Source of the DNA: Acidimicrobiaceae bacterium
GTDB lineage: Bacteria; Actinomycetota; Acidimicrobiia; Acidimicrobiales; Poriferisodalaceae
Length of the DNA: 60,673 nt
Direction of reading: 5' to 3'
NCBI GenBank assembly: GCA_905182565.1
Contig: CAJJCB010000016.1
Location: 1-60,673 of the forward strand
The position numbers were made by a program, and so were the translations under genes. Positions 1-60,673 of this stretch are shown here, piece by piece (within the stretch, counting starts at the first letter, position 1; each line of letters begins with the position of its first letter). The notes beneath the pieces are model-generated. The model was given only the letters and a program-made list of their open reading frames with translations, had not been told where the DNA came from and searched no databases.

Positions 1-1
1 G

Positions 2-75
2 TGGGCGCTACAGGACTCGAACCTGTGACCCCCTCCTTGTAAGGGAGGTGCTCTAGCCAACTGAGCTAAGCGCCC
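2..75 (-). tRNA. tRNA-Val (UAC anticodon)
   Basis: The reverse complement folds as a cloverleaf with a 7-bp acceptor stem (GGGCGCT paired with AGCGCCC), a D-arm, the loop CTTACAA giving anticodon TAC, and a TTCGAGTCC T-arm. The discriminator is A at base 2. The window ends one base later, so whether CCA is encoded cannot be judged. Confidence 0.95.
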
Positions 76-96
76 TAACTTTATTGCAACTGAATC

Positions 97-936
97 TTAA
101 CTGTCCAGACGTTGGGTGCCACTTAATTCTTCAAGTAGTTCCGATGTCGCTGCAGCTATTGGACCTAAACGTCGATCATGTTTAAAATGTATTAGCTCAT
201 TGCCATACATTTCACCCACGAACGCACCAGCTTCCTCGCAGATAAACACTCCTGCAGCGTAATCCCAAACGCCACTGCCGCTAATCGGATCTATAAATCC
301 GTCAAGTCGCCCACACGCCACTGAGCACAAGTCCAATGCTGCTGCACCAAAAGCTCGGTACTGCCTACTAGCAATCGGGAGCGCTGGATTTCCTGAAATA
401 CCTACAATGGCTTCGCCTAGATCGCTGCAACTAGTTGGATAAATTGCTTTTCCATCCAACTTCGACCCGCGATCTTTTTCTGCAGTGAAACACTCCCCCG
501 TAGCTAAGTTAAAAACCATTGCAGCTACTGGTTCCGAATTATCTACAGCGCACAGACTCACGCAGTAGTGACCTATACGACGAGACGCATTCGTTGAGCC
601 ATCAACTGGATCAATAATCACAATTTTACCCGAAGAGCCAGGAAACAATCCTGATTCCTCACTAAGAATCCCTATATCTCTGCCCTTTAGAACAGCTAAC
701 GCTGCTCGATCAGCAACTTGATCCAGTAAATATTGGTCCGGTCTTTCTCCGGGCTCGGACCAATATTTAAAGTCGCGCAAAGCGTCATCAACTGCATCAC
801 AAACCTTTGAGAATAGCTCTAACCAGTTTGTTGATGCCACAGATGAAACCGTAGACGCCGGGAGAAAGAAATAGTAGTACTTAAGATTTTTCCTCTTATC
901 GGCATATAGATCATAGAATCGGGTCAATGGCTGCAA
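97..936 (-). CDS. Inositol monophosphatase family phosphatase
   Basis: This is a metal-dependent phosphatase of the IMPase/HisN/CysQ fold. Numbering from the longest frame, the metal-binding acidic pair EE lies at about 93-94, the first signature DPVDGSTN at 109-116, and the second signature WDYAAG at 224-229. Length fits the family (about 250-280). The substrate cannot be fixed from sequence: inositol-1-phosphate, histidinol-phosphate or PAP are all possible. The start is uncertain. The frame opens with TTG at 936, which would overlap the start of the divergent neighbour by 10 bases; a GTG at 840 would give a more typical N-terminus just before the first helix and leave a shared promoter region. 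Neither start has a good ribosome-binding site. Confidence 0.85.
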   Translation of the reverse strand: MQPLTRFYDLYADKRKNLKYYYFFLPASTVSSVASTNWLELFSKVCDAVDDALRDFKYWSEPGERPDQYLLDQVADRAALAVLKGRDIGILSEESGLFPGSSGKIVIIDPVDGSTNASRRIGHYCVSLCAVDNSEPVAAMVFNLATGECFTAEKDRGSKLDGKAIYPTSCSDLGEAIVGISGNPALPIASRQYRAFGAAALDLCSVACGRLDGFIDPISGSGVWDYAAGVFICEEAGAFVGEMYGNELIHFKHDRRLGPIAAATSELLEELSGTQRLDS

Positions 937-1514
937 TCGATATATCTGGCTATGTTGCCGATCTTAAAGAACATGCTTCAGAGCACGGATTTCATATCCA
1001 TGACGAGCGCCATTTTGTGGAAACGTACAGCTTGCAGCAGGCATGGGAAGTGGACTTACATCCTGAAGAATCGTGCGGCGGGCCTTTAGACCTTCGACTA
1101 ACGCTTGAAGCTGACCCGAGAACAATGCTTTCGCTCGAAGATGTTCTATGCGCCCAAGCCGAAGGAGAACTACCACCCGATGAGTACTGGTCTCCGCTAA
1201 CTTTCACATGGGCCCTTCCCCCAATGGACAACGGACCAGATCTCCTGGTTCTAGCGACTGAGCTCGCTGGCATCGGCGGCACGATATTACCTGTTGAAGT
1301 GTCAGCTATTGATTCTTTCCCCTCCGTCACTGACCCGGCCCAGCGAACCTTAACGATCGTCGCTCGAATAGATCTGTCGCTGCGAGGGATTCTTGATGGC
1401 GACGATGGCATGTGCGAAATTCTTAATAGATGCAACGAAATATGCAACCAGCTTCTCGCTAAAGCCCCTTCATGGTACAACGATGAGTTCCTAGGTCCGG
1501 ATATGCACCCTTGA
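927..1514 (+). CDS. Conserved-looking hypothetical protein
   Basis: A 195-residue soluble, acidic protein without signal peptide or membrane helix; I do not recognise the family. It has regular alternation of charged and hydrophobic residues and two Cys pairs near the C-terminus (around CEILNRCNEIC), but no catalytic motif I can name. It is the best frame of its interval: another long frame on the opposite strand is basic and serine-rich and looks like a shadow. It runs divergent from the phosphatase gene and its last 24 bases overlap the 3' end of the convergent ABC ATPase gene, a sign of compact packing. Confidence 0.6.
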   Translation: MAAIDISGYVADLKEHASEHGFHIHDERHFVETYSLQQAWEVDLHPEESCGGPLDLRLTLEADPRTMLSLEDVLCAQAEGELPPDEYWSPLTFTWALPPMDNGPDLLVLATELAGIGGTILPVEVSAIDSFPSVTDPAQRTLTIVARIDLSLRGILDGDDGMCEILNRCNEICNQLLAKAPSWYNDEFLGPDMHP

Positions 1515-2558
1515 ACCGCTCTCGTCTACTTTGCCGTTAGCCATGTTACGAGCCAACGCGTCAGCTGACTCAGCGGATCCTACCGGGAAGAAACACCGGT
1601 AGAGATGCCCGGGAGTCGCCGCAGAAATCAGCTCTGGTTCCTCTTCCACACATCGGTCTTGAACATATTTGCACCTAGGAGCGAACTTGCAGCCACGCGG
1701 GGCGTCAATCATGTTGGGTGGTTGCCCTGGAATCGAAAGCAGGTGGCTATGGCTCGGTCGTTCCAGTTTGGGTATCGACTCTAGAAGAGCCTCGGTGTAT
1801 GGCATTTTCATGTTCGCGAAAAGTACTTTAGTCGGAGCACGCTCGACGATACGCCCTGCGTACATAACCATGATTTCATCTGTCCGACCGGCTACGACCC
1901 CAAGATCATGAGTGACGAGAATCAATGACATGTTTCGCTGATTTCGCTGTTCCTCAATCAAGTCGAGGATCTGAGCTTGTACCGTCACATCCAACGCAGT
2001 TGTTGGCTCGTCTGCTATCAAAAGATCGGGTTGGCAAGCTAAGGCGATGGCGATAACAATTCTCTGTCGCATCCCGCCAGAAAATTGGTGGGGGTATTCA
2101 TCTAGCCGACGCTCGGGTTCCGATATTCCTACCTCTCGAAGAAGTTTCAATGCTTCGGAACGAGCTTCTTTTTTTGAAAATCCTGAGTGAACTCGAAGCC
2201 CTTCAGCTACTTGCTTGCCGACTTTCACGACTGGGTTTAGAGAGCCGAGCGGATCCTGGAAAATCATAGCCATTTCCGGTCCCCAGAGTTTACGGAGATC
2301 TCGAGGAGCTAACTCCATCAGGTTCCTAGACTTAAATCTGACGGTGCCTTCGGTCTGAATATTTACTTTAGGTAGCAGCCGCATAATCGAGCGGGACATC
2401 ACGCTTTTACCTGAACCCGACTCTCCTACTACTCCCAAAGACTTACCCTTCGAAAGAGAGAAAGATACGCCATCCACAGCTGTGAGCAGCCCCCCGGGCG
2501 TATCAAACTGGGTGCGAAGATTATCAACTTCTAACAAAGCGTCTTCAGCCACTTTCAT
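1491..2558 (-). CDS. oppD: Oligopeptide ABC transporter ATPase, OppD/DppD type
   Basis: This 355-residue cytoplasmic ATPase powers peptide (or other small-molecule) import. Walker A GESGSGKS is at 45-52, the Q-loop Gln at about 101, the signature SGGM at about 160-163, and Walker B ends LLIADEPT. The C-terminal oligopeptide-transporter region contains the typical cysteine-bearing stretch GCKFAPRC. Spacing between Q-loop and signature is a normal 59 residues, a useful contrast with its partner. It is the last gene of the minus-strand operon, and its ATG overlaps the preceding stop as ATGA, so translation is probably coupled. A GGAG lies 8 bases ahead of the ATG. Confidence 0.95.
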   Translation of the reverse strand: MKVAEDALLEVDNLRTQFDTPGGLLTAVDGVSFSLSKGKSLGVVGESGSGKSVMSRSIMRLLPKVNIQTEGTVRFKSRNLMELAPRDLRKLWGPEMAMIFQDPLGSLNPVVKVGKQVAEGLRVHSGFSKKEARSEALKLLREVGISEPERRLDEYPHQFSGGMRQRIVIAIALACQPDLLIADEPTTALDVTVQAQILDLIEEQRNQRNMSLILVTHDLGVVAGRTDEIMVMYAGRIVERAPTKVLFANMKMPYTEALLESIPKLERPSHSHLLSIPGQPPNMIDAPRGCKFAPRCKYVQDRCVEEEPELISAATPGHLYRCFFPVGSAESADALARNMANGKVDESGSRVHIRT

Positions 2559-4237
2559 TGGTTTAGCTCCGAATCAGCTGGATAATGACAAGCAACATAG
2601 TGACCTGAGGCAACTTCTTTCATCTGTGGTTCTTCAGTAGAACATTTTGCTTGAACATTAGGACAACGAGTTCTGAACCTGCACCCTGAAGGAGGCGCCA
2701 ACGGAGACGGCAGCTCGCCTTCTATTCTGACAGCATTTCTCTGGTCAAATTCAGGGTCCGGTCTGGGGATAGCATCGATTAGCAGCCTCGTGTAAGGATG
2801 CTGAGGCGCAGAGTAGAGAAGCTCCGGTGGGCCGACTTCGCAAATTTTACCAAGATACATAACTGCTACTCGGTCGCTTATGTTCTTAACTACTGCCAGG
2901 TCATGAGCTATGAATACTAGCGTTAGTCCGTATGCGGCTTTCATATCCTCAAGCAAGTTCAAAATCTGAGCTTGCACTGAAACATCAAGAGCCGATACGG
3001 GCTCATCGCAGATCACAACTTTAGGGTTAAGTATCAGCGCTCTAGCAATTGAGATACGTTGCGCTTGGCCACCAGAGAATTCATGTGGTTTACGTTCAAG
3101 CGAGCCTTCAACTTCCATGCCAACCGCTTCGAGAACTCTTTTTACCTCTGGCTCAGCACGCTGTCTCATCTGGGCTCTAGCTAGTTTGTAACGACGAGCT
3201 ATCAACCAGTACAAGATGCCGTCTACCGCTGCAGACAAGCTGAATACAGCTAACTTAGTGTTTCCATCTAAGCCAACAATATAAAAAACTTGAATAGCGA
3301 ATAACATAAAAACTAACACCGCTAAAGCGCTGGAACCTGCTCGGCTTGGTTCTCGACAAGCCAGCAAACTCCATACCGCCAGAAACCCAACAGCCAATAG
3401 TAAGATTCCGCTAGAAAGCCAATGAGCCACTCCGCCCAAACTGGACCAAGTTCTAAAAAAAAGAAATACTACAGCGAATAAGCTTGTGAACAACCCGGTT
3501 AATCCAACGGTGTTCGTAACAGAACCAAATTTTCCTGAGATTACTCCAAACGGCAAAATTACTGCGAGAACAAGCCACACCGCTCCGACCACTGACAAAG
3601 CAGCAGCCATAGCTGCCAGGATGAACAAAACAGGGAACCCAATGAATTGGGCGGGCGTTTTAAGCCAAGATAACCATGTTTCTAAAGAACGTTCATCTGA
3701 AGCTTCGCTTACAAGCCAAAAGATTAGAGACAGCCATGCTAATGGGGCGAGAATGCGCGCTGGTCGGGAGAACTTTGAACTAATTTTTTGGAACAAATTC
3801 CCAGTTTTTTCGAACCAGCTGGCTATTGCGAGACGACCTGTTTCTTCTTCCCACCACACATACAGGGGCTCGGCGACTACATCTCGGATAGTCCTTCTTG
3901 GATTAAGAGAAGAAATAGGGTCTTGGAAAATCATTTGCAAGATTGGGCGAGTTCGACGCATCTCCTCGTCATCAAGCTCGGTAAGTTCAACTCCATCTAG
4001 TTGAATTGAGCCAGCAGTCGGTTTGGGGCTTTGGATAATAGCTCGCGCAGTAGTGCTTTTACCGCACCCAGACTCCCCTACAAGACCGAGTGTTTCTCCC
4101 TCAAGCACATCTATCGAGAAACCGGAAACAGCTTGAACGGTTTCCCCGCCGGCTGACAAAAAATTAACGACTAGGTCCTCTACCCTGAGCAGGGGTTTTT
4201 CTTGCTCGCGAAGGTGCAGGTTTCCACTACCAGCCAT
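2555..4237 (-). CDS. OppF-like ABC ATPase with a multi-helix membrane insertion
   Basis: This is the second ATPase of the peptide importer, but 560 residues instead of the usual 320-350. From ATG 4237: Walker A GESGCGKS 54-61, Q-loop Gln 105, signature SGGQ 388-391, Walker B VVICDE 407-412, then the normal C-terminal oligopeptide region with Cys-rich CRFRTRC. Between Q-loop and signature are 283 residues (59 in the partner ATPase). The extra piece, about residues 128-362, reads as roughly seven hydrophobic segments separated by short loops. Both flanks resume ordinary OppF sequence in frame (VVAEPL before; VKRVLEAVGM after), so this is an intact insertion, not a frameshift. The start could also be GTG 4246. 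The upstream gene ends about 30 bases away and the stop overlaps the next start. Confidence 0.9.
   Translation of the reverse strand: MAGSGNLHLREQEKPLLRVEDLVVNFLSAGGETVQAVSGFSIDVLEGETLGLVGESGCGKSTTARAIIQSPKPTAGSIQLDGVELTELDDEEMRRTRPILQMIFQDPISSLNPRRTIRDVVAEPLYVWWEEETGRLAIASWFEKTGNLFQKISSKFSRPARILAPLAWLSLIFWLVSEASDERSLETWLSWLKTPAQFIGFPVLFILAAMAAALSVVGAVWLVLAVILPFGVISGKFGSVTNTVGLTGLFTSLFAVVFLFFRTWSSLGGVAHWLSSGILLLAVGFLAVWSLLACREPSRAGSSALAVLVFMLFAIQVFYIVGLDGNTKLAVFSLSAAVDGILYWLIARRYKLARAQMRQRAEPEVKRVLEAVGMEVEGSLERKPHEFSGGQAQRISIARALILNPKVVICDEPVSALDVSVQAQILNLLEDMKAAYGLTLVFIAHDLAVVKNISDRVAVMYLGKICEVGPPELLYSAPQHPYTRLLIDAIPRPDPEFDQRNAVRIEGELPSPLAPPSGCRFRTRCPNVQAKCSTEEPQMKEVASGHYVACHYPADSELNQ
3152..3856 (-). 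other. Segment encoding the membrane insertion within the OppF-like ATPase
   Basis: This stretch codes for about 235 residues with no counterpart in ordinary OppF. By eye the hydrophobic segments centre on LAPLAWLSLIFWL, FIGFPVLFILAAMAAA, VGAVWLVLAVILPF, LTGLFTSLFAVVFLFF, SGILLLAVGFLAVWSLL, LAVLVFMLFAIQVFYIV and LSAAVDGILYWLIA. It begins in the helical subdomain with WWEEETGRL and ends with the basic stretch RRYKLARAQMRQR, consistent with a return to the cytoplasm. Base composition does not look foreign. The function is unknown; a membrane anchor or an additional transmembrane module are inferences. Confidence 0.8.
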
Positions 4238-4267
4238 AGCGAACACCTACTTGACTTACGTTGCGCG

Positions 4268-5152
4268 TCATAGAATCGCTGCTTTTGACTCAAATTTTTC
4301 TTGGAGCTTATCGCCAATAAAATTTAGGGACAGCACTGTGAGAAACATTGAAAGTGCTGGCATCAACGTGATGTGCGGAGCAACGTCGAGATGGGGTCGC
4401 CCTTTGTTAATCATGTCTCCCCAGGTCGGAGTGGGCGAAGGCACACTCAACCCAAGAAACGCTACGGCTCCCTCTACAATTATTAGCGTCGCCATAACTA
4501 TCAGCGAATAGCTGATGAGACTGGGAGCAACATTTGGGAGGATTTCTCTGAACATTACTCGCCCATTTCGTGCTCCTATCGTTTGGGCGGCGAGAACGAA
4601 CTCTCTTTCTGACCAAGCCATGGTGTTGGCGCGTACCACACGACCAATAGGAGCTATGGATAGAAGAGCAAAGGTAAATATTAAGATAAACATTCGCCGT
4701 TCTGCGGCGGGGTCTAGAAACAAAATGAGTGAGATAAACAAAATCAAAGGCGGAATAATTAGGGTGGTATTGAGCATGATGGTTAGAAGCCGGTCAACTT
4801 TGCCCCGATAGTATCCAGCTGCTAAACCGATCGAGCCTCCGATTATTAAGGCTATGGAAGTTCCAACTACTGCGATCACAAGACTCGTTTGAGCTCCGTA
4901 GACGACACGAGATAAAATGTCTCGACCGACACCATCATTGCCAAGCAGGAAAGATCCGCTTGGCCCATTTTTGTTAAAGCCTTTGAAGGTCTGAGTTGGA
5001 TTTTTGAACGGCAGGATATCTGCAAATATTGCACAGAAAGTGAGAACTGCAAGAAATGACACAGCTGCCCAAAACATTAAGCCAAGCGAATTGTTGGTTC
5101 GGCTGGTTTCGTCCACTTCTCTAGTGCGCTTTCTTAATTTTAGTTTGATCAT
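4268..5152 (-). CDS. oppC: Oligopeptide ABC transporter permease, OppC/DppC type
   Basis: A 294-residue inner-membrane permease. After a charged cytoplasmic N-terminus there is one helix (LMFWAAVSFLAVLTFCAIFA), then a periplasmic loop with the family-typical LLGNDGVGRDILSRVVYGAQTS-like segment, and the remaining helices. The EAA-type coupling loop that docks on the ATPases is visible around REILPNVAPSLI. It pairs with the OppB-type permease; its ATG lies one base after that gene's stop, so the two are probably translated in a coupled way. The ligand is not determined by sequence. Confidence 0.93.
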   Translation of the reverse strand: MIKLKLRKRTREVDETSRTNNSLGLMFWAAVSFLAVLTFCAIFADILPFKNPTQTFKGFNKNGPSGSFLLGNDGVGRDILSRVVYGAQTSLVIAVVGTSIALIIGGSIGLAAGYYRGKVDRLLTIMLNTTLIIPPLILFISLILFLDPAAERRMFILIFTFALLSIAPIGRVVRANTMAWSEREFVLAAQTIGARNGRVMFREILPNVAPSLISYSLIVMATLIIVEGAVAFLGLSVPSPTPTWGDMINKGRPHLDVAPHITLMPALSMFLTVLSLNFIGDKLQEKFESKAAIL

Positions 5153-5153
5153 C

Positions 5154-6302
5154 TCAAGCCGCTTCGCTTTGGTGTTTCAGCCGAGGGTCTAGTGCCAAGT
5201 AGAGAAGATCGGAGAATGTCAGAACGACTATGAAAAGAGTGGATATCACCAGCACCGCACCTTGAACGGCGACAAAATCTCGTTTAAATATTCCGGTGAA
5301 TATGTATGAGCCCACACCGGGGAGCGTGAATACGTACTCGGTTATTAAAGCTCCTCCGATTAACGAACCTACAGATAACCCCATTACAGTTATTAGCGTA
5401 AAGCTAGAAGGTCGCAGCGCATGACGAAATAGAATTCTGCCGGTTTTCAGCCCCTTTGAACGAGCTAAATCAATGAATGGTAATCGCAATGTTCCGATCA
5501 TGTCAGACCGTAAAAGTCTCATAAACACGGCAGCTTGACTCATCGCTAAAGATAGAGATGGCAACAGCATGTGTTTGAGGTGGTCTGACCATCCGGCACC
5601 GATTGGCACGTATCTGGCGGCTGGTAACCATCTGAATCCAATATCGACCCCAAATATCGTGACACCTCCGACTGCCAAAAAGAGAACGAGCACTAAAGCC
5701 AAAACAAAGTTCGGGATTGCCAAAAATCCCAGCATCGTATAGCTGATAATTCTGTCTTGTCGTGTCCCATTTTTGTATCCGGAGTACATACCAGCAGGAA
5801 CAGCTATTAGTACCGCCAGGATCAGCGAATAGGCCATCAACTGTAACGTTGGTGTTATCGAACGCGATATCCCGTCTGCGACGTCTTCACGCAAGATTCT
5901 TGACGTTCCTAAATCACCTACGATGACGTCGCCCATCCAGTTTCCGTAGCGATTAAAAAATGGTTGGTCGAAACCTAATTCTTGGTTTAGCTGGGCGATT
6001 GACTCAGCTGTAGCACCCGCACCGAGAATCGTCAGAGCCGGATCACCAGGAAGACTACTCATTAACGAAAAGACCACAAACGAAACTATTAACAAAACTG
6101 GTATCAAACTAAAAATTCGTCGAGCTGCATAGTTGGCGTCAGTTACTAACGCTCCGAAAGCTCCTACGAGTATCAACAGTCCGAATGTCCAGCTGAACGG
6201 GGGGCGGGCGAACCATGCGAAAAGAATCACCAACACGAGTCCGGTGAGAACAATCCGTCCTATGTTTCGCTTGAGAAATTTCACCTTCGATGTCCGCCTC
6301 AC
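5154..6302 (-). CDS. oppB: Oligopeptide ABC transporter permease, OppB/DppB type, with N-terminal extension
   Basis: This is the OppB-type permease: the normal family start (YAARRIFSLIPVLLIVSFVVF, then the LPGDP segment) is found only at about residue 58. The preceding residues form an extra N-terminal module with one or two hydrophobic segments (IVLTGLVLVILFAWF and FGLLILVGAFGALV). The family core is complete, including the coupling-loop region FRHALRPSSFTLI. The frame opens with GTG at 6302, which lies just after a very strong hairpin and has no good ribosome-binding site; a GTG six codons later (6284) has GAGGCGG nine bases ahead and is a reasonable alternative. Total length 382 versus about 310-330 usual. 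Confidence 0.9.
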   Translation of the reverse strand: MRRTSKVKFLKRNIGRIVLTGLVLVILFAWFARPPFSWTFGLLILVGAFGALVTDANYAARRIFSLIPVLLIVSFVVFSLMSSLPGDPALTILGAGATAESIAQLNQELGFDQPFFNRYGNWMGDVIVGDLGTSRILREDVADGISRSITPTLQLMAYSLILAVLIAVPAGMYSGYKNGTRQDRIISYTMLGFLAIPNFVLALVLVLFLAVGGVTIFGVDIGFRWLPAARYVPIGAGWSDHLKHMLLPSLSLAMSQAAVFMRLLRSDMIGTLRLPFIDLARSKGLKTGRILFRHALRPSSFTLITVMGLSVGSLIGGALITEYVFTLPGVGSYIFTGIFKRDFVAVQGAVLVISTLFIVVLTFSDLLYLALDPRLKHQSEAA

Positions 6303-6308
6303 GGAACT

Positions 6309-6349
6309 AGAAGCCGCTTCCGCTCAGGTTATGAGCAGAAGCGGCTTCT
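6309..6349 (-). promoter_or_regulatory. Strong 18-bp hairpin between oppA and oppB
   Basis: An 18-base arm beginning AGAAGCCGCTTC faces an 18-base arm ending GAAGCGGCTTCT across a 5-base loop. The only imperfection is a C/A mismatch on the plus strand that becomes a G·U pair on the minus strand, the transcribed strand. No U-run follows in the minus direction. By analogy with binding-protein operons it may stabilise the abundant oppA transcript or reduce read-through to the permease genes; this role is inferred. Confidence 0.7.
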
Positions 6350-6385
6350 TTTAACCAATTTGTCTAGTGCCTAGAGCACATTGTC

Positions 6386-8260
6386 TTAACCTTGACAGTT
6401 GCCGTCTTGACACCAAATTTGTTGAACCGAATGCTTCCCGGCTACAACTGGAGCGGTCATAGTACCTTCAGGTGTAGTAAAGGTAGTTATATCCATCACT
6501 CTCGGACTCGATATCAGACCCCAGAGTGTCCAGGTTGTCCATAGGTTCCAAACGTTTTTGCCGAAGAGTCTGTTAACTGCTTCAGCGCTTGCTTTACGAA
6601 CAGCAGGGTCCGGATTAAACCTGACTCCCTGCATCGCAGTTTCCATTTCAGGATCTACGAAACGTCCGAAGTTCAGAGCAAGCTCAGGCACAGTCGGGTT
6701 GACTGGGCTAGCTGTGTAGGCACTCCACCAGTACCACAACTCTGAAGGATCAACGCCACCGAAGTTTCGCCATCCCATCACGTGATAAGCGCCGGCCAAA
6801 GCAAGGCCGATTAGCTGGCCTTGTTCGATCGGTGTAACTACCACTGAAATATCTTCACCGAATGCATCATCCATCATTGAGACAACGAGATCCGCTGTCT
6901 CTGCGCTGAACGGATCTTGACCAATTGTGACCCCGACAGTTACTGGGTCTTGGCCAGAATCAATTTTGCATTGCTCCATCTCAGTTTGAGCCATAGCTAT
7001 ATCAAATTTTGGGTAGCCAGTATCTTCCAAATAGCCCATAGACCCTGGAGGGAATGGCCCGTTAGCAGGTTTCACTATTCCGGCACCGCGCTCATCAGCT
7101 AGTCGTTGCGTATCCAAAGAATGAGCAGCGGCTTTTCTGCAACTCAAATGAATCATTGGGTTTGTTGAATTCATTCCCAATGGGTCCATCGCAAGTTCTG
7201 GATCACCGCGAAGCGCTCCAGCATAAGGATTCGTTCCTTGAGCAGCATTGAGCATGTACATACTAGTTTCGCCGTAATCGTTGGCTTGAAGTAATACGTA
7301 ATCCTCGTTGCCTTCATATTTTTTGATTTCATCAGCGTTGGAAGTATGGATGATGTCGAACTGGCCACCTTTGAGCCCATTCGAACGTCCTTGAATATCT
7401 ACTGAAACCACAAACTCGATTTCATCAAGATAAGGGAGCTCTTCCCCAGTTATTCCATTTTCGCCACGCCAGTAGTCAGCGTTTCGGGTCGCTATGAAAC
7501 TGTTGCCGTTACCCGGCGTGTAGCTCTTAAACGTGAAAGCTCCCACTCCGACGAGCTCAGTAGGATTTCCGGCTGCTGTAGCTCGTTGTTCGGCAGTAAG
7601 CAACGGGTTACTGGCAATAGTCTGGAGCCAAGTCGGTGAGAACATAAATCCGCACTGAGTACTCGAGTTAAGAGCTGCTGGACCTAGCGCTTCAGGGAAT
7701 GTGTAGCTAATCGTCACCGATTGTCCATCCGACGTCACATCAGATATTTGTGAAAGTGCCGGCCCAGTCAATGGACTCATTCGGCAAGTATTGAGGTTGT
7801 AAGCTACTGCTGCACCGTCAAGTGGAGTTCCATCATGGAACTTAATGCCATCACGAATAGCCATCGTCCATGATTTGAAGTCAGCTGATGGAACTATTGT
7901 CTCAACAAGGTGAGGAACAATATTTCCTCCAGCCCCGGTAATGAACAGGGCGTCACTCACACTACGCAGAATCATCCTGCAGCTAATCGCACAAGAAGAT
8001 GCATAGGGCACGAATGGATTTGACGTGTCAGCTTCAACACCGTAAACGAGTCGACCGCCATGAACTGCAGTCATATCATCTCGGGTGTCTTCTCCCGTTG
8101 CGTCGCCTTGCTCTCGATCTTCTTCAACTTGTGTAACTTCTTCTTCTACGACTTCAGGCTCGTTTTCTATAGCCGTTTCATCTGAATCTCCACCACATGC
8201 AGCCGCTATCAAAGAGAACGCGAACAGCACGGCAAAGGCTTTAACAAATTTTTTCGCCAC
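6386..8260 (-). CDS. oppA: Peptide ABC transporter substrate-binding lipoprotein
   Basis: A 624-residue extracytoplasmic binding protein of the SBP_bac_5 family. It starts with a lipoprotein signal (basic start, hydrophobic core, lipobox LIAAAC with Cys22), followed by an acidic linker rich in Glu. The family pattern is visible: DGIKFHDGTPLDGAAVAYNL near 130-150, which is the diagnostic segment of this family, and later WYWWSAYTAS. GTG at 8260 is preceded by GGAAGGGG at proper spacing. As first gene of the operon it provides ligand capture for the permeases and ATPases downstream; the ligand (oligopeptides, nickel, opines, sugars) cannot be decided. Confidence 0.93.
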   Translation of the reverse strand: MAKKFVKAFAVLFAFSLIAAACGGDSDETAIENEPEVVEEEVTQVEEDREQGDATGEDTRDDMTAVHGGRLVYGVEADTSNPFVPYASSCAISCRMILRSVSDALFITGAGGNIVPHLVETIVPSADFKSWTMAIRDGIKFHDGTPLDGAAVAYNLNTCRMSPLTGPALSQISDVTSDGQSVTISYTFPEALGPAALNSSTQCGFMFSPTWLQTIASNPLLTAEQRATAAGNPTELVGVGAFTFKSYTPGNGNSFIATRNADYWRGENGITGEELPYLDEIEFVVSVDIQGRSNGLKGGQFDIIHTSNADEIKKYEGNEDYVLLQANDYGETSMYMLNAAQGTNPYAGALRGDPELAMDPLGMNSTNPMIHLSCRKAAAHSLDTQRLADERGAGIVKPANGPFPPGSMGYLEDTGYPKFDIAMAQTEMEQCKIDSGQDPVTVGVTIGQDPFSAETADLVVSMMDDAFGEDISVVVTPIEQGQLIGLALAGAYHVMGWRNFGGVDPSELWYWWSAYTASPVNPTVPELALNFGRFVDPEMETAMQGVRFNPDPAVRKASAEAVNRLFGKNVWNLWTTWTLWGLISSPRVMDITTFTTPEGTMTAPVVAGKHSVQQIWCQDGNCQG

Positions 8261-8443
8261 GCATGACCCCTTCCAAGTGTCACAGGACAGTCTAGTCCCA
8301 TTTGTGTTACCAATTATGAATTCATAGCGATCTTGAACCGTTTATTACTGAACGGTAGGTTAGCAGGCAAAATAAGGCGAACATGCACTAGATATTCCCA
8401 GATTGAAACACGGATACCACACGGATTCGAATACGATCAAGGC

Positions 8444-8516
<73 letters not shown>

Positions 8517-8644
8517 CGTCAATGATTTTGAAACATTAGTGAGAACAGTTACTCAGACGTTCTGCTCAGGCCCGTGCCTTGCTATCATCACATCTTGCCG
8601 CTCGCGGTGTAATCAACAATCCAATATGTAAAGCATTAATGCCT

Positions 8645-8717
8645 TCCGGGGTAGCTCAGCTGGCAGAGCAGCGGACTGTTAATCCGTTTGTCGTGGGTTC
8701 GATCCCCACCCCCGGAG
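8645..8717 (+). tRNA. tRNA-Asn (GUU anticodon)
   Basis: 73 bases with acceptor TCCGGGG/CCCCGGA, discriminator G, anticodon loop CTGTTAA giving GTT, and T-arm GGGTTCGATCCCC. It follows the CAU tRNA by 128 bases on the same strand. Confidence 0.95.
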
Positions 8718-8815
8718 CAAAAATTATGTTCTAATTTTTTAAGTGGCTTCAGGCTCAGCTTAAGTTCTTTTAGTAAATTCAGAGCACTTGCTTCGCCGAA
8801 GGTTGATTCGCCTGT

Positions 8816-10582
8816 TTAGCTGACGCTTTTCAGCCAACTGGTTATCGCTTGAACCGACGCCAATCTGGTTTCTTCCAGATGCATTTCCTCTTGACGTTCT
8901 GAAAGCCATTTAACTAGCGGTTGATTTATCCGCAAACGGTCTATATCTGTTACATCGTAAACTAGTTCCATTTGCCATCGGTCGATAATTGGGTCAAGCA
9001 CCCTAGATAAAAGCTCTATGGGATCAGCATCAATTCCCTCAACTGAAAGCCTTTGGACCAAAGCAACCAATTGTTCGTTCTCAGCGTCGAGGTGCTTCTT
9101 CCAATCCTCTTTGCATAAAAGATCAAAGGCCATCGAAGCCAACTCAGAATTAAACATTTCTTTAATCGTCAGGTCCTTGACGGCTTCAGGCGCATGAATC
9201 ACCGCGCAAAGTAAATTACGTTCGGCCGATGATATAGGTCCAAGCTCTTGTGAAAATCCTTCTTCGTAATTGCGAGTTTCAACATCTTTTTTGGCATCGC
9301 CACGTTTTCGACCATCTTGGAAATATTTGAGTACGAGTTTTCTAAGAATCTCAATGCTGACTTTTAGCTTGTCGGCGAACTCAACGACGTATTGGTCACG
9401 TACTAAATCGTTTGGGTGTTCAGAAATAATCTGCGCAGCCATATCGGCTGCCCTAGCCCGTCCCTCTGCCGTGGTGAGATCTACGCTCTGCAGAACACGC
9501 GCTATCCGATGTTCGAGGAAAGGTCGAGCTGATTCTATAGCTTCGACGAGGGCTTCTGGGTTCTCTTCAGCCATTTGGCCTGGGTCTGAGCCCGATGGCA
9601 GTTGGGCAACAAAAACTTCAACTTCATAACTCTTTTCCCAAGCGTAGAAACGGTCGGCGGCGGCCTGACCGGCGCCATCGGCATCAAAAGCGAGAACAAT
9701 TTTCTTTGCGAAACGAGTCATCAATTTCATGTGTTGTTCAGTTAGCGCCGTTCCGCAAGTAGCAACGGCTCTTGGAATACCAGCCTTAGCGCAACCAATA
9801 ACATCGGTGTATCCCTCGCAAACTATTATTTGGCCGCTGGCCACAATTTCTCTTTTAGCAAAGTTCAGGCCGTACAGAACCTTACTTTTATCGTAAACTT
9901 TACTTTGAGGCGAGTTCTTATATTTAGGTGGTTGCCCTTCTGGCAACATTCTCCCACCGAACCCGATTACTTGGCCGTTAGGTTCACTTATTGGGAACAT
10001 TAAACGGTCACGAAAAAAGCTTCCCCCGCCGCTATAACCCAAACCAGCAGCTTCCATTTTAGTTGCATCTGTTCCTAAGAAAGCACGAAGAGCCCCGGTC
10101 TGCATAGGCGCATAACCGATTTGGAATGCTTCTACTGTTTCACGCGTGAATCCGCGATTACGGAGATAGGCGCGTGCTTTGCCTGCATCGGGAGATGACA
10201 ACAAACGATCATTGAAGAATTGAGCGGCTCGAGTTAGGAGTTCAGATACCAGTTTTTTTTCTTTATGTACCGAAGCGTCATTAACATTGGTGTATTCAAT
10301 GATGATGCCAGCTTTTTCAGCTAGCCATTCGACTGACTCGACGAAATCTAGCTGTTCTATTTCTCTGATAAATTGAATTACGTCTCCAGATTTTTGGCAA
10401 CCAAAACAATAGAAGAATCCCTCTTCCGCATTGACAGAAAACGACCCTGTTTTTTCTGTGTGGAACGGGCAAAGACCCGCCCACCGCATACCCACTTTTT
10501 TTAAAGTGACGTACTGAGACACAACGCTCACAATATCCGTTGCCTCTTTAATTTTCTGAACGTCATCGTCACTTATCGCCAT
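8816..10582 (-). CDS. dnaG: DNA primase
   Basis: DnaG synthesises RNA primers at the replication fork. The N-terminal CHC2 zinc ribbon is complete (Cys38, His41, Cys59, Cys62). The TOPRIM core is visible with IIVCEGYTDVI, ATCGTALTEQH and FDADGAGQAAADR holding the catalytic Glu and Asp residues. The C-terminal helicase-binding region is present but divergent. Length 588 is normal. It starts with ATG and stands alone on the minus strand, with no rpoD next to it in this window. Confidence 0.97.
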   Translation of the reverse strand: MAISDDDVQKIKEATDIVSVVSQYVTLKKVGMRWAGLCPFHTEKTGSFSVNAEEGFFYCFGCQKSGDVIQFIREIEQLDFVESVEWLAEKAGIIIEYTNVNDASVHKEKKLVSELLTRAAQFFNDRLLSSPDAGKARAYLRNRGFTRETVEAFQIGYAPMQTGALRAFLGTDATKMEAAGLGYSGGGSFFRDRLMFPISEPNGQVIGFGGRMLPEGQPPKYKNSPQSKVYDKSKVLYGLNFAKREIVASGQIIVCEGYTDVIGCAKAGIPRAVATCGTALTEQHMKLMTRFAKKIVLAFDADGAGQAAADRFYAWEKSYEVEVFVAQLPSGSDPGQMAEENPEALVEAIESARPFLEHRIARVLQSVDLTTAEGRARAADMAAQIISEHPNDLVRDQYVVEFADKLKVSIEILRKLVLKYFQDGRKRGDAKKDVETRNYEEGFSQELGPISSAERNLLCAVIHAPEAVKDLTIKEMFNSELASMAFDLLCKEDWKKHLDAENEQLVALVQRLSVEGIDADPIELLSRVLDPIIDRWQMELVYDVTDIDRLRINQPLVKWLSERQEEMHLEETRLASVQAITSWLKSVS

Positions 10583-10723
10583 GTCGCTTATGACGTTAGC
10601 CCCTAAAACCGGTGTCTCGAACTCCTGCGGGCGATCGACCTCCCAAGATCTTCAATAATCGCTACAGTTCCACATAAGAAAAATAAAAATAGCCAAATTT
10701 GCTAGTGCCTTTGGCATGTCAAA

Positions 10724-11707
10724 TTAATCAGACGGAACCAAAATTGCGCTTCGAATTTCGCCGAGCTCTCGTTCAAGTTTTTGCCATGACCTACAACTAT
10801 CTTCAGTAACGTAAATGTCTCCGTATACCGATGTGGCCGCCACAACACCGGGAAGGTCTTTGTGGGTAGCGAGCCAATACATGGTGGAATTAGGAACATC
10901 CGGTAACGAAGCGCGCTCGAACGTTTCTCCGTAATCATAGCTAACTTCGATACCTCCGGCTCCTCCGGGGATACCTCCTCCCACGCAGACAATGACAGTG
11001 CCATCAGCCCATGGCACTCTGACACAGCGGGAGTAGGCCTGGGCTAGTTTAGAACCTTCGAAACTAGCGAATTCACGCCAATCCCAAGATTTTCCATCAT
11101 CGACACTTCGCCCTAAACCGAATGGCGACGTGATCAAAATTTCTGAACGGCCATTAACTTCGTGGATCGTAAGTCCGTGAACGTCGTTGTAAAATTCTCC
11201 AGGTCCAAGCTCGCCGAGAGACTCCCACGTTATGCCTCTATCGCAACTTTTGTGAAGCCCGTCTATTTCTACTGAAGCCCAAACCACTTCCGAACGCGTT
11301 GGGTCAACAACTACGTTTGTGGTCCGTGGAATCCCAATGATGCACCGGTCGCTCATGGTTGTAACTAGTTCATTAAAAGATTCCCCGGCGTTATCTGAAA
11401 CGAAGAGACCCGGTCGGGTTCCCGCATAGATTCGAGATGAGTCATAAGGATCGAAAGTTAATGACCATATTGGCCTATCTCTCAATTCGGACAGCAACTT
11501 CCAGTTGTTTCCTCCGTCTTTTGAATCGTAGATTCCCGCTCCATCTACAGAAGCAAGCAAGTGCTTACAGTCCTCAGGGTTTTGCGCTAAAGAACGCACC
11601 GCACCTTCGACATCCATCGGCCCTTGAATTTGACGCCACTTCTTCCCAGCGCCATAACCAATCCACAATCCCCCGCCGATAGTTCCTACACAAATGTCAT
11701 AGCCCAT
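10724..11707 (-). CDS. Asp-box (BNR/sialidase-like) beta-propeller protein
   Basis: About 327 residues with at least six Asp-box motifs of the S-x-D-x-G-x-x-W type (SKDGGNNW, SDNAGESF, SCDRGITW, SVDDGKSW, SYDYGETF, TEDSCRSW), spaced as blades of a propeller like those of sialidases, VPS10 and YCF48-type proteins. There is no signal peptide or membrane helix, so it is probably cytoplasmic, and I see no sialidase catalytic Arg triad. ATG 11707 is chosen because GGGGGA lies just upstream; the frame extends to TTG 11752. The precise function is unknown. Confidence 0.75.
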   Translation of the reverse strand: MGYDICVGTIGGGLWIGYGAGKKWRQIQGPMDVEGAVRSLAQNPEDCKHLLASVDGAGIYDSKDGGNNWKLLSELRDRPIWSLTFDPYDSSRIYAGTRPGLFVSDNAGESFNELVTTMSDRCIIGIPRTTNVVVDPTRSEVVWASVEIDGLHKSCDRGITWESLGELGPGEFYNDVHGLTIHEVNGRSEILITSPFGLGRSVDDGKSWDWREFASFEGSKLAQAYSRCVRVPWADGTVIVCVGGGIPGGAGGIEVSYDYGETFERASLPDVPNSTMYWLATHKDLPGVVAATSVYGDIYVTEDSCRSWQKLERELGEIRSAILVPSD

Positions 11708-11769
11708 TTCATTCCCCCACTTACATAAACTATTTACCGCCGAAGACAACAAATTGTAGTTATCTCTTA

Positions 11770-13089
11770 CTACAGCCCCAGTTTCTCAGTTAAATAAGAA
11801 ACAAGTCCCTCTATTGGAACCCGTTCTTGTTCCATCGAATCTCTTTCGCGAACAGTAACTGCTCGGTCGTCTAGGGAATCGAAATCTACTGTCACACAAA
11901 ACGGAGTCCCAATCTCGTCTTGCCTTCTGTAGCGTTTACCAATTGTTTGAGTCACATCATAGTCACACATGAAATGTGGTTGCACTAGTTTAAGTACCTC
12001 TTCAGATACAGGCAAAAGGGTATCTTTTTTCGACAACGGAAGAATCGCAACTTTGTATGGAGCAAGACGGGGATGCAATCTCAGGACAACACGCACATCG
12101 TCGTTAACTTTTTCTTCGTCATAGGCGGCCAGGAGAAAAGCCATCATCGAGCGAGTAGCACCGGCGGCCGGCTCGATGCAATGCGGCACATAGCGTTCAC
12201 CAGTGCTTTGATCAAAATACTCTAGTTTCTGCCCAGATTTTTCGGCGTGCTGCTTTAGGTCATAATCGCCTCGGTTAGCTATTCCCTCTAGTTCACCCCA
12301 ACCCCAAGGGAACATAAACTCCACGTCGCTAGTACCTGAAGAGTAATGGCTCAACTCGTCATCATCGTGGGGACGCATACGCAGTTTTTCTTCTGGCACT
12401 CCAAGGTCGAGGTACCACTGATACCGCTCGCTCATCCAGTACTGGTACCAGGTGTCAGCTTCTTCGGGTGGAACAAAAAATTCGAGTTCCATTTGTTCAA
12501 ACTCGCGAGTACGAAAAACAAAATTTCCGGGAGTTATTTCATTTCGGAAAGATTTGCCTACCTGAGCGATGCCAAATGGTGGTTTCTTCCTCGTTGTCTC
12601 TAAAACATTCTTAAAGTTAATAAACATCCCTTGGGCAGTTTCAGGACGCAGATAAACCTCTGCTCCAGCTCCCTCAACCGGGCCTGCACTGGTTTTAAAC
12701 ATCAGATTAAAGGCGCGTGCCTCAGTAAACGTTCCTTCTTTGCCGCAGGCAGGACAAAGATTAGGGTTCTCGAGCTGATCTTCACGGTGACGTGTTTTGC
12801 AACCAGTGCAGTCAACTAGGGGGTCCGTAAAATTCGCTAAATGGCCCGAAGCCTCCCATATCTGAGGTGGGCTAAGGATGGCAGCGTCTAACCCAACGAC
12901 ATCGCTACGCATTTGGACCATTGACCTCCACCAAGCATCCTTAACGTTTCTGAGCATCAGAACACCGAGGGGGCCATAATCGTAGGTGCTCCGGAACCCT
13001 CCATAAATTTCTGCCGAAGGGAAAACGAACCCTCTTCGCTTGCAGAGGTTTACAATTTGATTGAAAAGCGTTGGTTCAGAAGAAGCCAT
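11770..13089 (-). CDS. glyS: Glycyl-tRNA synthetase, dimeric class II
   Basis: Charges tRNA-Gly. The single-chain class II form is recognisable by the start ...FNQIVNLCKRRGFVFPSAEIYGG..., the zinc-binding-like cysteines CTGCKTRH and CPACG, motif 2 around SFRNEITPGNFVFRTREFEQME, motif 3 near EPAAGATRSMMAF, and the C-terminal anticodon-binding domain beginning APYKVAILPL. 439 residues fits the actinobacterial form. It is monocistronic and divergent from the SDR gene. Confidence 0.97.
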   Translation of the reverse strand: MASSEPTLFNQIVNLCKRRGFVFPSAEIYGGFRSTYDYGPLGVLMLRNVKDAWWRSMVQMRSDVVGLDAAILSPPQIWEASGHLANFTDPLVDCTGCKTRHREDQLENPNLCPACGKEGTFTEARAFNLMFKTSAGPVEGAGAEVYLRPETAQGMFINFKNVLETTRKKPPFGIAQVGKSFRNEITPGNFVFRTREFEQMELEFFVPPEEADTWYQYWMSERYQWYLDLGVPEEKLRMRPHDDDELSHYSSGTSDVEFMFPWGWGELEGIANRGDYDLKQHAEKSGQKLEYFDQSTGERYVPHCIEPAAGATRSMMAFLLAAYDEEKVNDDVRVVLRLHPRLAPYKVAILPLSKKDTLLPVSEEVLKLVQPHFMCDYDVTQTIGKRYRRQDEIGTPFCVTVDFDSLDDRAVTVRERDSMEQERVPIEGLVSYLTEKLGL

Positions 13090-13214
13090 GAAAGTTCAGG
13101 CTACCGAACCCACACAGCTCCGCCATCCTCTTTGATGCTTACATTTTTGGCGAATTTGTGATCTCCTATTACTCAAACCTAATTAATTTATCTTCTAATT
13201 CTCAAGGAGTAGAT

Positions 13215-14045
13215 ATGCGCTTAGACGGAAAAGTGGCAGTAATCACCGGTGGCGGCAATGGTCTCGGTAAAGCCTGCGCTCAGAAATTCGCTAATGAAGG
13301 CGCGTCTGTCGTAGTCGCTGACCTTATTGATGAACTCGGTGAGCAAACAGTCGACTCGATAAACACGACCGGTGGAGCCGCAACATTTGTCCATTGTGAC
13401 GCTGTAAGCCCATTAGATAACCAGGCAATGGTTAGTCATGCCTTGTCTACCTTCGGATCTATTGACATTGTGGTCACAGCCGCAGGGGTTAGCCATTCTG
13501 AATATCGAAGCGGTGACCAAGAAGCCGACATTAAATTTATTACTCGTCGAGCAGACTACTTAGAGAACCCGCATAAAGAATTACTAGAACTCGAACTTGA
13601 AGATTTTCGTAAGGTTATGGCGATAAATCTCGATGGGACGCTATTAGCGGCTCAGGCCTGCGCAGCACCAATGATCGAAGCAGGAAAAGGCGGATCGATA
13701 ATTACTATTGCATCCATCGCTGCGAAACACCCCGACGCAGGCCCAATTCCCTATGTTTGTTCGAAATCGGCTGTTTGGATGTTGACTAAAAAACTTGCCC
13801 GACTTTTAGCTTCAGTGGACATCCGTGTAAACGCCATTGGACCTGGCTATATCGACACACATATGACTAGCTTGATCGACCTGCTACCCAAAGAGCGATT
13901 TGAGCAATTTTTCTCAAATATTCCGATGAATCGCAAAGGACTACCATCAGAAGTTGCTAACACAGCACTTTTTTTGGCCAGCGATGATGCTTCTTATTTC
14001 ACTGGTGAAATTTTGCATCCCGATGGTGGCTACTTCACCGAGTAA
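13215..14045 (+). CDS. Short-chain dehydrogenase/reductase (SDR)
   Basis: A classical NAD(P)-dependent oxidoreductase: TGGGNGLG cofactor loop near the N-terminus, DLIDE suggesting NAD preference at the end of beta-2, a catalytic Ser in the segment ending SIAA, and the catalytic pair in YVCSK. The tail PDGGYFTE is typical of family members. ATG 13215 is preceded by AAGGAG at five bases, so the longer frame opening at 13158 is rejected. There is an insertion of about 30 residues around ADIKFITRRADYLENP before the active site, larger than in minimal SDRs. The substrate is unknown. Confidence 0.9.
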   Translation: MRLDGKVAVITGGGNGLGKACAQKFANEGASVVVADLIDELGEQTVDSINTTGGAATFVHCDAVSPLDNQAMVSHALSTFGSIDIVVTAAGVSHSEYRSGDQEADIKFITRRADYLENPHKELLELELEDFRKVMAINLDGTLLAAQACAAPMIEAGKGGSIITIASIAAKHPDAGPIPYVCSKSAVWMLTKKLARLLASVDIRVNAIGPGYIDTHMTSLIDLLPKERFEQFFSNIPMNRKGLPSEVANTALFLASDDASYFTGEILHPDGGYFTE

Positions 14046-14055
14046 AGTTAGATCT

Positions 14056-14460
14056 ATGGTGATCCGAGACCACACAATTGCTTTTATTTGCTTCATTCTA
14101 ACGTTTGTCATTTGGTCACAGCCAATCACTATGTTTGAGACCACTTATGAAGGAATCGATAATGATTTAGTAGCTTGGGACTGTCCGAAACCAATAACTA
14201 ACCCCTCCCCCGCTGCGGTCGATTTAGATGAACTTCGCGTCAAAATCTCAGAAGCGAAGCCCGGAGATGTTATCGAAAGTTGGCACCCCCAGTGCAAAGC
14301 GTTGAACAGAACTCAAGTGGTCCTTGGGTTTCTATCTTTGGCAGGTGCTATTTGGAAGACAATAATTTGGCGTCGATCAACTTCGGATAAGCGCGCTGAG
14401 AAGAAATTCGCGAAACTTCACTCACAGACTTCTGGTCGACCTAAAGGACTACTCGGTTGA
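14056..14460 (+). CDS. Small two-helix membrane protein of unknown function
   Basis: 134 residues starting MVIRDHTIAFICFIL. One hydrophobic segment lies at the N-terminus (TIAFICFILTFVIW) and a second near residue 95 (VVLGFLSLAGAIWKTIIW), with a Cys-containing extracytoplasmic domain between them (WDCPKP and HPQCKAL) and a basic cytoplasmic tail. I do not recognise the family. It follows the SDR stop by 10 bases on the same strand, so co-transcription is likely. The frame could start earlier (13954), but that would overlap the SDR. Confidence 0.6.
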   Translation: MVIRDHTIAFICFILTFVIWSQPITMFETTYEGIDNDLVAWDCPKPITNPSPAAVDLDELRVKISEAKPGDVIESWHPQCKALNRTQVVLGFLSLAGAIWKTIIWRRSTSDKRAEKKFAKLHSQTSGRPKGLLG

Positions 14461-14474
14461 AACTCGCTTTCAAC
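14456..14474. terminator. Short hairpin across two convergent stop codons
   Basis: GTTGAAA and TTTCAAC form a perfect 7-bp stem with a 5-base loop. It covers the ends of the small membrane protein gene and of recO, so it could act as a weak bidirectional terminator. It is AT-rich and lacks a long U-run. Confidence 0.35.
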
Positions 14475-15183
14475 TAAATAGTTCAGTACTTCGCAAACGC
14501 CGATCAACGTTAAATTCCCACAACCGGTGAACAAGAGTAGCTACTTCCTGAGTCGCAGCTCCTTCTTTAACTTCCAAGACCGATGCTAATCCACCACCTA
14601 AGGTCGCCCTCATTAGACCAAGAGCTTGCCCAGAAATTTTCAAACCTCGCCGGTGGTCTAAGCAGGTTACGCCACCCAACGCGGGATCGAAGTACTCAAG
14701 TTGTAGTGCTTCCCCTCCCACCACGCAGCTATCTAACGACGGCGCTAGACCTTCATGAGCTAACAGCTTTAGCAAAAACGCGGGTACTAGCATTGGCGAG
14801 TTCGAGGTGTTCAAAGCCTTCAGCACTCCGCATAACATGTGGTAGAGCTTCGGGTCATCTTCGCCGTGTTCGGCAATCTGGTCTATGGCTTCTGCGACGG
14901 TCATCGCTTTAGTGAGGCGGTCAAGGTCTCCTGTTACCTGAGGCCAGTAGTCTCTCGTCTCCACTTGAGTAACAATGTCAAGTTCGCCACGGCCTCGGTA
15001 GAACTGAAAATCAAGATGTCGAAGGAGTTCTAGCCTCCCACCGAAACGGCTTTTAGTTTTACGCACACCTTTCGCCACGGCGCGTACTTTGCCATTTTCT
15101 GCGGTAACGACTGAGATGATACGATCCGACTCTCCGAGCTTAAAAGTTCGAACGATCACACCGCTATCTCGATAGTGCTTCAT
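14470..15183 (-). CDS. recO: DNA repair protein RecO
   Basis: RecO helps load RecA on gaps. The N-terminal OB-fold reads YRDSGVIVRTFKLGESDRI, followed by the strongly conserved actinobacterial segment GVRKTKSRFGGRLELLRHLD and the helical C-terminal domain. The family's zinc cysteines are only partly visible (one in DSCVVGG, one in TCLDHRRG), as in other actinobacterial RecO. ATG 15183 matches the usual family start; the frame extends to a TTG at 15198. It lies 28 bases downstream of uppS on the same strand. Confidence 0.93.
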   Translation of the reverse strand: MKHYRDSGVIVRTFKLGESDRIISVVTAENGKVRAVAKGVRKTKSRFGGRLELLRHLDFQFYRGRGELDIVTQVETRDYWPQVTGDLDRLTKAMTVAEAIDQIAEHGEDDPKLYHMLCGVLKALNTSNSPMLVPAFLLKLLAHEGLAPSLDSCVVGGEALQLEYFDPALGGVTCLDHRRGLKISGQALGLMRATLGGGLASVLEVKEGAATQEVATLVHRLWEFNVDRRLRSTELFS

Positions 15184-15211
15184 ACCGACAATTACCAATC
15201 CGCCCCGTTGA

Positions 15212-15979
15212 TTACCGATTCAATCCGCCAAAACGCCTATCGCGTTCTTGATACACCAAAATTGCGTCGAATAAATGAGTGCGACGGAAATCAGGCCACA
15301 AAGTTTCAGTAAAGACCATTTCGCTGTACGCGTTTTCCCAGAGCAAAAAATTTGAGATACGAAACTCACCTGATGTTCTCACCATGAGATCAACGTCAGG
15401 CATTTGTGGGTCATAGAAATACTTTCGCAACTTCCGTTCATCGACCTTATTCGCTGGTACGTCATCTTCAATCATGGACTTAATCGCATCGATAATCTCC
15501 GCACGCCCTCCATAGTTGAACGCAATCGTAAAGGTTAGACCTGTATTATTTTTGGTAAGTTCAGTAGCTTCGTCTATCCGTCTAAGAACTCGCTTAGGAA
15601 CCCGCCAATTACGGCGACCGATGAAACGAATCCTGACGTTCATCTCATGGAGCTCTTGAGATCTATTTACTAACAAACTCTCGTTAAATGCCATAAGGAA
15701 GCGAACTTCTTCAGGTGGACGCTTCCAATTCTCTGTAGAGAACGCGTAGACGGTTAACCATTTAATACCTACTTCTACGGCACCTTCGATAGCGTCGAAA
15801 AGAGCTTCTTCGCCTGCAGCATGGCCTTCTGTCCGCTGCAATCCACGCATTTGCGCCCACCGTCCATTGCCGTCCATCACACATGCGACATGCGCAGGCA
15901 CGTTATTTAAGTCCAAGGCGGCAGGGATCACATATCGAAGACTAGATCCCCCGAGAGCATTTACTCGAATCGCAGTCAC
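15212..15979 (-). CDS. uppS: Isoprenyl (undecaprenyl/decaprenyl) diphosphate synthase
   Basis: A cis-prenyltransferase that makes the polyprenyl carrier lipid for cell-wall synthesis. Hallmarks: VMDGNGRWA (catalytic Asp), the HAAGEEAL segment, YAFSTENWKRP, FNYGGRAEI and the C-terminal VRTSGEFRISNFLLWENAYSE region. In this last region the usual SGD/GE reads SGEFRIS. 255 residues is normal. GTG is the start. Pairing with recO is a widespread actinobacterial arrangement. Only 35 bases separate it from the divergent helicase gene. Confidence 0.95.
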   Translation of the reverse strand: MTAIRVNALGGSSLRYVIPAALDLNNVPAHVACVMDGNGRWAQMRGLQRTEGHAAGEEALFDAIEGAVEVGIKWLTVYAFSTENWKRPPEEVRFLMAFNESLLVNRSQELHEMNVRIRFIGRRNWRVPKRVLRRIDEATELTKNNTGLTFTIAFNYGGRAEIIDAIKSMIEDDVPANKVDERKLRKYFYDPQMPDVDLMVRTSGEFRISNFLLWENAYSEMVFTETLWPDFRRTHLFDAILVYQERDRRFGGLNR

Positions 15980-16014
15980 ACCAATATTAGTTTCTTACCG
16001 CTACGGTCATCTCC

Positions 16015-17901
16015 ATGGACGCCTCTACTGAAGTTACCGATGCGCTCACTCGTGTGGTCGAAGGTCTCCCCGGCGGCGGAGAAAAAAGAGTCGGGCAACT
16101 CGAGATGGCCACTACTATTTCTGATTCGTTTAAAAATCGCAAAAATCTTGCGGTGCAAGCCGGAACCGGTACAGGTAAATCTCTTGCTTACCTGATCCCA
16201 GCAATTCTTTCGAACGAACGAGTAATAATTGCTACAGCCACTAAAGCCCTCCAAGACCAATTAGCTAACAAAGATCTACCTCTCCTCGCTCAGTATCTTG
16301 ACGAGCCAGTGGTTTACACAGTTATTAAAGGGCGAAATAACTATCTTTGCAAACAGCGTCTAGCGGAAATGGAAGTTACAGGTAGCCAATTAGAGTTGGA
16401 GGATTCAACTCAAGTCGGGCGGCTGGGCCAACAAGTAACTGAAATAATTTCCTGGTCGCAGGAAACCATCAGCGGGGACCGTTCTGAACTGGCTTTTGAG
16501 CCCGATTCAAGAGTTTGGTCATCAGTCTCAGTGACAAGCGATGAATGCCCCGGCGCAACTAAATGCCCGTCGGGCCCAATTTGTTTCGCTGAATCAGCGA
16601 GAGCCGCCGCTGAAGCCTCAACGATCGTTGTCGTCAACACACACCTTTACGCCATCGACTTGATAAGCGATGCAGAAATTTTACCCGAACACGATTTTGT
16701 TGTCATCGATGAAGCTCATCAGCTCGAAGAAATTATCTCCTCAGTAGCAGGAATTGATTTAGCACCGGGAAGATTTGGCAATATTGCTAGGAACGCAAGA
16801 AAAATTTTAGCTACCGATGTTGAGTCAACAGCCGTCGCTGACGTAGGAAATAAGATAGCTAACGCTCTCGAACCCCTGCGCGGTCAACGCTTACTCAAAA
16901 TAGATGGTGAGCTTGGCTCAGCTCTTGCTCTCGCTAGAACTCGAGTAGAAACGCTAAGCTCCGCTTTACGAAAAAAGAATTCAGAAGACCAAGACGGACA
17001 AGAATCGTTGAGGATCTTGGGAGCAGCAGGGAATCTTCTCAGCGACATCGATCTAGTTTCAGCTCAATTATCAACACATGTAACTTGGGTAGAAGGCAAC
17101 GACAGAGCGCTGGTGTTACGAACTGCTCCTATTGATGTGGGCCAGTTCCTCGAAGAGAAGCTTTGGAGTAAACGCACGGCGGTCCTTACCAGCGCCACAT
17201 TGCCACCTGATTTACCTGAGCGGCTTGGTCTTCCAACCGACTCTTACTCTTACAAAGACGTTGGTAGTCCTTTCAATTTTGCTGATCAAGCGCTCTTGTA
17301 CTGCGCATTACATATGCCCGACCCGCGCTCTGATACATACCGTGAAGCAGTAGTTGAAGAGCTCACCCACTTGATAACAGCGGCAGAAGGCAGAACGTTA
17401 TGTCTATTCACCAGTTGGAAAGCGCTAAACGAAACCGCGACTCTTCTAGCTGACCGGATCGACTTTCCGCTCCTTTCACAAAAGGATTTCCCGAAACCGA
17501 AACTTATAGAAAAGTTCACTTCCGAGCCGGAAACCGTTTTACTCGCCACTATGGGTTTTTGGCAAGGCATTGATGTTCCTGGCGACACCCTGTCTCTAGT
17601 CACCATCGACAAAATCCCTTTTCCGCGTCCTGATGACCCCTTGCTGCAAGCAAGGAGAGACCTCGCAGGTTCGGCAGCCTTTCGACAAGTAGATTTACCG
17701 AGAGCAGCTACGTTACTTGCTCAAGGAACCGGTCGCTTAATAAGGACTATTCATGACCGTGGAGTGGTTGCTGTGCTCGATCCGCGTCTCGGAAAAGCTA
17801 ACTACAGATGGTATTTGGTTCAGAATCTTCCCCCAATGACTCGAACAAAAAATCGAGAAGAAGCTACCGATTTCCTGAGCTCTATCAGTCGGGCTCGTTG
17901 A
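16015..17901 (+). CDS. dinG: DinG-type ATP-dependent DNA helicase
   Basis: A 628-residue superfamily 2, XPD-like helicase. Motif I AGTGTGKSLAYL is near residue 50, motif II is VIDEAHQLE, and the C-terminal motif VI is GTGRLIRTIHDRGVV. Between motif I and II are four cysteines (CKQR, CPGATKCPSGPIC) spaced as in iron-sulfur-containing XPD/DinG helicases. Motif III-like TSATLP is present. Expected role: unwinding of R-loops, D-loops or G-quadruplexes in repair. No LexA-type box is visible in the 35 bases upstream. Its 3' end overlaps era by 17 bases. Confidence 0.93.
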   Translation: MDASTEVTDALTRVVEGLPGGGEKRVGQLEMATTISDSFKNRKNLAVQAGTGTGKSLAYLIPAILSNERVIIATATKALQDQLANKDLPLLAQYLDEPVVYTVIKGRNNYLCKQRLAEMEVTGSQLELEDSTQVGRLGQQVTEIISWSQETISGDRSELAFEPDSRVWSSVSVTSDECPGATKCPSGPICFAESARAAAEASTIVVVNTHLYAIDLISDAEILPEHDFVVIDEAHQLEEIISSVAGIDLAPGRFGNIARNARKILATDVESTAVADVGNKIANALEPLRGQRLLKIDGELGSALALARTRVETLSSALRKKNSEDQDGQESLRILGAAGNLLSDIDLVSAQLSTHVTWVEGNDRALVLRTAPIDVGQFLEEKLWSKRTAVLTSATLPPDLPERLGLPTDSYSYKDVGSPFNFADQALLYCALHMPDPRSDTYREAVVEELTHLITAAEGRTLCLFTSWKALNETATLLADRIDFPLLSQKDFPKPKLIEKFTSEPETVLLATMGFWQGIDVPGDTLSLVTIDKIPFPRPDDPLLQARRDLAGSAAFRQVDLPRAATLLAQGTGRLIRTIHDRGVVAVLDPRLGKANYRWYLVQNLPPMTRTKNREEATDFLSSISRAR

Positions 17902-18745
17902 CATTAAGCAGCCGGTCTAAAGAGTCATCACGTCTCTGCCAGTCTTTTTCTACTTTAACCTGCAGCTCTAGGAATATGCCCGCTCCGTTATCTTTCAACT
18001 GGCTGCGAACCGCCATCCCAATTTCTTTTAAGACAGACCCGTTACGTCCGATGACCATTCCTTTTTGGGAGTCTCTTTCAACAAGAATTTCGCACCGAAT
18101 TCTCGGTAGCTCCCACTCCGTTACTCTGGTAGCGATACTGTACGGGAGCTCTTCTCTGAAGCGACCTAGTAGCTGTTCCCGAACAAGCTCGGCAACCATC
18201 CATGACTCTGGCAAGTCGGTAATCTGACCCTCTGGGAAGTAAGCAGGTCCTTCATCTAACCGATCGATAAGGTACTGAACAAACTCTTCCACTCCTTTGC
18301 CTGTAACTCCGGATACCGGAAAATAAGCTTCAGCATTGAATTCTGCGGAAACTGCCAATTGTTGAATGATTTGGTCGGGGCCAGCTATATCGCATTTGGT
18401 GATAACCACCACCGAATCTGGCGGCATGGACTGTGCCACCATCCTGTCTCCCCTGCCGATCTTGGCTGTGGCGTCGACAACTAAACAGGCTATGTCAATA
18501 TCTTTCATAGCCATTTTAGCAGTGGCGTTTAGTCGCTCTCCTAGTTGCGTCATTGGCTTGTGAATTCCGGGAGTATCGACAAACACCACCTGCGCGTCGT
18601 CTCTGTTCAAAACACCCATAATTCTCAATCGGGTGGTTTGTGGTTTATCAGACACGATGCTGACCTTGGTTCCAAGGATTTGATTAAGAAGTGTTGATTT
18701 TCCGGCGTTAGGCCTACCAACAAAAGTTACAAAACCTGATTTCAC
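17885..18745 (-). CDS. era: GTPase Era
   Basis: Era is a GTPase that assists 16S rRNA maturation and 30S assembly. G1 GRPNAGKS is at 10-17, the effector region TTRLRIMG follows, G3 is DTPGIH, G4 is TKCD, and the C-terminal KH domain shows VIGRNGSVLKEIG. 286 residues is typical. GTG overlaps the stop of the preceding gene as GTGA, placing it last in the phoH-ybeY-corC-era block. Confidence 0.97.
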   Translation of the reverse strand: MKSGFVTFVGRPNAGKSTLLNQILGTKVSIVSDKPQTTRLRIMGVLNRDDAQVVFVDTPGIHKPMTQLGERLNATAKMAMKDIDIACLVVDATAKIGRGDRMVAQSMPPDSVVVITKCDIAGPDQIIQQLAVSAEFNAEAYFPVSGVTGKGVEEFVQYLIDRLDEGPAYFPEGQITDLPESWMVAELVREQLLGRFREELPYSIATRVTEWELPRIRCEILVERDSQKGMVIGRNGSVLKEIGMAVRSQLKDNGAGIFLELQVKVEKDWQRRDDSLDRLLNVNEPD

Positions 18746-19998
18746 ATTGATCCTTCAAGCACACGTTGCGCTCTGATAAGTCGTATACGTCGTCCATCGA
18801 TTCGGTGAGCTGTAAATTCCCATCCTGAGAAGCAGACACTTTCTCCAGTTTTGGGAACGTGCCCTGCGAGACTGAAAACTAAGCCACCCAGGGTATCCCA
18901 ATCTCCGCTGCCGTCTAGCGTAATCTCTAGTAGCTCTTCGAGTTCATCGATTGGGACTCTGCCAGCTAACAGCAGGCTTCCATCTCTCATTTTTTCCACT
19001 AAGGGCTCTTCGTGGTCAAACTCATCAACTATTTCGCCCACTAATTCTTCAATAATGTCTTCTAGGCTTATAAGTCCTGCAGTTCCACCGTATTCATCGA
19101 CCACAATCGCCATATGAGATTTAGATGCTTGCATTTCACGCATCAATTCAACGACGCGTTTAGATTCTGGAACAAATACTGCTTGCCGCAACATTTTTGA
19201 CACCAAGCTAGCTCCTTCTCCTGAAAGATGAGCCGCCAGTAGATCCTTGGTCAAAACAACTCCGAGCACATCATCGATGCTTTCACCGACAACAGGTAGT
19301 CGGGTAAAGCCCGATTCAACCACGATTCTCAAGGCTTCAATTGTTGAGCAGTCAGCTACCAAACTAACCATGTCTGGCCGAGGCACCATTATTTCTCGAG
19401 CGATGGTATCGCCGAGCTCGATGATTGACCCAATCAAGCCAACCTCGTCATCTTCCATGAGCCTTGCCTCAGCAGCAGCCTCTGCCATTGCTAGCAACTC
19501 ATCTTCTGCCAGGTCACTACTTTGCTCGCCGCGATACTTAGGTCCTAACCGGCTGGCCAAAGCATTTACTGGCAGCACTATCAAACGAAGCACCTTAAAA
19601 GAACTGAGCACCTCGGCAGGGCGCACTAAAAGCTTAGCCATACGGTCGTTAGCTTCTATTGCCCAGCGTCTCGGCAATGCCTCACCGAAAACAAATAAGA
19701 CTGCAGCGCCCAACATCACTTGGATCGCTATACCAGTAATTCCCCATCGCTCATCTACGAAAGCAACTACAAGAAGAACAATCAGCACCTGAAGAGAAAC
19801 GCGCAGAGCTGTTATCGGGGCAAGCACTTTCTCGCGATTGGAAACAAGTTCTGTCAAACGGTCGCTTGTCCCGTCAGACTCATCGAGGCCAGACGCTCGA
19901 GCGCGCCCTAGACGAATAAACGTCACTTCGATCAATCGCAGGAATACAAGTACAGCCACGACGACAGATAGCCCCACCACGGTTAGAACCCAAGTCAT
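18742..19998 (-). CDS. Hemolysin C/CorC family protein (CNNM + CBS pair + CorC domain)
   Basis: 418 residues. The N-terminal part is a CNNM/DUF21-type membrane domain with an initial helix (VLTVVGLSVVVAVLVFLRL), more hydrophobic segments around residues 60-110, then two CBS domains (EIMVPRPDMVSL...; SHMAIVVDEYGGTAGLISLEDIIEELVGEI) and a C-terminal CorC_HlyC domain (LLAGRVPIDELEELL). Related proteins are implicated in divalent cation homeostasis; the old name hemolysin is not informative. ATGA overlap with ybeY and GTGA overlap with era indicate an operon. Confidence 0.92.
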   Translation of the reverse strand: MTWVLTVVGLSVVVAVLVFLRLIEVTFIRLGRARASGLDESDGTSDRLTELVSNREKVLAPITALRVSLQVLIVLLVVAFVDERWGITGIAIQVMLGAAVLFVFGEALPRRWAIEANDRMAKLLVRPAEVLSSFKVLRLIVLPVNALASRLGPKYRGEQSSDLAEDELLAMAEAAAEARLMEDDEVGLIGSIIELGDTIAREIMVPRPDMVSLVADCSTIEALRIVVESGFTRLPVVGESIDDVLGVVLTKDLLAAHLSGEGASLVSKMLRQAVFVPESKRVVELMREMQASKSHMAIVVDEYGGTAGLISLEDIIEELVGEIVDEFDHEEPLVEKMRDGSLLLAGRVPIDELEELLEITLDGSGDWDTLGGLVFSLAGHVPKTGESVCFSGWEFTAHRIDGRRIRLIRAQRVLEGSM

Positions 19999-20585
19999 GC
20001 GGCAGGCCTATGAGAAAATGATTTGAGTTGAACACGTTCAGCGGCTTGCATCTCTTTTTCCTCAGTGGAGTTGGCGTGGTCCATCCCGAGCACATGGAGA
20101 ACCCCATGGACAACGAGTAGGTCAATCTCGCTTCTTAGGTTCCCGGTGTGTCCGCTATAGGATTCAGCATTCTCAGCTGCGTTGCGATTAGCTACAGAAG
20201 GGCAAATGACAACATCACCCAACAGAAATTTCTGGTCTGAAAAGTTCGACTGGCTTCTCAGTTTTAGTCGATTCCAGAATCCGGCACCTTCTGGCTCGGT
20301 GACTAATTGTTCGTCAATTGGGAACGCCAGCACATCGGTCGGGCCTTCGTAGCCCATGTGAAGTTCGTTAAGTTTGGCCATTTCATTCTCGTCCACAAAG
20401 AGGAGAGAGAACTCTAGCACACCGGCAAGTGGCACTGAGTTTAGGACCTGTTCGCATAGAGCTTTGTAGCGCTCTTCTTCAATGATGAACTCTTCTTGTT
20501 CATTTACTACCAATACATCAAGTGTTGCAACGTGTGTCTCTGGTTTTAGCCTTCTCTGAAGTCTTCCTACAAGAGTGTTTTTCAC
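19995..20585 (-). CDS. ybeY: Endoribonuclease YbeY
   Basis: A zinc-dependent single-strand RNase for 16S rRNA maturation and ribosome quality control. The signature HGVLHVLGMDHA contains the three zinc-binding His residues. Another family segment is GPTDVLAFPID. The protein is longer than usual (196 versus about 155), owing to an N-terminal extension and an insertion TEPEGAGFWNRLKLRSQSNFS in the middle. GTG starts at the phoH stop (TAGTG). Confidence 0.95.
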   Translation of the reverse strand: MKNTLVGRLQRRLKPETHVATLDVLVVNEQEEFIIEEERYKALCEQVLNSVPLAGVLEFSLLFVDENEMAKLNELHMGYEGPTDVLAFPIDEQLVTEPEGAGFWNRLKLRSQSNFSDQKFLLGDVVICPSVANRNAAENAESYSGHTGNLRSEIDLLVVHGVLHVLGMDHANSTEEKEMQAAERVQLKSFSHRPAA

Positions 20586-21541
20586 TAAGACTGTGAGCCT
20601 TTGGTCTTTTTTTCGTACGCGTTCACAATATCTTGAACAATTTTGTGGCGGACGATGTCTCTGCCGCCTAGGCGAGCGAATGCTATTCCTTCTACGTCGT
20701 CAAGCGTTCCGTCGACATCTATCAACCCACTTTTACCTCCGGGCACGTCGATCTGAGTTACGTCTCCAGTAACAACTACTCGCGATCCGAACCCTATTCG
20801 AGTTAAAAACATTTTCATTTGTTCTGGTGTTGTGTTCTGGGCTTCATCTAAAATTATGAAACTGTCATTCAGGGTTCTGCCGCGCATGAAAGCAAGAGGA
20901 GCGACCTCAACTGTTGCACGGTCAAATAACTTTTCGACGGCTTCTGTATCCAACATGTCGTACAAGGAATCATATAACGGACGTAGGTACGGGTCGACCT
21001 TTGCCATCAGGTCGCCTGGCAGAAACCCAAGTCGTTCACCAGCTTCTACTGCTGGGCGTGTGAGAACGATACGACGTACTTGTTTGTTCAGCAGTGCTTC
21101 TACCGCCATAGCAACTGCCAGCCATGTTTTGCCCGTTCCAGCAGGACCAATAGCGAAAGTAATAATATTGTTCCGTACCGCTTCCACGTAAGCTTTTTGT
21201 CCAACACTTTTCGCTCTGATCACCCGGCCGTTAGGGGCCTTTAGAATTGGAGTGGTGAGCACTTGGCTTGGCTTCTCATCTGATTTCACCATGTCGATCA
21301 TGCGCACAACTTCAGGTGGTTCGAGGCGTTGTCCGCCTTCGAGCATCTGCACTATCTCCTCGAAAACTTGGCCGACCACAGTAGCTTGTGAACCCGACAC
21401 CGTTATTTCGTTGCCTCGGACATGTATCTCAGCGTTTTTGAAGTTGTCCTGAACCAGTCGAAGGTTCTCATCTCGTTGCCCCAAAACTCCAATCATCAAG
21501 TGATTGCTGGGTACGTTGATTCTTATTTTACTTTCGTTCAA
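20585..21541 (-). CDS. phoH: PhoH-like ATPase (YbeZ)
   Basis: A 318-residue P-loop protein related to helicase ATPases; it usually partners YbeY in rRNA processing. The N-terminal KH-like segment ends near GGQRLEPPEVVRM, Walker A is GPAGTGKTW, and Walker B is IILDEAQNTTPEQMKMFLTR. TTG 21541 is preceded by AGGAG five bases upstream. First gene of the coupled phoH-ybeY-corC-era run. Confidence 0.95.
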   Translation of the reverse strand: MNESKIRINVPSNHLMIGVLGQRDENLRLVQDNFKNAEIHVRGNEITVSGSQATVVGQVFEEIVQMLEGGQRLEPPEVVRMIDMVKSDEKPSQVLTTPILKAPNGRVIRAKSVGQKAYVEAVRNNIITFAIGPAGTGKTWLAVAMAVEALLNKQVRRIVLTRPAVEAGERLGFLPGDLMAKVDPYLRPLYDSLYDMLDTEAVEKLFDRATVEVAPLAFMRGRTLNDSFIILDEAQNTTPEQMKMFLTRIGFGSRVVVTGDVTQIDVPGGKSGLIDVDGTLDDVEGIAFARLGGRDIVRHKIVQDIVNAYEKKTKGSQS

Positions 21542-21606
21542 CTGAACTCCTGCGAACGCATCGAACGCACAGTAATCGCTTCATGGTTTGAAGGCTAGCT
21601 CCGATA

Positions 21607-21690
21607 CTAGCTCCCTATTCTCTTGTCCGTTTCATAGCTGACTGCGAAAATGCTTTCGAGTTTCATAATTGCATGATCAACATATTCCAA
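21607..21690 (-). CDS. Possible 27-residue ORF upstream of phoH
   Basis: A TTG codon lies seven bases after a perfect AGGAGG, opening a 27-codon frame that ends TAG 66 bases before the phoH start. The peptide (beginning M/LEYVDHAIMKLESIF, ending ETDKRIGS) has a plausible amphipathic helix. It could be a real small protein, a leader peptide for phoH, or the remnant of a longer gene, since the same frame reads protein-like for about ten codons before the TTG. Nothing else is recognised in the roughly 220 bases between the peptidase gene and phoH. Confidence 0.3.
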   Translation of the reverse strand: MEYVDHAIMKLESIFAVSYETDKRIGS

Positions 21691-21759
21691 TGGATCGCCT
21701 CCTAAAGACTCTGCAAGAGCTTAGGGAGAGCTTCTTTGCTGCTTACTCAGCAGTTTGGA

Positions 21760-23832
21760 TCAACCTCGTGTCAGGTTTTGTTTCAAAAAATCGACCTGAA
21801 GCAGCAACAAATTCTCTGCTACTTCCTCTTGTGGAGTCATGTGCGTTACTCCTGAGAGCGGAAGTAGTGAATGCTGACGACCTGCTGCTAACAGCGCCGA
21901 AGATAGTTGAAGTGAGTGCGCTGCAATGACATTGTCATCAGCTAACCCATGGATAATCAACAATGGTCTTTCTAGACGATGCGCATCACGAATCAATGAT
22001 GTCCGTTCGAAGTTCTCAGGGTTATCAGATGGCGTGCCTAAATATCTTTCGGTGTAATGCGTGTCATAAAGCGCCCAATCAGTGACTGGGGCCCCAGCTA
22101 CAGCTGCGTGAAATTTATCGGGCCGCCGCAGTACCGCAAGCGCAGCAAGATACCCACCGAAAGACCAACCTCGTATGCCTACGTTATTTTCGTCAACTGC
22201 GCTTCCATATCTATCCACAACGTTTTGGAGCACTTCGACTTGGTCATCGAGGACTGGCTGGGCAAGATCACCATAAATGCTTCTTTCCCAATTCTGGCCA
22301 CGCCCAGGCGTTCCGCGCCCATCAGCCACCACTACGCAAAATCCTTGATCGGCCAGCCATTGGGATGACAAAAACATATTACGAGCTTTCATGACTCGTT
22401 GCGCATGTGGCCCGCCATAAGGGTCCATGAGGATTGGGAGAGGATGTGAAAGCGGTTCGCTCGGGAAAAGTACTGCTGCTTCGATTTCGCGTGGGCCGCA
22501 TTTAAGAAATGTAACTTTGGGATTTACGACTGGTTCCGAAGCGTAACTATGAATTGAAAGTTTTTTGTTATTAGCCACGACAGAGTACGTTGTCGCCTTT
22601 TCTATTGAGGCCTGCACAAGCACGGTCGTGCCGGCTCGCATTTTCGCTGTTGCAACATGTCCACTTGGACTCAGCTTTTCAACACCCTTTTCTGAGACAC
22701 GATACAAACAGACTTCGCTGGGTTCCACAGATGCGCTGTATGTGACACCTTGCGAATCAGCTTCTAATACTTCGCGCACCCAATGCGAAGTATCTGAAAT
22801 GAGTTCACCATCTAACATCAAGGATCTCATGCCTTCAAATTCGCTGACAGTAAGCAATTTTTTGTTATGCCATCGTGGCACTCCTGGGACGATCTCAACC
22901 CAAAAAGGATCCGTTAGCTCTGCCTCTATTTGGCTTTCCTGAGTGTTCACGTCGACGGTTATAACTACTAGCGTTTTTTGGTTTCTGGTCTGAGCGACGA
23001 CAGTTACTGGTTCGCCGAGATTGCATTGAACATCCACGACATAGGGGTATTTGTTTTTGTTGATATCAATAAGAGTTTTATGACAGTCAATGGTCACTTT
23101 ATAAAGGTCGATATCTGCGTTGGGAGTTCCTGCTGAAGGGTACCGCACGACAACTGGTTCTCTATCAGGATTCGCTGGGTCAGAGATGTACCATTTTTGA
23201 ACGTCAGCATGATCAGTACGAGCAACAATTAATCCGCTTGAGTCAGGAAGCCACCAATAACCGCGTTCTCGTCTCATCTCCTCGGCTGCAACGAATTCTG
23301 CAGTTCCCCATGATATGTCTTGGTCGTTTTCTAAAATACTCGACTCGGTTGCCTCTAGATCTATGCCACTAATGACGTAAAACTCGGAGCCAACGACGTA
23401 AGCCACTTTCTTTCCATCAGGAGAAATACGGGGATCATATACGCCGGGGTTTGCCTCAATTCTAGATGGTTCAATTTGACCTAGTTCTGATATATACAAA
23501 TCTCCTGCAAGCGCAAAAACAAACTTCCTGCCCGAAGCATCAGCCGAGTAATTTAAAATTCCAGACGCTGATTCACGAGCTCTTTCTCTTCGTATTTTTT
23601 CAGCTGGAGGCAAATTCTCATCTGAATCACCAAGAATCAGTATTGGGTCAGCCAGCAACTCTTCAGTTCCAGTAGCGATTTCTATGGACCATAGGCAAGT
23701 CCTCGAATCCTCGGCTTCGCGACTCCTCAGAAAAATGACGAATGCGCCATCTGCAGTTATTGAAAAATTTCGCGGTGTGCCGAGCGTAAACCGCTGAGTT
23801 CTCGCGTTTTGCCTCGGGAAGCTATCGGTCAC
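21760..23832 (-). CDS. S9 family serine peptidase (dipeptidyl-peptidase IV/prolyl oligopeptidase type)
   Basis: 690 residues. The first about 430 form a DPP-IV-type propeller, including the signature EEMRRERGYWWLPDSS, which in DPP-IV relatives holds the Glu pair that binds the substrate N-terminus. The C-terminal alpha/beta-hydrolase has the nucleophile in GWSFGGY, an acid near GLADDNV, and His in GVTHM. No signal peptide is visible, so it is probably cytoplasmic. GTG 23832 is the start. It is predicted to release dipeptides, often X-Pro, from oligopeptides, which fits with the peptide importer in this window. Confidence 0.93.
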   Translation of the reverse strand: MTDSFPRQNARTQRFTLGTPRNFSITADGAFVIFLRSREAEDSRTCLWSIEIATGTEELLADPILILGDSDENLPPAEKIRRERARESASGILNYSADASGRKFVFALAGDLYISELGQIEPSRIEANPGVYDPRISPDGKKVAYVVGSEFYVISGIDLEATESSILENDQDISWGTAEFVAAEEMRRERGYWWLPDSSGLIVARTDHADVQKWYISDPANPDREPVVVRYPSAGTPNADIDLYKVTIDCHKTLIDINKNKYPYVVDVQCNLGEPVTVVAQTRNQKTLVVITVDVNTQESQIEAELTDPFWVEIVPGVPRWHNKKLLTVSEFEGMRSLMLDGELISDTSHWVREVLEADSQGVTYSASVEPSEVCLYRVSEKGVEKLSPSGHVATAKMRAGTTVLVQASIEKATTYSVVANNKKLSIHSYASEPVVNPKVTFLKCGPREIEAAVLFPSEPLSHPLPILMDPYGGPHAQRVMKARNMFLSSQWLADQGFCVVVADGRGTPGRGQNWERSIYGDLAQPVLDDQVEVLQNVVDRYGSAVDENNVGIRGWSFGGYLAALAVLRRPDKFHAAVAGAPVTDWALYDTHYTERYLGTPSDNPENFERTSLIRDAHRLERPLLIIHGLADDNVIAAHSLQLSSALLAAGRQHSLLPLSGVTHMTPQEEVAENLLLLQVDFLKQNLTRG

Positions 23833-23875
23833 ATCTCAGACCGTACCCGCCCGAAGCACCAGTTAACATAATATT

Positions 23876-24316
23876 GTGGTTCTTCCTTCCCCTCAGCTCT
23901 TTAACCCTCTTCCCCAAGAACAAGAAAAACTTTGGATGCGTTATGGAGGGGGCGACAAAAAACTATTTGTTAATTTAGTAGGGCTTTCTATGTCGGCTGT
24001 GCGGCTTGATTACTGCAAAATCGATTTAAAGTTCCGACCAGAACTACTCCAAGCCGGAGGCTTTGTCCATGGTGGGCTCTTAGCCACATTGATGGACACA
24101 GCATGCGTACCTGCAGTCGGTAGCGGATTTACCGAACGGCGCGCTTACAGCACCATCGATGCGCACATCCAATATCAAAGTTCAACAAAAGATGACGATC
24201 TTGAAACTGTTTCTTGGGTCACAAAAAGGAGTAAGACTATCGTTTTTTGCGAGTCCATTGTTGCTACCGCCTCTGGACGCACACTTGCCAAGGGCGCCTT
24301 TACCTTTAAAGTCTGA
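23876..24316 (+). CDS. PaaI-type hotdog thioesterase
   Basis: 146 residues with the 4HBT hotdog core: GGFVHGGLLATLMDTACVPAV contains the HGG motif and the catalytic Asp on the central helix, followed by the TIDAHIQYQSS strand region. It probably hydrolyses an acyl- or aryl-CoA. GTG 23876 is the first possible start; there are 43 bases to the divergent peptidase gene. Confidence 0.88.
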   Translation: MVLPSPQLFNPLPQEQEKLWMRYGGGDKKLFVNLVGLSMSAVRLDYCKIDLKFRPELLQAGGFVHGGLLATLMDTACVPAVGSGFTERRAYSTIDAHIQYQSSTKDDDLETVSWVTKRSKTIVFCESIVATASGRTLAKGAFTFKV

Positions 24317-24332
24317 GAGAGACTTCTCTCTC
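24315..24332. terminator. GA/TC hairpin between convergent genes
   Basis: GAGAGAGA and TCTCTCTC are separated by two bases and sit exactly between the thioesterase stop and the stop of the convergent redoxin gene. It is a possible bidirectional terminator, without a U-run. Confidence 0.35.
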
Positions 24333-24613
24333 TAGGTAGCTGGAATTAAATGCGGGACTTGCTCTCTCATCGCATCTAGAACTTCCCCAGCACTCGGATT
24401 CACAAGTACCGTTGTTCCAACGCTCAAGGTCGGAACGATTTCGTTACCAGACGCATTCGCACGCACGAAGCTAGCTGCGTCTGGTTCGTCCCAAATGTTA
24501 CGAAATTCAAGAGGAATGTTCGCAGCTGAGAGTTGGTTTTCCAGCGACATACAAAAACCGCAACCTGGTCTCCAATAGAAAACTATTGACTTAATTTCAG
24601 AATTTTCGGTCAA
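24332..24613 (-). CDS. Mycoredoxin/glutaredoxin-like protein
   Basis: A thioredoxin-fold disulfide reductase of about 93 residues with the active site RPGCGFC (Cys18, Cys21), the cis-Pro segment IVPTLSVGTTVLVNPS and a C-terminal helix. This matches the actinobacterial mycoredoxin family, which reduces mycothiol mixed disulfides. TTG 24613 overlaps the upstream stop as TTGA and gives the usual short N-terminus; an upstream GTG at 24661 would add 16 residues that overlap the previous gene. Confidence 0.85.
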   Translation of the reverse strand: MTENSEIKSIVFYWRPGCGFCMSLENQLSAANIPLEFRNIWDEPDAASFVRANASGNEIVPTLSVGTTVLVNPSAGEVLDAMREQVPHLIPAT

Positions 24614-24843
24614 CGTCCAGCCGCTTTCAATGTCTCGTATATTTTTTTGCAATCTGGGCACACGGGAAAACGCTCCGGATTCCTACTCGGAACCCACTTT
24701 TTGCCACACAAAGCTATAACAGCTTCTCCTGTTACAGCAGATCGCGTCATCGCCGTCTTGTCAACGTAATGAGCTAAGCGCTCATGGTCGCCGTCATCAA
24801 GGAAATGCTCAGTTGTTTCGTCGAGCACTGTCCCATCATTCAT
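24610..24843 (-). CDS. DUF3039 family protein
   Basis: A 77-residue actinobacterial protein of unknown function. The family pattern is clear: LDDGDHERLAHYVDK, SAVTGEAVIALCGKKWVPSRNP, and a C-terminal CPDCKKIY. The cysteines (CGK..., CPDC) suggest a small metal-binding site. It is cytoplasmic and is translationally coupled to the redoxin gene by a 4-base overlap, hinting at a shared redox context, though that is inference. Confidence 0.88.
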   Translation of the reverse strand: MNDGTVLDETTEHFLDDGDHERLAHYVDKTAMTRSAVTGEAVIALCGKKWVPSRNPERFPVCPDCKKIYETLKAAGR

Positions 24844-24961
24844 AGCTTCGTCTTACCCCACAGATTGTTTACAGGATTCTTCCTACCTGTTAACCAAGAA
24901 GTCAGTATGGTGCGTCACAAGCGTGATTACGACTAAATCCGAAATTTTGAAGGGAGACGCC

Positions 24962-26266
24962 GTGAACAAAAAAATAGCGACGTCCGCTTCGTTGGACTCT
25001 AGGACCGGATGGGGCGTAGTTCTAGCCGCAGTAATATCAACATTTGCTGCTTTTGGCGTTACATACAGTTTCGGCGCGTCTTTCACTGCGATCCGGGATG
25101 AGTTTGAGGTAGGCAAGGGTCAAGTAGCACTCTTCTTCGCGATCACTACATTCGTTTATTTTATTTTGGGGATCTTTACCGGTCGCCTAGCAGATCGTTT
25201 CGGACCGCGCCCAGTGCTTCTTTTCGGAGCGGGCTCTATTGGAATAGGGCTCCTACTTACGTCACTTGTGAACAACATTTGGTTGGGTTATTTGACCTAC
25301 GGAGGTGGAGTCGGTATCGGAGTGGCCTGCGCTTATGTGCCGATGGTTGCAGCGGTAGGTGGCTGGTTCGAAAAAAATAGAACAAAAGCGCTTGGCTTTG
25401 CAGTCGCTGGAATCGGGATAGGAACTCTTGTAGGTGCTCCTGCATCTAAATTTCTTGTTAATACTTATGGTTGGCGAACCAGCTTCGTGGTCCTCGCTAT
25501 CACCAGTTCTTCTTTACTAGTTCTTGCTTCATTTACTGCACACAAGCCACCAGTCTCAAATACTGGTCAGCCAGCGCCTTCATTGAAAGCTTTGCTGAAA
25601 GATAGCCGGTTCATCTGGCTCTACTGTTCGATGCTTTTATTGAGTTCAAGTTTGTTTATTCCAATGGTGTACCTCGATGACTACTTGGAGTCTCAAGGGG
25701 GTTCTGGCGGGGCGTTACTTATTGGAATAATCGGCGCGACATCTGTGATCGGTCGCCTAGCCCTTGGCACAATTGCTAACAGAATAGGCCTATCACGTCT
25801 CTACATTCTCGCTGTGGTGGTTCTAAGTTCGAGCTACATATTGTGGATAGTAGCAGGATCTAATTACACTATTCTCGTCATTTTCACAGTCATTATGGGT
25901 GTTTCTTATGGCGGTTGGATAGCACTGTCTCCGTCGATAACGGCCCAACTGTTTGGCCCTGTCGGGCTCGGTGGCGTTCTTGGAGCTCTCTACACTTCAG
26001 CCGGAATAGGCGGGCTCATAGGCCCTCCCCTGACGGGCGTCATAATCGATAGCCGCGGTTACCCCTTCGCCATTTCGCTTGTGATGATCGTTGCTTTTTG
26101 TTCTTTGCCGCCTCTCGTAAAAGCGCTACGAGCAAAGGCTCCTGAAGGAAAAGAAACATTTGATATTCCGGTTACATTTTTTATATTGGATCTACTTAAC
26201 CAGATCACCGAAGATTACGACAACGGCCAAGTTTCTGGGGACCCTAAACCAACCACATCGCTATAA
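24962..26266 (+). CDS. Major facilitator superfamily transporter (monocarboxylate/oxalate-like)
   Basis: 434 residues with twelve predicted helices in two halves. The loop motif FTGRLADRFGPRPV between helices 2 and 3 and ASKFLVNTYGWRTSF in the first half resemble the monocarboxylate-transporter-type MFS. GTG 24962 is preceded by AAGGGAGA at correct spacing, so earlier in-frame codons are rejected. The substrate is unknown. It is alone on the plus strand. Confidence 0.9.
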   Translation: MNKKIATSASLDSRTGWGVVLAAVISTFAAFGVTYSFGASFTAIRDEFEVGKGQVALFFAITTFVYFILGIFTGRLADRFGPRPVLLFGAGSIGIGLLLTSLVNNIWLGYLTYGGGVGIGVACAYVPMVAAVGGWFEKNRTKALGFAVAGIGIGTLVGAPASKFLVNTYGWRTSFVVLAITSSSLLVLASFTAHKPPVSNTGQPAPSLKALLKDSRFIWLYCSMLLLSSSLFIPMVYLDDYLESQGGSGGALLIGIIGATSVIGRLALGTIANRIGLSRLYILAVVVLSSSYILWIVAGSNYTILVIFTVIMGVSYGGWIALSPSITAQLFGPVGLGGVLGALYTSAGIGGLIGPPLTGVIIDSRGYPFAISLVMIVAFCSLPPLVKALRAKAPEGKETFDIPVTFFILDLLNQITEDYDNGQVSGDPKPTTSL

Positions 26267-26306
26267 TCAAAAATAATATGTGTTGCTAAACAATATGCAA
26301 GGGCGC

Positions 26307-26726
26307 CTAAAAGTCTTCAGGACCGAACACTGCATCGAAAGCTTCATCTGCTCTACGTTCATCATTTCTGTGAACAAACATTTGCCCGGCATGGTCAATG
26401 ACCCAGCGAATATTTTCTTTTTGTAGATACTCGCACAGGTCTACTACCGATTCGATAGACATCTCGTTCAGCTCATAAGACGGTCCATCTGTCGCAACAA
26501 TCTCAAACAAGTCAACATCTTTTGCTATTAGTCCTGCATTAATTAAGTCTTGTTGAAACGGAGAGACCTCTTCAATTTCTGATTCACCCTCAACTTCTTC
26601 GACTAACTCCCCGTCAATCACCTCCGAGTCTTGACTTACAGGTAATTCTGGCTCGTTAGCGTCTTTCGTTGGCATCTCATGATCTTTTTCGCTGTTGGGT
26701 TCTAAATACGGATCCGGGTTCGACAT
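26307..26726 (-). CDS. Acidic hypothetical protein
   Basis: 139 residues. The first about 60 are a low-complexity acidic stretch rich in Glu, Pro and Ser, probably disordered. The remainder looks folded: PFQQDLINAGLIAKDVDLFEIVATDG, then SIESVVDLCEYLQKENIRWVIDHAGQMFVHRNDERRADEAF. I do not recognise the family. It is soluble and divergent from the ferrochelatase gene. Confidence 0.6.
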   Translation of the reverse strand: MSNPDPYLEPNSEKDHEMPTKDANEPELPVSQDSEVIDGELVEEVEGESEIEEVSPFQQDLINAGLIAKDVDLFEIVATDGPSYELNEMSIESVVDLCEYLQKENIRWVIDHAGQMFVHRNDERRADEAFDAVFGPEDF

Positions 26727-26783
26727 ACCTAAAACGATAGGCGAATGGTGGTCAGAAGCGACTTGTCTTCTAACCTTCGAGTA

Positions 26784-27809
26784 ATGCCAGTCGGACCTTT
26801 CGAATCTCTTCTTCTTCTTTCCTTTGGGGGTCCTAATGGAAATGACGACGTAATCCCATTTTTAGAGAACGTGACACGCGGACGCGACGTCCCAGCAGAA
26901 CGCCTAAAAGTTGTTGCCCAGCAATACGCTATGTTCGATGGCAAAAGCCCAATAAATGAACAAAACTTGGGTCTTCTCGAAGCTTTAAACGAAGAAATAG
27001 CTAGGAGAAGCTACTCGCTACCAACTTATTGGGGCAATAGGAATTGGCATCCGTTTCTTGTTGACACTATTCAGGAAATGGTGGCAGATGGCCATCAAAG
27101 GTCCGTATGTCTTGTCACATCTGCTTTCAGTTCATATTCGGGCTGTCGCCAATACCATCAAGACCTTGAGAATTGTCTTGTACAAACAGGCAACCAAATA
27201 GAGATCACAAGGGTCCGAGTCTTTTGGAACCACCCAGAATTTTTGGGTGCCGTAGCAGAACGCTTAGTCGAAACCTGCGCTAACTCGAATCTCCCACAAA
27301 ACGTTCGAGTTCTATTCACTGCCCACAGCCTCCCTGAGTCAATGAGTGCCGCATGTGACTACACGGACCAGCTCAACCAAGCATCAAAACTGGTCATGAC
27401 CTTGGCATCTTTGTCTGGTGAAGCTGAAGTTGTGTACCAAAGCCGTAGCGGACCACCTCAGATTCCTTGGCTTGAGCCTGATATTAATGACCGCCTGAAA
27501 GAACTCGCCGAAGAGCAAGTAACAGAGGTAGTTGTAGTTCCTTTGGGCTTTGTTTCAGACCATATGGAGGTCCTCTACGACCTTGACACGCTAGCTGCAA
27601 CAACCGCTCAAGATCTAGGAATTAAACTGCACCGTGCACATACAGTTGGCACTCATCCTCGCTTTATCGCAATGTTAATCGATCTGATCGAAGAGGCCGC
27701 TGGAATTCGAGAGGATCGCCCCGCCATGGGTGCCTGCGGTCCGAGACCAGACCAATGTGCCGCTAACTGCTGCCCGCCACCAGCTCGAAGGCCCTCAACC
27801 CGCCAGTAA
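26784..27809 (+). CDS. hemH: Ferrochelatase (coproporphyrin-type in Actinobacteria)
   Basis: Inserts Fe2+ into a porphyrin. The N-terminus LLLLSFGGPNGNDDV...FLENVTRGR is diagnostic, and the metal-site His lies in FTAHSLPESM and the Glu further on in VVPLGFVSDHMEVLYDLD. At the C-terminus a cysteine cluster (CGPRPDQCAANCC) resembles the [2Fe-2S] ligands known from actinobacterial enzymes. In this phylum the substrate is usually coproporphyrin III (CpfC); that assignment is by phylum, not seen here. ATG 26784 gives the canonical start; 26745 is an alternative. Confidence 0.93.
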   Translation: MPVGPFESLLLLSFGGPNGNDDVIPFLENVTRGRDVPAERLKVVAQQYAMFDGKSPINEQNLGLLEALNEEIARRSYSLPTYWGNRNWHPFLVDTIQEMVADGHQRSVCLVTSAFSSYSGCRQYHQDLENCLVQTGNQIEITRVRVFWNHPEFLGAVAERLVETCANSNLPQNVRVLFTAHSLPESMSAACDYTDQLNQASKLVMTLASLSGEAEVVYQSRSGPPQIPWLEPDINDRLKELAEEQVTEVVVVPLGFVSDHMEVLYDLDTLAATTAQDLGIKLHRAHTVGTHPRFIAMLIDLIEEAAGIREDRPAMGACGPRPDQCAANCCPPPARRPSTRQ

Positions 27810-27916
27810 AAATTTTAAGCGTTATCAGCCATCACATCTAGAAAACTTTTTGAGTTAGTAAACATTTCATGAAGCTTTGCTTTCCGCACAGCCCCCAATT
27901 TCAATACCGATATGGG

Positions 27917-28996
27917 TTAGATACTCAGGGCTACAGTGCGTTCAACCAACTCATCGAGTTGGATCACGGAGTAACCCGAAAGACTAGTTTCAACCCGGCC
28001 GTTCCACCCGTCAACCCAACATGATGGAATAGGACGACCTGTCAAACCCCACAGCCCTCCAACAGTTGCGCCATTGCAGTCTGTGTCCCATCCGGCGCTA
28101 ACAGTGTCACCAATCGCAGCACTGAAGTCATCTGGGTTTCGGGTCAGCCCCCATGTAACCAAAGCTAAGTTGTTAACTGTGTGAACTGGAGACATCCCAT
28201 CGAATTTCATGTGCAACCGGGAAGCATCAGTGTCCTTCGCAAAAGCTAGCCCGAGAGCTATAGCCTCAGCGCACTCAGAGTTACTAGGGATATAGGCGCC
28301 TGCTTCCTCTATAGCTTGCTGCGGGCTCGAACCAGACGCAATCAACGAACCGGCGACTGCTACTACCACTGCCCCATGTATGCCTTCGCCACGGTGGCTC
28401 AGAGCTGCATCAGTGCTTGCAAGTGCTGCTGCTGCTTTTGGCTCTCCTGGCGTTACCCAACCATATAAGTCTGATCGGATCTGAGCGCCGATCCAGTCGT
28501 TATACGGATTATCGCTGCACTCTGTTATATCAAATGCGCATGGGGCACCGAAAGGAAACCGCATTCCCGCATGTGCCAAAAGTTTCGCATATGCCTCGCG
28601 TTCCGCTGTAAACACAATCGCTCCGGGCAAATATCGGAGCCAAGCTCGACCAACATCAGCCGTGCTGAAGTCTCGGCCATATTCTTCTAGCACAAGCAGA
28701 GAAATCAACGTGTAGTTGATGTCATCATCGGGGATAGCTGTCGTCATTTGACCAAAGCAGGCATCATGATGTTCTACCTCGGCTTCAGCACCTTTCACTA
28801 ATGGCACATAATCACGCAGAGGCAAAGCTTTTCCTCTTTCCAGATAATCCTGAAGAGCTACAACTCCTTTTCTCATCGATAGCTGCTCGATTGGCTTGCC
28901 TAACATGCAGCCACTGATTCGACCAGCCCACGCGTTGGTGATCTGCGAGCGGTAAGAAATTACGTCCCCTGATGACATAACCCGATTATTGCTCAC
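27917..28996 (-). CDS. ADP-ribosylglycohydrolase family protein
   Basis: About 359 residues of the DraG/ARH fold. The binuclear Mg site is visible as DDD in IPDDDINYTLI and as DTDCN in SAGWDTDCNGATVGGLWG; the N-terminal GRISGCMLGKPIE is also typical. Family members remove ADP-ribose from proteins or hydrolyse ADP-ribosylated small molecules; the target is unknown. GTG 28996 or ATG 28978 could be the start. It follows thymidine kinase on the same strand. Confidence 0.88.
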   Translation of the reverse strand: MSNNRVMSSGDVISYRSQITNAWAGRISGCMLGKPIEQLSMRKGVVALQDYLERGKALPLRDYVPLVKGAEAEVEHHDACFGQMTTAIPDDDINYTLISLLVLEEYGRDFSTADVGRAWLRYLPGAIVFTAEREAYAKLLAHAGMRFPFGAPCAFDITECSDNPYNDWIGAQIRSDLYGWVTPGEPKAAAALASTDAALSHRGEGIHGAVVVAVAGSLIASGSSPQQAIEEAGAYIPSNSECAEAIALGLAFAKDTDASRLHMKFDGMSPVHTVNNLALVTWGLTRNPDDFSAAIGDTVSAGWDTDCNGATVGGLWGLTGRPIPSCWVDGWNGRVETSLSGYSVIQLDELVERTVALSI

Positions 28997-29117
28997 ATAT
29001 CAAACCGTTACCGATATAGAAGTCGATTGTTCCAGCGAATAAGCGAACTTCATCGAATTGTGCTTTGCCTCATAGATAACCGCCTGGGCTCTATGAGCCA
29101 ACGAAACAAGCTCGGTC

Positions 29118-29732
29118 TTATCCTGCGACTCTCAGCTGATCAACTACGGGTCCAGCTTCTCCTGATATCCAATGCCGCCGACATCTTAATTCATAAGTAA
29201 CTTCGGCTATTTGCCCGTCATCGATTAGCACGACATCACCATCATATATTTGAACACCATCTGCTAAACGAGCATTATGAGTTGCCGGCTCATTACACCA
29301 ACAGCGCGCTTGGACCTGCAGCTCAATTCGCTCGTTAGCTAGTTCCATCAATCTCGCTGAACCGGGAAATAGTTTTCCACGGAAATCAGTGAGCAGCCCG
29401 AATGTGTAAACATCAGCCGACATCTCATCAACAACCCTAGCTAGCTGCTCTATTTGAAGGTCTGTATAGAATTGTGCCTCATCGCAAACCATGTAATCCA
29501 GGGCCCCATGGGCTGCAAGGTGGTTCGCAGCTAAGTCCACGAAGTTGACCATGGGATTTACTTCAACGGCAGGGGCTGAAACTCCCAGAGCGCTTGATAC
29601 ATGAGCTCCTGCGCGGTCATGCATACTGCACAAAAAACCGCTACCAGTAGCAGCGAGGTTATGGTGGATTTGAAGGGCCAGAGTCGATTTACCTGACCCC
29701 ATAGTGCCGTAAGAGAACCGAAGGCTGCTCAT
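29118..29732 (-). CDS. tdk: Thymidine kinase
   Basis: Type II thymidine kinase (204 residues) of the nucleotide salvage pathway. P-loop GTMGSGKS 9-16, Walker B/active-site segment VCDEAQFYT, and a C-terminal lasso with cysteines in CWCNEPATHNARL and CRRHW, consistent with the structural zinc site. It follows nrdJ by about 65 bases in the same direction; together they feed dTTP and dNTP pools. Confidence 0.94.
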   Translation of the reverse strand: MSSLRFSYGTMGSGKSTLALQIHHNLAATGSGFLCSMHDRAGAHVSSALGVSAPAVEVNPMVNFVDLAANHLAAHGALDYMVCDEAQFYTDLQIEQLARVVDEMSADVYTFGLLTDFRGKLFPGSARLMELANERIELQVQARCWCNEPATHNARLADGVQIYDGDVVLIDDGQIAEVTYELRCRRHWISGEAGPVVDQLRVAG

Positions 29733-29797
29733 GGCCTTGAAACTACACCTTTGTCATTAGTTTGCTCAAATGCGATGACTATATTGTTTTTCACTAA

Positions 29798-32560
29798 TCA
29801 TCCACAGCCGCTCGTGCTGCCACATGACCGGCAGCTGTAACAGGCCCCAGCACGAATCATTTGATCTCCACAAGTATGGCAAAGCGGAGCATCAGACCGA
29901 TTAGTACGTTGCCCGACAGGGCCCGCAGCAACACTCTTTGATGTTTGTGAGTCCATAGAGAGCTGAACATTTCCGGCTCCGAGTGTTTCTTCAAATCCCG
30001 GCAAGGGAGGGTCAAGTCTTTCCTGAGTTGAGAGGATCCCTAGATCCTTGCGCTCTTGAAGCGACAGATACTCCAAAGCCAAGCGTCTAAATATGTAGTC
30101 CACAAGACTCGTGGACAGCCGTAATTCAGGGTCGTCAGTTATACCTGCTGGTTCGAACCGCACGTTAACAAAAGCCGCAATGTAGGAACGAAGCGGCACA
30201 CCATATTGCAGGCCGTGACTTACCGAGATCGCAAACGCATCCATAATGCCAGCGAGAGTCGATCCTTGTTTCGCTACGGTGAGGAAGATCTCTCCCGGAC
30301 GGCCGTTCTCGTACTCGCCGACCGTCATATATCCGTGGCAGTCAGATACCCGAAATGAAAAGGTTCGTGACCTACGACTTCTCGGTAGTTTCTCTCTGAC
30401 TGGAGCTAGATCCAAACCAGCAACAGCTTGCTGTAATTCCATTACCCCCATTGGCAAGTCTGCTGAATCGCTTTCCGATGTAGTCGAAAGCGGTTGCCCC
30501 ACTTTGCAGTTATCTCGGTAGATAGCAACTGCCTTAAGACCTAACTTCCATGACAACATGTGAAGGGTTTCGACCTCTTCAATAGTCGCTTCTTCGGTCA
30601 AATTAACTGTCTTAGAAATAGCTCCCGAGATAAATGGTTGAGCCGCTGCCATCATCCGAATATGGCCTTCATGGTGAATAATGTTGTCCCCCATCGAACA
30701 TGCGAACACTGCCTGGTGCTCCGCCTTCAAATGAGGTGACCCCTTCGTACTAGAATTTTTCAGTATGTAAGTTTCGATATCTTCAATCTCTGAAGGTGAA
30801 TAACCGAGGCGCTTCAAAGCTCGACCCACGGTTTGGTTAACGATCGTCAGATTGCCACCACCAACGAGTTTCTTAAACTTGATCAAACCTAAATCGGGCT
30901 CTATACCAGTCGTGTCACAGTCCATCATGAAAGAAATGGTGCCAGTGGGCGCTATTACTGTGGCTTGAGAATTCCTGACTCCTGTTGCTTCGCATCCGCT
31001 CACCGCAGCATTCCAACTACTATTTGCCGCTTCCAAAATTTCTGCGGGCGCCTCATGTCCAACATGTTCGAGGCCACTTCGGTGCCGCTGCAGAACATCT
31101 TGCATGGCCTCTTGGTTCGTTGCATACCCAGCAAATGGTGCGAGTTTCGATGCAAGCATCGCAGATGTGGCGTAAGCCTCACCAGTCATCAGCGCTGTAA
31201 TCGCTCCAGCCCATGCTCTACCGGCTTCAGAATCGTATGCAAGGCCGAGCGCCATGAGTAAAGCGCCCAGGTTCGTGTACCCCAGCCCCAGCTGGCGGTA
31301 ATCTCTCGAAGTTTGGGCTATCGACTCCGTCGGGTAATCGGCGTTACCTACCAAGATGTCTTGTGCCGTGAACAGTACTTTGACCGCATGTTTGAAACCC
31401 TCAACATCGAAGGAATCGTCATCTCTCAAAAACTGTAAAAGGTTAAGGCTTGCAAGGTTGCACGCTGAGTTGTCTAAGTGGAGGTACTCGCTGCAAGGGT
31501 TGCTGGCTGTTATCGGTCCTGTATTTGGAGCGGTGTGCCACCTGTTTATCGTAGAACTGAACTGAACGCCAGGGTCAGCACATTGCCATGCAGCTTCTGC
31601 TATTTGCTGAAATATGTCTCGCGCTCTCACAGTGCGAATTTCGGATCCATCTCTGCGTGCAGTAAGCGTCCAGTCAGCATCAGCCTCTACTGCCAACATA
31701 AATTCATCGCTTAAACGCACAGAATTATTTGCGTTTTGGTACTGCACCGAGAATGAATCGGAACCGTTTAAATCCATTTCGAAGCCAGCGTCACGCAGGA
31801 CACGAGCTTTTCGTTCTTCTATTGCTTTGCACCAAATGAATTCTTCTACATCGGGGTGATCTACATCAAGAAGCACCATCTTGGCAGCTCTTCTTGTTTT
31901 ACCGCCGCTTTTGATCGCTCCGGCCGAAGCATCGGCTCCTCGCATAAAGCTGACTGGGCCGCTGGCATCGCCGCCGCCGCGTAGCAGCTCTTGCGATCCA
32001 CGAATTTTGGATAAGTTCACGCCAGCGCCTGAACCGCCTTTAAAAATTCGTCCTTCCTCTACATACCAGTTCAGTATCGATTCCATCTCATCGTCGACAG
32101 ACAGAATAAAGCATGCTGAGGCCTGTTGAGGCACGCCCTCTACACCAATGTTAAACCAAACTGGGCTGTTGAAAGCGGCGAACTGGTGAAGCAACAGCCA
32201 AGATAGCTCGGCCTGGAAAATAGCTGATTCTTCTGCGTCTGCGAAATATCCGTCGCTTTGACCCCATTCTTGGATCCGTTCGCTAACTCGATCAATTACC
32301 TGCCTAAGCGAATGCTCTCGTTCCTTAGTACCTAAAGTGCCTCTGAAATATTTTTGAGACACGATGTTGGTAGCTGTTGGACTCCAACTCGCTGGGAATT
32401 CAACGCCTTCCTGCTCAAAGCTAACTGAACCATCTGCATAATTCGTTAGGCGAGCATCGCGTAGTTCCCATGAAACTGTTTCATAAGGGTCTTCACCTTC
32501 TTGGGTGAAATGACGTGTGATCCTCTGCGATCCTTTATTCAAACCGCTCAGATTAGACAT
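29798..32560 (-). CDS. nrdJ: Vitamin B12-dependent class II ribonucleoside-diphosphate reductase
   Basis: Makes all four dNTP precursors using adenosylcobalamin. The class II/NrdJ type is recognised by length (about 920), the FNSPVWFNIGVEG start of the catalytic barrel, SNPCSEYLHLDNSACNLASLNL with active-site cysteines, IAPTGTISFMMDCDTTGIEPD, and a C-terminal zinc-ribbon-like tail with Cys pairs (CHTCGDQM, CYSCRSCGS). ATG 32560 is favoured over the frame's first GTG, because a 40-codon ORF ends in TAATG exactly there. It has no strong ribosome-binding site of its own, so it is probably translated by re-initiation. No R2 subunit gene is nearby, as expected for class II. Confidence 0.95.
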   Translation of the reverse strand: MSNLSGLNKGSQRITRHFTQEGEDPYETVSWELRDARLTNYADGSVSFEQEGVEFPASWSPTATNIVSQKYFRGTLGTKEREHSLRQVIDRVSERIQEWGQSDGYFADAEESAIFQAELSWLLLHQFAAFNSPVWFNIGVEGVPQQASACFILSVDDEMESILNWYVEEGRIFKGGSGAGVNLSKIRGSQELLRGGGDASGPVSFMRGADASAGAIKSGGKTRRAAKMVLLDVDHPDVEEFIWCKAIEERKARVLRDAGFEMDLNGSDSFSVQYQNANNSVRLSDEFMLAVEADADWTLTARRDGSEIRTVRARDIFQQIAEAAWQCADPGVQFSSTINRWHTAPNTGPITASNPCSEYLHLDNSACNLASLNLLQFLRDDDSFDVEGFKHAVKVLFTAQDILVGNADYPTESIAQTSRDYRQLGLGYTNLGALLMALGLAYDSEAGRAWAGAITALMTGEAYATSAMLASKLAPFAGYATNQEAMQDVLQRHRSGLEHVGHEAPAEILEAANSSWNAAVSGCEATGVRNSQATVIAPTGTISFMMDCDTTGIEPDLGLIKFKKLVGGGNLTIVNQTVGRALKRLGYSPSEIEDIETYILKNSSTKGSPHLKAEHQAVFACSMGDNIIHHEGHIRMMAAAQPFISGAISKTVNLTEEATIEEVETLHMLSWKLGLKAVAIYRDNCKVGQPLSTTSESDSADLPMGVMELQQAVAGLDLAPVREKLPRSRRSRTFSFRVSDCHGYMTVGEYENGRPGEIFLTVAKQGSTLAGIMDAFAISVSHGLQYGVPLRSYIAAFVNVRFEPAGITDDPELRLSTSLVDYIFRRLALEYLSLQERKDLGILSTQERLDPPLPGFEETLGAGNVQLSMDSQTSKSVAAGPVGQRTNRSDAPLCHTCGDQMIRAGACYSCRSCGSTSGCG

Positions 32561-32682
32561 TAACACCACTTGGAACTCCCAAATATTTGACTACGAATTG
32601 GCTTAGAGACCAACAAAGTGATTGCGTCGGGCCGGGAGCCTGCCGATGGGTATGAAAATGCTTCTAGCTTAGCTAACGGCAT
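32560..32682 (-). CDS. 40-residue ORF coupled to nrdJ
   Basis: ATG 32682 is preceded by a perfect AGGAGG seven bases upstream. The 40-codon frame (begins MPLAKLEAFSY, ends FGSSKWC) stops with TAA sharing one base with the nrdJ ATG. No family is recognised. It is either a leader peptide that sets nrdJ translation, or a small protein. The strong ribosome site plus precise overlap are the evidence; conservation is not known. Confidence 0.45.
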   Translation of the reverse strand: MPLAKLEAFSYPSAGSRPDAITLLVSKPIRSQIFGSSKWC

Positions 32683-32955
32683 TTATCGTCCTCCTACAAA
32701 TCCTCGTACACCGTTTCCGGGTATCTGAAATTGAGTTGAACTCCGTCCGCCTGCCGGGCTCCCAACCCGTTGCACAATGCAACTTAGACAAGAGTCCCTG
32801 TGGAGAGATAGAGGGGTAACAAAACTTTTTCTGTGGGTGACCTGGGGATTAAACGCGTCTAGTTTGATTTTACGATGCCACAAACGCTGTAAGTGGTTGC
32901 AGCGTCGATCAGTTCCACTTGCCTTACCTAGAGTCAGTATCTGGTCATACGCCAT
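32683..32955 (-). CDS. Possible 90-residue ORF in the nrdJ leader
   Basis: ATG 32955 follows GGGGAGG at seven bases. The 90-codon frame ends with TAA directly followed by the ATG of the 40-codon ORF. The product is basic and Ser/Arg/Gly-rich (for example TDRRCNHLQRLWHRK, VGSPAGGRSS) and does not look like a folded protein, so this may be a structured leader rather than a gene. Inside it lie a hairpin (GTTGCA/TGCAAC at 32769-32783) and two weak DnaA-box-like CCACA sequences. Confidence 0.35.
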   Translation of the reverse strand: MAYDQILTLGKASGTDRRCNHLQRLWHRKIKLDAFNPQVTHRKSFVTPLSLHRDSCLSCIVQRVGSPAGGRSSTQFQIPGNGVRGFVGGR

Positions 32956-33048
32956 TTACAAGCCTCCCCAATAAATCATTTTAGCCGGTGAGTTACTTTT
33001 TGAACAGTGTTAATAATCGCGACCACCTACAAGAGCCCGAAAACAGCT

Positions 33049-33065
33049 GTGTTCTTAATGAACAC
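33049..33065. promoter_or_regulatory. Perfect palindrome in the nrdJ / RibD-like divergent region
   Basis: GTGTTC-TTAAT-GAACAC has two perfect 6-base arms and a 5-base centre. It lies between the divergent leaders of nrdJ and the reductase gene. It resembles half-sites of the LexA type in inverted order, but is not a LexA box (outward GAAC). It could be an operator of an unknown regulator. The interval 32956-33149 holds nothing else that I can name. Confidence 0.4.
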
Positions 33066-33149
33066 GGTTGTGGAGAACCACTTAAAGTAGGATTCAAGAA
33101 AATAGCCTATGAGCGCATCTTCGACGTCAGATAGTGGCAACATCGAGCC

Positions 33150-33899
33150 ATGCATCGGATATTTCCGCCGCCCCTTTCGGACCTAGATCTTGATCTTGCC
33201 TACACAGCTCCTCGCAACAGCGTTGCTGGCCGACCTTGGCTAATGCTGAACATGATTGCGAGCCTCGACGGGGGCACATCTATAGACGGCGTGTCTGGTC
33301 CTTTAGGAGGTCCATCCGACAAAGATGTCTTTGGCTGTATCCGAACTTTTCCGGACATAATCCTTGTCGGCAGTGCAACTGCTGTAGCGGAGTCTTACAA
33401 CTCCCCTTCGGCAAGCGTAAGCAGCAGAGCTTCCAGACTGACAAATGGTGCGTGGCCTACTGCTCGTATCGCATTAGTTAGCGCAAGCTTATCTTTTCCT
33501 CTCGATTTACCTATGTTTATGCGTCCTGACCAACGCCCTCTTGTAATAACTACTACTTCTGCAGACCCAGACCGACTTGCCAAAGTGGGAGAGAAAGCAG
33601 ACATAATTCAAGCCGGAACCGACCTTGTCGATTTCGTTCAGGCTCTCGAGAAACTCAGCGAACTAGGAGCTCGGGTTATTCTCAGCGAAGGCGGATCATC
33701 CATCAACGGGCAGCTCATCGAAGCGAACTTAGTAAACGAGATCTTATTGACTGTGGCTCCAATTGCTATCGCAGGCAACTCACAGCGCATCGCTACGGGG
33801 ATAGCTAACACCGACCCAACAGATTTCGATCTGGAGCAGGTACTCACTGATGGTCACTACCTTTTCCTTCGATATCTTCTGTCCGCCTCAGCCGCTTAA
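33150..33899 (+). CDS. RibD C-terminal-like (DHFR-fold) reductase
   Basis: 249 residues of the pyrimidine-reductase/RibD_C family: PWLMLNMIASLDGGTSIDG at the start, FPDIILVGSATAVAE, the VILSEGGSSINGQLIEANLVNEI nucleotide-binding segment, and the LTVAPIAIAGNSQRIATG end. The deaminase half of RibD is absent. Such stand-alone enzymes act in riboflavin or F420-related chemistry or as NADPH reductases of unknown substrate. ATG 33150 follows AUG-poor leader; no clear Shine-Dalgarno. Confidence 0.88.
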   Translation: MHRIFPPPLSDLDLDLAYTAPRNSVAGRPWLMLNMIASLDGGTSIDGVSGPLGGPSDKDVFGCIRTFPDIILVGSATAVAESYNSPSASVSSRASRLTNGAWPTARIALVSASLSFPLDLPMFMRPDQRPLVITTTSADPDRLAKVGEKADIIQAGTDLVDFVQALEKLSELGARVILSEGGSSINGQLIEANLVNEILLTVAPIAIAGNSQRIATGIANTDPTDFDLEQVLTDGHYLFLRYLLSASAA

Positions 33900-33945
33900 C
33901 CAAACCAGAACAGTTAACCGGCTTCAATCAAATTCACTGATTCAT

Positions 33946-34446
33946 TTATGGCAGATAGATAGCTTGTCCAATACTGAGCGAAGCGCCGCCATTTATTTGC
34001 TTGATTTTCGCTACCAGGGGACGTAAGTCACCAGTTGGCTGAATAGCTCGCGCTATTGACCACAATGTTTGCCCCGATTGAACAATCACGAAATCAGAGA
34101 TCATGGAAGTTTCAGGCGAGGCCATTTCAACAATTCCACTCGACTCTTTTTCGCCTCCGAGCAACTCGGCAACCGCCGTTTTGATAACAGGAGCGAGCAT
34201 TAACGTTAATACCAAAGCAGTGAGACAAACAACTAACCGCCGACGTAAATAAACTCCGCTCATTGAAACCCGACGCACCACTGTCGGGCCCTGCACCTGT
34301 GACGAAACATTTTGACTACTATCTAAGGGGCTAGGGTCAGATAAACGCAATGACAGTTGATCTCGGCAGGTCATTTCTGTAAATCCATTGACGTGAGGGC
34401 GCATCGCACTCGGGTCGTTAATTCTGGTTGCTACGGCTGCAGTCAT
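33946..34446 (-). CDS. LysM-domain membrane protein divergent from lexA
   Basis: About 166 residues: a polar cytoplasmic N-terminus, a single membrane helix (VVCLTALVLTLMLAPVIKTAVA), then a periplasmic LysM domain (VIVQSGQTLWSIARAI...IKQINGGASLSIGQAIYLP). In Actinobacteria and Bacillus the lexA-divergent LysM protein (ChiZ/Rv2719c, DivS, YneA) is a damage-induced inhibitor of cell division. Position and architecture match, so that role is likely. ATG 34446 has AAAAGG upstream; an earlier TTG (34467) is less likely. LexA boxes upstream suggest SOS control. Confidence 0.85.
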   Translation of the reverse strand: MTAAVATRINDPSAMRPHVNGFTEMTCRDQLSLRLSDPSPLDSSQNVSSQVQGPTVVRRVSMSGVYLRRRLVVCLTALVLTLMLAPVIKTAVAELLGGEKESSGIVEMASPETSMISDFVIVQSGQTLWSIARAIQPTGDLRPLVAKIKQINGGASLSIGQAIYLP

Positions 34447-34510
34447 TGGAAACCTTTTCTTGACCAAACAGGTTTTGGCCTACACAAATGATGACAAGGA
34501 GGTGGGACAT

Positions 34511-34524
34511 CGAACAAACGTTCT
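34511..34524. promoter_or_regulatory. LexA box 1
   Basis: CGAAC-AAAC-GTTCT matches the Gram-positive/actinobacterial SOS consensus GAAC-N4-GTTC exactly. Confidence 0.8.
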
Positions 34525-34525
34525 C

Positions 34526-34539
34526 AGAACGCCTGTTCT
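34526..34539. promoter_or_regulatory. LexA box 2
   Basis: AGAAC-GCCT-GTTCT matches GAAC-N4-GTTC exactly, 15 bases centre-to-centre from box 1. Confidence 0.8.
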
Positions 34540-34549
34540 AATTGCACCA

Positions 34550-34563
34550 CGAACACTTGTTCG
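34550..34563. promoter_or_regulatory. LexA box 3
   Basis: CGAAC-ACTT-GTTCG matches the consensus exactly, including the outer C/G. Confidence 0.85.
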
Positions 34564-34578
34564 CTGTCAAGAAGAAAT

Positions 34579-34592
34579 CGAACAAGTGTTTG
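34579..34592. promoter_or_regulatory. LexA box 4 (imperfect)
   Basis: CGAAC-AAGT-GTTTG has one mismatch in the right half-site. Confidence 0.55.
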
Positions 34593-34624
34593 CTCGCAGG
34601 GTGCGCCCCTGGTACGTTCTGTAC

Positions 34625-34638
34625 AGAACAAGTGTTCG
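34625..34638. promoter_or_regulatory. LexA box 5
   Basis: AGAAC-AAGT-GTTCG matches the consensus and lies 39 bases ahead of the lexA start, so it may cover the lexA promoter or leader. A back-to-back GTTC-TGTACA-GAAC overlaps its left half. Confidence 0.8.
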
Positions 34639-34676
34639 TGGTGAGCATCCGCTTACTCCAATCGATAGGAAAAGCT

Positions 34677-35309
34677 GTGGCCGATCAAAAAATAAGCGAT
34701 CGTCAGAAGGCAATCCTCGAGTTCTTAGAGACAACGATGCGAGATCGTGGCTATCCGCCCTCAGTTCGAGAGATAGGCAAGGCTGTAGGCCTAAAGTCCT
34801 CATCAACTGTGCATTCTCATCTGAACCAGCTTGAAGAGGCTGGTTACATACGGAAAGATGCAACGAAACCGAGAGCTATAGAACTTTGTTCTGATGCCAT
34901 GTCTGGAACCATTGCTGAGCGCAGACCCACCCGACACGTTCCTCTCGTTGGTGACGTAGCTGCAGGAACCGATGTTTTAGCCCAAGAAAACGTTGAAGAG
35001 TTTGTGCCAGTTTCTCAAGACTTTACGGGAGACGGTGAGCTGTTCATGCTTAGAGTCCGTGGAGAATCAATGATCGAAGCAGGGATCTTAGATGGTGACT
35101 TTGTCGTTGTTTGTAGACAAGCAACTGCTTCAAACGGAGAAATAGTAGTTGCCGGGATTCCCGGCGAAGAAGCCACTATAAAAACCTTCACTCAAGCCGG
35201 CCCAAAAGTTACTCTTTTGCCCGCAAACAGTGATTTAGAGCCGATGGAATTTGCTGCTGACGAAGTCACAATCTTTGGTCGAGTTGTGACAGTTCTGCGA
35301 CGACTCTGA
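34677..35309 (+). CDS. lexA: SOS repressor LexA
   Basis: Represses DNA-damage genes and self-cleaves with RecA. From GTG 34677 (AGGA six bases upstream): winged helix (RQKAILEFLETTMRDRGYPPSVREIG... SSTVHSHLNQLE), cleavage site Ala96-Gly97 in DVAAGTD, catalytic Ser131 in RGESMIEAG and Lys169 in EATIKTF. 211 residues. The frame extends upstream to 34542, but that would run through the LexA boxes, so the later start is chosen. Five boxes upstream suggest tight autoregulation and control of the divergent LysM gene. Confidence 0.96.
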   Translation: MADQKISDRQKAILEFLETTMRDRGYPPSVREIGKAVGLKSSSTVHSHLNQLEEAGYIRKDATKPRAIELCSDAMSGTIAERRPTRHVPLVGDVAAGTDVLAQENVEEFVPVSQDFTGDGELFMLRVRGESMIEAGILDGDFVVVCRQATASNGEIVVAGIPGEEATIKTFTQAGPKVTLLPANSDLEPMEFAADEVTIFGRVVTVLRRL

Positions 35310-35373
35310 ATAGATTCAGAAATATTATCGATTACTGAGGCAACCGCCAGGTGATTGTGCTCAACTAAATGCC

Positions 35374-36174
35374 GTGTTCACTCCCTCACCGCTTCCGCCC
35401 TCAAACCTAAATACTTCCGAGTCGGTATGGATTCCTGTTCGATCAGGAACCATCTTTGTGGAACCGGGTGGCGGACTGGTTAAGTCCTCGGAGCAGCCGA
35501 TCGCCGCTCCGACAACATTTTTAGGTGCGCTCGATGGTTACGGAGTTTATGCAATCGATCTTCATGACACCTCCGAAGAGGGAGATCTTGAACCCGTCAA
35601 TTTACGAAAACTGTACGGGAGAATCCCTGATGAGGAATGGGTTGTTTGCGGCAGGGCTGAACAAATAGTTAATTACGACAGGACACATGTTTACTGCGGA
35701 CGGTGCGCTACTCCAACTAACACCAACGCGCATGACCGAGGAAAGGTATGCCCCAGTTGTAAACACATGGCTTTCCCGAGGCTCAGCCCAGCGATGATCG
35801 TTCTAGTGGAGCGCGAAGACGAAGTGTTATTAGCGTGGGGCAGACAGTTCCCTGGCCGTTTTTTCAGCACACTTGCAGGATTTGTTGAACCGGGAGAAAG
35901 CCTTGAACAGGCCGTCGAACGAGAGGTCATGGAAGAGGTCGGCCTTTCGGTCTCAGATATTAAATACTTCGGCAGTCAGCCTTGGCCTTTCCCTCATTCC
36001 CTGATGTGTGGTTTCCACTGCACTTACAGCGGAGGGGAAATACTGATTCAAGAAGAAGAGATAGTTGAAGCTGGGTGGTTTAAAGCTACTGATCTGCCGC
36101 CCTGCCCAGTTGGCGGGATGTCGATAGCGGGTTGGCTCATTAAAGATTGGCTTGATCGGCAAAAAATTAGTTAG
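35374..36174 (+). CDS. nudC: NAD(P)H pyrophosphatase / NAD-cap decapping enzyme NudC
   Basis: 266 residues. Zinc ribbon CGRC...CPSC at mid-protein, then a complete Nudix box (GFVEPGESLEQAVEREVMEEVG fits G-x5-E-x7-RE-x2-EE-x-G) and the family-specific motif SQPWPFPHS just after it. Hydrolyses NADH to NMNH plus AMP and can remove NAD caps from RNA. The start is GTG 35374. It follows lexA on the same strand by 64 bases. Confidence 0.95.
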   Translation: MFTPSPLPPSNLNTSESVWIPVRSGTIFVEPGGGLVKSSEQPIAAPTTFLGALDGYGVYAIDLHDTSEEGDLEPVNLRKLYGRIPDEEWVVCGRAEQIVNYDRTHVYCGRCATPTNTNAHDRGKVCPSCKHMAFPRLSPAMIVLVEREDEVLLAWGRQFPGRFFSTLAGFVEPGESLEQAVEREVMEEVGLSVSDIKYFGSQPWPFPHSLMCGFHCTYSGGEILIQEEEIVEAGWFKATDLPPCPVGGMSIAGWLIKDWLDRQKIS

Positions 36175-36186
36175 ATAAAAAATATT

Positions 36187-37011
36187 TTACTTGCGGACTC
36201 TGATAACTCCCTGCTGAGCAACAGTCGCAACAAGTAGCCCTTCGGCATCAAAAACATCTCCGGTAGCTAGCCCCCTAGTGCCTCTAATTTGGTGGGGAGC
36301 TAAATCAAAAAGGAGCCATTCGTCAGCTCGTACCGGCCTATGGAACCAGACTGCATGGTCTAATGAAGCCGCCATATAAACGTCATCCCAGCTTTCGCCT
36401 GCCTTATCGCTTAGAAGGGAATTAGCCGGGTGGGCGCTAACAACTGCGTCCATCGCGTTGGTATCTGACAAATACGCTAACGCAGCGAAATGGTCATCAA
36501 CGGTATCAGGTAACGTGTCGGTGAATCTAGCCCACACTCTATGGCGCGCTGGGTCTGTAGATTCTGATTCCAGACGTGCATCTAACCCAATACCCCATTC
36601 TATTTTCTCGGAATCAGCGGGAGATCGAACATCAGGCGGGAAAATTGAAGTTGATATGTCAGGTCCTTCCTCATCGCGTTGAAAAGAACAAGACAAGTTC
36701 AATATTGCTCCCCCGCTTTGGCGAGCTACTACCCGGCGAGTAGAGAAACTTCTGCCATTTCGAAGCCGGTCAACTTCGTAGCGCACCGGCTCATTCGGGT
36801 CTCCACCTAAAATAAAGTAAGCATGCAAAGAATGAACGCTATGCCCCTCGACATCGATAGTGAGCATGGCAGAGCGGAGGGCTTGAGCAATCACCAGTCC
36901 GCCATAGATTCTACCCCATTCATATGCAGGGCTCTCTCCAACAAACGCGTCAGCTCCATGCGGCTCAAGCCTTAATATTTTATTTCCGAAACCATTTTTT
37001 TGTTCCGTCAT
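36187..37011 (-). CDS. tesB: Acyl-CoA thioesterase II (TesB family)
   Basis: A double-hotdog thioesterase, 274 residues. The family signatures RIYGGLVIAQALRSA, SVHSLHAYFILGGDP and RNGRSFSTRRVVA are in the first half; the second half has VWFHRPVRADEWLLFD and TRGLATGDVFDAEG. ATG 37011 overlaps the cysS stop as ATGA, so the upstream frame start is rejected. Probably hydrolyses medium/long acyl-CoA. Confidence 0.92.
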   Translation of the reverse strand: MTEQKNGFGNKILRLEPHGADAFVGESPAYEWGRIYGGLVIAQALRSAMLTIDVEGHSVHSLHAYFILGGDPNEPVRYEVDRLRNGRSFSTRRVVARQSGGAILNLSCSFQRDEEGPDISTSIFPPDVRSPADSEKIEWGIGLDARLESESTDPARHRVWARFTDTLPDTVDDHFAALAYLSDTNAMDAVVSAHPANSLLSDKAGESWDDVYMAASLDHAVWFHRPVRADEWLLFDLAPHQIRGTRGLATGDVFDAEGLLVATVAQQGVIRVRK

Positions 37012-38396
37012 GCTCTGAACCATATGGCGCCATTCGGGGTGTCCTCAACCGTAATACCCATCTCAAGCAGCTCATCTCGGATCTGATCAGCGACCATAAA
37101 GTTTTTTTCAGATCTTGCATCGAATCTTCGTTTCATCATTATTTCGATTTCGACGGCCGAATCTTTGGGTTCGATCAAAGTGCCTGTATCTACAGAAATT
37201 CCGAGAACAGCAAATATGGAGATGCATGAACTGGCTATTTCCGATGCATCTGCAACGTTTTCATCATCAAGAGCGGCGTTAGCTTGCCTCATTAGCCTGA
37301 AGGCGGTGTCGACCGCACTCGGAGTACTAAAATCATCGTCCATCGCTGAGATAAAACTTTTTTTAGAGGCTTCATCCATTTTTGTATCTGAAATTGAGAC
37401 GTTAGCTTGTGCCATTCGTCGCCCAAAAGAATCTAATCTTTTAACAGCTTCTGACGCTGCCATGAGAGACTCCCGACCCATCTCCATAGCTTTACGGTAG
37501 TGAGTCTGCAGAGCTAATAGCCGAAGAGCACGGGGCCCAGCAATATCAATTGCTTCTTCCAGATTTGTGAAGTTTCCAAGAGATTTAGACATTTTTTCGC
37601 CACTGACATTGACCATTGAGCTGTGAATCCAGTGTCGAGTGAATGGCTTTCCAAGAGCGTTTACTTGCGCTAACTCATTCTGGTGATGTGGGAACGTCAA
37701 GTCATCTCCTCCGCCGTGAATATCGAACCCTTCGCCTAGGGCACTTAAAGACATGGCTACGCATTCGGTGTGCCAACCTGGACGCCCTTTACCCCAAGGG
37801 GTATCCCAGCTTGGTTCTCCTGGTTTCGTAGATTTCCAGAGAGCAAAATCTAGCGGAGATTTTTTGGACTCATCAACGCCTACTCGGCTTCCAGCATCTT
37901 CGAGAAGCTGATCGAGGGAACGTCCAGCTAATTTTCCGTAAGTAGTATCGTTTTGAACTGAAAAGTAGATTCCTTTGCCTTTCAGTTCGTAAGCAGCATC
38001 ATTTTTTAGAAGCTGGTCAATCACTTCGATCATGCCTTCAATGAATTGGGTTGCGTGTGGGCGAGAGTCAGCTGGCAATATCCCTAATCGAATCATTTGT
38101 TTGTCGTAAGCAACTGTGAACTCGGCAGCTACGTCTGATTCAGTTCTGTTCTCTATTTCTGCTCGACGTATGATCTTGTCGTCTATGTCAGTGACGTTGG
38201 AGGCCATTGTCACTGCGAGGCCTGACCACGTTAGATAGCGCCGTATCATGTCGTAAGTGAGAGCTGTGCGCCCATGCCCTAAATGTGGCACGTCGTAGAC
38301 GGTTGGGCCACACACATACATTGCTACTTCGCCGGGTTGACGCGACTCAAAGAGCACTTTACGTCGCTGCATACTGTCAAATACTTCAAGGGCCAC
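37008..38396 (-). CDS. cysS: Cysteinyl-tRNA synthetase
   Basis: Class I synthetase of 462 residues. It begins with MYVCGPTVYD (zinc Cys), HIGH variant HLGHGRT, the zinc-binding CysHis region GWHTECVAMS and HGGGDDLTFPHHQNE, and KMSKS in GEKMSKSLGN. A full C-terminal tail is present, ruling out the shorter mycothiol ligase MshC. GTG 38396 is the start, with no strong ribosome site. Coupled to tesB. Confidence 0.95.
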   Translation of the reverse strand: MALEVFDSMQRRKVLFESRQPGEVAMYVCGPTVYDVPHLGHGRTALTYDMIRRYLTWSGLAVTMASNVTDIDDKIIRRAEIENRTESDVAAEFTVAYDKQMIRLGILPADSRPHATQFIEGMIEVIDQLLKNDAAYELKGKGIYFSVQNDTTYGKLAGRSLDQLLEDAGSRVGVDESKKSPLDFALWKSTKPGEPSWDTPWGKGRPGWHTECVAMSLSALGEGFDIHGGGDDLTFPHHQNELAQVNALGKPFTRHWIHSSMVNVSGEKMSKSLGNFTNLEEAIDIAGPRALRLLALQTHYRKAMEMGRESLMAASEAVKRLDSFGRRMAQANVSISDTKMDEASKKSFISAMDDDFSTPSAVDTAFRLMRQANAALDDENVADASEIASSCISIFAVLGISVDTGTLIEPKDSAVEIEIMMKRRFDARSEKNFMVADQIRDELLEMGITVEDTPNGAIWFRA

Positions 38397-38718
38397 GGCT
38401 ACATCTACAAATCAGTCAATCCCTCAAAAAGGGCGGTCGAACACTGACCGATGGTACCGGACCGAATCCCATTCAAGTAGCCCTCGGATGATTGCTTGCT
38501 AAGCCACAAGGATTAGCTTCAAGAATTTCAATAAAGCTTGTAACTATTTGGGGTATGGCATCGATCGCCAGAACGTATTATGTAGCCTTTTGGGACACCG
38601 GTTTTTGACCACCAGCAATCTGTGTAGATAAGCAAGACTTCTAACGGTGGCATCTCAGTTCTGTCCGAACTAAAAAATTAGTAATTGCGTGCATCAACCT
38701 CTCCCCCAAGGAATTCTG
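38397..38718. other. Intergenic region between cysS and the MMPL gene
   Basis: About 320 bases with divergent flanking genes, so both promoters must lie here. On the cysS strand I see CGGTC-AGTGTTC-GACCG followed by CCCT-TTTTG-AGGG just ahead of the gene, a possible leader structure. It lacks the conserved T-box sequence. No ORF of interest. Confidence 0.4.
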
Positions 38719-41001
38719 ATGGCAAATTTTTTATATTCACTTGGCCGCTCCTGTGTACGTCACAAGCTTAGAACCATTCTGATTTGGCTTGCTACTGCTT
38801 GTGTGCTCATTGGTTTGAACAATGCTGTCGGCGGTGAACTGACTAACGGGTTCAATGTTCCGGGTTTGGATAGTCAGAAAGCATATGATTTGCTTGTAGA
38901 AGAGTTCCCTCAGCAAGGAGGCATCAGCGCAAACGTTGTCGTTAAAGCCCCAGAGGGGGCAACTTTAAGCGAAGACACACAACAGAACGCCATCCAAAAT
39001 CTTTCCGCCGCTTTGCTTAGCCTTTCGGATGTCGAATCGATAGTTCCTCCAATGTTCGGGGTGACTATCAGCGAAGATAACGCCATCGGTCTTTTCACTG
39101 TTCAACTGGTCTCTGAACCACTTCCAACATACGCAACCATTGAACGGTTGCAGGAAGTAGCTGTTACAGCTTTAGCTGGTAGCGATGCTCTCCAAATAGA
39201 ATTCGGTGGCGATCTTTACAATGTCGCAGATGAACCCGAGACGGGTGTTGGTGAAGCGGCGGGGCTAGTAATGGCTGTCGTCATTTTGTTGCTCGCTTTC
39301 GGCAGCGTGGTAGCTATGGGACTACCAATAGGGATAGCGCTGTTCGGTTTAGCTATTGGAATCGGTGGAATCATTGGACTGGTAGCTATAGCCATGGACG
39401 TTCCGGAATGGACACCCAATTTAGCGTCGATGATTGGGCTTGGCGTCGGAATCGACTATGCGTTGTTCGTTGTAACCAGATTCCGGGAAGGCCTAGCTGA
39501 TGGTCTAACAGTTGAAGACGCTGCTGGGAGAGCGAACGCTACCGCTGGACTTTCAGTAATTTTTGCCGGTGGCACAGTAATGATCGCCATTTTGGGTCTT
39601 TGCATGGCTGGGATTCCTTTCATGACAGCAGCAGCAGTCGCTGTATCAATTGTCGTGGCCATACTCGTCATTGCCTCAGTAACTCTCCTCCCGGCGATGT
39701 TGGGCTTAGCAGGACATCGGGTTAACTCCAAAAAAGTTCGTAATCGCAGTGTTAAGGAGACACCCGATGCCAGTAAACGCCGGTTGACGGGTGGAATGGC
39801 CGGGTTGAAAATAGTCTTTCGGGTTAGTCCGTTATCCAACTCGATGAGTTCGATAACGGAGACACCCGGTGCCAGTAAACGCTGGTTGGCTTGGGGGAAT
39901 CACGTATCGAAATTTGCTTGGCCATATTTAATTGGGACCACCGTGTTGCTCATTGGGTTGACGGCGCCAGTATTAAAGCTAGACCTCGGATTTCCCGATC
40001 AAGGCAACAGTCCACAAGACTCGACTGCTCGGAAAGCCTACGATCTCTTGACCGAAGGGTTTGGGGCTGGTTTTAATGGCCCACTCGTTATTGCCATCAA
40101 TACATCCATAGTGGACAAGGCTGAGATACCTGGCCTTGCCGCTGCCATCGCAGAAGATTCTGGTGTTGCATTCGTTCAGACACCTCAGTTCAGCTCAGTA
40201 GGTGAAGCTGCGAGCATCATTGTTATCCCATTTACCGCTCCCCAAGCTAAAGAGACTGTAGATCTTCTAACACGCATAAGATCTCAGATTTTTCCAAACA
40301 TTTTAACTAACCCACAAGGCGCTCATGTTGGCGGCGGGACCGCTTCTTTCTCAGATGTGTCTGATCGGGTTGCAGGTAGAACACCCATATTCATAGCATC
40401 AGTGATCTTGCTGAGTTTCATTCTCCTCATGCTGGTTTTCAGGTCGATTTTAGTGCCAGTCAAGGCCGCTATTTTGAACTTACTTTCGATAGGTGCCGCT
40501 TACGGAGTTTTGGTTATGGTATTCCAGTGGGGCTGGGGTCTTAGCATCATCGGCCTCTCAGAACCTGTTCCGATTGTTTCGTTTATCCCAATGTTTATGT
40601 TCGCTATCCTGTTTGGGCTTTCAATGGACTACGAAGTGTTTCTGCTTAGCCGGGTCAAAGAGGAATATCTCATACACAAAGACAACACGCGTAGTGTCAT
40701 CTTCGGCATCTCGAACACGGCACGAGTGATTACATCGGCTGCGCTAATAATGATTGTTGTGTTCTTAGGGTTCGTAACTAACGCTGATCCGATACTCAAG
40801 ATGCTGGGGCTTGGCTTAGCCACAGCTATTTTTGTTGACGCCACAATTGTCCGCGTTATTTTAGTTCCTGCGTCAATGAAGCTGATGGGAGACGCTAACT
40901 GGTGGTTCCCGAAGTGTCTAAGTTGGTTACCCCGTCTAGATATCGAAGGCGAAACAGGTTTACCTGAACGCCAGTACGAGTTAACTGATCAAAGTACTTA
41001 A
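38719..41001 (+). CDS. MMPL/RND-family membrane exporter
   Basis: A 760-residue inner-membrane protein with the two-fold MMPL layout: one helix, an extracytoplasmic domain, then five helices (around MAVVILLLAFGSVVAMG, LGVGIDYALFVVTRFREGL, and so on), a cytoplasmic linker, and a repeat of the pattern (second half has FGLSMDYEVFLLSRVKEEY). The GxDY and MDYE motifs hold the proton-relay Asp residues. ATG 38719 has AAGGA six bases upstream. The linker carries a duplicated stretch of 34 residues (see separate entry). Likely exports lipids or drugs; the substrate is unknown. The 3' end overlaps the next gene by 21 bases. Confidence 0.9.
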   Translation: MANFLYSLGRSCVRHKLRTILIWLATACVLIGLNNAVGGELTNGFNVPGLDSQKAYDLLVEEFPQQGGISANVVVKAPEGATLSEDTQQNAIQNLSAALLSLSDVESIVPPMFGVTISEDNAIGLFTVQLVSEPLPTYATIERLQEVAVTALAGSDALQIEFGGDLYNVADEPETGVGEAAGLVMAVVILLLAFGSVVAMGLPIGIALFGLAIGIGGIIGLVAIAMDVPEWTPNLASMIGLGVGIDYALFVVTRFREGLADGLTVEDAAGRANATAGLSVIFAGGTVMIAILGLCMAGIPFMTAAAVAVSIVVAILVIASVTLLPAMLGLAGHRVNSKKVRNRSVKETPDASKRRLTGGMAGLKIVFRVSPLSNSMSSITETPGASKRWLAWGNHVSKFAWPYLIGTTVLLIGLTAPVLKLDLGFPDQGNSPQDSTARKAYDLLTEGFGAGFNGPLVIAINTSIVDKAEIPGLAAAIAEDSGVAFVQTPQFSSVGEAASIIVIPFTAPQAKETVDLLTRIRSQIFPNILTNPQGAHVGGGTASFSDVSDRVAGRTPIFIASVILLSFILLMLVFRSILVPVKAAILNLLSIGAAYGVLVMVFQWGWGLSIIGLSEPVPIVSFIPMFMFAILFGLSMDYEVFLLSRVKEEYLIHKDNTRSVIFGISNTARVITSAALIMIVVFLGFVTNADPILKMLGLGLATAIFVDATIVRVILVPASMKLMGDANWWFPKCLSWLPRLDIEGETGLPERQYELTDQST
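39756..39888 (+). repeat. 31-bp direct repeat flanking an in-frame palindromic element
   Basis: Two copies of a 31-base sequence (39756-39786 and 39858-39888, 29 of 31 identical, starting GGAGACACCC) lie 102 bases apart, a multiple of three. Immediately before the second copy is a 27-base imperfect palindrome (39831-39857, arms GTTATCCAACTC and GAGTTCGATAAC, loop GAT). The protein thus reads ETPDASKRRL... and ETPGASKRWL... in the same frame. Confidence 0.8.
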
Positions 41002-41661
41002 CGTCCAAACGGTCAGATTATGGGCAGCATGCAGACCTAGGCCAGCGAACCATCCGTAACGAACACGTCCGATAGTAAATACTAGCCCTAGCCACAACTG
41101 CGGACTGACCACAAAAGGCGCTGCCAGGATCGCTCCAATTGACCAGTCAACTTCGAAATTCACTAAATGAACCAGCCCGAAAATAGTTACAGCAATCCAA
41201 ATAGGCCACTTCGGATTGTCACGCCACCAATTATCGACGCTTTGTTTCAAAGGTCGCACTGCCCAGACAGACAAACAAACTATTGAAATGATAATTAAGG
41301 GCCAAGCGACCATTAGGGCCCCAATAGCGCAACTCAACGCGACGAGCGGTAATGAAAGGTTTGCTTGGAGCGGTAATCTATATGTCAATTCTTCGAGAAC
41401 AGGAGCGATCAACACAACCAGTAGTAGCTGCTGCCAAGAAGAATACAGATCAAGTTCTGATTCCAGAATGCTGGTGTACCCAGCTGCTTCAGATACTGCC
41501 GCGAATAGTTGCCACGCAGCGAGCGAGCCGACAAAGCCACAAATGAAAAGAATAGCTAAGCCTTTCAACCGATGTTGAGACTTTCCGGCCCTTAACCAGT
41601 CAGGATTGAGCAGAAAACGAAAGCTGAGGCGAATGTCCTCGCTAAACGAATCGTTTTCCAT
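40981..41661 (-). CDS. CPBP-type intramembrane metalloprotease-like protein
   Basis: 226 residues with about seven hydrophobic segments. The pattern of this family is visible: EExxxR in PVLEELTYR, FxxxH in FGLVHLVNF, and a later His pair with Asn in HAAHNL. These are the proposed zinc-binding residues of CAAX protease/bacteriocin-processing (CPBP) enzymes. The middle portion has an inserted polar loop (RPLKQSVDNWWRDNPK). The target is unknown. It converges with the MMPL gene and overlaps its end. Confidence 0.8.
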   Translation of the reverse strand: MENDSFSEDIRLSFRFLLNPDWLRAGKSQHRLKGLAILFICGFVGSLAAWQLFAAVSEAAGYTSILESELDLYSSWQQLLLVVLIAPVLEELTYRLPLQANLSLPLVALSCAIGALMVAWPLIIISIVCLSVWAVRPLKQSVDNWWRDNPKWPIWIAVTIFGLVHLVNFEVDWSIGAILAAPFVVSPQLWLGLVFTIGRVRYGWFAGLGLHAAHNLTVWTLSTLIS

Positions 41662-41968
41662 ACACCACTTACTTTCGAATCGTGAGGCCTTAGGACTTAA
41701 AGATCCCCAGCTTAACTGTGGAACTTAATCTCGACTCTCACACGCACACTGCGATCACCACTTTCCACAAAAAAGTTCTTAAAAATCTACAGCTACTTCT
41801 ACTAGAAAACAAATTATTGAAGTCATGCACTCCGAGATTTAGCCCAAAAGTTACAAACTACCTTTACCAAATTTAGGAGATAGAAGAGTGAACCGTGATT
41901 TTACAGATCAACCTAAGTGGTCAACCGATTCTCGAACTTAAGACTTCATAATCTGACAGGGAATTCCT
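41662..41968. other. Intergenic region, 307 bases
   Basis: AT-rich spacer between two minus-strand genes. A 17-codon plus-strand frame (GTG 41888 to TAA 41941) follows AGGAG at good spacing, but is too short to support. Otherwise nothing is seen. Confidence 0.3.
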
Positions 41969-43912
41969 TTAGTTACTACTTAGCTCCTCGAGCTGGCTAT
42001 CGCTAAAGGCAGATAACTGTTCTGACGTAAACTGAGAAATTTGTTCTTGCGTTAATTCCCCTAAGGAAGAAGCTGGTAATTTTCGTATTTGCGCCGAACT
42101 CAACGCGGCTAAAACTCCCGAATCCAGTGAAGCAACTTGTCCCGGGCTAAATCCTGCTACGGCACTAGGCTCTAGCGCTGAGACTTGGTCTGCTTCTAAC
42201 GCGCCGAAGGCTTCTTCAGACAGTTCAGCAATTTGAGAAGGCCGAAGTTCTGCAAAAACAACGCTGCTAATCGTCTCTACCTGACTCGCCGTTAATGCAC
42301 TCAATGCATGCGGCGACAACTTGCTGAACTGCTCCGAATTTACTGCTACCGGTTGCAAGAATGTCGCTTCGAGATTTACGTCTTTCAGAAGATCAGCATC
42401 TGGTTCGGCTTTCAAAAACGCAACTTCAGAAGGTGCGTCGGTTAGATCTTCAGGCTCTACTTGAAAAAATGCTGCTTGAACATCATTAGCTGCGACTTCG
42501 GCGGCGTCTTCTGCTGCACTCACACTGGCTGCCTTGAAAAAGGCCGCTATTTCTTCTTCTTCACTTTCTTCGATAGCTGCTGCTAAGGCTGGAGGAAGCT
42601 CATTTTCATCTGAGAAGAAGAAGTTGTTTCCTGACTTCAACATGTCCATTTCATCATCCGGTCCAAAACCATTAGGACCGAAATCGCCTTCTTCACCTGG
42701 CGGGCCAAACGAGCTGAAAAACGAATTCAAACCGCCTTCATCTTCACCCTCAGGACCGTCACCAGGACCAAAAGACATGAAACCACGGAAACCATCATCA
42801 CCATCATCACCATCAGGACCAAAGGCACCCTCCGGCATCTCTGGACGACCGGCAATATCATCTTCGAAACCCATCGCCATCATCATGGATTCCATCATGT
42901 CAGCCATCTGATCTGGATCTAAACTGTCGAGCTCATCTTGAGAAGGCATCATTTCCATCATCATCGAACCAGAAGGCATCTGACTCGGATCAAAATCGTC
43001 ACCCTCAGGACCAAAGAAATTGCCACCAAAGCCTTGCGGCATAAAATCGCCATCTGGACCATTAGGACCAAAATCAGAACCATCTTCAGGGCCGAAGAAG
43101 AAGTTATTTCCTGACTTCAACATGTCCATTTCATCATCCGGTCCAAAACCATTAGGACCGCCGTCTTCACCGGGAGGACCAAACGAGCCGAAGAACGAAT
43201 TCAAACCGCCTTCATCTTCACCCTCAGGACCATCACCAGGACCAAACACCATGAAACCACGAAAACCGTCATCACCCTCAGGACCGAAATCGCCGTCATC
43301 GCCAGGAGGACCAAAATCAGGTAAATCATCTTCGAAACCGAACATGCTCATCATGGATTCCATCATGTCAGCCATCTGATCTGGATCTAAACTGTCGAGA
43401 TCATCTTGAGGAGGCATCATTTCCATCATCATGGAACCCGGAGGCGGACTCTCCCAATCATCACCCTCGGAGCTAAAGAAATTGCCACCAAAGCCTTGCG
43501 GCATAGAATCGCCATCTTCTCCGGGAGGACCAAAATCGCCGTCATCACCGCGAGGACCAAAATCGCCGTCATCACCGCGAGGACCAAAATCGCCGTCATC
43601 ACCAGGACCGCCAGGACCGCCGTCATCACCAGGACCGCCAGGACCGCCGTCATCACCAGGACCGCCAGGACCGCCAGGACCAGAATCACTAGGACCAGGA
43701 CCAGGACCAGAATCACTAGGACCAGGACCAGGACCAGGACCAGGAGCAGGACCAGGAGCAGGACCAGGAGCAGGACCAGGACCACTACTATGATTGTCAG
43801 CAGCAGCCAACGCAGGCGATAGAACAAGCATCGTTGCAGCGAGAAGCACCGTGATAGCCAATCGGGCCTTGGTCATCACTTTACGCTGCATAGTCTCTAG
43901 TTCGTCCCGCAT
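41969..43912 (-). CDS. Secreted collagen-like, repetitive acidic protein
   Basis: 647 residues, no family recognised. Order: signal peptide (1-38, core AITVLLAATMLVL, cleavage near ALAAADN); Gly-Pro-rich region 44-79; 19 uninterrupted Gly-X-Y triplets 80-136, collagen-like; two tandem about 150-residue units (137-290 and 291-433) starting MPQGFGGNFF and containing MMMEMMP and LDPDQMADMMESM; a region 440-525 with repeated AFF/AFL-containing segments; and seven 16-residue repeats plus a half (528-647), consensus Q-[VI]-x-x-L-x-x-x-x-L-x-x-L. Very acidic, Met-rich in parts. No anchor is seen, so it is secreted or surface-bound. ATG 43912 has GGAGGG at six bases and overlaps the lipoprotein gene by 16 bases. 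Confidence 0.85.
   Translation of the reverse strand: MRDELETMQRKVMTKARLAITVLLAATMLVLSPALAAADNHSSGPGPAPGPAPGPAPGPGPGPGPSDSGPGPGPSDSGPGGPGGPGDDGGPGGPGDDGGPGGPGDDGDFGPRGDDGDFGPRGDDGDFGPPGEDGDSMPQGFGGNFFSSEGDDWESPPPGSMMMEMMPPQDDLDSLDPDQMADMMESMMSMFGFEDDLPDFGPPGDDGDFGPEGDDGFRGFMVFGPGDGPEGEDEGGLNSFFGSFGPPGEDGGPNGFGPDDEMDMLKSGNNFFFGPEDGSDFGPNGPDGDFMPQGFGGNFFGPEGDDFDPSQMPSGSMMMEMMPSQDELDSLDPDQMADMMESMMMAMGFEDDIAGRPEMPEGAFGPDGDDGDDGFRGFMSFGPGDGPEGEDEGGLNSFFSSFGPPGEEGDFGPNGFGPDDEMDMLKSGNNFFFSDENELPPALAAAIEESEEEEIAAFFKAASVSAAEDAAEVAANDVQAAFFQVEPEDLTDAPSEVAFLKAEPDADLLKDVNLEATFLQPVAVNSEQFSKLSPHALSALTASQVETISSVVFAELRPSQIAELSEEAFGALEADQVSALEPSAVAGFSPGQVASLDSGVLAALSSAQIRKLPASSLGELTQEQISQFTSEQLSAFSDSQLEELSSN
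41972..42331 (-). repeat. Seven-and-a-half 16-residue leucine/glutamine repeats
   Basis: Coding repeats at residues 528-647 of the collagen-like protein, each 48 bases. Examples: QIAELSEEAFGALEAD, QVSALEPSAVAGFSPG, QVASLDSGVLAALSSA. Spacing is exactly 16 with Q at position 1. The DNA has diverged between copies, so selection seems to hold the protein pattern. Confidence 0.8.
42614..43504 (-). repeat. Large tandem duplication in the collagen-like gene
   Basis: Two units of about 430-460 bases start at 43504 and 43042 and encode parallel proteins (MPQGFGGNFF... to ...SGNNFFF). Stretches of more than 50 bases are identical, around 42628-42680 and 43108-43160, so the duplication is recent or kept uniform by conversion. 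Unit B has small insertions relative to A. Confidence 0.85.
43505..43675 (-). repeat. 27-base tandem repeats encoding Gly-X-Y triplets
   Basis: Short repeats of 27 bases (nine codons) encode GGPGGPGDD three times and GDFGPRGDD-type units three times. Further short GPG/PAP repeats follow up to about 43785. Confidence 0.85.
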
Positions 43913-44631
43913 TCGAATCCCTCCGAAAGGGCAAAGAACGAATCTGTTACAGCCGTTCTTTTAACACCACTAACTGTAAGAGCGAATGATCTTCCGCTGG
44001 TTCCACAGGTCCATCCCGCGATCAGAGCAGTACCTTTCGTGGTTTCATCATCAGTCGCAACAAATGTTGCATACGAGGCTTCCTGAGTGTCGACCGTAAA
44101 CCCAGTTTCCCCAGAAGAAGTGAGCGAGAACTCGAGCGACGTTGTTTGCTGGAGAACCTGGAAGGAGCTGACTACGGACTCACCGGGACTCAACGGAACT
44201 TCGTCAGTTCTCCAAAGAAGCAGGACACTTACACCGCCCGCTTGAGCGATAAGAGTTCCTTCAGCGTTGCTGGCTTCAGAGGTAGTGATTCCGGTATAGG
44301 TTGCCTCAAGCCCAGATGGAAGCGGCAAAGCGAAACCGTATTGACGATCTTTCGTGATTTCTGGGATGGTTGCGGGAGTGAACCAAACGCTGCCATCATT
44401 TTCTTTCTTGAAGTACGATTTCAAAGCTGCGACTTCATCAAGAACTTCGCTTAATTGAGCCTCTACTTTAGTCAAGTCGACACTTGCTTCAGATGCCGCT
44501 TCAACCGTCATCTCCACAGTTGAGTCTTCACTATCTGCGGAGGTCTCACCGCCACCACAGGCTGAAGCGAGCAGGGCTACCACCGCTACTAGGCTTGCAA
44601 GTACTTTACGATTAGCCAATCTTGACGTCAT
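43897..44631 (-). CDS. Lipoprotein of unknown function
   Basis: 244 residues with a lipobox LLASAC (Cys25) after a hydrophobic core. An acidic Ser/Glu linker and a short coiled-coil-like helix (LTKVEAQLSEVLDEVAALKSYF) precede a beta-rich domain with two Cys (WTCGTSG and FECGTN) that may form a disulfide. No family is recognised. ATG 44631 has GGGGGA upstream; the frame extends to 44652. It overlaps the start of the collagen-like gene by 16 bases, so both are likely translated together, and the lipoprotein may hold the partner at the cell surface (inference). Confidence 0.8.
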   Translation of the reverse strand: MTSRLANRKVLASLVAVVALLASACGGGETSADSEDSTVEMTVEAASEASVDLTKVEAQLSEVLDEVAALKSYFKKENDGSVWFTPATIPEITKDRQYGFALPLPSGLEATYTGITTSEASNAEGTLIAQAGGVSVLLLWRTDEVPLSPGESVVSSFQVLQQTTSLEFSLTSSGETGFTVDTQEASYATFVATDDETTKGTALIAGWTCGTSGRSFALTVSGVKRTAVTDSFFALSEGFECGTN

Positions 44632-44706
44632 GATTTCCCCCACCGAATTCAAACTTAAATTTGAAAAAATTAATTAACGTTTAGTCTAGTACATCGCCAT
44701 AGTTAG

Positions 44707-44735
44707 TTTTTGCAGTTTTTAGCTACCTGCAAAAA
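44707..44735 (-). terminator. Possible hairpin terminator downstream of hemW
   Basis: TTTTTGCAG and CTGCAAAAA form a perfect 9-bp stem with an 11-base loop. It sits between the hemW stop and the lipoprotein start. The stem is GC-poor and not followed by a long U-run on the minus strand. Confidence 0.35.
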
Positions 44736-44749
44736 GGCTCGTGCCGTGA

Positions 44750-45829
44750 TTAGCTCGGCTTCGATTGCGAAGGTTCGATACGAACTGCTACTTCATTAGC
44801 TAGCAGCCTGCCAGCTTGATTTAGGCGCACATGCCCCGGTCCTGCTTGTTCTACGAGATGTGCAACTGACTCAGGAACTACCTCTGACGGCACACCATTA
44901 GATGTGCGGATAGCTAGTTGCAAGCCTTCCAGTTTCCAATCTTCTTTGTTTAAGGTTTCGGTGCCTGCTTCTGTGCTGTCGCCGCTTTCGATAGCTTTTA
45001 TAAACCGTTCGGGCGTTCTAACGCTCCAGAATCTTCGACCAGCTATATGGCTATGCGCTGCTACTCCTAACCCAAGATATTCGCCTTGGCTCCAGTACAA
45101 GTGATTATGTTGGCATTGATTATCAGCGAGCGCCCAATTGGAAATTTCATAGTTCTCATAGTGTTGGCTACTCAACATTTCGTCTGCCATAACATATTTG
45201 TCAGCTTGCACATCGTCATCAGGATGCCTGTCAGGATCCTCAGCTAGAGGCGTACCTGCTTCTACTGTAAGCGCATATGCACTGATATGGTCTGGGCCTA
45301 GTTGCAGTGCGGCTTCCAATGATTTTTGCCATTGTTCCATGGTTTCCCCGGCTGCCCCATAAATAAGGTCAAGGTTAAGTTTCTTAAAACCTGCAGATCT
45401 TATATGTCCGACAGCGGCAGCAACATTTTGGGGGTTATGTTCACGTCCGAGCGATTCAAGAACCTCCGGAATCATCGATTGAACCCCCATACTGATACGC
45501 GTAACACCGCTTTGAAAATAAATGCGCATCTGATCTTCTGTAACCTTGTCGGGGTTACATTCGACTGTGAATTCTACGTTTGGAGCCAGCGGAAGATCTT
45601 CAAAAATAGCCATCAATTCTGTCGCTGGCACCAAGTTAGGTGTGCCACCACCAACGAAAACAGATGTTATTTCTGGTACTTCAGATGAAATCGTTTGGGC
45701 TTGTTTCTTGCAGGCCAGAAGATATGGTTCGATGAGGTGGTGCCGGTCTGTCCAAGTTGCGAAAGCGCAGTAATCGCAACGGTGAGAACAAAAAGGTATG
45801 TGCAAATAGATACCGAAGTTACCTGTCAA
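44750..45829 (-). CDS. hemW: Radical SAM heme chaperone HemW
   Basis: 359 residues. The cluster motif CSHRCDYCAF (Cys14, 18, 21) is of the HemN/HemW type, with the HemW-typical YLHIPFC start, VFVGGGTPNL, GVTRISMGVQS and a C-terminal HemN_C-like domain. True coproporphyrinogen oxidase (HemN) has a longer N-terminus, so HemW, a heme-delivery factor, is preferred. Its ATG overlaps the DUF2797 gene stop by four bases. Confidence 0.9.
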   Translation of the reverse strand: MTGNFGIYLHIPFCSHRCDYCAFATWTDRHHLIEPYLLACKKQAQTISSEVPEITSVFVGGGTPNLVPATELMAIFEDLPLAPNVEFTVECNPDKVTEDQMRIYFQSGVTRISMGVQSMIPEVLESLGREHNPQNVAAAVGHIRSAGFKKLNLDLIYGAAGETMEQWQKSLEAALQLGPDHISAYALTVEAGTPLAEDPDRHPDDDVQADKYVMADEMLSSQHYENYEISNWALADNQCQHNHLYWSQGEYLGLGVAAHSHIAGRRFWSVRTPERFIKAIESGDSTEAGTETLNKEDWKLEGLQLAIRTSNGVPSEVVPESVAHLVEQAGPGHVRLNQAGRLLANEVAVRIEPSQSKPS

Positions 45830-46758
45830 AATAGCGCTTCTTGAATAGAGATTCCGTCCGCTTCGTAATCACCGAACTGCAGCGGTTGGCCAAACAATGG
45901 ATATAAATCCGCAATTAGTGTTTGGGGAAAACCAAGCCTGTTCATACCTGCCAACCGCCCAATCATGCTGTCAATTTCAAAATTGTGAGTTCCTGCATCT
46001 AAGGGCAAAGGGTATTTCGCTGTTCTGGTCCACGTCGTTAATGCAGAAGCTGGGTTCGACCAACCTACGTTCAAGGGCGTAACCGTATCTGACCATCGCA
46101 CGTCCAGCACGTCATGCGCCGCAGATTGAATGTCGCTTAACTTGATTTGAAGTATTTCATCTTCTAGCGGTTGCATATGTCCCATTACTTTACGGGTTGA
46201 GTTAACCGCCTGTTTCAACCCGATCGCATCAGTTAGCAGGTCTTCCAGTTCGCGAATCTCAAATCCATTGGTTGCGAGAGCTATGTAGTGAGCGAACCAG
46301 GCGCCCTGCTCAACGAGACGTTGCCCGCCATTGGCTCCGCGAGTTGTCCCGACTTTGGTAGAACCATCACGAAAAATAGCCACATACAGTCGGTGTGGGT
46401 GCTCCAAATATTGCTTTATTGAAGGCTCCATTAACGCCATCTCGCGACGGTGAGCTTGGTGCAGATTAGCTGACTGGATCCTGTCTGATTTGTTGCAGCT
46501 ACCACATAGCCGTCCTGACTCTGGCGCGTTCTTACAGGCAACGTAGGTGATGTCCTGATGTGAACGTCGCGTATAGCCAAGACATCTCTGAGGTTTCTCT
46601 TGCTCAACTTTAAACGACATACGAAGACCCGCAGCCGGCACATAAAGCCTTTCTTTTTGGTCGCCAAGCAAAACGTTGAGATACGAAAAATTCTCTCGCC
46701 AAGACACTCCAACAACATAAACGGTTTCGCTATAAGGAATTTCATCAATAGAGGACAC
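45826..46758 (-). CDS. DUF2797 family protein
   Basis: 310 residues. A metal-binding-like cysteine set (RCLGYT, VACKNAPESGRLCGSCNKSDR) precedes a GIY-YIG-like segment HRLYVAIFRDGSTKVGTTRGANGGQRLVEQGA; GVT/GT-R after Y-x-I is typical of that fold. The function is unknown. The gap to bldD is five bases, with a four-base overlap to hemW. The context suggests an operon, not a role. Confidence 0.85.
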   Translation of the reverse strand: MSSIDEIPYSETVYVVGVSWRENFSYLNVLLGDQKERLYVPAAGLRMSFKVEQEKPQRCLGYTRRSHQDITYVACKNAPESGRLCGSCNKSDRIQSANLHQAHRREMALMEPSIKQYLEHPHRLYVAIFRDGSTKVGTTRGANGGQRLVEQGAWFAHYIALATNGFEIRELEDLLTDAIGLKQAVNSTRKVMGHMQPLEDEILQIKLSDIQSAAHDVLDVRWSDTVTPLNVGWSNPASALTTWTRTAKYPLPLDAGTHNFEIDSMIGRLAGMNRLGFPQTLIADLYPLFGQPLQFGDYEADGISIQEALF

Positions 46759-46763
46759 GGCGC

Positions 46764-47276
46764 TCAGATTTCTATTCGCACGCCGAGTTCTCGAAGTCGA
46801 GCTCCAACAGTGTCAATGCTCGTGTTAATGATGCAAGCAATTGTCTTCAGGTCATCTTTACGAACCGCAAGATTGTTGTCAGCGGTGTCTCGCCGTTGGC
46901 TTTGAATCATCGACATAAATCGGCTAAGAACAGCAGCTTCAGCTCCTGGCAGCGACTGTAATCTGACTAGATCGATGGTTATTCTTACATCTTCTCCGGT
47001 TCCTAGGCCTGGCACGTTATCGGAGCCTCGCGGTAACATTTCGGCAACTGGCACTTCATAAAAAAAGGCGAGCCTCGAAAGGCGCGGTAGCGAAATTGCT
47101 CGTTCGCCGCGTTCATATGCTCCGAGCACTGATGCTTTGAACTCATGAGAAGATTGAGCTTCTACGTCTTGCAACGATATTCTTTTTTGGCGACGCACAG
47201 AACGTAAACGCTCTCCAACTCTCTCACTATAACTGTCGCTTTTTTCACCCATCCTTGGGTAATCGCCGCTACTCAC
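46764..47276 (-). CDS. bldD: BldD-like transcription regulator with c-di-GMP motif
   Basis: 170 residues. The N-terminal XRE helix-turn-helix (VGERLRSVRRQKRISLQDVE...KASVLGAYERGERAISLPRL) and the C-terminal domain both match BldD of Streptomyces. In the C-terminal domain the c-di-GMP binding signature R-x-D-x8-R-x-x-D is complete: RRD at 128-130, eight residues, then RKDD at 139-142. In Streptomyces, c-di-GMP dimerises BldD to repress development genes; here it probably couples c-di-GMP to transcription. GTG start with GGAGA four bases upstream. Confidence 0.92.
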   Translation of the reverse strand: MSSGDYPRMGEKSDSYSERVGERLRSVRRQKRISLQDVEAQSSHEFKASVLGAYERGERAISLPRLSRLAFFYEVPVAEMLPRGSDNVPGLGTGEDVRITIDLVRLQSLPGAEAAVLSRFMSMIQSQRRDTADNNLAVRKDDLKTIACIINTSIDTVGARLRELGVRIEI

Positions 47277-47320
47277 ATTTTCTCCATCTCGCCAAAAACA
47301 CCTAGGGTGGTTACCTTAGC

Positions 47321-48019
47321 TCACTCTAAGCGTTCAGCGAGAAGTCCGTTGCGTAACATTGCAAGAACTGTTCCAGCAGCTATTGCGGCAGTCTCAGAAC
47401 GAAGGACTGACCCGCCAAGTGTTACTGTCTCAGCGCTAGCATCTAGCTCTGTCTGAGACCATCCTCCTTCGGGCCCTATAAAGATTATCGGGTTCGATAA
47501 AGTCGGTGCGACTCCACCAAAGTGCGCTAACGCAACGCCCGACTGTTGCATAGCAGTTTCTATCGGTTGGATGTTTTCGATAAGAGGTATGCGAACTTGA
47601 CGCGACTGCATGGCCGCTTCGCGCGCAATTTTACCTAACCGTATAATTTGTTTTTCTGAACGTTCCTGATCCCATCGAACAACTGATCTTTCTGATGAAA
47701 GCAGCACTATTCGATCGATGCCTAATTCTGTGAGCTTTTGGATCACCAGGCTCGGCTTATCTCCTTTAGTCACAACGAAACCAATAGTTACTGGCTTTAA
47801 CTGTTCTGGAACTCTATTGATGGCCCCTAATAACTCGGGCTTCTCTGAGAAATGAGCAGTGCGCCAGTTCCCCTTCCCATCACAAATGGTAATCGGGTCG
47901 CCTTTTCTCATCCTTAAAGATCTCGATAAGTGGTCGAAGTCTTCTTGTTCTAGCTCTGGGTCGTTTAAATCATCAACGAAGGCGTGAGGCCCATGAGTTC
48001 CATCGGGAAGCAGTGCCAT
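47321..48019 (-). CDS. rsmE: 16S rRNA m3U1498 methyltransferase RsmE
   Basis: A SPOUT-class methyltransferase of 232 residues: HLSRSLRMRKGDPITICDG at the N-terminal PUA-like part; LGIDRIVLLSSERSVVRW and the knot FIGPEGGWSQTELDAS, LGGSVLRSETAAIAAGTVLAM at the C-terminus, which bind SAM. Gene order dnaJ-rsmE is standard in the phylum. Confidence 0.95.
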   Translation of the reverse strand: MALLPDGTHGPHAFVDDLNDPELEQEDFDHLSRSLRMRKGDPITICDGKGNWRTAHFSEKPELLGAINRVPEQLKPVTIGFVVTKGDKPSLVIQKLTELGIDRIVLLSSERSVVRWDQERSEKQIIRLGKIAREAAMQSRQVRIPLIENIQPIETAMQQSGVALAHFGGVAPTLSNPIIFIGPEGGWSQTELDASAETVTLGGSVLRSETAAIAAGTVLAMLRNGLLAERLE

Positions 48020-48025
48020 GAGCTT

Positions 48026-49153
48026 TTATTGGAAAACTGAACGCAGTTTGCCCATTACGGAACGGTCAGCGGCGTCGGCTACTTGTTCATCACGTTGAGC
48101 GGCAAGTTGCCTCAACAAACTCTCATCATCTTTCGACAATTTTGAGGGAATATCGACCGTGACACTCAAAATGAGATCTCCGCGACCGCGACCGCGACCT
48201 TCTAATCTTGGAACTCCCCTGCCCTTTAGCTGCAGTACTTCACCCGGCTGAGTTCCTGGAGGTATCACAATTTCTTCCGCTCCGTCGACTGTGTCGAACG
48301 TTATATGAGCGCCAAGGGCAGCCTGCAGCATTGTTATCGGAAGCTCAGCTATCAGATGCTCGTTTTCTCTCACGAACCGAGCGGACTCACCAACTCGTAA
48401 ATGCACATACAAATCCCCTGTTTGCCCGCCTCTAGCTCCCGCAGCGCCTCTACCGGTTAACCGCAGCGTTGACCCGGTATCAACACCTGCTGGAATTCGA
48501 ACATCATAGGACATCGGTTTACGTTGGCGACCTTCACCGCGACAAGCTCCACATGGATCCAAGATTTCCTGACCGACGCCTGAGCAGCGAGGACATTGAG
48601 CGGCGGTCACCATTTGACCTAAAAGACTCTGTCTTACTTGCCTTACTTGGCCTGCCCCATCGCACCCTGAGCATGTTTGTGGCACAGCACCATTAGCGGA
48701 TCCCTGACCCTCGCATTCTTCACAGTGCACTGCTGTTTGCAATTCAACACTTTGTTCCACTCCGAAGATTGCTTCTTCAAAGGAAATATCCATTACGACT
48801 TCTTGGTCTTCGCCGCGAGGAGGACCAGAAGGCCCGCGTTGACGGCCTCCACCAAATGGGTTTCCACCAAAGAAGTTATCGAAAATATCATTCAGGTCGA
48901 AGTTGAACGGATCCCCTCCAGAGCCGCCGCCTTTAAGTCCTTCATGACCAAATCGGTCATAGCGAGCTCGGGCTTCACTGTCAGATAGCACAGCATATGC
49001 TTCGCTTATTTCTTTAAATCTCGCTTCGGCTTCTGCATTTCCTGGGTTAGCGTCTGGATGATATTTGCGCGCCAGTTTCCGGTAAGCGCGCTTCAACTCG
49101 TCCCCATCTACGTTTTTTGGTACTTCTAAGAGCTCGTAGTAATCAGTTGCCAT
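48026..49153 (-). CDS. dnaJ: Chaperone DnaJ
   Basis: DnaK co-chaperone of 375 residues: J-domain with HPD at 32-34, a Gly/Phe-rich stretch (NPFGGGRQRG), four CxxCxGxG zinc motifs (CEECEGQG, CSGCDGAG, CPRCSGVG, CGACRGEG) and C-terminal substrate-binding domains. It follows hrcA by 10 bases. It is the second-type DnaJ usually linked to hrcA, not the one linked to dnaK. Confidence 0.97.
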   Translation of the reverse strand: MATDYYELLEVPKNVDGDELKRAYRKLARKYHPDANPGNAEAEARFKEISEAYAVLSDSEARARYDRFGHEGLKGGGSGGDPFNFDLNDIFDNFFGGNPFGGGRQRGPSGPPRGEDQEVVMDISFEEAIFGVEQSVELQTAVHCEECEGQGSANGAVPQTCSGCDGAGQVRQVRQSLLGQMVTAAQCPRCSGVGQEILDPCGACRGEGRQRKPMSYDVRIPAGVDTGSTLRLTGRGAAGARGGQTGDLYVHLRVGESARFVRENEHLIAELPITMLQAALGAHITFDTVDGAEEIVIPPGTQPGEVLQLKGRGVPRLEGRGRGRGDLILSVTVDIPSKLSKDDESLLRQLAAQRDEQVADAADRSVMGKLRSVFQ

Positions 49154-49163
49154 TATTTAAGTG

Positions 49164-50171
49164 CTAATCCTCGTGGGTTTCACCCAAAGATTTTCCTAGT
49201 CGATTGCTGACAACGTTCACGGCTGCAAGCGCTTTCGGGTAATCCATGCGGGTTGGTCCTAGAAGCCCGATGCTACCGACCCGTTCGCCATCAACCGTGT
49301 ACGGAGCAACAACTACGGCACATTCAGATAGCGGCGCAAGACCTGTCTCTGAGCCAATTGCAACACTCAAGCCGCGATCAACTAGGTCTCCAAGTAGTCG
49401 CACTACCAGTAGCTGTTCCTCTAATACTGCTAGAACTGATTTAACAGTCGAAACCGCATCAAATTGTCCAGCCATGTTCGCAGCACCGCCTACATATAAG
49501 TCGCCGCCCTGACTTTCAGAAGGTTTCACAGCTTTTACAGCGCTTCCAACTAGCAAATCTAATTTTTCATTTCCGGTGACCTCAATCTCCGGAACTGTTC
49601 CCAGAGTAGAGCCTTTAAATAGTTGGTCTATTCTCGCTGAAGCCATTTCAATGATTCGATCATCGCAAAATTCTTTGTAGTCTGCCTTCACTTCGAATCG
49701 CTCTACTCCACCAGATGAAGTGACGATGACAAGCAAAAGGCGGCTATTGCCTAAGTCGACTAGTCGAGCTGACCTAACAGTCGTTGGATCATGGGTTGGT
49801 CCAACAATTACAGCGGCGTATGTCGTTAGCTGAGATAGCAGCTTGCTCGTGTCAGCAAGTCGTTGTTCTAATTTGCCTTCAGTAGTTCTAAAAAACGAAC
49901 GAACTTGCCTTGTTTCTGTTTCTTCCAGGGTTCCAGGTCCCAAGCTGTCCACGAAATAGCGGTAGCCAGCCTCCGTAGGCACTCTCCCTGCGCTCGTATG
50001 TGGCTGAACGAGGTAGCCATCACTTTCCAATGCCGCCATCTCATTACGTATTGTGGCGCCGGAAACATCTAATCCTGATAAGTCTGACACTGCTCGAGAC
50101 CCTACGGGCTGCGCCGTGTCTATGAAGCTTTCAACAACAGCACGGAGAACCATTGCTTTACGCTCATCCAC
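49164..50171 (-). CDS. hrcA: Heat-inducible transcription repressor HrcA
   Basis: 335 residues; winged helix RAVVESFIDTAQPVGSRAVSDLSGLDVSGATIRNEMA and GAF-like regulatory domains with YDV-type GLLGPTRMDYPKALAAVNVVS. Represses chaperone operons through CIRCE. GTG 50171 preceded by GAGG. I see no full CIRCE upstream (see IR at 50225). Confidence 0.95.
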   Translation of the reverse strand: MDERKAMVLRAVVESFIDTAQPVGSRAVSDLSGLDVSGATIRNEMAALESDGYLVQPHTSAGRVPTEAGYRYFVDSLGPGTLEETETRQVRSFFRTTEGKLEQRLADTSKLLSQLTTYAAVIVGPTHDPTTVRSARLVDLGNSRLLLVIVTSSGGVERFEVKADYKEFCDDRIIEMASARIDQLFKGSTLGTVPEIEVTGNEKLDLLVGSAVKAVKPSESQGGDLYVGGAANMAGQFDAVSTVKSVLAVLEEQLLVVRLLGDLVDRGLSVAIGSETGLAPLSECAVVVAPYTVDGERVGSIGLLGPTRMDYPKALAAVNVVSNRLGKSLGETHED

Positions 50172-50224
50172 CTGGGTACCTCGCTGCTCATCTGAATGCT
50201 CAAAGCGGAGCTTATGTGCATATG

Positions 50225-50241
50225 TGCTCCCATAACGAGCA
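50225..50241. promoter_or_regulatory. Inverted repeat upstream of hrcA
   Basis: TGCTC-(7)-GAGCA. It occupies the place where a CIRCE element might be, but the arms do not match TTAGCACTC/GAGTGCTAA. Its role is unknown. Confidence 0.35.
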
Positions 50242-50269
50242 TTCCCTTAACGTATCGACAACTCTAGGA

Positions 50270-52054
50270 TTAATCGTCCAAACGTAGAGCTGAAACGAAT
50301 GCCTCATTGGGTACTTCAACTCGCCCAATAGCTTTCATTCGTTTTTTTCCTTTTTTCTGCTGCTCTAAAAGTTTTCGTTTACGAGTTATGTCACCGCCGT
50401 AACATTTAGCAAGCACATCTTTTCTTTTCGCTTTGACTGTCTGACGAGCAATAATCCGGCCCCCGATAGCCGCCTGGATCGGGACATCGAACATTTGACG
50501 TGGAATAAGCTCTTGAAGCTTTTCCGCCATCCGGCGGCCGTAGTCATAAGCATTATCATTATGGACAATGGTCGAAAAAGCATCAACGGGCTCTCCGTTA
50601 AGCAAAATATCTACTTTGACTAATTTCCCTATCTGGTAGCCCTCGGGCTCGTAATCTAAGCTCGCATAGCCCTGAGTTCGGCTCTTCAACTGATCAAAAA
50701 AATCAGTAACGACTTCTGCCAACGGAATCACATATTGCAATTCAACTCGCTCAGGAGAGAGGTACTCCATGCGTGTCATAGTCCCACGCCTCCCCTGACA
50801 AAGTTCCATAATGGTACCGGTATAGCTAGAAGGGCTAAGGATCCCAACTTTCAGCATTGGCTCTTCGATATGGGTTATGGAAGCCGGCTCAGGAAGCTCC
50901 GAGGGATTATCGATTTGTATAACAGCTCCGTCATCGGTACTAACCTTGTATGCCACAGATGGCGCTGTTGCTATAAGAGAAAGGTCGAACTCACGCTCGA
51001 GACGTTCACGAACTATTTCCATATGTAAAAGCCCCAGGAAACCGCAACGGAACCCAAACCCTAGAGCTCCAGAGGTTTCTGGTTCAAAAGTCACTGACGC
51101 ATCGTTCAATTTTAGTTTGTGTAAGGCTTCGCGAAGAGCTGGATATTCATCTCCGTCCACCGGGTACAAACCGCAAAACACCATTGGCTTGGGATCATCG
51201 TATCCGTCTAGTGCAATCGCCGCAGGATTCGATACTAGGGTCACCGTTTCACCAGATTTAGCTTGCCCGACATCTTTGATACTCGCGATTAGGTAACCAA
51301 CTTCACCCGGACCAAGTTCGTCTACTGGCACCGGATCTGGGGACCGCACCCCTAGTTCCAAAGCATCATGGTTTCCACCCAATTGCATAAACCGAAGTTT
51401 GTCATTTGTGCGGATACGCCCATTCATCACTCGCATCGATGAAATAACTCCTCGATACTGATCGAAATGTGAATCAAAGATCAGCGCCTGCAACGGAGCT
51501 TCCGGATCCCCTTTGGGAGCCGGTATGCGCTCCACGATTGCATCTAAAAGAGCTGGGATTCCCTCTCCTGTTTTTGCAGAAATTCTTAGCACCTGCTCAG
51601 CGGGCAGTCCTAATACGTTCTCTATTTCGCTTGCATACAGGTCAGGGTCAGCTGCCGGTAAATCTATTTTATTTAGAACAGCTACTATCTCTAGCTCATT
51701 TTCAAGCGCCAAATAACAATTAGCTAGGGTCTGCGCTTCAATACCTTGCGCTGCGTCTACAAGTAGAACAACCCCCTCGCAAGCTGCCAGCGATCTACTT
51801 ACTTCGTAGCCAAAATCTACGTGTCCAGGTGTGTCGATGAGGTGTAATGTGTGATCGTTCCACCCGACACGAACGTTTTGGGCTTTGATCGTGATGCCTC
51901 GTTCTCGTTCGAGGTCCATAGTATCTAGGTACTGGGCTCGCATGGTCCGAGCGTCTACTGCACCAGTAATTTCGAGTATTCGGTCAGAAAGCGTCGACTT
52001 TCCATGATCAATATGGGCAATTATTGAGAAGTTTCGGATACGCGATAAGTCCAT
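50270..52054 (-). CDS. lepA: Elongation factor 4 (LepA)
   Basis: A 594-residue translational GTPase: G1 AHIDHGKS 13-20, the DTPGHVDF G3 element, NKIDLP G4, then the EF-G-like domains and the LepA-specific C-terminal domain with [20 protein letters not shown]. Back-translocase/ribosome biogenesis role. ATG start. Divergent from rpsT. Confidence 0.97.
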
Positions 52055-52268
52055 GCTGGAGTGAAAGGTACCAAGCTAAATCCCTATTCATAGGCTCACA
52101 CCCACCTATTACTAGAATTCTTCTCCCGCTAGATTCGTGACTGAAGTAATTTTTTCCTCAGTTGCTATCTCGCTGGTGTCAGATCGCTCCTTCAGGTTGC
52201 TACCCTTGGAGTGCTCAGATGCCTTTCTGCATCTCCGTATCGACATCGAAACAGCGAAGTATCAAACT

Positions 52269-52526
52269 ATGGCCAATATCAAGAGCCAAATTAAACGAAA
52301 TAAGCAAAACGAGACTCTACGGCTTCGTAATAAAGCCGTCCGTTCTGAGCTTAAAACTCGTGAAAAGGCTGTAACTACAGCGGCTACTGCCGGTGAACCC
52401 ACGGACGAACTCCTTCGTTCGGTCCAAAAGCGTTTGGACATGGCCGCTCAAAAGGGCGTAATTCATCGGAACGAAGCGGCTCGCCGTAAGTCTCGATTGA
52501 TTGCGCGAGCTGCAAAACTCGGCTAA
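52269..52526 (+). CDS. rpsT: 30S ribosomal protein S20
   Basis: 85 residues, very basic: MANIKSQIKRNKQNE..., with the family pattern of Lys/Arg-rich helices. ATG 52269 is the conserved start; the frame runs upstream to 52137 but the added part is not S20. Divergent from lepA, and converges with holA at a 5-base gap. No strong ribosome-binding site is visible, which is not rare for this gene. Confidence 0.96.
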   Translation: MANIKSQIKRNKQNETLRLRNKAVRSELKTREKAVTTAATAGEPTDELLRSVQKRLDMAAQKGVIHRNEAARRKSRLIARAAKLG

Positions 52527-52531
52527 TTATC

Positions 52532-53521
52532 TCAGGAAGTTCCCAGTCGAGCCAAACGAGCGACTAGCACTTCCATAATTGTTTCATTATTCAACCCTGA
52601 TCGACCTCTGAGATCTAGGTCCGCGTCAGACAGCAACTTTATTGATTGCTTCAAGTTTGATTCCCCGATCCGAGATAGCTGGTTCAAAGCTTTTTTTGCC
52701 GGGAATGCTGACCCCTTTATACCCAACAAAGACGCTGCATCCCGTTCGTTGGAGATGCTCATTCCATCCAATCGCAACATTTTTTCATAATGGCTATGCA
52801 GACTTGCCATGACCTGAAGAGCATGTCTGTTTCCCGCTCCCATCATCCGCTGCAAGACACTCATAGATTCTTGAATGTGACCCGAGTCAATCGCATCTGT
52901 TAGCTCCCAAGGAGGGACAGAGCCTTGTTCCCCCACATACGGTCCGATATCTTCTTCGCTGATCACGGCACCCATACCGAAAGCGCTTCTCATTACCTCA
53001 AAAAGGCCCGACAGTCTGCCTACATCATCTCCTAAATGAGCAATAATTTTTTTTTGCGCATAGCGATCAAATGACATCCCGCAAACTTCAAATTCTTTGT
53101 CGAACCATTCACGCTTTCCCTTAGCTCCAGCCGGAGCACCCGTCTTTATTTGCCTTCCTCCAGCGCCGTTAATAGCGTCTACCAATTTTTTGGGTACCGC
53201 TCCACTTCCCCACTCCAACAGAAGAATTGTTACAGGCGATGGGTTCTCAAGGTATGCAAGCAATACCCCAAGCTCACCTATTTTGAATCTATTCAAGCTT
53301 CTAGCAACCACTACGCGCTGCTGAGTGAAAAGCGGAAATGTTTGAGCCGCATCTACAAGCTCTTCCATCGAGTAATCTTCGTTGGATAATTCCTGAAGCA
53401 TTAGCGCTTTGTCTTCAGCACCAACGGCACTATCGGTTGCTTCGCGCACGGCGTTAGCCAACAGAGTAGGTTCTCCGCCTGAAAAAATTTTTATATGGTC
53501 TTGAGCCATAAATGACGACAC
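52532..53521 (-). CDS. holA: DNA polymerase III delta subunit
   Basis: Clamp-loader subunit of 329 residues. The N-terminal part HIKIFSGGEPTLLANAVREATDSA, QRVVVARSLNRF and the LEWGSGAVPKKLVDAING region match the family, with domain III at the C-terminus (SDADLDLRGRSGLNNETIMEVLVARLARL). No ATP-binding P-loop, as expected for delta. It starts with GTG 53521 (an ATG at 53509 is an alternative). Placement with rpsT and lepA is a standard actinobacterial order. Confidence 0.92.
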   Translation of the reverse strand: MSSFMAQDHIKIFSGGEPTLLANAVREATDSAVGAEDKALMLQELSNEDYSMEELVDAAQTFPLFTQQRVVVARSLNRFKIGELGVLLAYLENPSPVTILLLEWGSGAVPKKLVDAINGAGGRQIKTGAPAGAKGKREWFDKEFEVCGMSFDRYAQKKIIAHLGDDVGRLSGLFEVMRSAFGMGAVISEEDIGPYVGEQGSVPPWELTDAIDSGHIQESMSVLQRMMGAGNRHALQVMASLHSHYEKMLRLDGMSISNERDAASLLGIKGSAFPAKKALNQLSRIGESNLKQSIKLLSDADLDLRGRSGLNNETIMEVLVARLARLGTS

Positions 53522-53596
53522 TACTTCGCTTTCCTTTTTGCACTATCTATGCTCACAAATCGTGACGGATTCGGGTTCATTGGAGAGCTTCAACCC

Positions 53597-54304
53597 TTAG
53601 AACAGGGCCATTGATAATTTCTTTCTCCAACCTGGCGTTCGTGGGTCGTCTGCCCCCATTACCTCAAGTAGGTCCACGAAACGTTGACGCGCCTCGTCAT
53701 CGTCTTTCACCTTTTCAAGTAAATCAGCTAGCTCAACCTCTACTTCATCAGCGTCAACTGGCGACTCGGATGTTCGAGCCAATGCCGATATTCGTCTCGT
53801 CTGAGCTGATTCGGGTACCTTCCGCAACAACGCAAGGCCCTCGTCTATTCGGCCATCATTGACTAAAATTTCGGCGAGTGCAGTCACTGCTGGCTCATGA
53901 TCAGATTCGATGTCCAGGGCAGCTCTCAGTGAAATTTCATCGCCAAGCGCTACCAGAGACTCAAGTTCAGTCTGTTCTTTAGAAGGTAAAAGCTTTGCGA
54001 TGAAATCTCGAATAATCGGTTCCCCCTGAGCACCCATAAAACCATCTACAGGCTTTCCGTCCTTAAAAGCTATAACCATCGGGATTGATTGGACTTGGAA
54101 AGCTTCCGAGATTGCAGGGTTTGCGTCTACATCAATTTTTACACCTACGACTTTACCCTCCTGATCATCAATAATTTTTTCTAGAAGTGGGCCCAAAGTC
54201 TTACACGGCCCGCACCACGGCGCCCACAAGTCAACAACAACCGGCACTTCATGACTTTTCTCCACTACCTGCGCATTAAAGTCCTGCTCAGTGACATCGA
54301 TCAT
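53597..54304 (-). CDS. Thioredoxin-TPR co-chaperone (CnoX/YbbN-like)
   Basis: A thioredoxin domain with WAPWCGPCK (Cys31, Cys34), the cis-Pro in QSIPMVIAF, followed by a TPR-like C-terminal region of about 120 residues with repeated Leu/Ala helices. This is the YbbN/CnoX layout: a chaperone-holdase that passes oxidised proteins to GroEL. Both active-site Cys are present here, unlike some YbbN. ATG is the start. Confidence 0.92.
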   Translation of the reverse strand: MIDVTEQDFNAQVVEKSHEVPVVVDLWAPWCGPCKTLGPLLEKIIDDQEGKVVGVKIDVDANPAISEAFQVQSIPMVIAFKDGKPVDGFMGAQGEPIIRDFIAKLLPSKEQTELESLVALGDEISLRAALDIESDHEPAVTALAEILVNDGRIDEGLALLRKVPESAQTRRISALARTSESPVDADEVEVELADLLEKVKDDDEARQRFVDLLEVMGADDPRTPGWRKKLSMALF

Positions 54305-54418
54305 TAGAAGCTCACCTTTATCCTATTTTTCGGCCTATCGTTACAATCTGAATTGTATTGGGATACGTGACGCTACGCGTAGCGTTTCATGTTCATCGAC
54401 ATCACCAGGAGCAACAGC

Positions 54419-55438
54419 ATGATCGAAGGTATTCGACAAGCAGCAGTCACTGAATGGTTAAGCTCCAATGCTACTAACGTTTCTGGACCATTGTCATTTG
54501 AACTTATTACTGGTGGCCATTCGAACTTGACGTACAAAGTAACTGATAATAATCAGAAGCAATGGGTACTTCGTAGGCCGCCACTAGGTCATGTTCTAAA
54601 AGGGGCTCATGACATGGGTAGGGAACATCGCCTACTTTCATCGCTTTCAATGACCCAAGTACCGGTGCCGCCGGTAATCGGCATGTGCACTGACGCAGCA
54701 GTAAACGACGTAGATTTTTACGTGACTGAATTTGTAAATGGCCACGTTCTCAGAGATAAACAAACAGCAGCATTAGTTCCGTTAAGCAATCGCTCCCTAC
54801 TATCAGATCGAATCGTTGAGGGCCTTGCTTCAATTCACTCGGTAGATCTTGAGGCAACCCAACTTGCAGATTTAGGAAAAAAAGAGGACTACGTCGCACG
54901 CCAACTGAGAACATGGCTTCGCCAGTTCGATGCAATGACGTCTCGTGAACTACCCATAATCAAACGGGTGCACGATGCGCTACAGGATGCAATTCCTATT
55001 CAAGCTGAAGCAACTCTAATCCATGGGGATTACCGGTTAGATAATTGTCTTGTCACTTCTGACGGACATCTATCTGCGGTTCTGGATTGGGAAATTTCAA
55101 CACTCGGTGACCCGTTAGCAGACCTCGGAATTTTATTGGCTTATTGGAGTGAACCCTCTGACAGCTTCTTACCTCTAGGTTTCTCCGCCACCATCGAGGC
55201 TGGTTTCAAAAGCCGCCGGGATCTCATAGATACCTATGTAAAGCTAACTGGTCGCGACGTTTCAAATATTGATTACTATTTTGCGTTTGCCAATTGGCGT
55301 TTAGCGTGCATCCTCGAAGGAGTTCACGCCCGATACGTCGGTGGCGCGAATGTCGAAATTCCAGAGGAAGTAGAAATATTCCCGAAGAGTGTCGTTAGTC
55401 TAGCTCTACGCGCAGCTGAGATTCTCGGAGTTGATTAG
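54419..55438 (+). CDS. Aminoglycoside phosphotransferase-like (ACAD10/FadE36-type) kinase
   Basis: 340 residues of the APH/choline-kinase fold: GGHSNLTYKV (nucleotide loop), LIHGDYRLDNCLV (catalytic HGDxxxxN), VLDWEISTLGDPLADLG (metal Asp). Relatives are fused to or linked with acyl-CoA dehydrogenases and probably phosphorylate hydroxyacyl-CoAs. ATG 54419 follows AGGAG at seven bases. Three bases separate it from the PAC2 gene. The following genes concern acyl-CoA, which fits. Confidence 0.88.
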   Translation: MIEGIRQAAVTEWLSSNATNVSGPLSFELITGGHSNLTYKVTDNNQKQWVLRRPPLGHVLKGAHDMGREHRLLSSLSMTQVPVPPVIGMCTDAAVNDVDFYVTEFVNGHVLRDKQTAALVPLSNRSLLSDRIVEGLASIHSVDLEATQLADLGKKEDYVARQLRTWLRQFDAMTSRELPIIKRVHDALQDAIPIQAEATLIHGDYRLDNCLVTSDGHLSAVLDWEISTLGDPLADLGILLAYWSEPSDSFLPLGFSATIEAGFKSRRDLIDTYVKLTGRDVSNIDYYFAFANWRLACILEGVHARYVGGANVEIPEEVEIFPKSVVSLALRAAEILGVD

Positions 55439-55440
55439 CC

Positions 55441-56295
55441 GTGGATTTGTACCAGTTGAAAAGTGAACCGGCCTGCCATCAACCAGTCATGCTAATCGCT
55501 TTGGAAAGCTTCGTTGATGCAGGAAACGTTCGGGCATCGGTAGCTGAAACGCTTCGAGAACAACTGGATTTCCAGATCGTCGCAGATTTCGACATGGATT
55601 TATTAATTGACCATCGATCGCATCGCCCTATCTTGACAATCAATGATGGCGTCATGACCAACTTGGAATGGCCAAGCATCCAGTTGCTTCACGCGATCGA
55701 TCAGCTGGGCAACCACGTGCTCTTACTCGACGGGCCGGAACCTGACCTGGTGTGGCACCAGTTCATAAACGAAGTAATGACTTTGGCAACCAAGTTCGCT
55801 GCGCGATCTATAATTGGCATAGGCTCATTTCCTGGTCCCGTTCCACATACACGACCTACCGAAGTAGCTACAACCACCACTGATTCATCTCTTGCCCGCC
55901 CGGTTGCATACCTGCCTGATGAGCTAGAAGTTCCATCGAGCATCCATGCCGCCATTGAATGGAGCGCTCAAGATTATGGAATCCCAGCCTTGGGGTTATG
56001 GGCTCCAGTTCCTCAATATGCCGGAGTGCAACCTTATCCGTCCGCCGCAGCAGCACTCTTACGTCGGATATCAGAGCTGACAGACATCACGGTTGATTTG
56101 TCCGAGCTTGATGAAGCAGGAGAACGTGCCGTTCGTAGAATCGATGCAGCTGTTGCGGCTAACCCGCAACATAAACAGATCGTAGATGCCCTCGAGAAAC
56201 ACATAGAGTCAATGGAAGCTTCACGAGCCGATGACCTCCCCTCGGGAGATGATCTCGCCGCAGAGCTACAACGCTTTCTAGATGGTCAAGAGTGA
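55441..56295 (+). CDS. PAC2 family protein
   Basis: 284 residues related to proteasome-assembly chaperone 2 type proteins: VMLIALESFVDAGNVR near the N-terminus, HVLLLDGPEPDLVWHQF, IIGIGSFPGPVPHTRP and the WAPVPQYAG... PSAAAALLRRISELT end region. In Actinobacteria these occur with proteasome and acyl-CoA genes, but the function is not established. GTG starts right after the kinase stop. Confidence 0.88.
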   Translation: MDLYQLKSEPACHQPVMLIALESFVDAGNVRASVAETLREQLDFQIVADFDMDLLIDHRSHRPILTINDGVMTNLEWPSIQLLHAIDQLGNHVLLLDGPEPDLVWHQFINEVMTLATKFAARSIIGIGSFPGPVPHTRPTEVATTTTDSSLARPVAYLPDELEVPSSIHAAIEWSAQDYGIPALGLWAPVPQYAGVQPYPSAAAALLRRISELTDITVDLSELDEAGERAVRRIDAAVAANPQHKQIVDALEKHIESMEASRADDLPSGDDLAAELQRFLDGQE

Positions 56296-56338
56296 CCACA
56301 AAATGGCACGATCTCTGCAATTGAGCTAGATTCACCCT

Positions 56339-57355
56339 ATGAAAATTGATGGTGGCATTGGCGTCGATGGCGGATTCGATCGAATAGTCGAAAAATCTCA
56401 AGAACAAGAAGAAATCGGATATGACGGGCTCTGGGTTCCTGAAACCAGCCATGATCCGTTCACGATGTTGCCATTGATGGCTTATGGAACAAAAAATATT
56501 GAACTTGGCACGAGCATCGTCGTCGGGTTCGCCCGAAACCCTATGGATCTAGCATATAGCGCAAACGATATCCAGCTCATTTCCAAAGGCCGTTTCACTC
56601 TTGGTTTAGGCAGCCAAATCAAGGCTCATATTACTCGTCGATTCTCGATGGAATGGTCCAAACCTGCTGCCAGGATGCGGGAAATGATCCTTGCCACTAA
56701 AGCCATCTGGAACAGCTGGAACACTGATGAGAAGCTCGACTTTCGAGGCGATTTTTACCAACACACGTTGATGACCCCATTTTTTCACCCTGGAGAGAAT
56801 CCATATGGCGCTCCAAAAATTGCGTTAGCTGGAGTGGGGCCTCTGATGACTGAAGTGGCAGGTGAAACATCCGATGTTTTTCTTGCACATGGTTTCACTA
56901 CAGAAAAATATCTAAGAGAGGAAACTATCCCAGCGCTCGAACGAGGCGCTGCTAAAGCTGGGAGATCTCTGTCCGATGTAGAAATTTCAGCGCCGCTTTT
57001 CATTGTTACCGGGAACAATGAGCAAGAACTCGAAGACGCTAAGAACTCCACAAGACAACAAATTGCCTTCTACGGCTCAACGCCTGCTTACAGAGGAGTT
57101 CTAGAATGTCATGGTTGGGGCGATATGCAAACTGAACTCAACAGATTGTCTAAAGAAGGCAAATGGGTTGAGATGGGGAAGCTTATAGATGACGAGGTTC
57201 TCGATGCCTTCGCCGTCGTAGGAGAACCAGAACAAATAGCTAGTGAGCTCACACACAGGTTCGGTGATGTTGTTCAACGAGTAAGTTTTTATGCTCCATA
57301 CAAATCTGATGCCGAACGTTGGAAAGCGGTATTTAGAGATCTCAAGGCGGTATAA
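56339..57355 (+). CDS. Luciferase-like (F420-dependent) oxidoreductase
   Basis: 338 residues, TIM-barrel LLM fold. Seen: YDGLWVPETSHDPFTMLPLMAYGTKNIELGTSIVVGFARNP, RFTLGLGSQIKAHITRRF, and the C-terminal VGEPEQIASEL. This resembles the F420-dependent LLM group of actinobacteria. Its substrate is unknown. ATG 56339. Five bases to the HMG-CoA lyase gene suggests co-transcription. Confidence 0.9.
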   Translation: MKIDGGIGVDGGFDRIVEKSQEQEEIGYDGLWVPETSHDPFTMLPLMAYGTKNIELGTSIVVGFARNPMDLAYSANDIQLISKGRFTLGLGSQIKAHITRRFSMEWSKPAARMREMILATKAIWNSWNTDEKLDFRGDFYQHTLMTPFFHPGENPYGAPKIALAGVGPLMTEVAGETSDVFLAHGFTTEKYLREETIPALERGAAKAGRSLSDVEISAPLFIVTGNNEQELEDAKNSTRQQIAFYGSTPAYRGVLECHGWGDMQTELNRLSKEGKWVEMGKLIDDEVLDAFAVVGEPEQIASELTHRFGDVVQRVSFYAPYKSDAERWKAVFRDLKAV

Positions 57356-57359
57356 GTTC

Positions 57360-58283
57360 GTGTACCCCAACTTCCCCACCGACGTCGAAATCAGAGAAGT
57401 TGGACCTCGAGATGGCCTACAAAATGAGATGGTCTTGCCGGTGGATCAACGAGTTGCTCTAATTGATGCTCTCTCCACCACTGGGCTAAAAACGATCGAA
57501 GCGGCTTCATTTGTTCATCCGAAGGCGATTCCACCCATGGCCGGTTCCGCCGAAGTCATGGCGAAAATTAAGCGCGTCGAAGGTGTCAGCTATAGAGCTT
57601 TAGTTCCCAACGAAATGGGAACAGATGCGGCGCTGGATGCTCAAGTAGATGAGATAGAAGTCGTAATGTCTGCTTCTGCTACTCACAACTTAAAGAACAT
57701 AAAAATGTTGCCTGCGGAGTCAGTCCAACAAATTATTGCCTTAACAAAAATCTCTCACTCTCAAGGCACGCCAGTAGAAGCAATTGTTTCAACGGCTTTC
57801 GGCTGCGCATACGAGGGAGATATAGACCCAAAGCTGGTGGCTAGCTACGCCAGACAACTTATCGACGAAGCCGGAGTCGACAGCCTTTCGTTCGGCGACA
57901 CGAGCGGAATGGCAACTCCAAGGGTTGTGATGGAACTTCTGGAGGCTCTAGGCGAGCAGCAAATTGAACCTAGAGACATCGCCCTTCATTTCCACAACAC
58001 CCGCAACACAGGACTGGCCAACATTGTGGTGGCTCTTCAAGCTGGTGTTCGGCGATTTGACTCTTCAATCGGAGGTTTAGGTGGCTGTCCTTATTCGCCC
58101 GGAGCTACGGGCAACGTGCCAACGGAAGACGTCGTTCACCTCATCCAAGATTTCGGCATTTCTACAGGGATCGACTTAAACCGAATTATCGAATGCGGAG
58201 AATTGGCTGAAAATTTAGTCGGCCGGCAGTTACCTTCTCAAGTTCTACGAGCTGGCCCCCGCAGCCGGATTTTTGCGAGTTAA
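57360..58283 (+). CDS. Hydroxymethylglutaryl-CoA lyase
   Basis: 307 residues. EVGPRDGLQNE near the N-terminus carries the metal Asp; LHFHNTRNTGLAN holds the His pair; SSIGGLGGCPYSPGATGNVPTED holds the catalytic Cys. Cleaves HMG-CoA to acetoacetate and acetyl-CoA, the final step of leucine breakdown. GTG 57360 is preceded by AAGGCGG, and the frame start at 57291 is rejected as it overlaps the previous gene. Confidence 0.93.
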   Translation: MYPNFPTDVEIREVGPRDGLQNEMVLPVDQRVALIDALSTTGLKTIEAASFVHPKAIPPMAGSAEVMAKIKRVEGVSYRALVPNEMGTDAALDAQVDEIEVVMSASATHNLKNIKMLPAESVQQIIALTKISHSQGTPVEAIVSTAFGCAYEGDIDPKLVASYARQLIDEAGVDSLSFGDTSGMATPRVVMELLEALGEQQIEPRDIALHFHNTRNTGLANIVVALQAGVRRFDSSIGGLGGCPYSPGATGNVPTEDVVHLIQDFGISTGIDLNRIIECGELAENLVGRQLPSQVLRAGPRSRIFAS

Positions 58284-58296
58284 CCAGTTATCAATT

Positions 58297-59496
58297 TCAC
58301 AGAATAACTCCTGCAGACCTAAGAACAGTCAGTTCATTATCAGAACTTTTAATCAATTTTTTTAAGGCCCAATCAGTGTGTTGTCCTAGGCGGGGCCCGA
58401 CAGTTTCGATTTTGCTTTCTGTTCGTGAAAACTTTGGAACTGGAGCTGCCATTGGAATTTCACGTCCCAATGTCTCTACTTCGAAACGTCGGATCATCTC
58501 TCGCGCTGCGTAATGCGGATCCCTCAACATATCGGGAGCAGTGTAGATACGTCCATAGGGAATCGAATGCTGATCCAATAAAGTTTCGAGCGTTTCAATG
58601 CCATAAGTCACAGTCCACTCAGAAATCAAATTATCCAGTTCTGTCTGATGTTTGCCTCGATTCAAATGCTCAGCAAATCGTTCGTCGGTACTCAAATTTT
58701 CTTGTCCCATTGCAATACAGATCCGTTTGAAAATACTGTCAGAGTTGCCTGCTATCAAAATATCTGAACCATCTCTAGTGGGGTAAACATTAGATGGCGC
58801 TACCCCAGGCAAGACAGATCCCGTCCTACCCCGCTGGTAACCATCGATTTCGTAGTCCACCATAGTTGATTCCATCAACGCGAAGACTGACTCATATATG
58901 GCAACATCTACTTCCTGACCTAAACCACTTTTATGTCGTTCATTCAAAGCCGCCATAGTTCCAATAACAGCAAAAAGCGATGCCATAGCGTCACCCAAAC
59001 TTATGCCAGTGCGCGTCGACTGCCTATCTGGCCAGCCAGTTGTGTGGCGTATTCCTCCCATCGCTTCGCCGATCGAACCAAAACCCGGGTCTTGAGCTCG
59101 AGGCCCTGTTTGCCCAAACCCAGAAACATGGGTCATCACCAACCCAGGGTTACTGGGCGATAGGTCCTTGTAGCTTAGACCCCACTCGACAAGCCTCCCC
59201 GGTGTAAAATTTTCTAAAACCACATCTGAGTTTTCGGCTATCGAACGGACTAGACCTCGGCCTCTAGCATCTCTTAGATCGATCGCTACTGATTTTTTAT
59301 TGCGAGCAATAGAAGGCCACCAATAACTATTCCCCTGAGCATCGCATTTACCCCATTGACGCATCGGATCGCCACCAACCGGAGATTCAATTTTTATAAT
59401 TTCTGCGCCGTAGTCACCAAGAAGTTGTCCAGCAAATGGGCCAGCTATGAAGTTGCCAAGTTCTAGCACTCTGATACCGGACAGTGGTCCAGGCAT
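58297..59496 (-). CDS. CaiB/BaiF family III CoA-transferase
   Basis: 399 residues. Family pattern: LSGIRVLELGNFIAGPFAGQLLGDYGAEIIKIE at the start, the catalytic Asp in ISLGDAMASLFAVIGT, and MLRDPHYAAREMI near the C-terminus. Moves CoA between carboxylic acids; the substrates are unknown. ATG 59496 has AGAGG six bases upstream; the upstream stretch in the same frame belongs to the preceding gene's region. Converges with the lyase gene. Confidence 0.93.
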   Translation of the reverse strand: MPGPLSGIRVLELGNFIAGPFAGQLLGDYGAEIIKIESPVGGDPMRQWGKCDAQGNSYWWPSIARNKKSVAIDLRDARGRGLVRSIAENSDVVLENFTPGRLVEWGLSYKDLSPSNPGLVMTHVSGFGQTGPRAQDPGFGSIGEAMGGIRHTTGWPDRQSTRTGISLGDAMASLFAVIGTMAALNERHKSGLGQEVDVAIYESVFALMESTMVDYEIDGYQRGRTGSVLPGVAPSNVYPTRDGSDILIAGNSDSIFKRICIAMGQENLSTDERFAEHLNRGKHQTELDNLISEWTVTYGIETLETLLDQHSIPYGRIYTAPDMLRDPHYAAREMIRRFEVETLGREIPMAAPVPKFSRTESKIETVGPRLGQHTDWALKKLIKSSDNELTVLRSAGVIL

Positions 59497-59497
59497 G

Positions 59498-59878
59498 CTA
59501 AACCTCTTCCGAATCTGCATCGACGCAATTATCTTCACGGGTGCGGTTATCGTCCAATTTGTTTTGGGCAGGTCTGTGAAGTACTGCTGAGACCGGCTCA
59601 ATAATTAAAAGATTTTGGGAGCGCGAACAATACCCATCGACGATCATTGAATAACCATCGATTTCATAGGCCGGCCAAAGAATTGAAACTTTAGGATGGA
59701 GCGCAACATTTCGCTCTGCAGAGCGGCTCAAGGGGCACTCAAGTTTCGAGTTAACAATGCTGAATGTCTGATTCGCTATATGAGTTGTAATATTTTCGTT
59801 GACTGTTAGCAGATAGGCAGACATTCCGTATCTTTCCATCTGACTTCCGAGCTCATCTAGTTGGACTGAAATACTCAT
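59498..59878 (-). CDS. Pyridoxamine-phosphate-oxidase-like flavin-binding protein
   Basis: About 126 residues. The split-barrel pattern is suggested by YGMSAYLLTVNENITTHIANQTF, CPLSRSAERNVALHPKVSILWPAYEIDGYSMIVDGYC, typical of small PNPOx-like, F420/FMN-type proteins. Without the catalytic set known for pyridoxine oxidase, the substrate is open. ATG 59878 is favoured over TTG 59905. The stop is one base from the CoA-transferase start, so they are probably co-transcribed. Confidence 0.75.
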   Translation of the reverse strand: MSISVQLDELGSQMERYGMSAYLLTVNENITTHIANQTFSIVNSKLECPLSRSAERNVALHPKVSILWPAYEIDGYSMIVDGYCSRSQNLLIIEPVSAVLHRPAQNKLDDNRTREDNCVDADSEEV

Positions 59879-59966
59879 ATTTCTAATTCTATGCGACAGT
59901 ACCAAAGCTCTGCATAGAACTAATCGTCGCTTAATGTGTTTCAGTTGATAGCTTGGGGCTCTCGTC

Positions 59967-60039
<73 letters not shown>

Positions 60040-60673
60040 CATCGCTCTGACCTGCTGTTATGTCCTGCTGACAGATTTGCGCCTGCCATAGATGCTCGCC
60101 AGTTGCTCGCCATTTGGCTACTTTTCGTCCTTCTCATAGTTCTTTTCAGCAGTTTCTAGAATAAGGGTGTCTGACGGACTTTCACGACTTTTACGTGGCA
60201 TCAGGTAGCGGACCGCTGCCAGACCAGGCAACTTTTTGATTTGAAGTCGCATACATGGGACCGCATTTTAGCCAGAGGTGTCCCTACTGGAACTTCACTA
60301 GAGATTTAAGTAATCAGCGCTTACAGTCGAGCTACCTTCAAGGTGGCTCGACTGTAAGCGGTACATAGAGTAATTGACTGAGTGGTGTTAGCGCATACAA
60401 TTAATACAAAAATTCTAGAGGAATGACACCCGCAGGGTATAAGCCATCACTACATTTACCTAGTGCCATCCTCCGCTGGGGACGGGGGATGTTTACTTAG
60501 TACCACTTGCTTTACTGATAATGGCAAAGTGTCTCAACTATTTGTTGTCTGGTTGAGTGTTCGAAGCTTCGGATACGTCAGCCTGTATCTATACCTGCGT
60601 ATACGGTGATACCCCCACCCCACTTAGGTGTACGCCCTGGCTAGGTGTAAGCGTCAATCTGTAGGCCTGTAAC
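60040..60673. other. Region without recognisable genes after tRNA-Ala
   Basis: About 630 bases. No convincing protein gene is seen. A 44-codon minus-strand frame (60118-60252) reads protein-like but lacks a clear ribosome site. The 3' part has short G- and C-rich runs, and a very strong hairpin lies at 60318-60360. It could hold a structured RNA or the edge of an element; nothing decides this. Confidence 0.35.
60318..60360. repeat. Strong long hairpin downstream of tRNA-Ala
   Basis: A 15-base perfect inverted repeat (arms starting CGCTTACAGTCG) encloses a second 5-bp stem ACCTT/AAGGT joined by a T-G pair, giving 21 base pairs in near-continuous register. No U-run follows. It could be a terminator, a processing site or a mobile-element end. 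Confidence 0.6.

Follow-up and report, generated by a model that had tools for sequence, protein, structure and literature searches.

Background

Bacterial collagen-like surface proteins such as Scl and BclA carry an uninterrupted run of Gly-X-Y triplets in an exported protein, and they share this trait with the repeat protein described here. A second group of related systems is united by the Mog1/PsbP-like fold, which serves many unrelated jobs. SciW, EagT6, Tsi3 and Tli4 are chaperone or immunity proteins of similar fold. In the same group, the structure entry of MTC28 bears the title "secreted proline rich antigen" and that of Apa is titled as fibronectin-binding. On a larger scale, genes for surface structures located in flexible genomic regions are described, in the excerpted text of PMC3782348, as recognition targets of phages.

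Secreted repeat proteins help decide the encounters of planktonic cells with phages, grazers and particles. The source family of Acidimicrobiales appears, from excerpted literature, to be marine; the excerpt of PMC10205998 mentions neither collagen nor the terms extracellular, adhesion, secretion or repeat.

Our present results describe a two-gene accessory unit, composed of the genes at 43897-44652 and 41969-43912 in the window (the whole stretch of 60,673 nucleotides that was analysed), which overlap and, at resolved sites, are jointly present or absent. An earlier note on this DNA had singled out the second gene for its three classes of repeats.

Results

The repeat gene

The repeat gene (Table 1) comprises 647 codons, starts with ATG and contains no internal stop in the ORF check. 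The strand, the length and all three repeat classes given in the earlier note were reproduced. It is present in a single copy in the genome of the window. No exact repeat of 60 bases was found in it; some of 50 bases were, those listed lying in the Gly-X-Y tract. With the cleavage site placed by eye, the mature part spans residues 39-647 (609 amino acids) and holds 76 Asp and 54 Glu (130 acidic residues) against 7 Lys and 7 Arg (14 basic), together with 51 Phe, 33 Met, one Trp and neither Tyr nor Cys. Export, as claimed before, is suggested by the putative signal peptide and by signal-like N-termini at the same position in five relatives, likewise judged by eye. The repeat protein itself carries no recognised surface anchor.

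The start codon at 43912 lies 16 bases within the lipoprotein ORF. Start sites of the form MR[NQK]E occupy the same overlap in G004, G017, G025 and G033, and G012 is without an ATG at that position. A scan for promoters and terminators was uninformative (6 promoter-like sites against a shuffle mean of 3.6, and 2 terminator-like sites against 4.5).

Table 1. Features of the two-gene unit and its flanks (coordinates in the window; residues are those of the repeat protein unless stated otherwise)
Feature	Position	Strand	Remarks
Right flank, CPBP/Rce1-like membrane protein, 226 aa	40981..41661	(-)	PF02517
Secreted acidic repeat protein, whole gene	41969..43912	(-)	647 aa ORF
Seven 16-residue ALTTAQ repeats, residues 528-647	41972..42331	(-)	PF20080; PDB 9zem_A; model pLDDT 87
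Linker with four F[F/L] motifs, residues 438-527	42332..42601	(-)	FFKA 458, FFQV 482, FLKA 499, FLQP 518
Acidic Met/Phe unit, copy 2, residues 287-437	42602..43054	(-)	matches positions 3-60 of 75 of the relatives' unit profile
Acidic Met/Phe unit, copy 1, residues 133-277	43082..43516	(-)	matches positions 3-75 of 75 of the relatives' unit profile
19 Gly-X-Y triplets, residues 80-136	43505..43675	(-)	none such in relatives' fragments examined
Gly/Pro-rich low-complexity tract, residues 39-130	43523..43798	(-)	G 38%, P 27%, D 17%; tandem arrays
Putative signal peptide, residues 1-38	43799..43912	(-)	cleavage site set by eye behind ALAAA
Partner lipoprotein, 251 aa; predicted Mog1/PsbP-like domain, its residues ~115-250	43897..44652	(-)	16-base overlap with repeat gene
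Left flank, HemW-like radical SAM protein, 359 aa	44750..45829	(-)	PF04055

The Gly-X-Y run

The longest uninterrupted Gly-X-Y run counts 19 triplets, exactly as noted before, and exceeds everything obtained in 5000 shuffles of residues 39-140 (maximum 13, mean 4.2) or in 5000 two-residue block shuffles of the same residues (maximum 11). It is made of 27-bp tandem copies. Such a run, together with the signal-like N-terminus and a folded C-terminal cap in the structural model, is what would be expected of a bacterial collagen-like adhesin of the Scl type, whose triplets form a trimeric stalk presenting the C-terminal solenoid. The composition of the run and its distribution nevertheless make this quite unlikely. 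The run contains 16 acidic and 2 basic residues, and proline occupies the X position in 3 of 19 triplets. Among relatives, runs of at most five triplets were seen in ten incomplete fragments of seven genomes (five N-terminal and five C-terminal, all cut by contig ends; the C-terminal pieces of G004 and G014 were left out of this comparison). No collagen model is present among the three Pfam matches listed to E 1, where HMMER filters may drop weak ones, and neither Pfam nor NCBIfam recognised a trimerisation domain. The collagen reading was set aside on the strength of the relatives' fragments and of the charge and proline placement in the run; the collagen-like helix envisaged in the earlier note is unproven, conservation of the sequence giving it no backing.

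The visible N-terminal tracts of five relatives are different ones, Gly-, Pro- or Ala-rich with stretches such as PPPA, GPGP, APAP or poly-Gly. In the charge-hydropathy plot the Gly/Pro tract and both acidic units of the window's protein fall on the disordered side, as do the five relatives' pieces tested, and the FF linker falls on the folded side.

The acidic unit and kinship to relatives

The two copies of the acidic unit, about 150 residues each, align with a local score of 594 (maximum of 126 in 200 shuffles), and their DNA is identical at 377 of 415 aligned bases (91%). A unit profile of 75 positions was built from the units of six relatives. The best domain of the window's units scores 16.9 bits with composition correction and 42.2 bits without it. 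Neither value was reached by any of 1000 residue shuffles of these units (maxima 8.1 corrected, 19.0 uncorrected) nor by any of 1000 shuffles in blocks of five residues (at most 15.1 and 34.7), although the corrected block-shuffle maximum of 15.1 is close to the 16.9 bits of the window and is a point against kinship. In relatives the aligned core of the unit is MFKAFGFEDD...GHRGFMSF...EGGLNQFF...GAKDFFF; the window has MMAMGFEDD...GFRGFMSF...EGGLNSFF...GNNFFF at the corresponding place.

Pairwise searches gave graded results, to be read with the caution that identities among low-complexity acidic proteins are inflated by composition. BLASTP without filter, run with the window's protein against seven fragments, matched G012 (E 5e-11), G004 and G028 (both 2e-7); G017 reached only 0.02, G015 gave conflicting values of 0.08 and 8e-7 in two runs, and G014 and G033 were unmatched at E 1. 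A longer profile, A1, finds its own six sources; in the 39 family genomes it missed, even at E 1, the proteins of the window and of G033, which speaks against kinship, and its one further match there was a weak one in G030 (E 0.09). Across 298 genomes of the order it returned at E 0.001 only its own sources G004 and G014, the window's genome being missed. When the full repeat protein was searched against 61 genomes at E 0.001, four relatives were matched: G004 and G025 at the true locus, G049 and G030 through the Gly/Pro-rich start only. G033 fails the unit shuffle test, as 977 of 1000 of its own shuffles reach the corrected score and 35 of 1000 the uncorrected one; its kinship is suggested by locus position and by the FF motifs.

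NCBIfam yielded no match for the repeat protein or for two relatives' pieces, and Pfam none for three relatives' pieces. The earlier statement that no homologue is known does not hold, given the Pfam-matched C-terminus described below and the same-locus pieces in 8 of 38 other family genomes.

In all eight sequences in which this part is visible, the last FFF is succeeded by a regular series of four F[F/L] motifs, spaced by 14-24 residues. Six of these sequences are mutually close, and the count should therefore not be taken as eight independent cases. Of the window's four motifs, two are FL; G017 and G014 carry one extra FF. The layout shared by the relatives thus consists of a signal peptide, a Gly/Pro/Ala tract, one or more acidic units with FFF at the end, four F[F/L] motifs and a variable C-terminus. 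In 28 of 28 pairs, the similarity of the repeat protein over its aligned part falls below that of CPBP.

The excess of acidic over basic residues (130 against 14) and the 33 Met in the mature part could also suit a cation-binding protein, for calcium or, by means of Met clusters, for copper, which would buffer metals or steer mineral growth at the surface. The Met clusters are, however, peculiar to the window and not seen in the relatives' units, and no metal-binding family appears among the Pfam or NCBIfam matches. Because no such clusters were seen in relatives, metal binding through them was set aside. We consider this explanation unlikely, and metal (calcium) binding, a candidate role in the earlier note, is unproven, with no backing from conservation.

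The C-terminal ALTTAQ repeats

The C-terminal 120 residues match Pfam family PF20080, ALTTAQ_rpt, in four stretches (E 1.2e-11; 44.5 bits, gathering cut-off 26.4). HeliScrew4 (PDB 9zem_A) is matched at E 2.5e-10 by the full protein and at 2.6e-11 by the C-terminal segment alone. Within residues 528-647, both identity and hydrophobic pattern peak at shifts of 8, 16, 24 and 32 residues, most strongly at 32, and therefore an 8-residue unit appears to alternate, giving 16. A single-sequence model, with mean pLDDT of 87, predicts DSSP helices of 4-8 residues, which, together with the Pfam match, bears out the solenoid proposed for this segment in the form of a predicted stack of short helices. The best match of the model with both Foldseek and VIA is a mesothelin-type superhelix, a weak one at Foldseek E 8e-3; with VIA Z 6.1 and an rmsd of 5.0 over 118 residues, it lies in a range that may reflect a common arrangement only. 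Literature search gave nothing on ALTTAQ or HeliScrew, and the excerpt of the mesothelin paper PMC2628672 makes no mention of bacteria or prokaryotes.

No ALTTAQ match was found in other family genomes (searches covered 36 of 38), and of 298 genomes of the order two contain ALTTAQ_rpt, that of the window and G219. The latter, a small 1.7 Mb genome, has at L064 (724-3105, G219:C15) a 2027-residue frame with ALTTAQ-like repeats; the part read shows the pattern MPPNAFSGMKPNQMGQ. The visible C-termini of relatives are formed by an acidic tail or end after the last FF motif. As the Gly-X-Y run, the ALTTAQ repeats and the Met clusters were not seen in the relatives at this locus, they look like lineage-specific decoration on a shared frame.

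The partner lipoprotein

Cys32 of the lipoprotein is invariant in six of six members, suggesting that this residue is the site of lipid attachment. In none of the six members did Pfam yield anything better than E 0.02, and none of the matches listed is named for the Mog1/PsbP-like fold. The structural model is weak as a whole (mean pLDDT 50.5), with block means of 60-84 in residues 131-250. Its highest similarities by VIA are to SciW (Z 9.5), Apa (9.2), LpqN (9.0), DcrB (8.9), Mog1 (8.4) and PsbP (7.6); 26 of 1000 chains reach Z of at least 8, and the best Foldseek E is 1.9e-4. A Mog1/PsbP-like fold is therefore predicted for the C-terminal domain on the basis of this model. The title of the SciW entry describes that protein in complex with a transmembrane domain, and by analogy an interaction of the lipoprotein with the hydrophobic FF motifs would be a reasonable guess.

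A search of the genome contigs with the lipoprotein gave no match. With profile A2 of the lipoprotein, G000 and G004 were the only genomes of the order (298 searched, E 1e-6) to give a match. Identity among lipoproteins tracks that of the neighbouring product of 44750-45829, which we take to be HemW (r 0.94 over 15 pairs), the pattern that inheritance with repeated loss would be expected to leave.

Filled and empty sites

Genes for the HemW-like protein and CPBP flank both filled and empty sites. Pieces of the repeat gene were located at the same locus in G004, G012, G014, G015, G017, G025, G028 and G033. The lipoprotein is complete in five of the 38 other family genomes and cut by a contig end in one. 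Next to each of the five complete copies comes an ORF that has a signal-like N-terminus and a tract rich in Gly, Pro or Ala and is cut off by the contig end, 177-345 bases past the lipoprotein match; in G025 only the first 71 residues of the repeat protein are visible. From the other side, an acidic frame of 188-347 residues precedes CPBP in seven genomes and also runs off the contig. Four genomes show both ends of the gene, and the pieces therefore represent eight distinct relatives.

Among resolved sites, both genes are present at six (G000, G004, G012, G017, G025 and G033, one judged from the start alone) and both absent at four (G001, G006, G020 and G035). The linkage of the two genes, which the earlier note had proposed to check, thus holds at ten of ten sites, the window included. 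Sites in G014, G015, G028 and G031 are half-seen, and G019, G021 and G023 are not counted among the resolved sites. The four empty sites come from genomes of 65-94% completeness (G035 65%), and two of them from contigs under 4 kb (G001, 3285 bases; G006, 3752 bases). In G001, a member of the same genus, some 115 bases separate the end of HemW from CPBP, and the window's sequence aligns over the 90 bases that precede CPBP. In G006, G020 and G035, a small helix-turn-helix gene (PF12728 in the G012 copy scanned) stands between HemW and CPBP, and neither gene of the pair does. None of these four incomplete genomes has a lipoprotein match elsewhere (E 0.001; E 1e-10) or a match to A1.

The helix-turn-helix gene (HTH_17, 70-80 residues) adjoins CPBP in 12 of 14 CPBP loci (L023-L033 and L046, some of them contig-cut). 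It is absent next to CPBP in G001, the contig of G019 starts too late to show it, and tblastn at E 0.01 found none in the window.

Joint presence or absence of the pair, the variable C-terminus and the occurrence of SciW, EagT6, Tsi3 and Tli4 among the fold matches of the lipoprotein would be in keeping with a secreted effector for which the lipoprotein acts as chaperone or immunity protein. Against this, Pfam and NCBIfam showed no toxin domain, either in the protein of the window or in the pieces of relatives submitted to them (three of seven with Pfam, two of seven with NCBIfam), such C-termini as can be seen consist of acidic tails or a repeat solenoid, and the fold is one of many uses. Such an effector is highly improbable.

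Every one of the 12 contigs of relatives with a piece of the repeat gene ends inside it (five on the lipoprotein side, seven on the CPBP side). These breaks might speak for an assembly error or for a decaying gene without function, as might the frames of G004 and G012, which end before the C-terminal tail of the others with stops inside their profile matches. An open frame through 647 codons of repeats, and the retention of motifs, of the signal-like start and of gene order in several genera, argue the opposite; moreover, a gene with no 60-base exact repeat is spannable by short reads, although its copy number could be wrong. We regard error or decay as very unlikely. The frames of G012 (L023 2648-3577) and G004 (L026 2647-3339) stop after SFFNPGGGGN, and in G004 the tail known from other relatives appears to continue in another frame.

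G028 has two relevant contigs, C31 and C14 (L104, L105): one leads from HemW directly to the helix-turn-helix gene, the other has the repeat gene before the helix-turn-helix gene. The two align at 145 of 162 bases and are near-identical over the last ~100, which may point to two strains in the bin. Contig breaks in the repeat gene may partly stem from differences between strains rather than from repeats.

Discussion

We propose that the repeat protein is an accessory, fast-changing, largely disordered acidic surface polymer that is held or escorted by the lipoprotein, and assign to this reading a probability of about one half. After export, the Mog1/PsbP-like domain of the lipoprotein would lie outside the membrane and hold or escort the repeat protein, perhaps gripping it through the FF motifs; the polymer would then be tethered at the cell surface. 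The Gly/Pro tract and the acidic units, probably disordered in the cell as well, would form a negatively charged spacer with periodic aromatic stickers, and the protein as a whole could surround the cell with a hydrated coat, fibre or matrix. In the genome of the window, the ALTTAQ short-helix solenoid would serve as a C-terminal cap and could bind a partner. Adhesion or a surface fibre, roles considered in the earlier note, are possible ones. The rapid change of the protein and the recurrent loss of the pair hint at selection acting on exposed surface features, for instance by phages or grazers.

With confidence slightly short of even, we extend this proposal to a hitherto undescribed family in marine Acidimicrobiales, made up of surface units of two genes each: a lipoprotein of Mog1/PsbP fold would hold a disordered acidic polymer via four FF motifs, the tract, the number of units and the cap would change quickly, presence would vary within a genus, and the family would be hidden as repeats end contigs. 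To judge by literature searches, Pfam and NCBIfam only, the repeat-gene family appears not to have been described before. A possible reason for its having gone unnoticed is that the repeat gene is interrupted in most assemblies. Short-read assemblies lose secreted repeat proteins, as the locus itself illustrates with all 12 relatives' contigs broken within the gene. It makes two questions testable: what share of their surface proteins the metagenome genomes of uncultured marine actinobacteria lack, and whether a disordered polymer can be anchored by a lipoprotein with the Mog1/PsbP fold.

Comparison with known systems shows partial likeness in each case. The resemblance to ALTTAQ_rpt and HeliScrew4 is confined to the C-terminal 120 residues of the repeat protein. 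In contrast to Scl and BclA, its Gly-X-Y run is strongly acidic, has proline rarely in X and was not seen in the relatives' fragments. The lipoprotein resembles LpqN, Apa, MTC28, DcrB and SciW in its predicted fold (Z 6.7-9.5) at a sequence identity of 4-9%; unlike in the group of MTC28 and Apa, lipid anchor and proline-rich polymer are here two separate genes. With the islands described in the excerpt of PMC3782348, the locus has in common presence or absence between relatives, an exported product and fast change; it differs from them in being a two-gene unit at a fixed site instead of a large island, and the link to phages is drawn by analogy.
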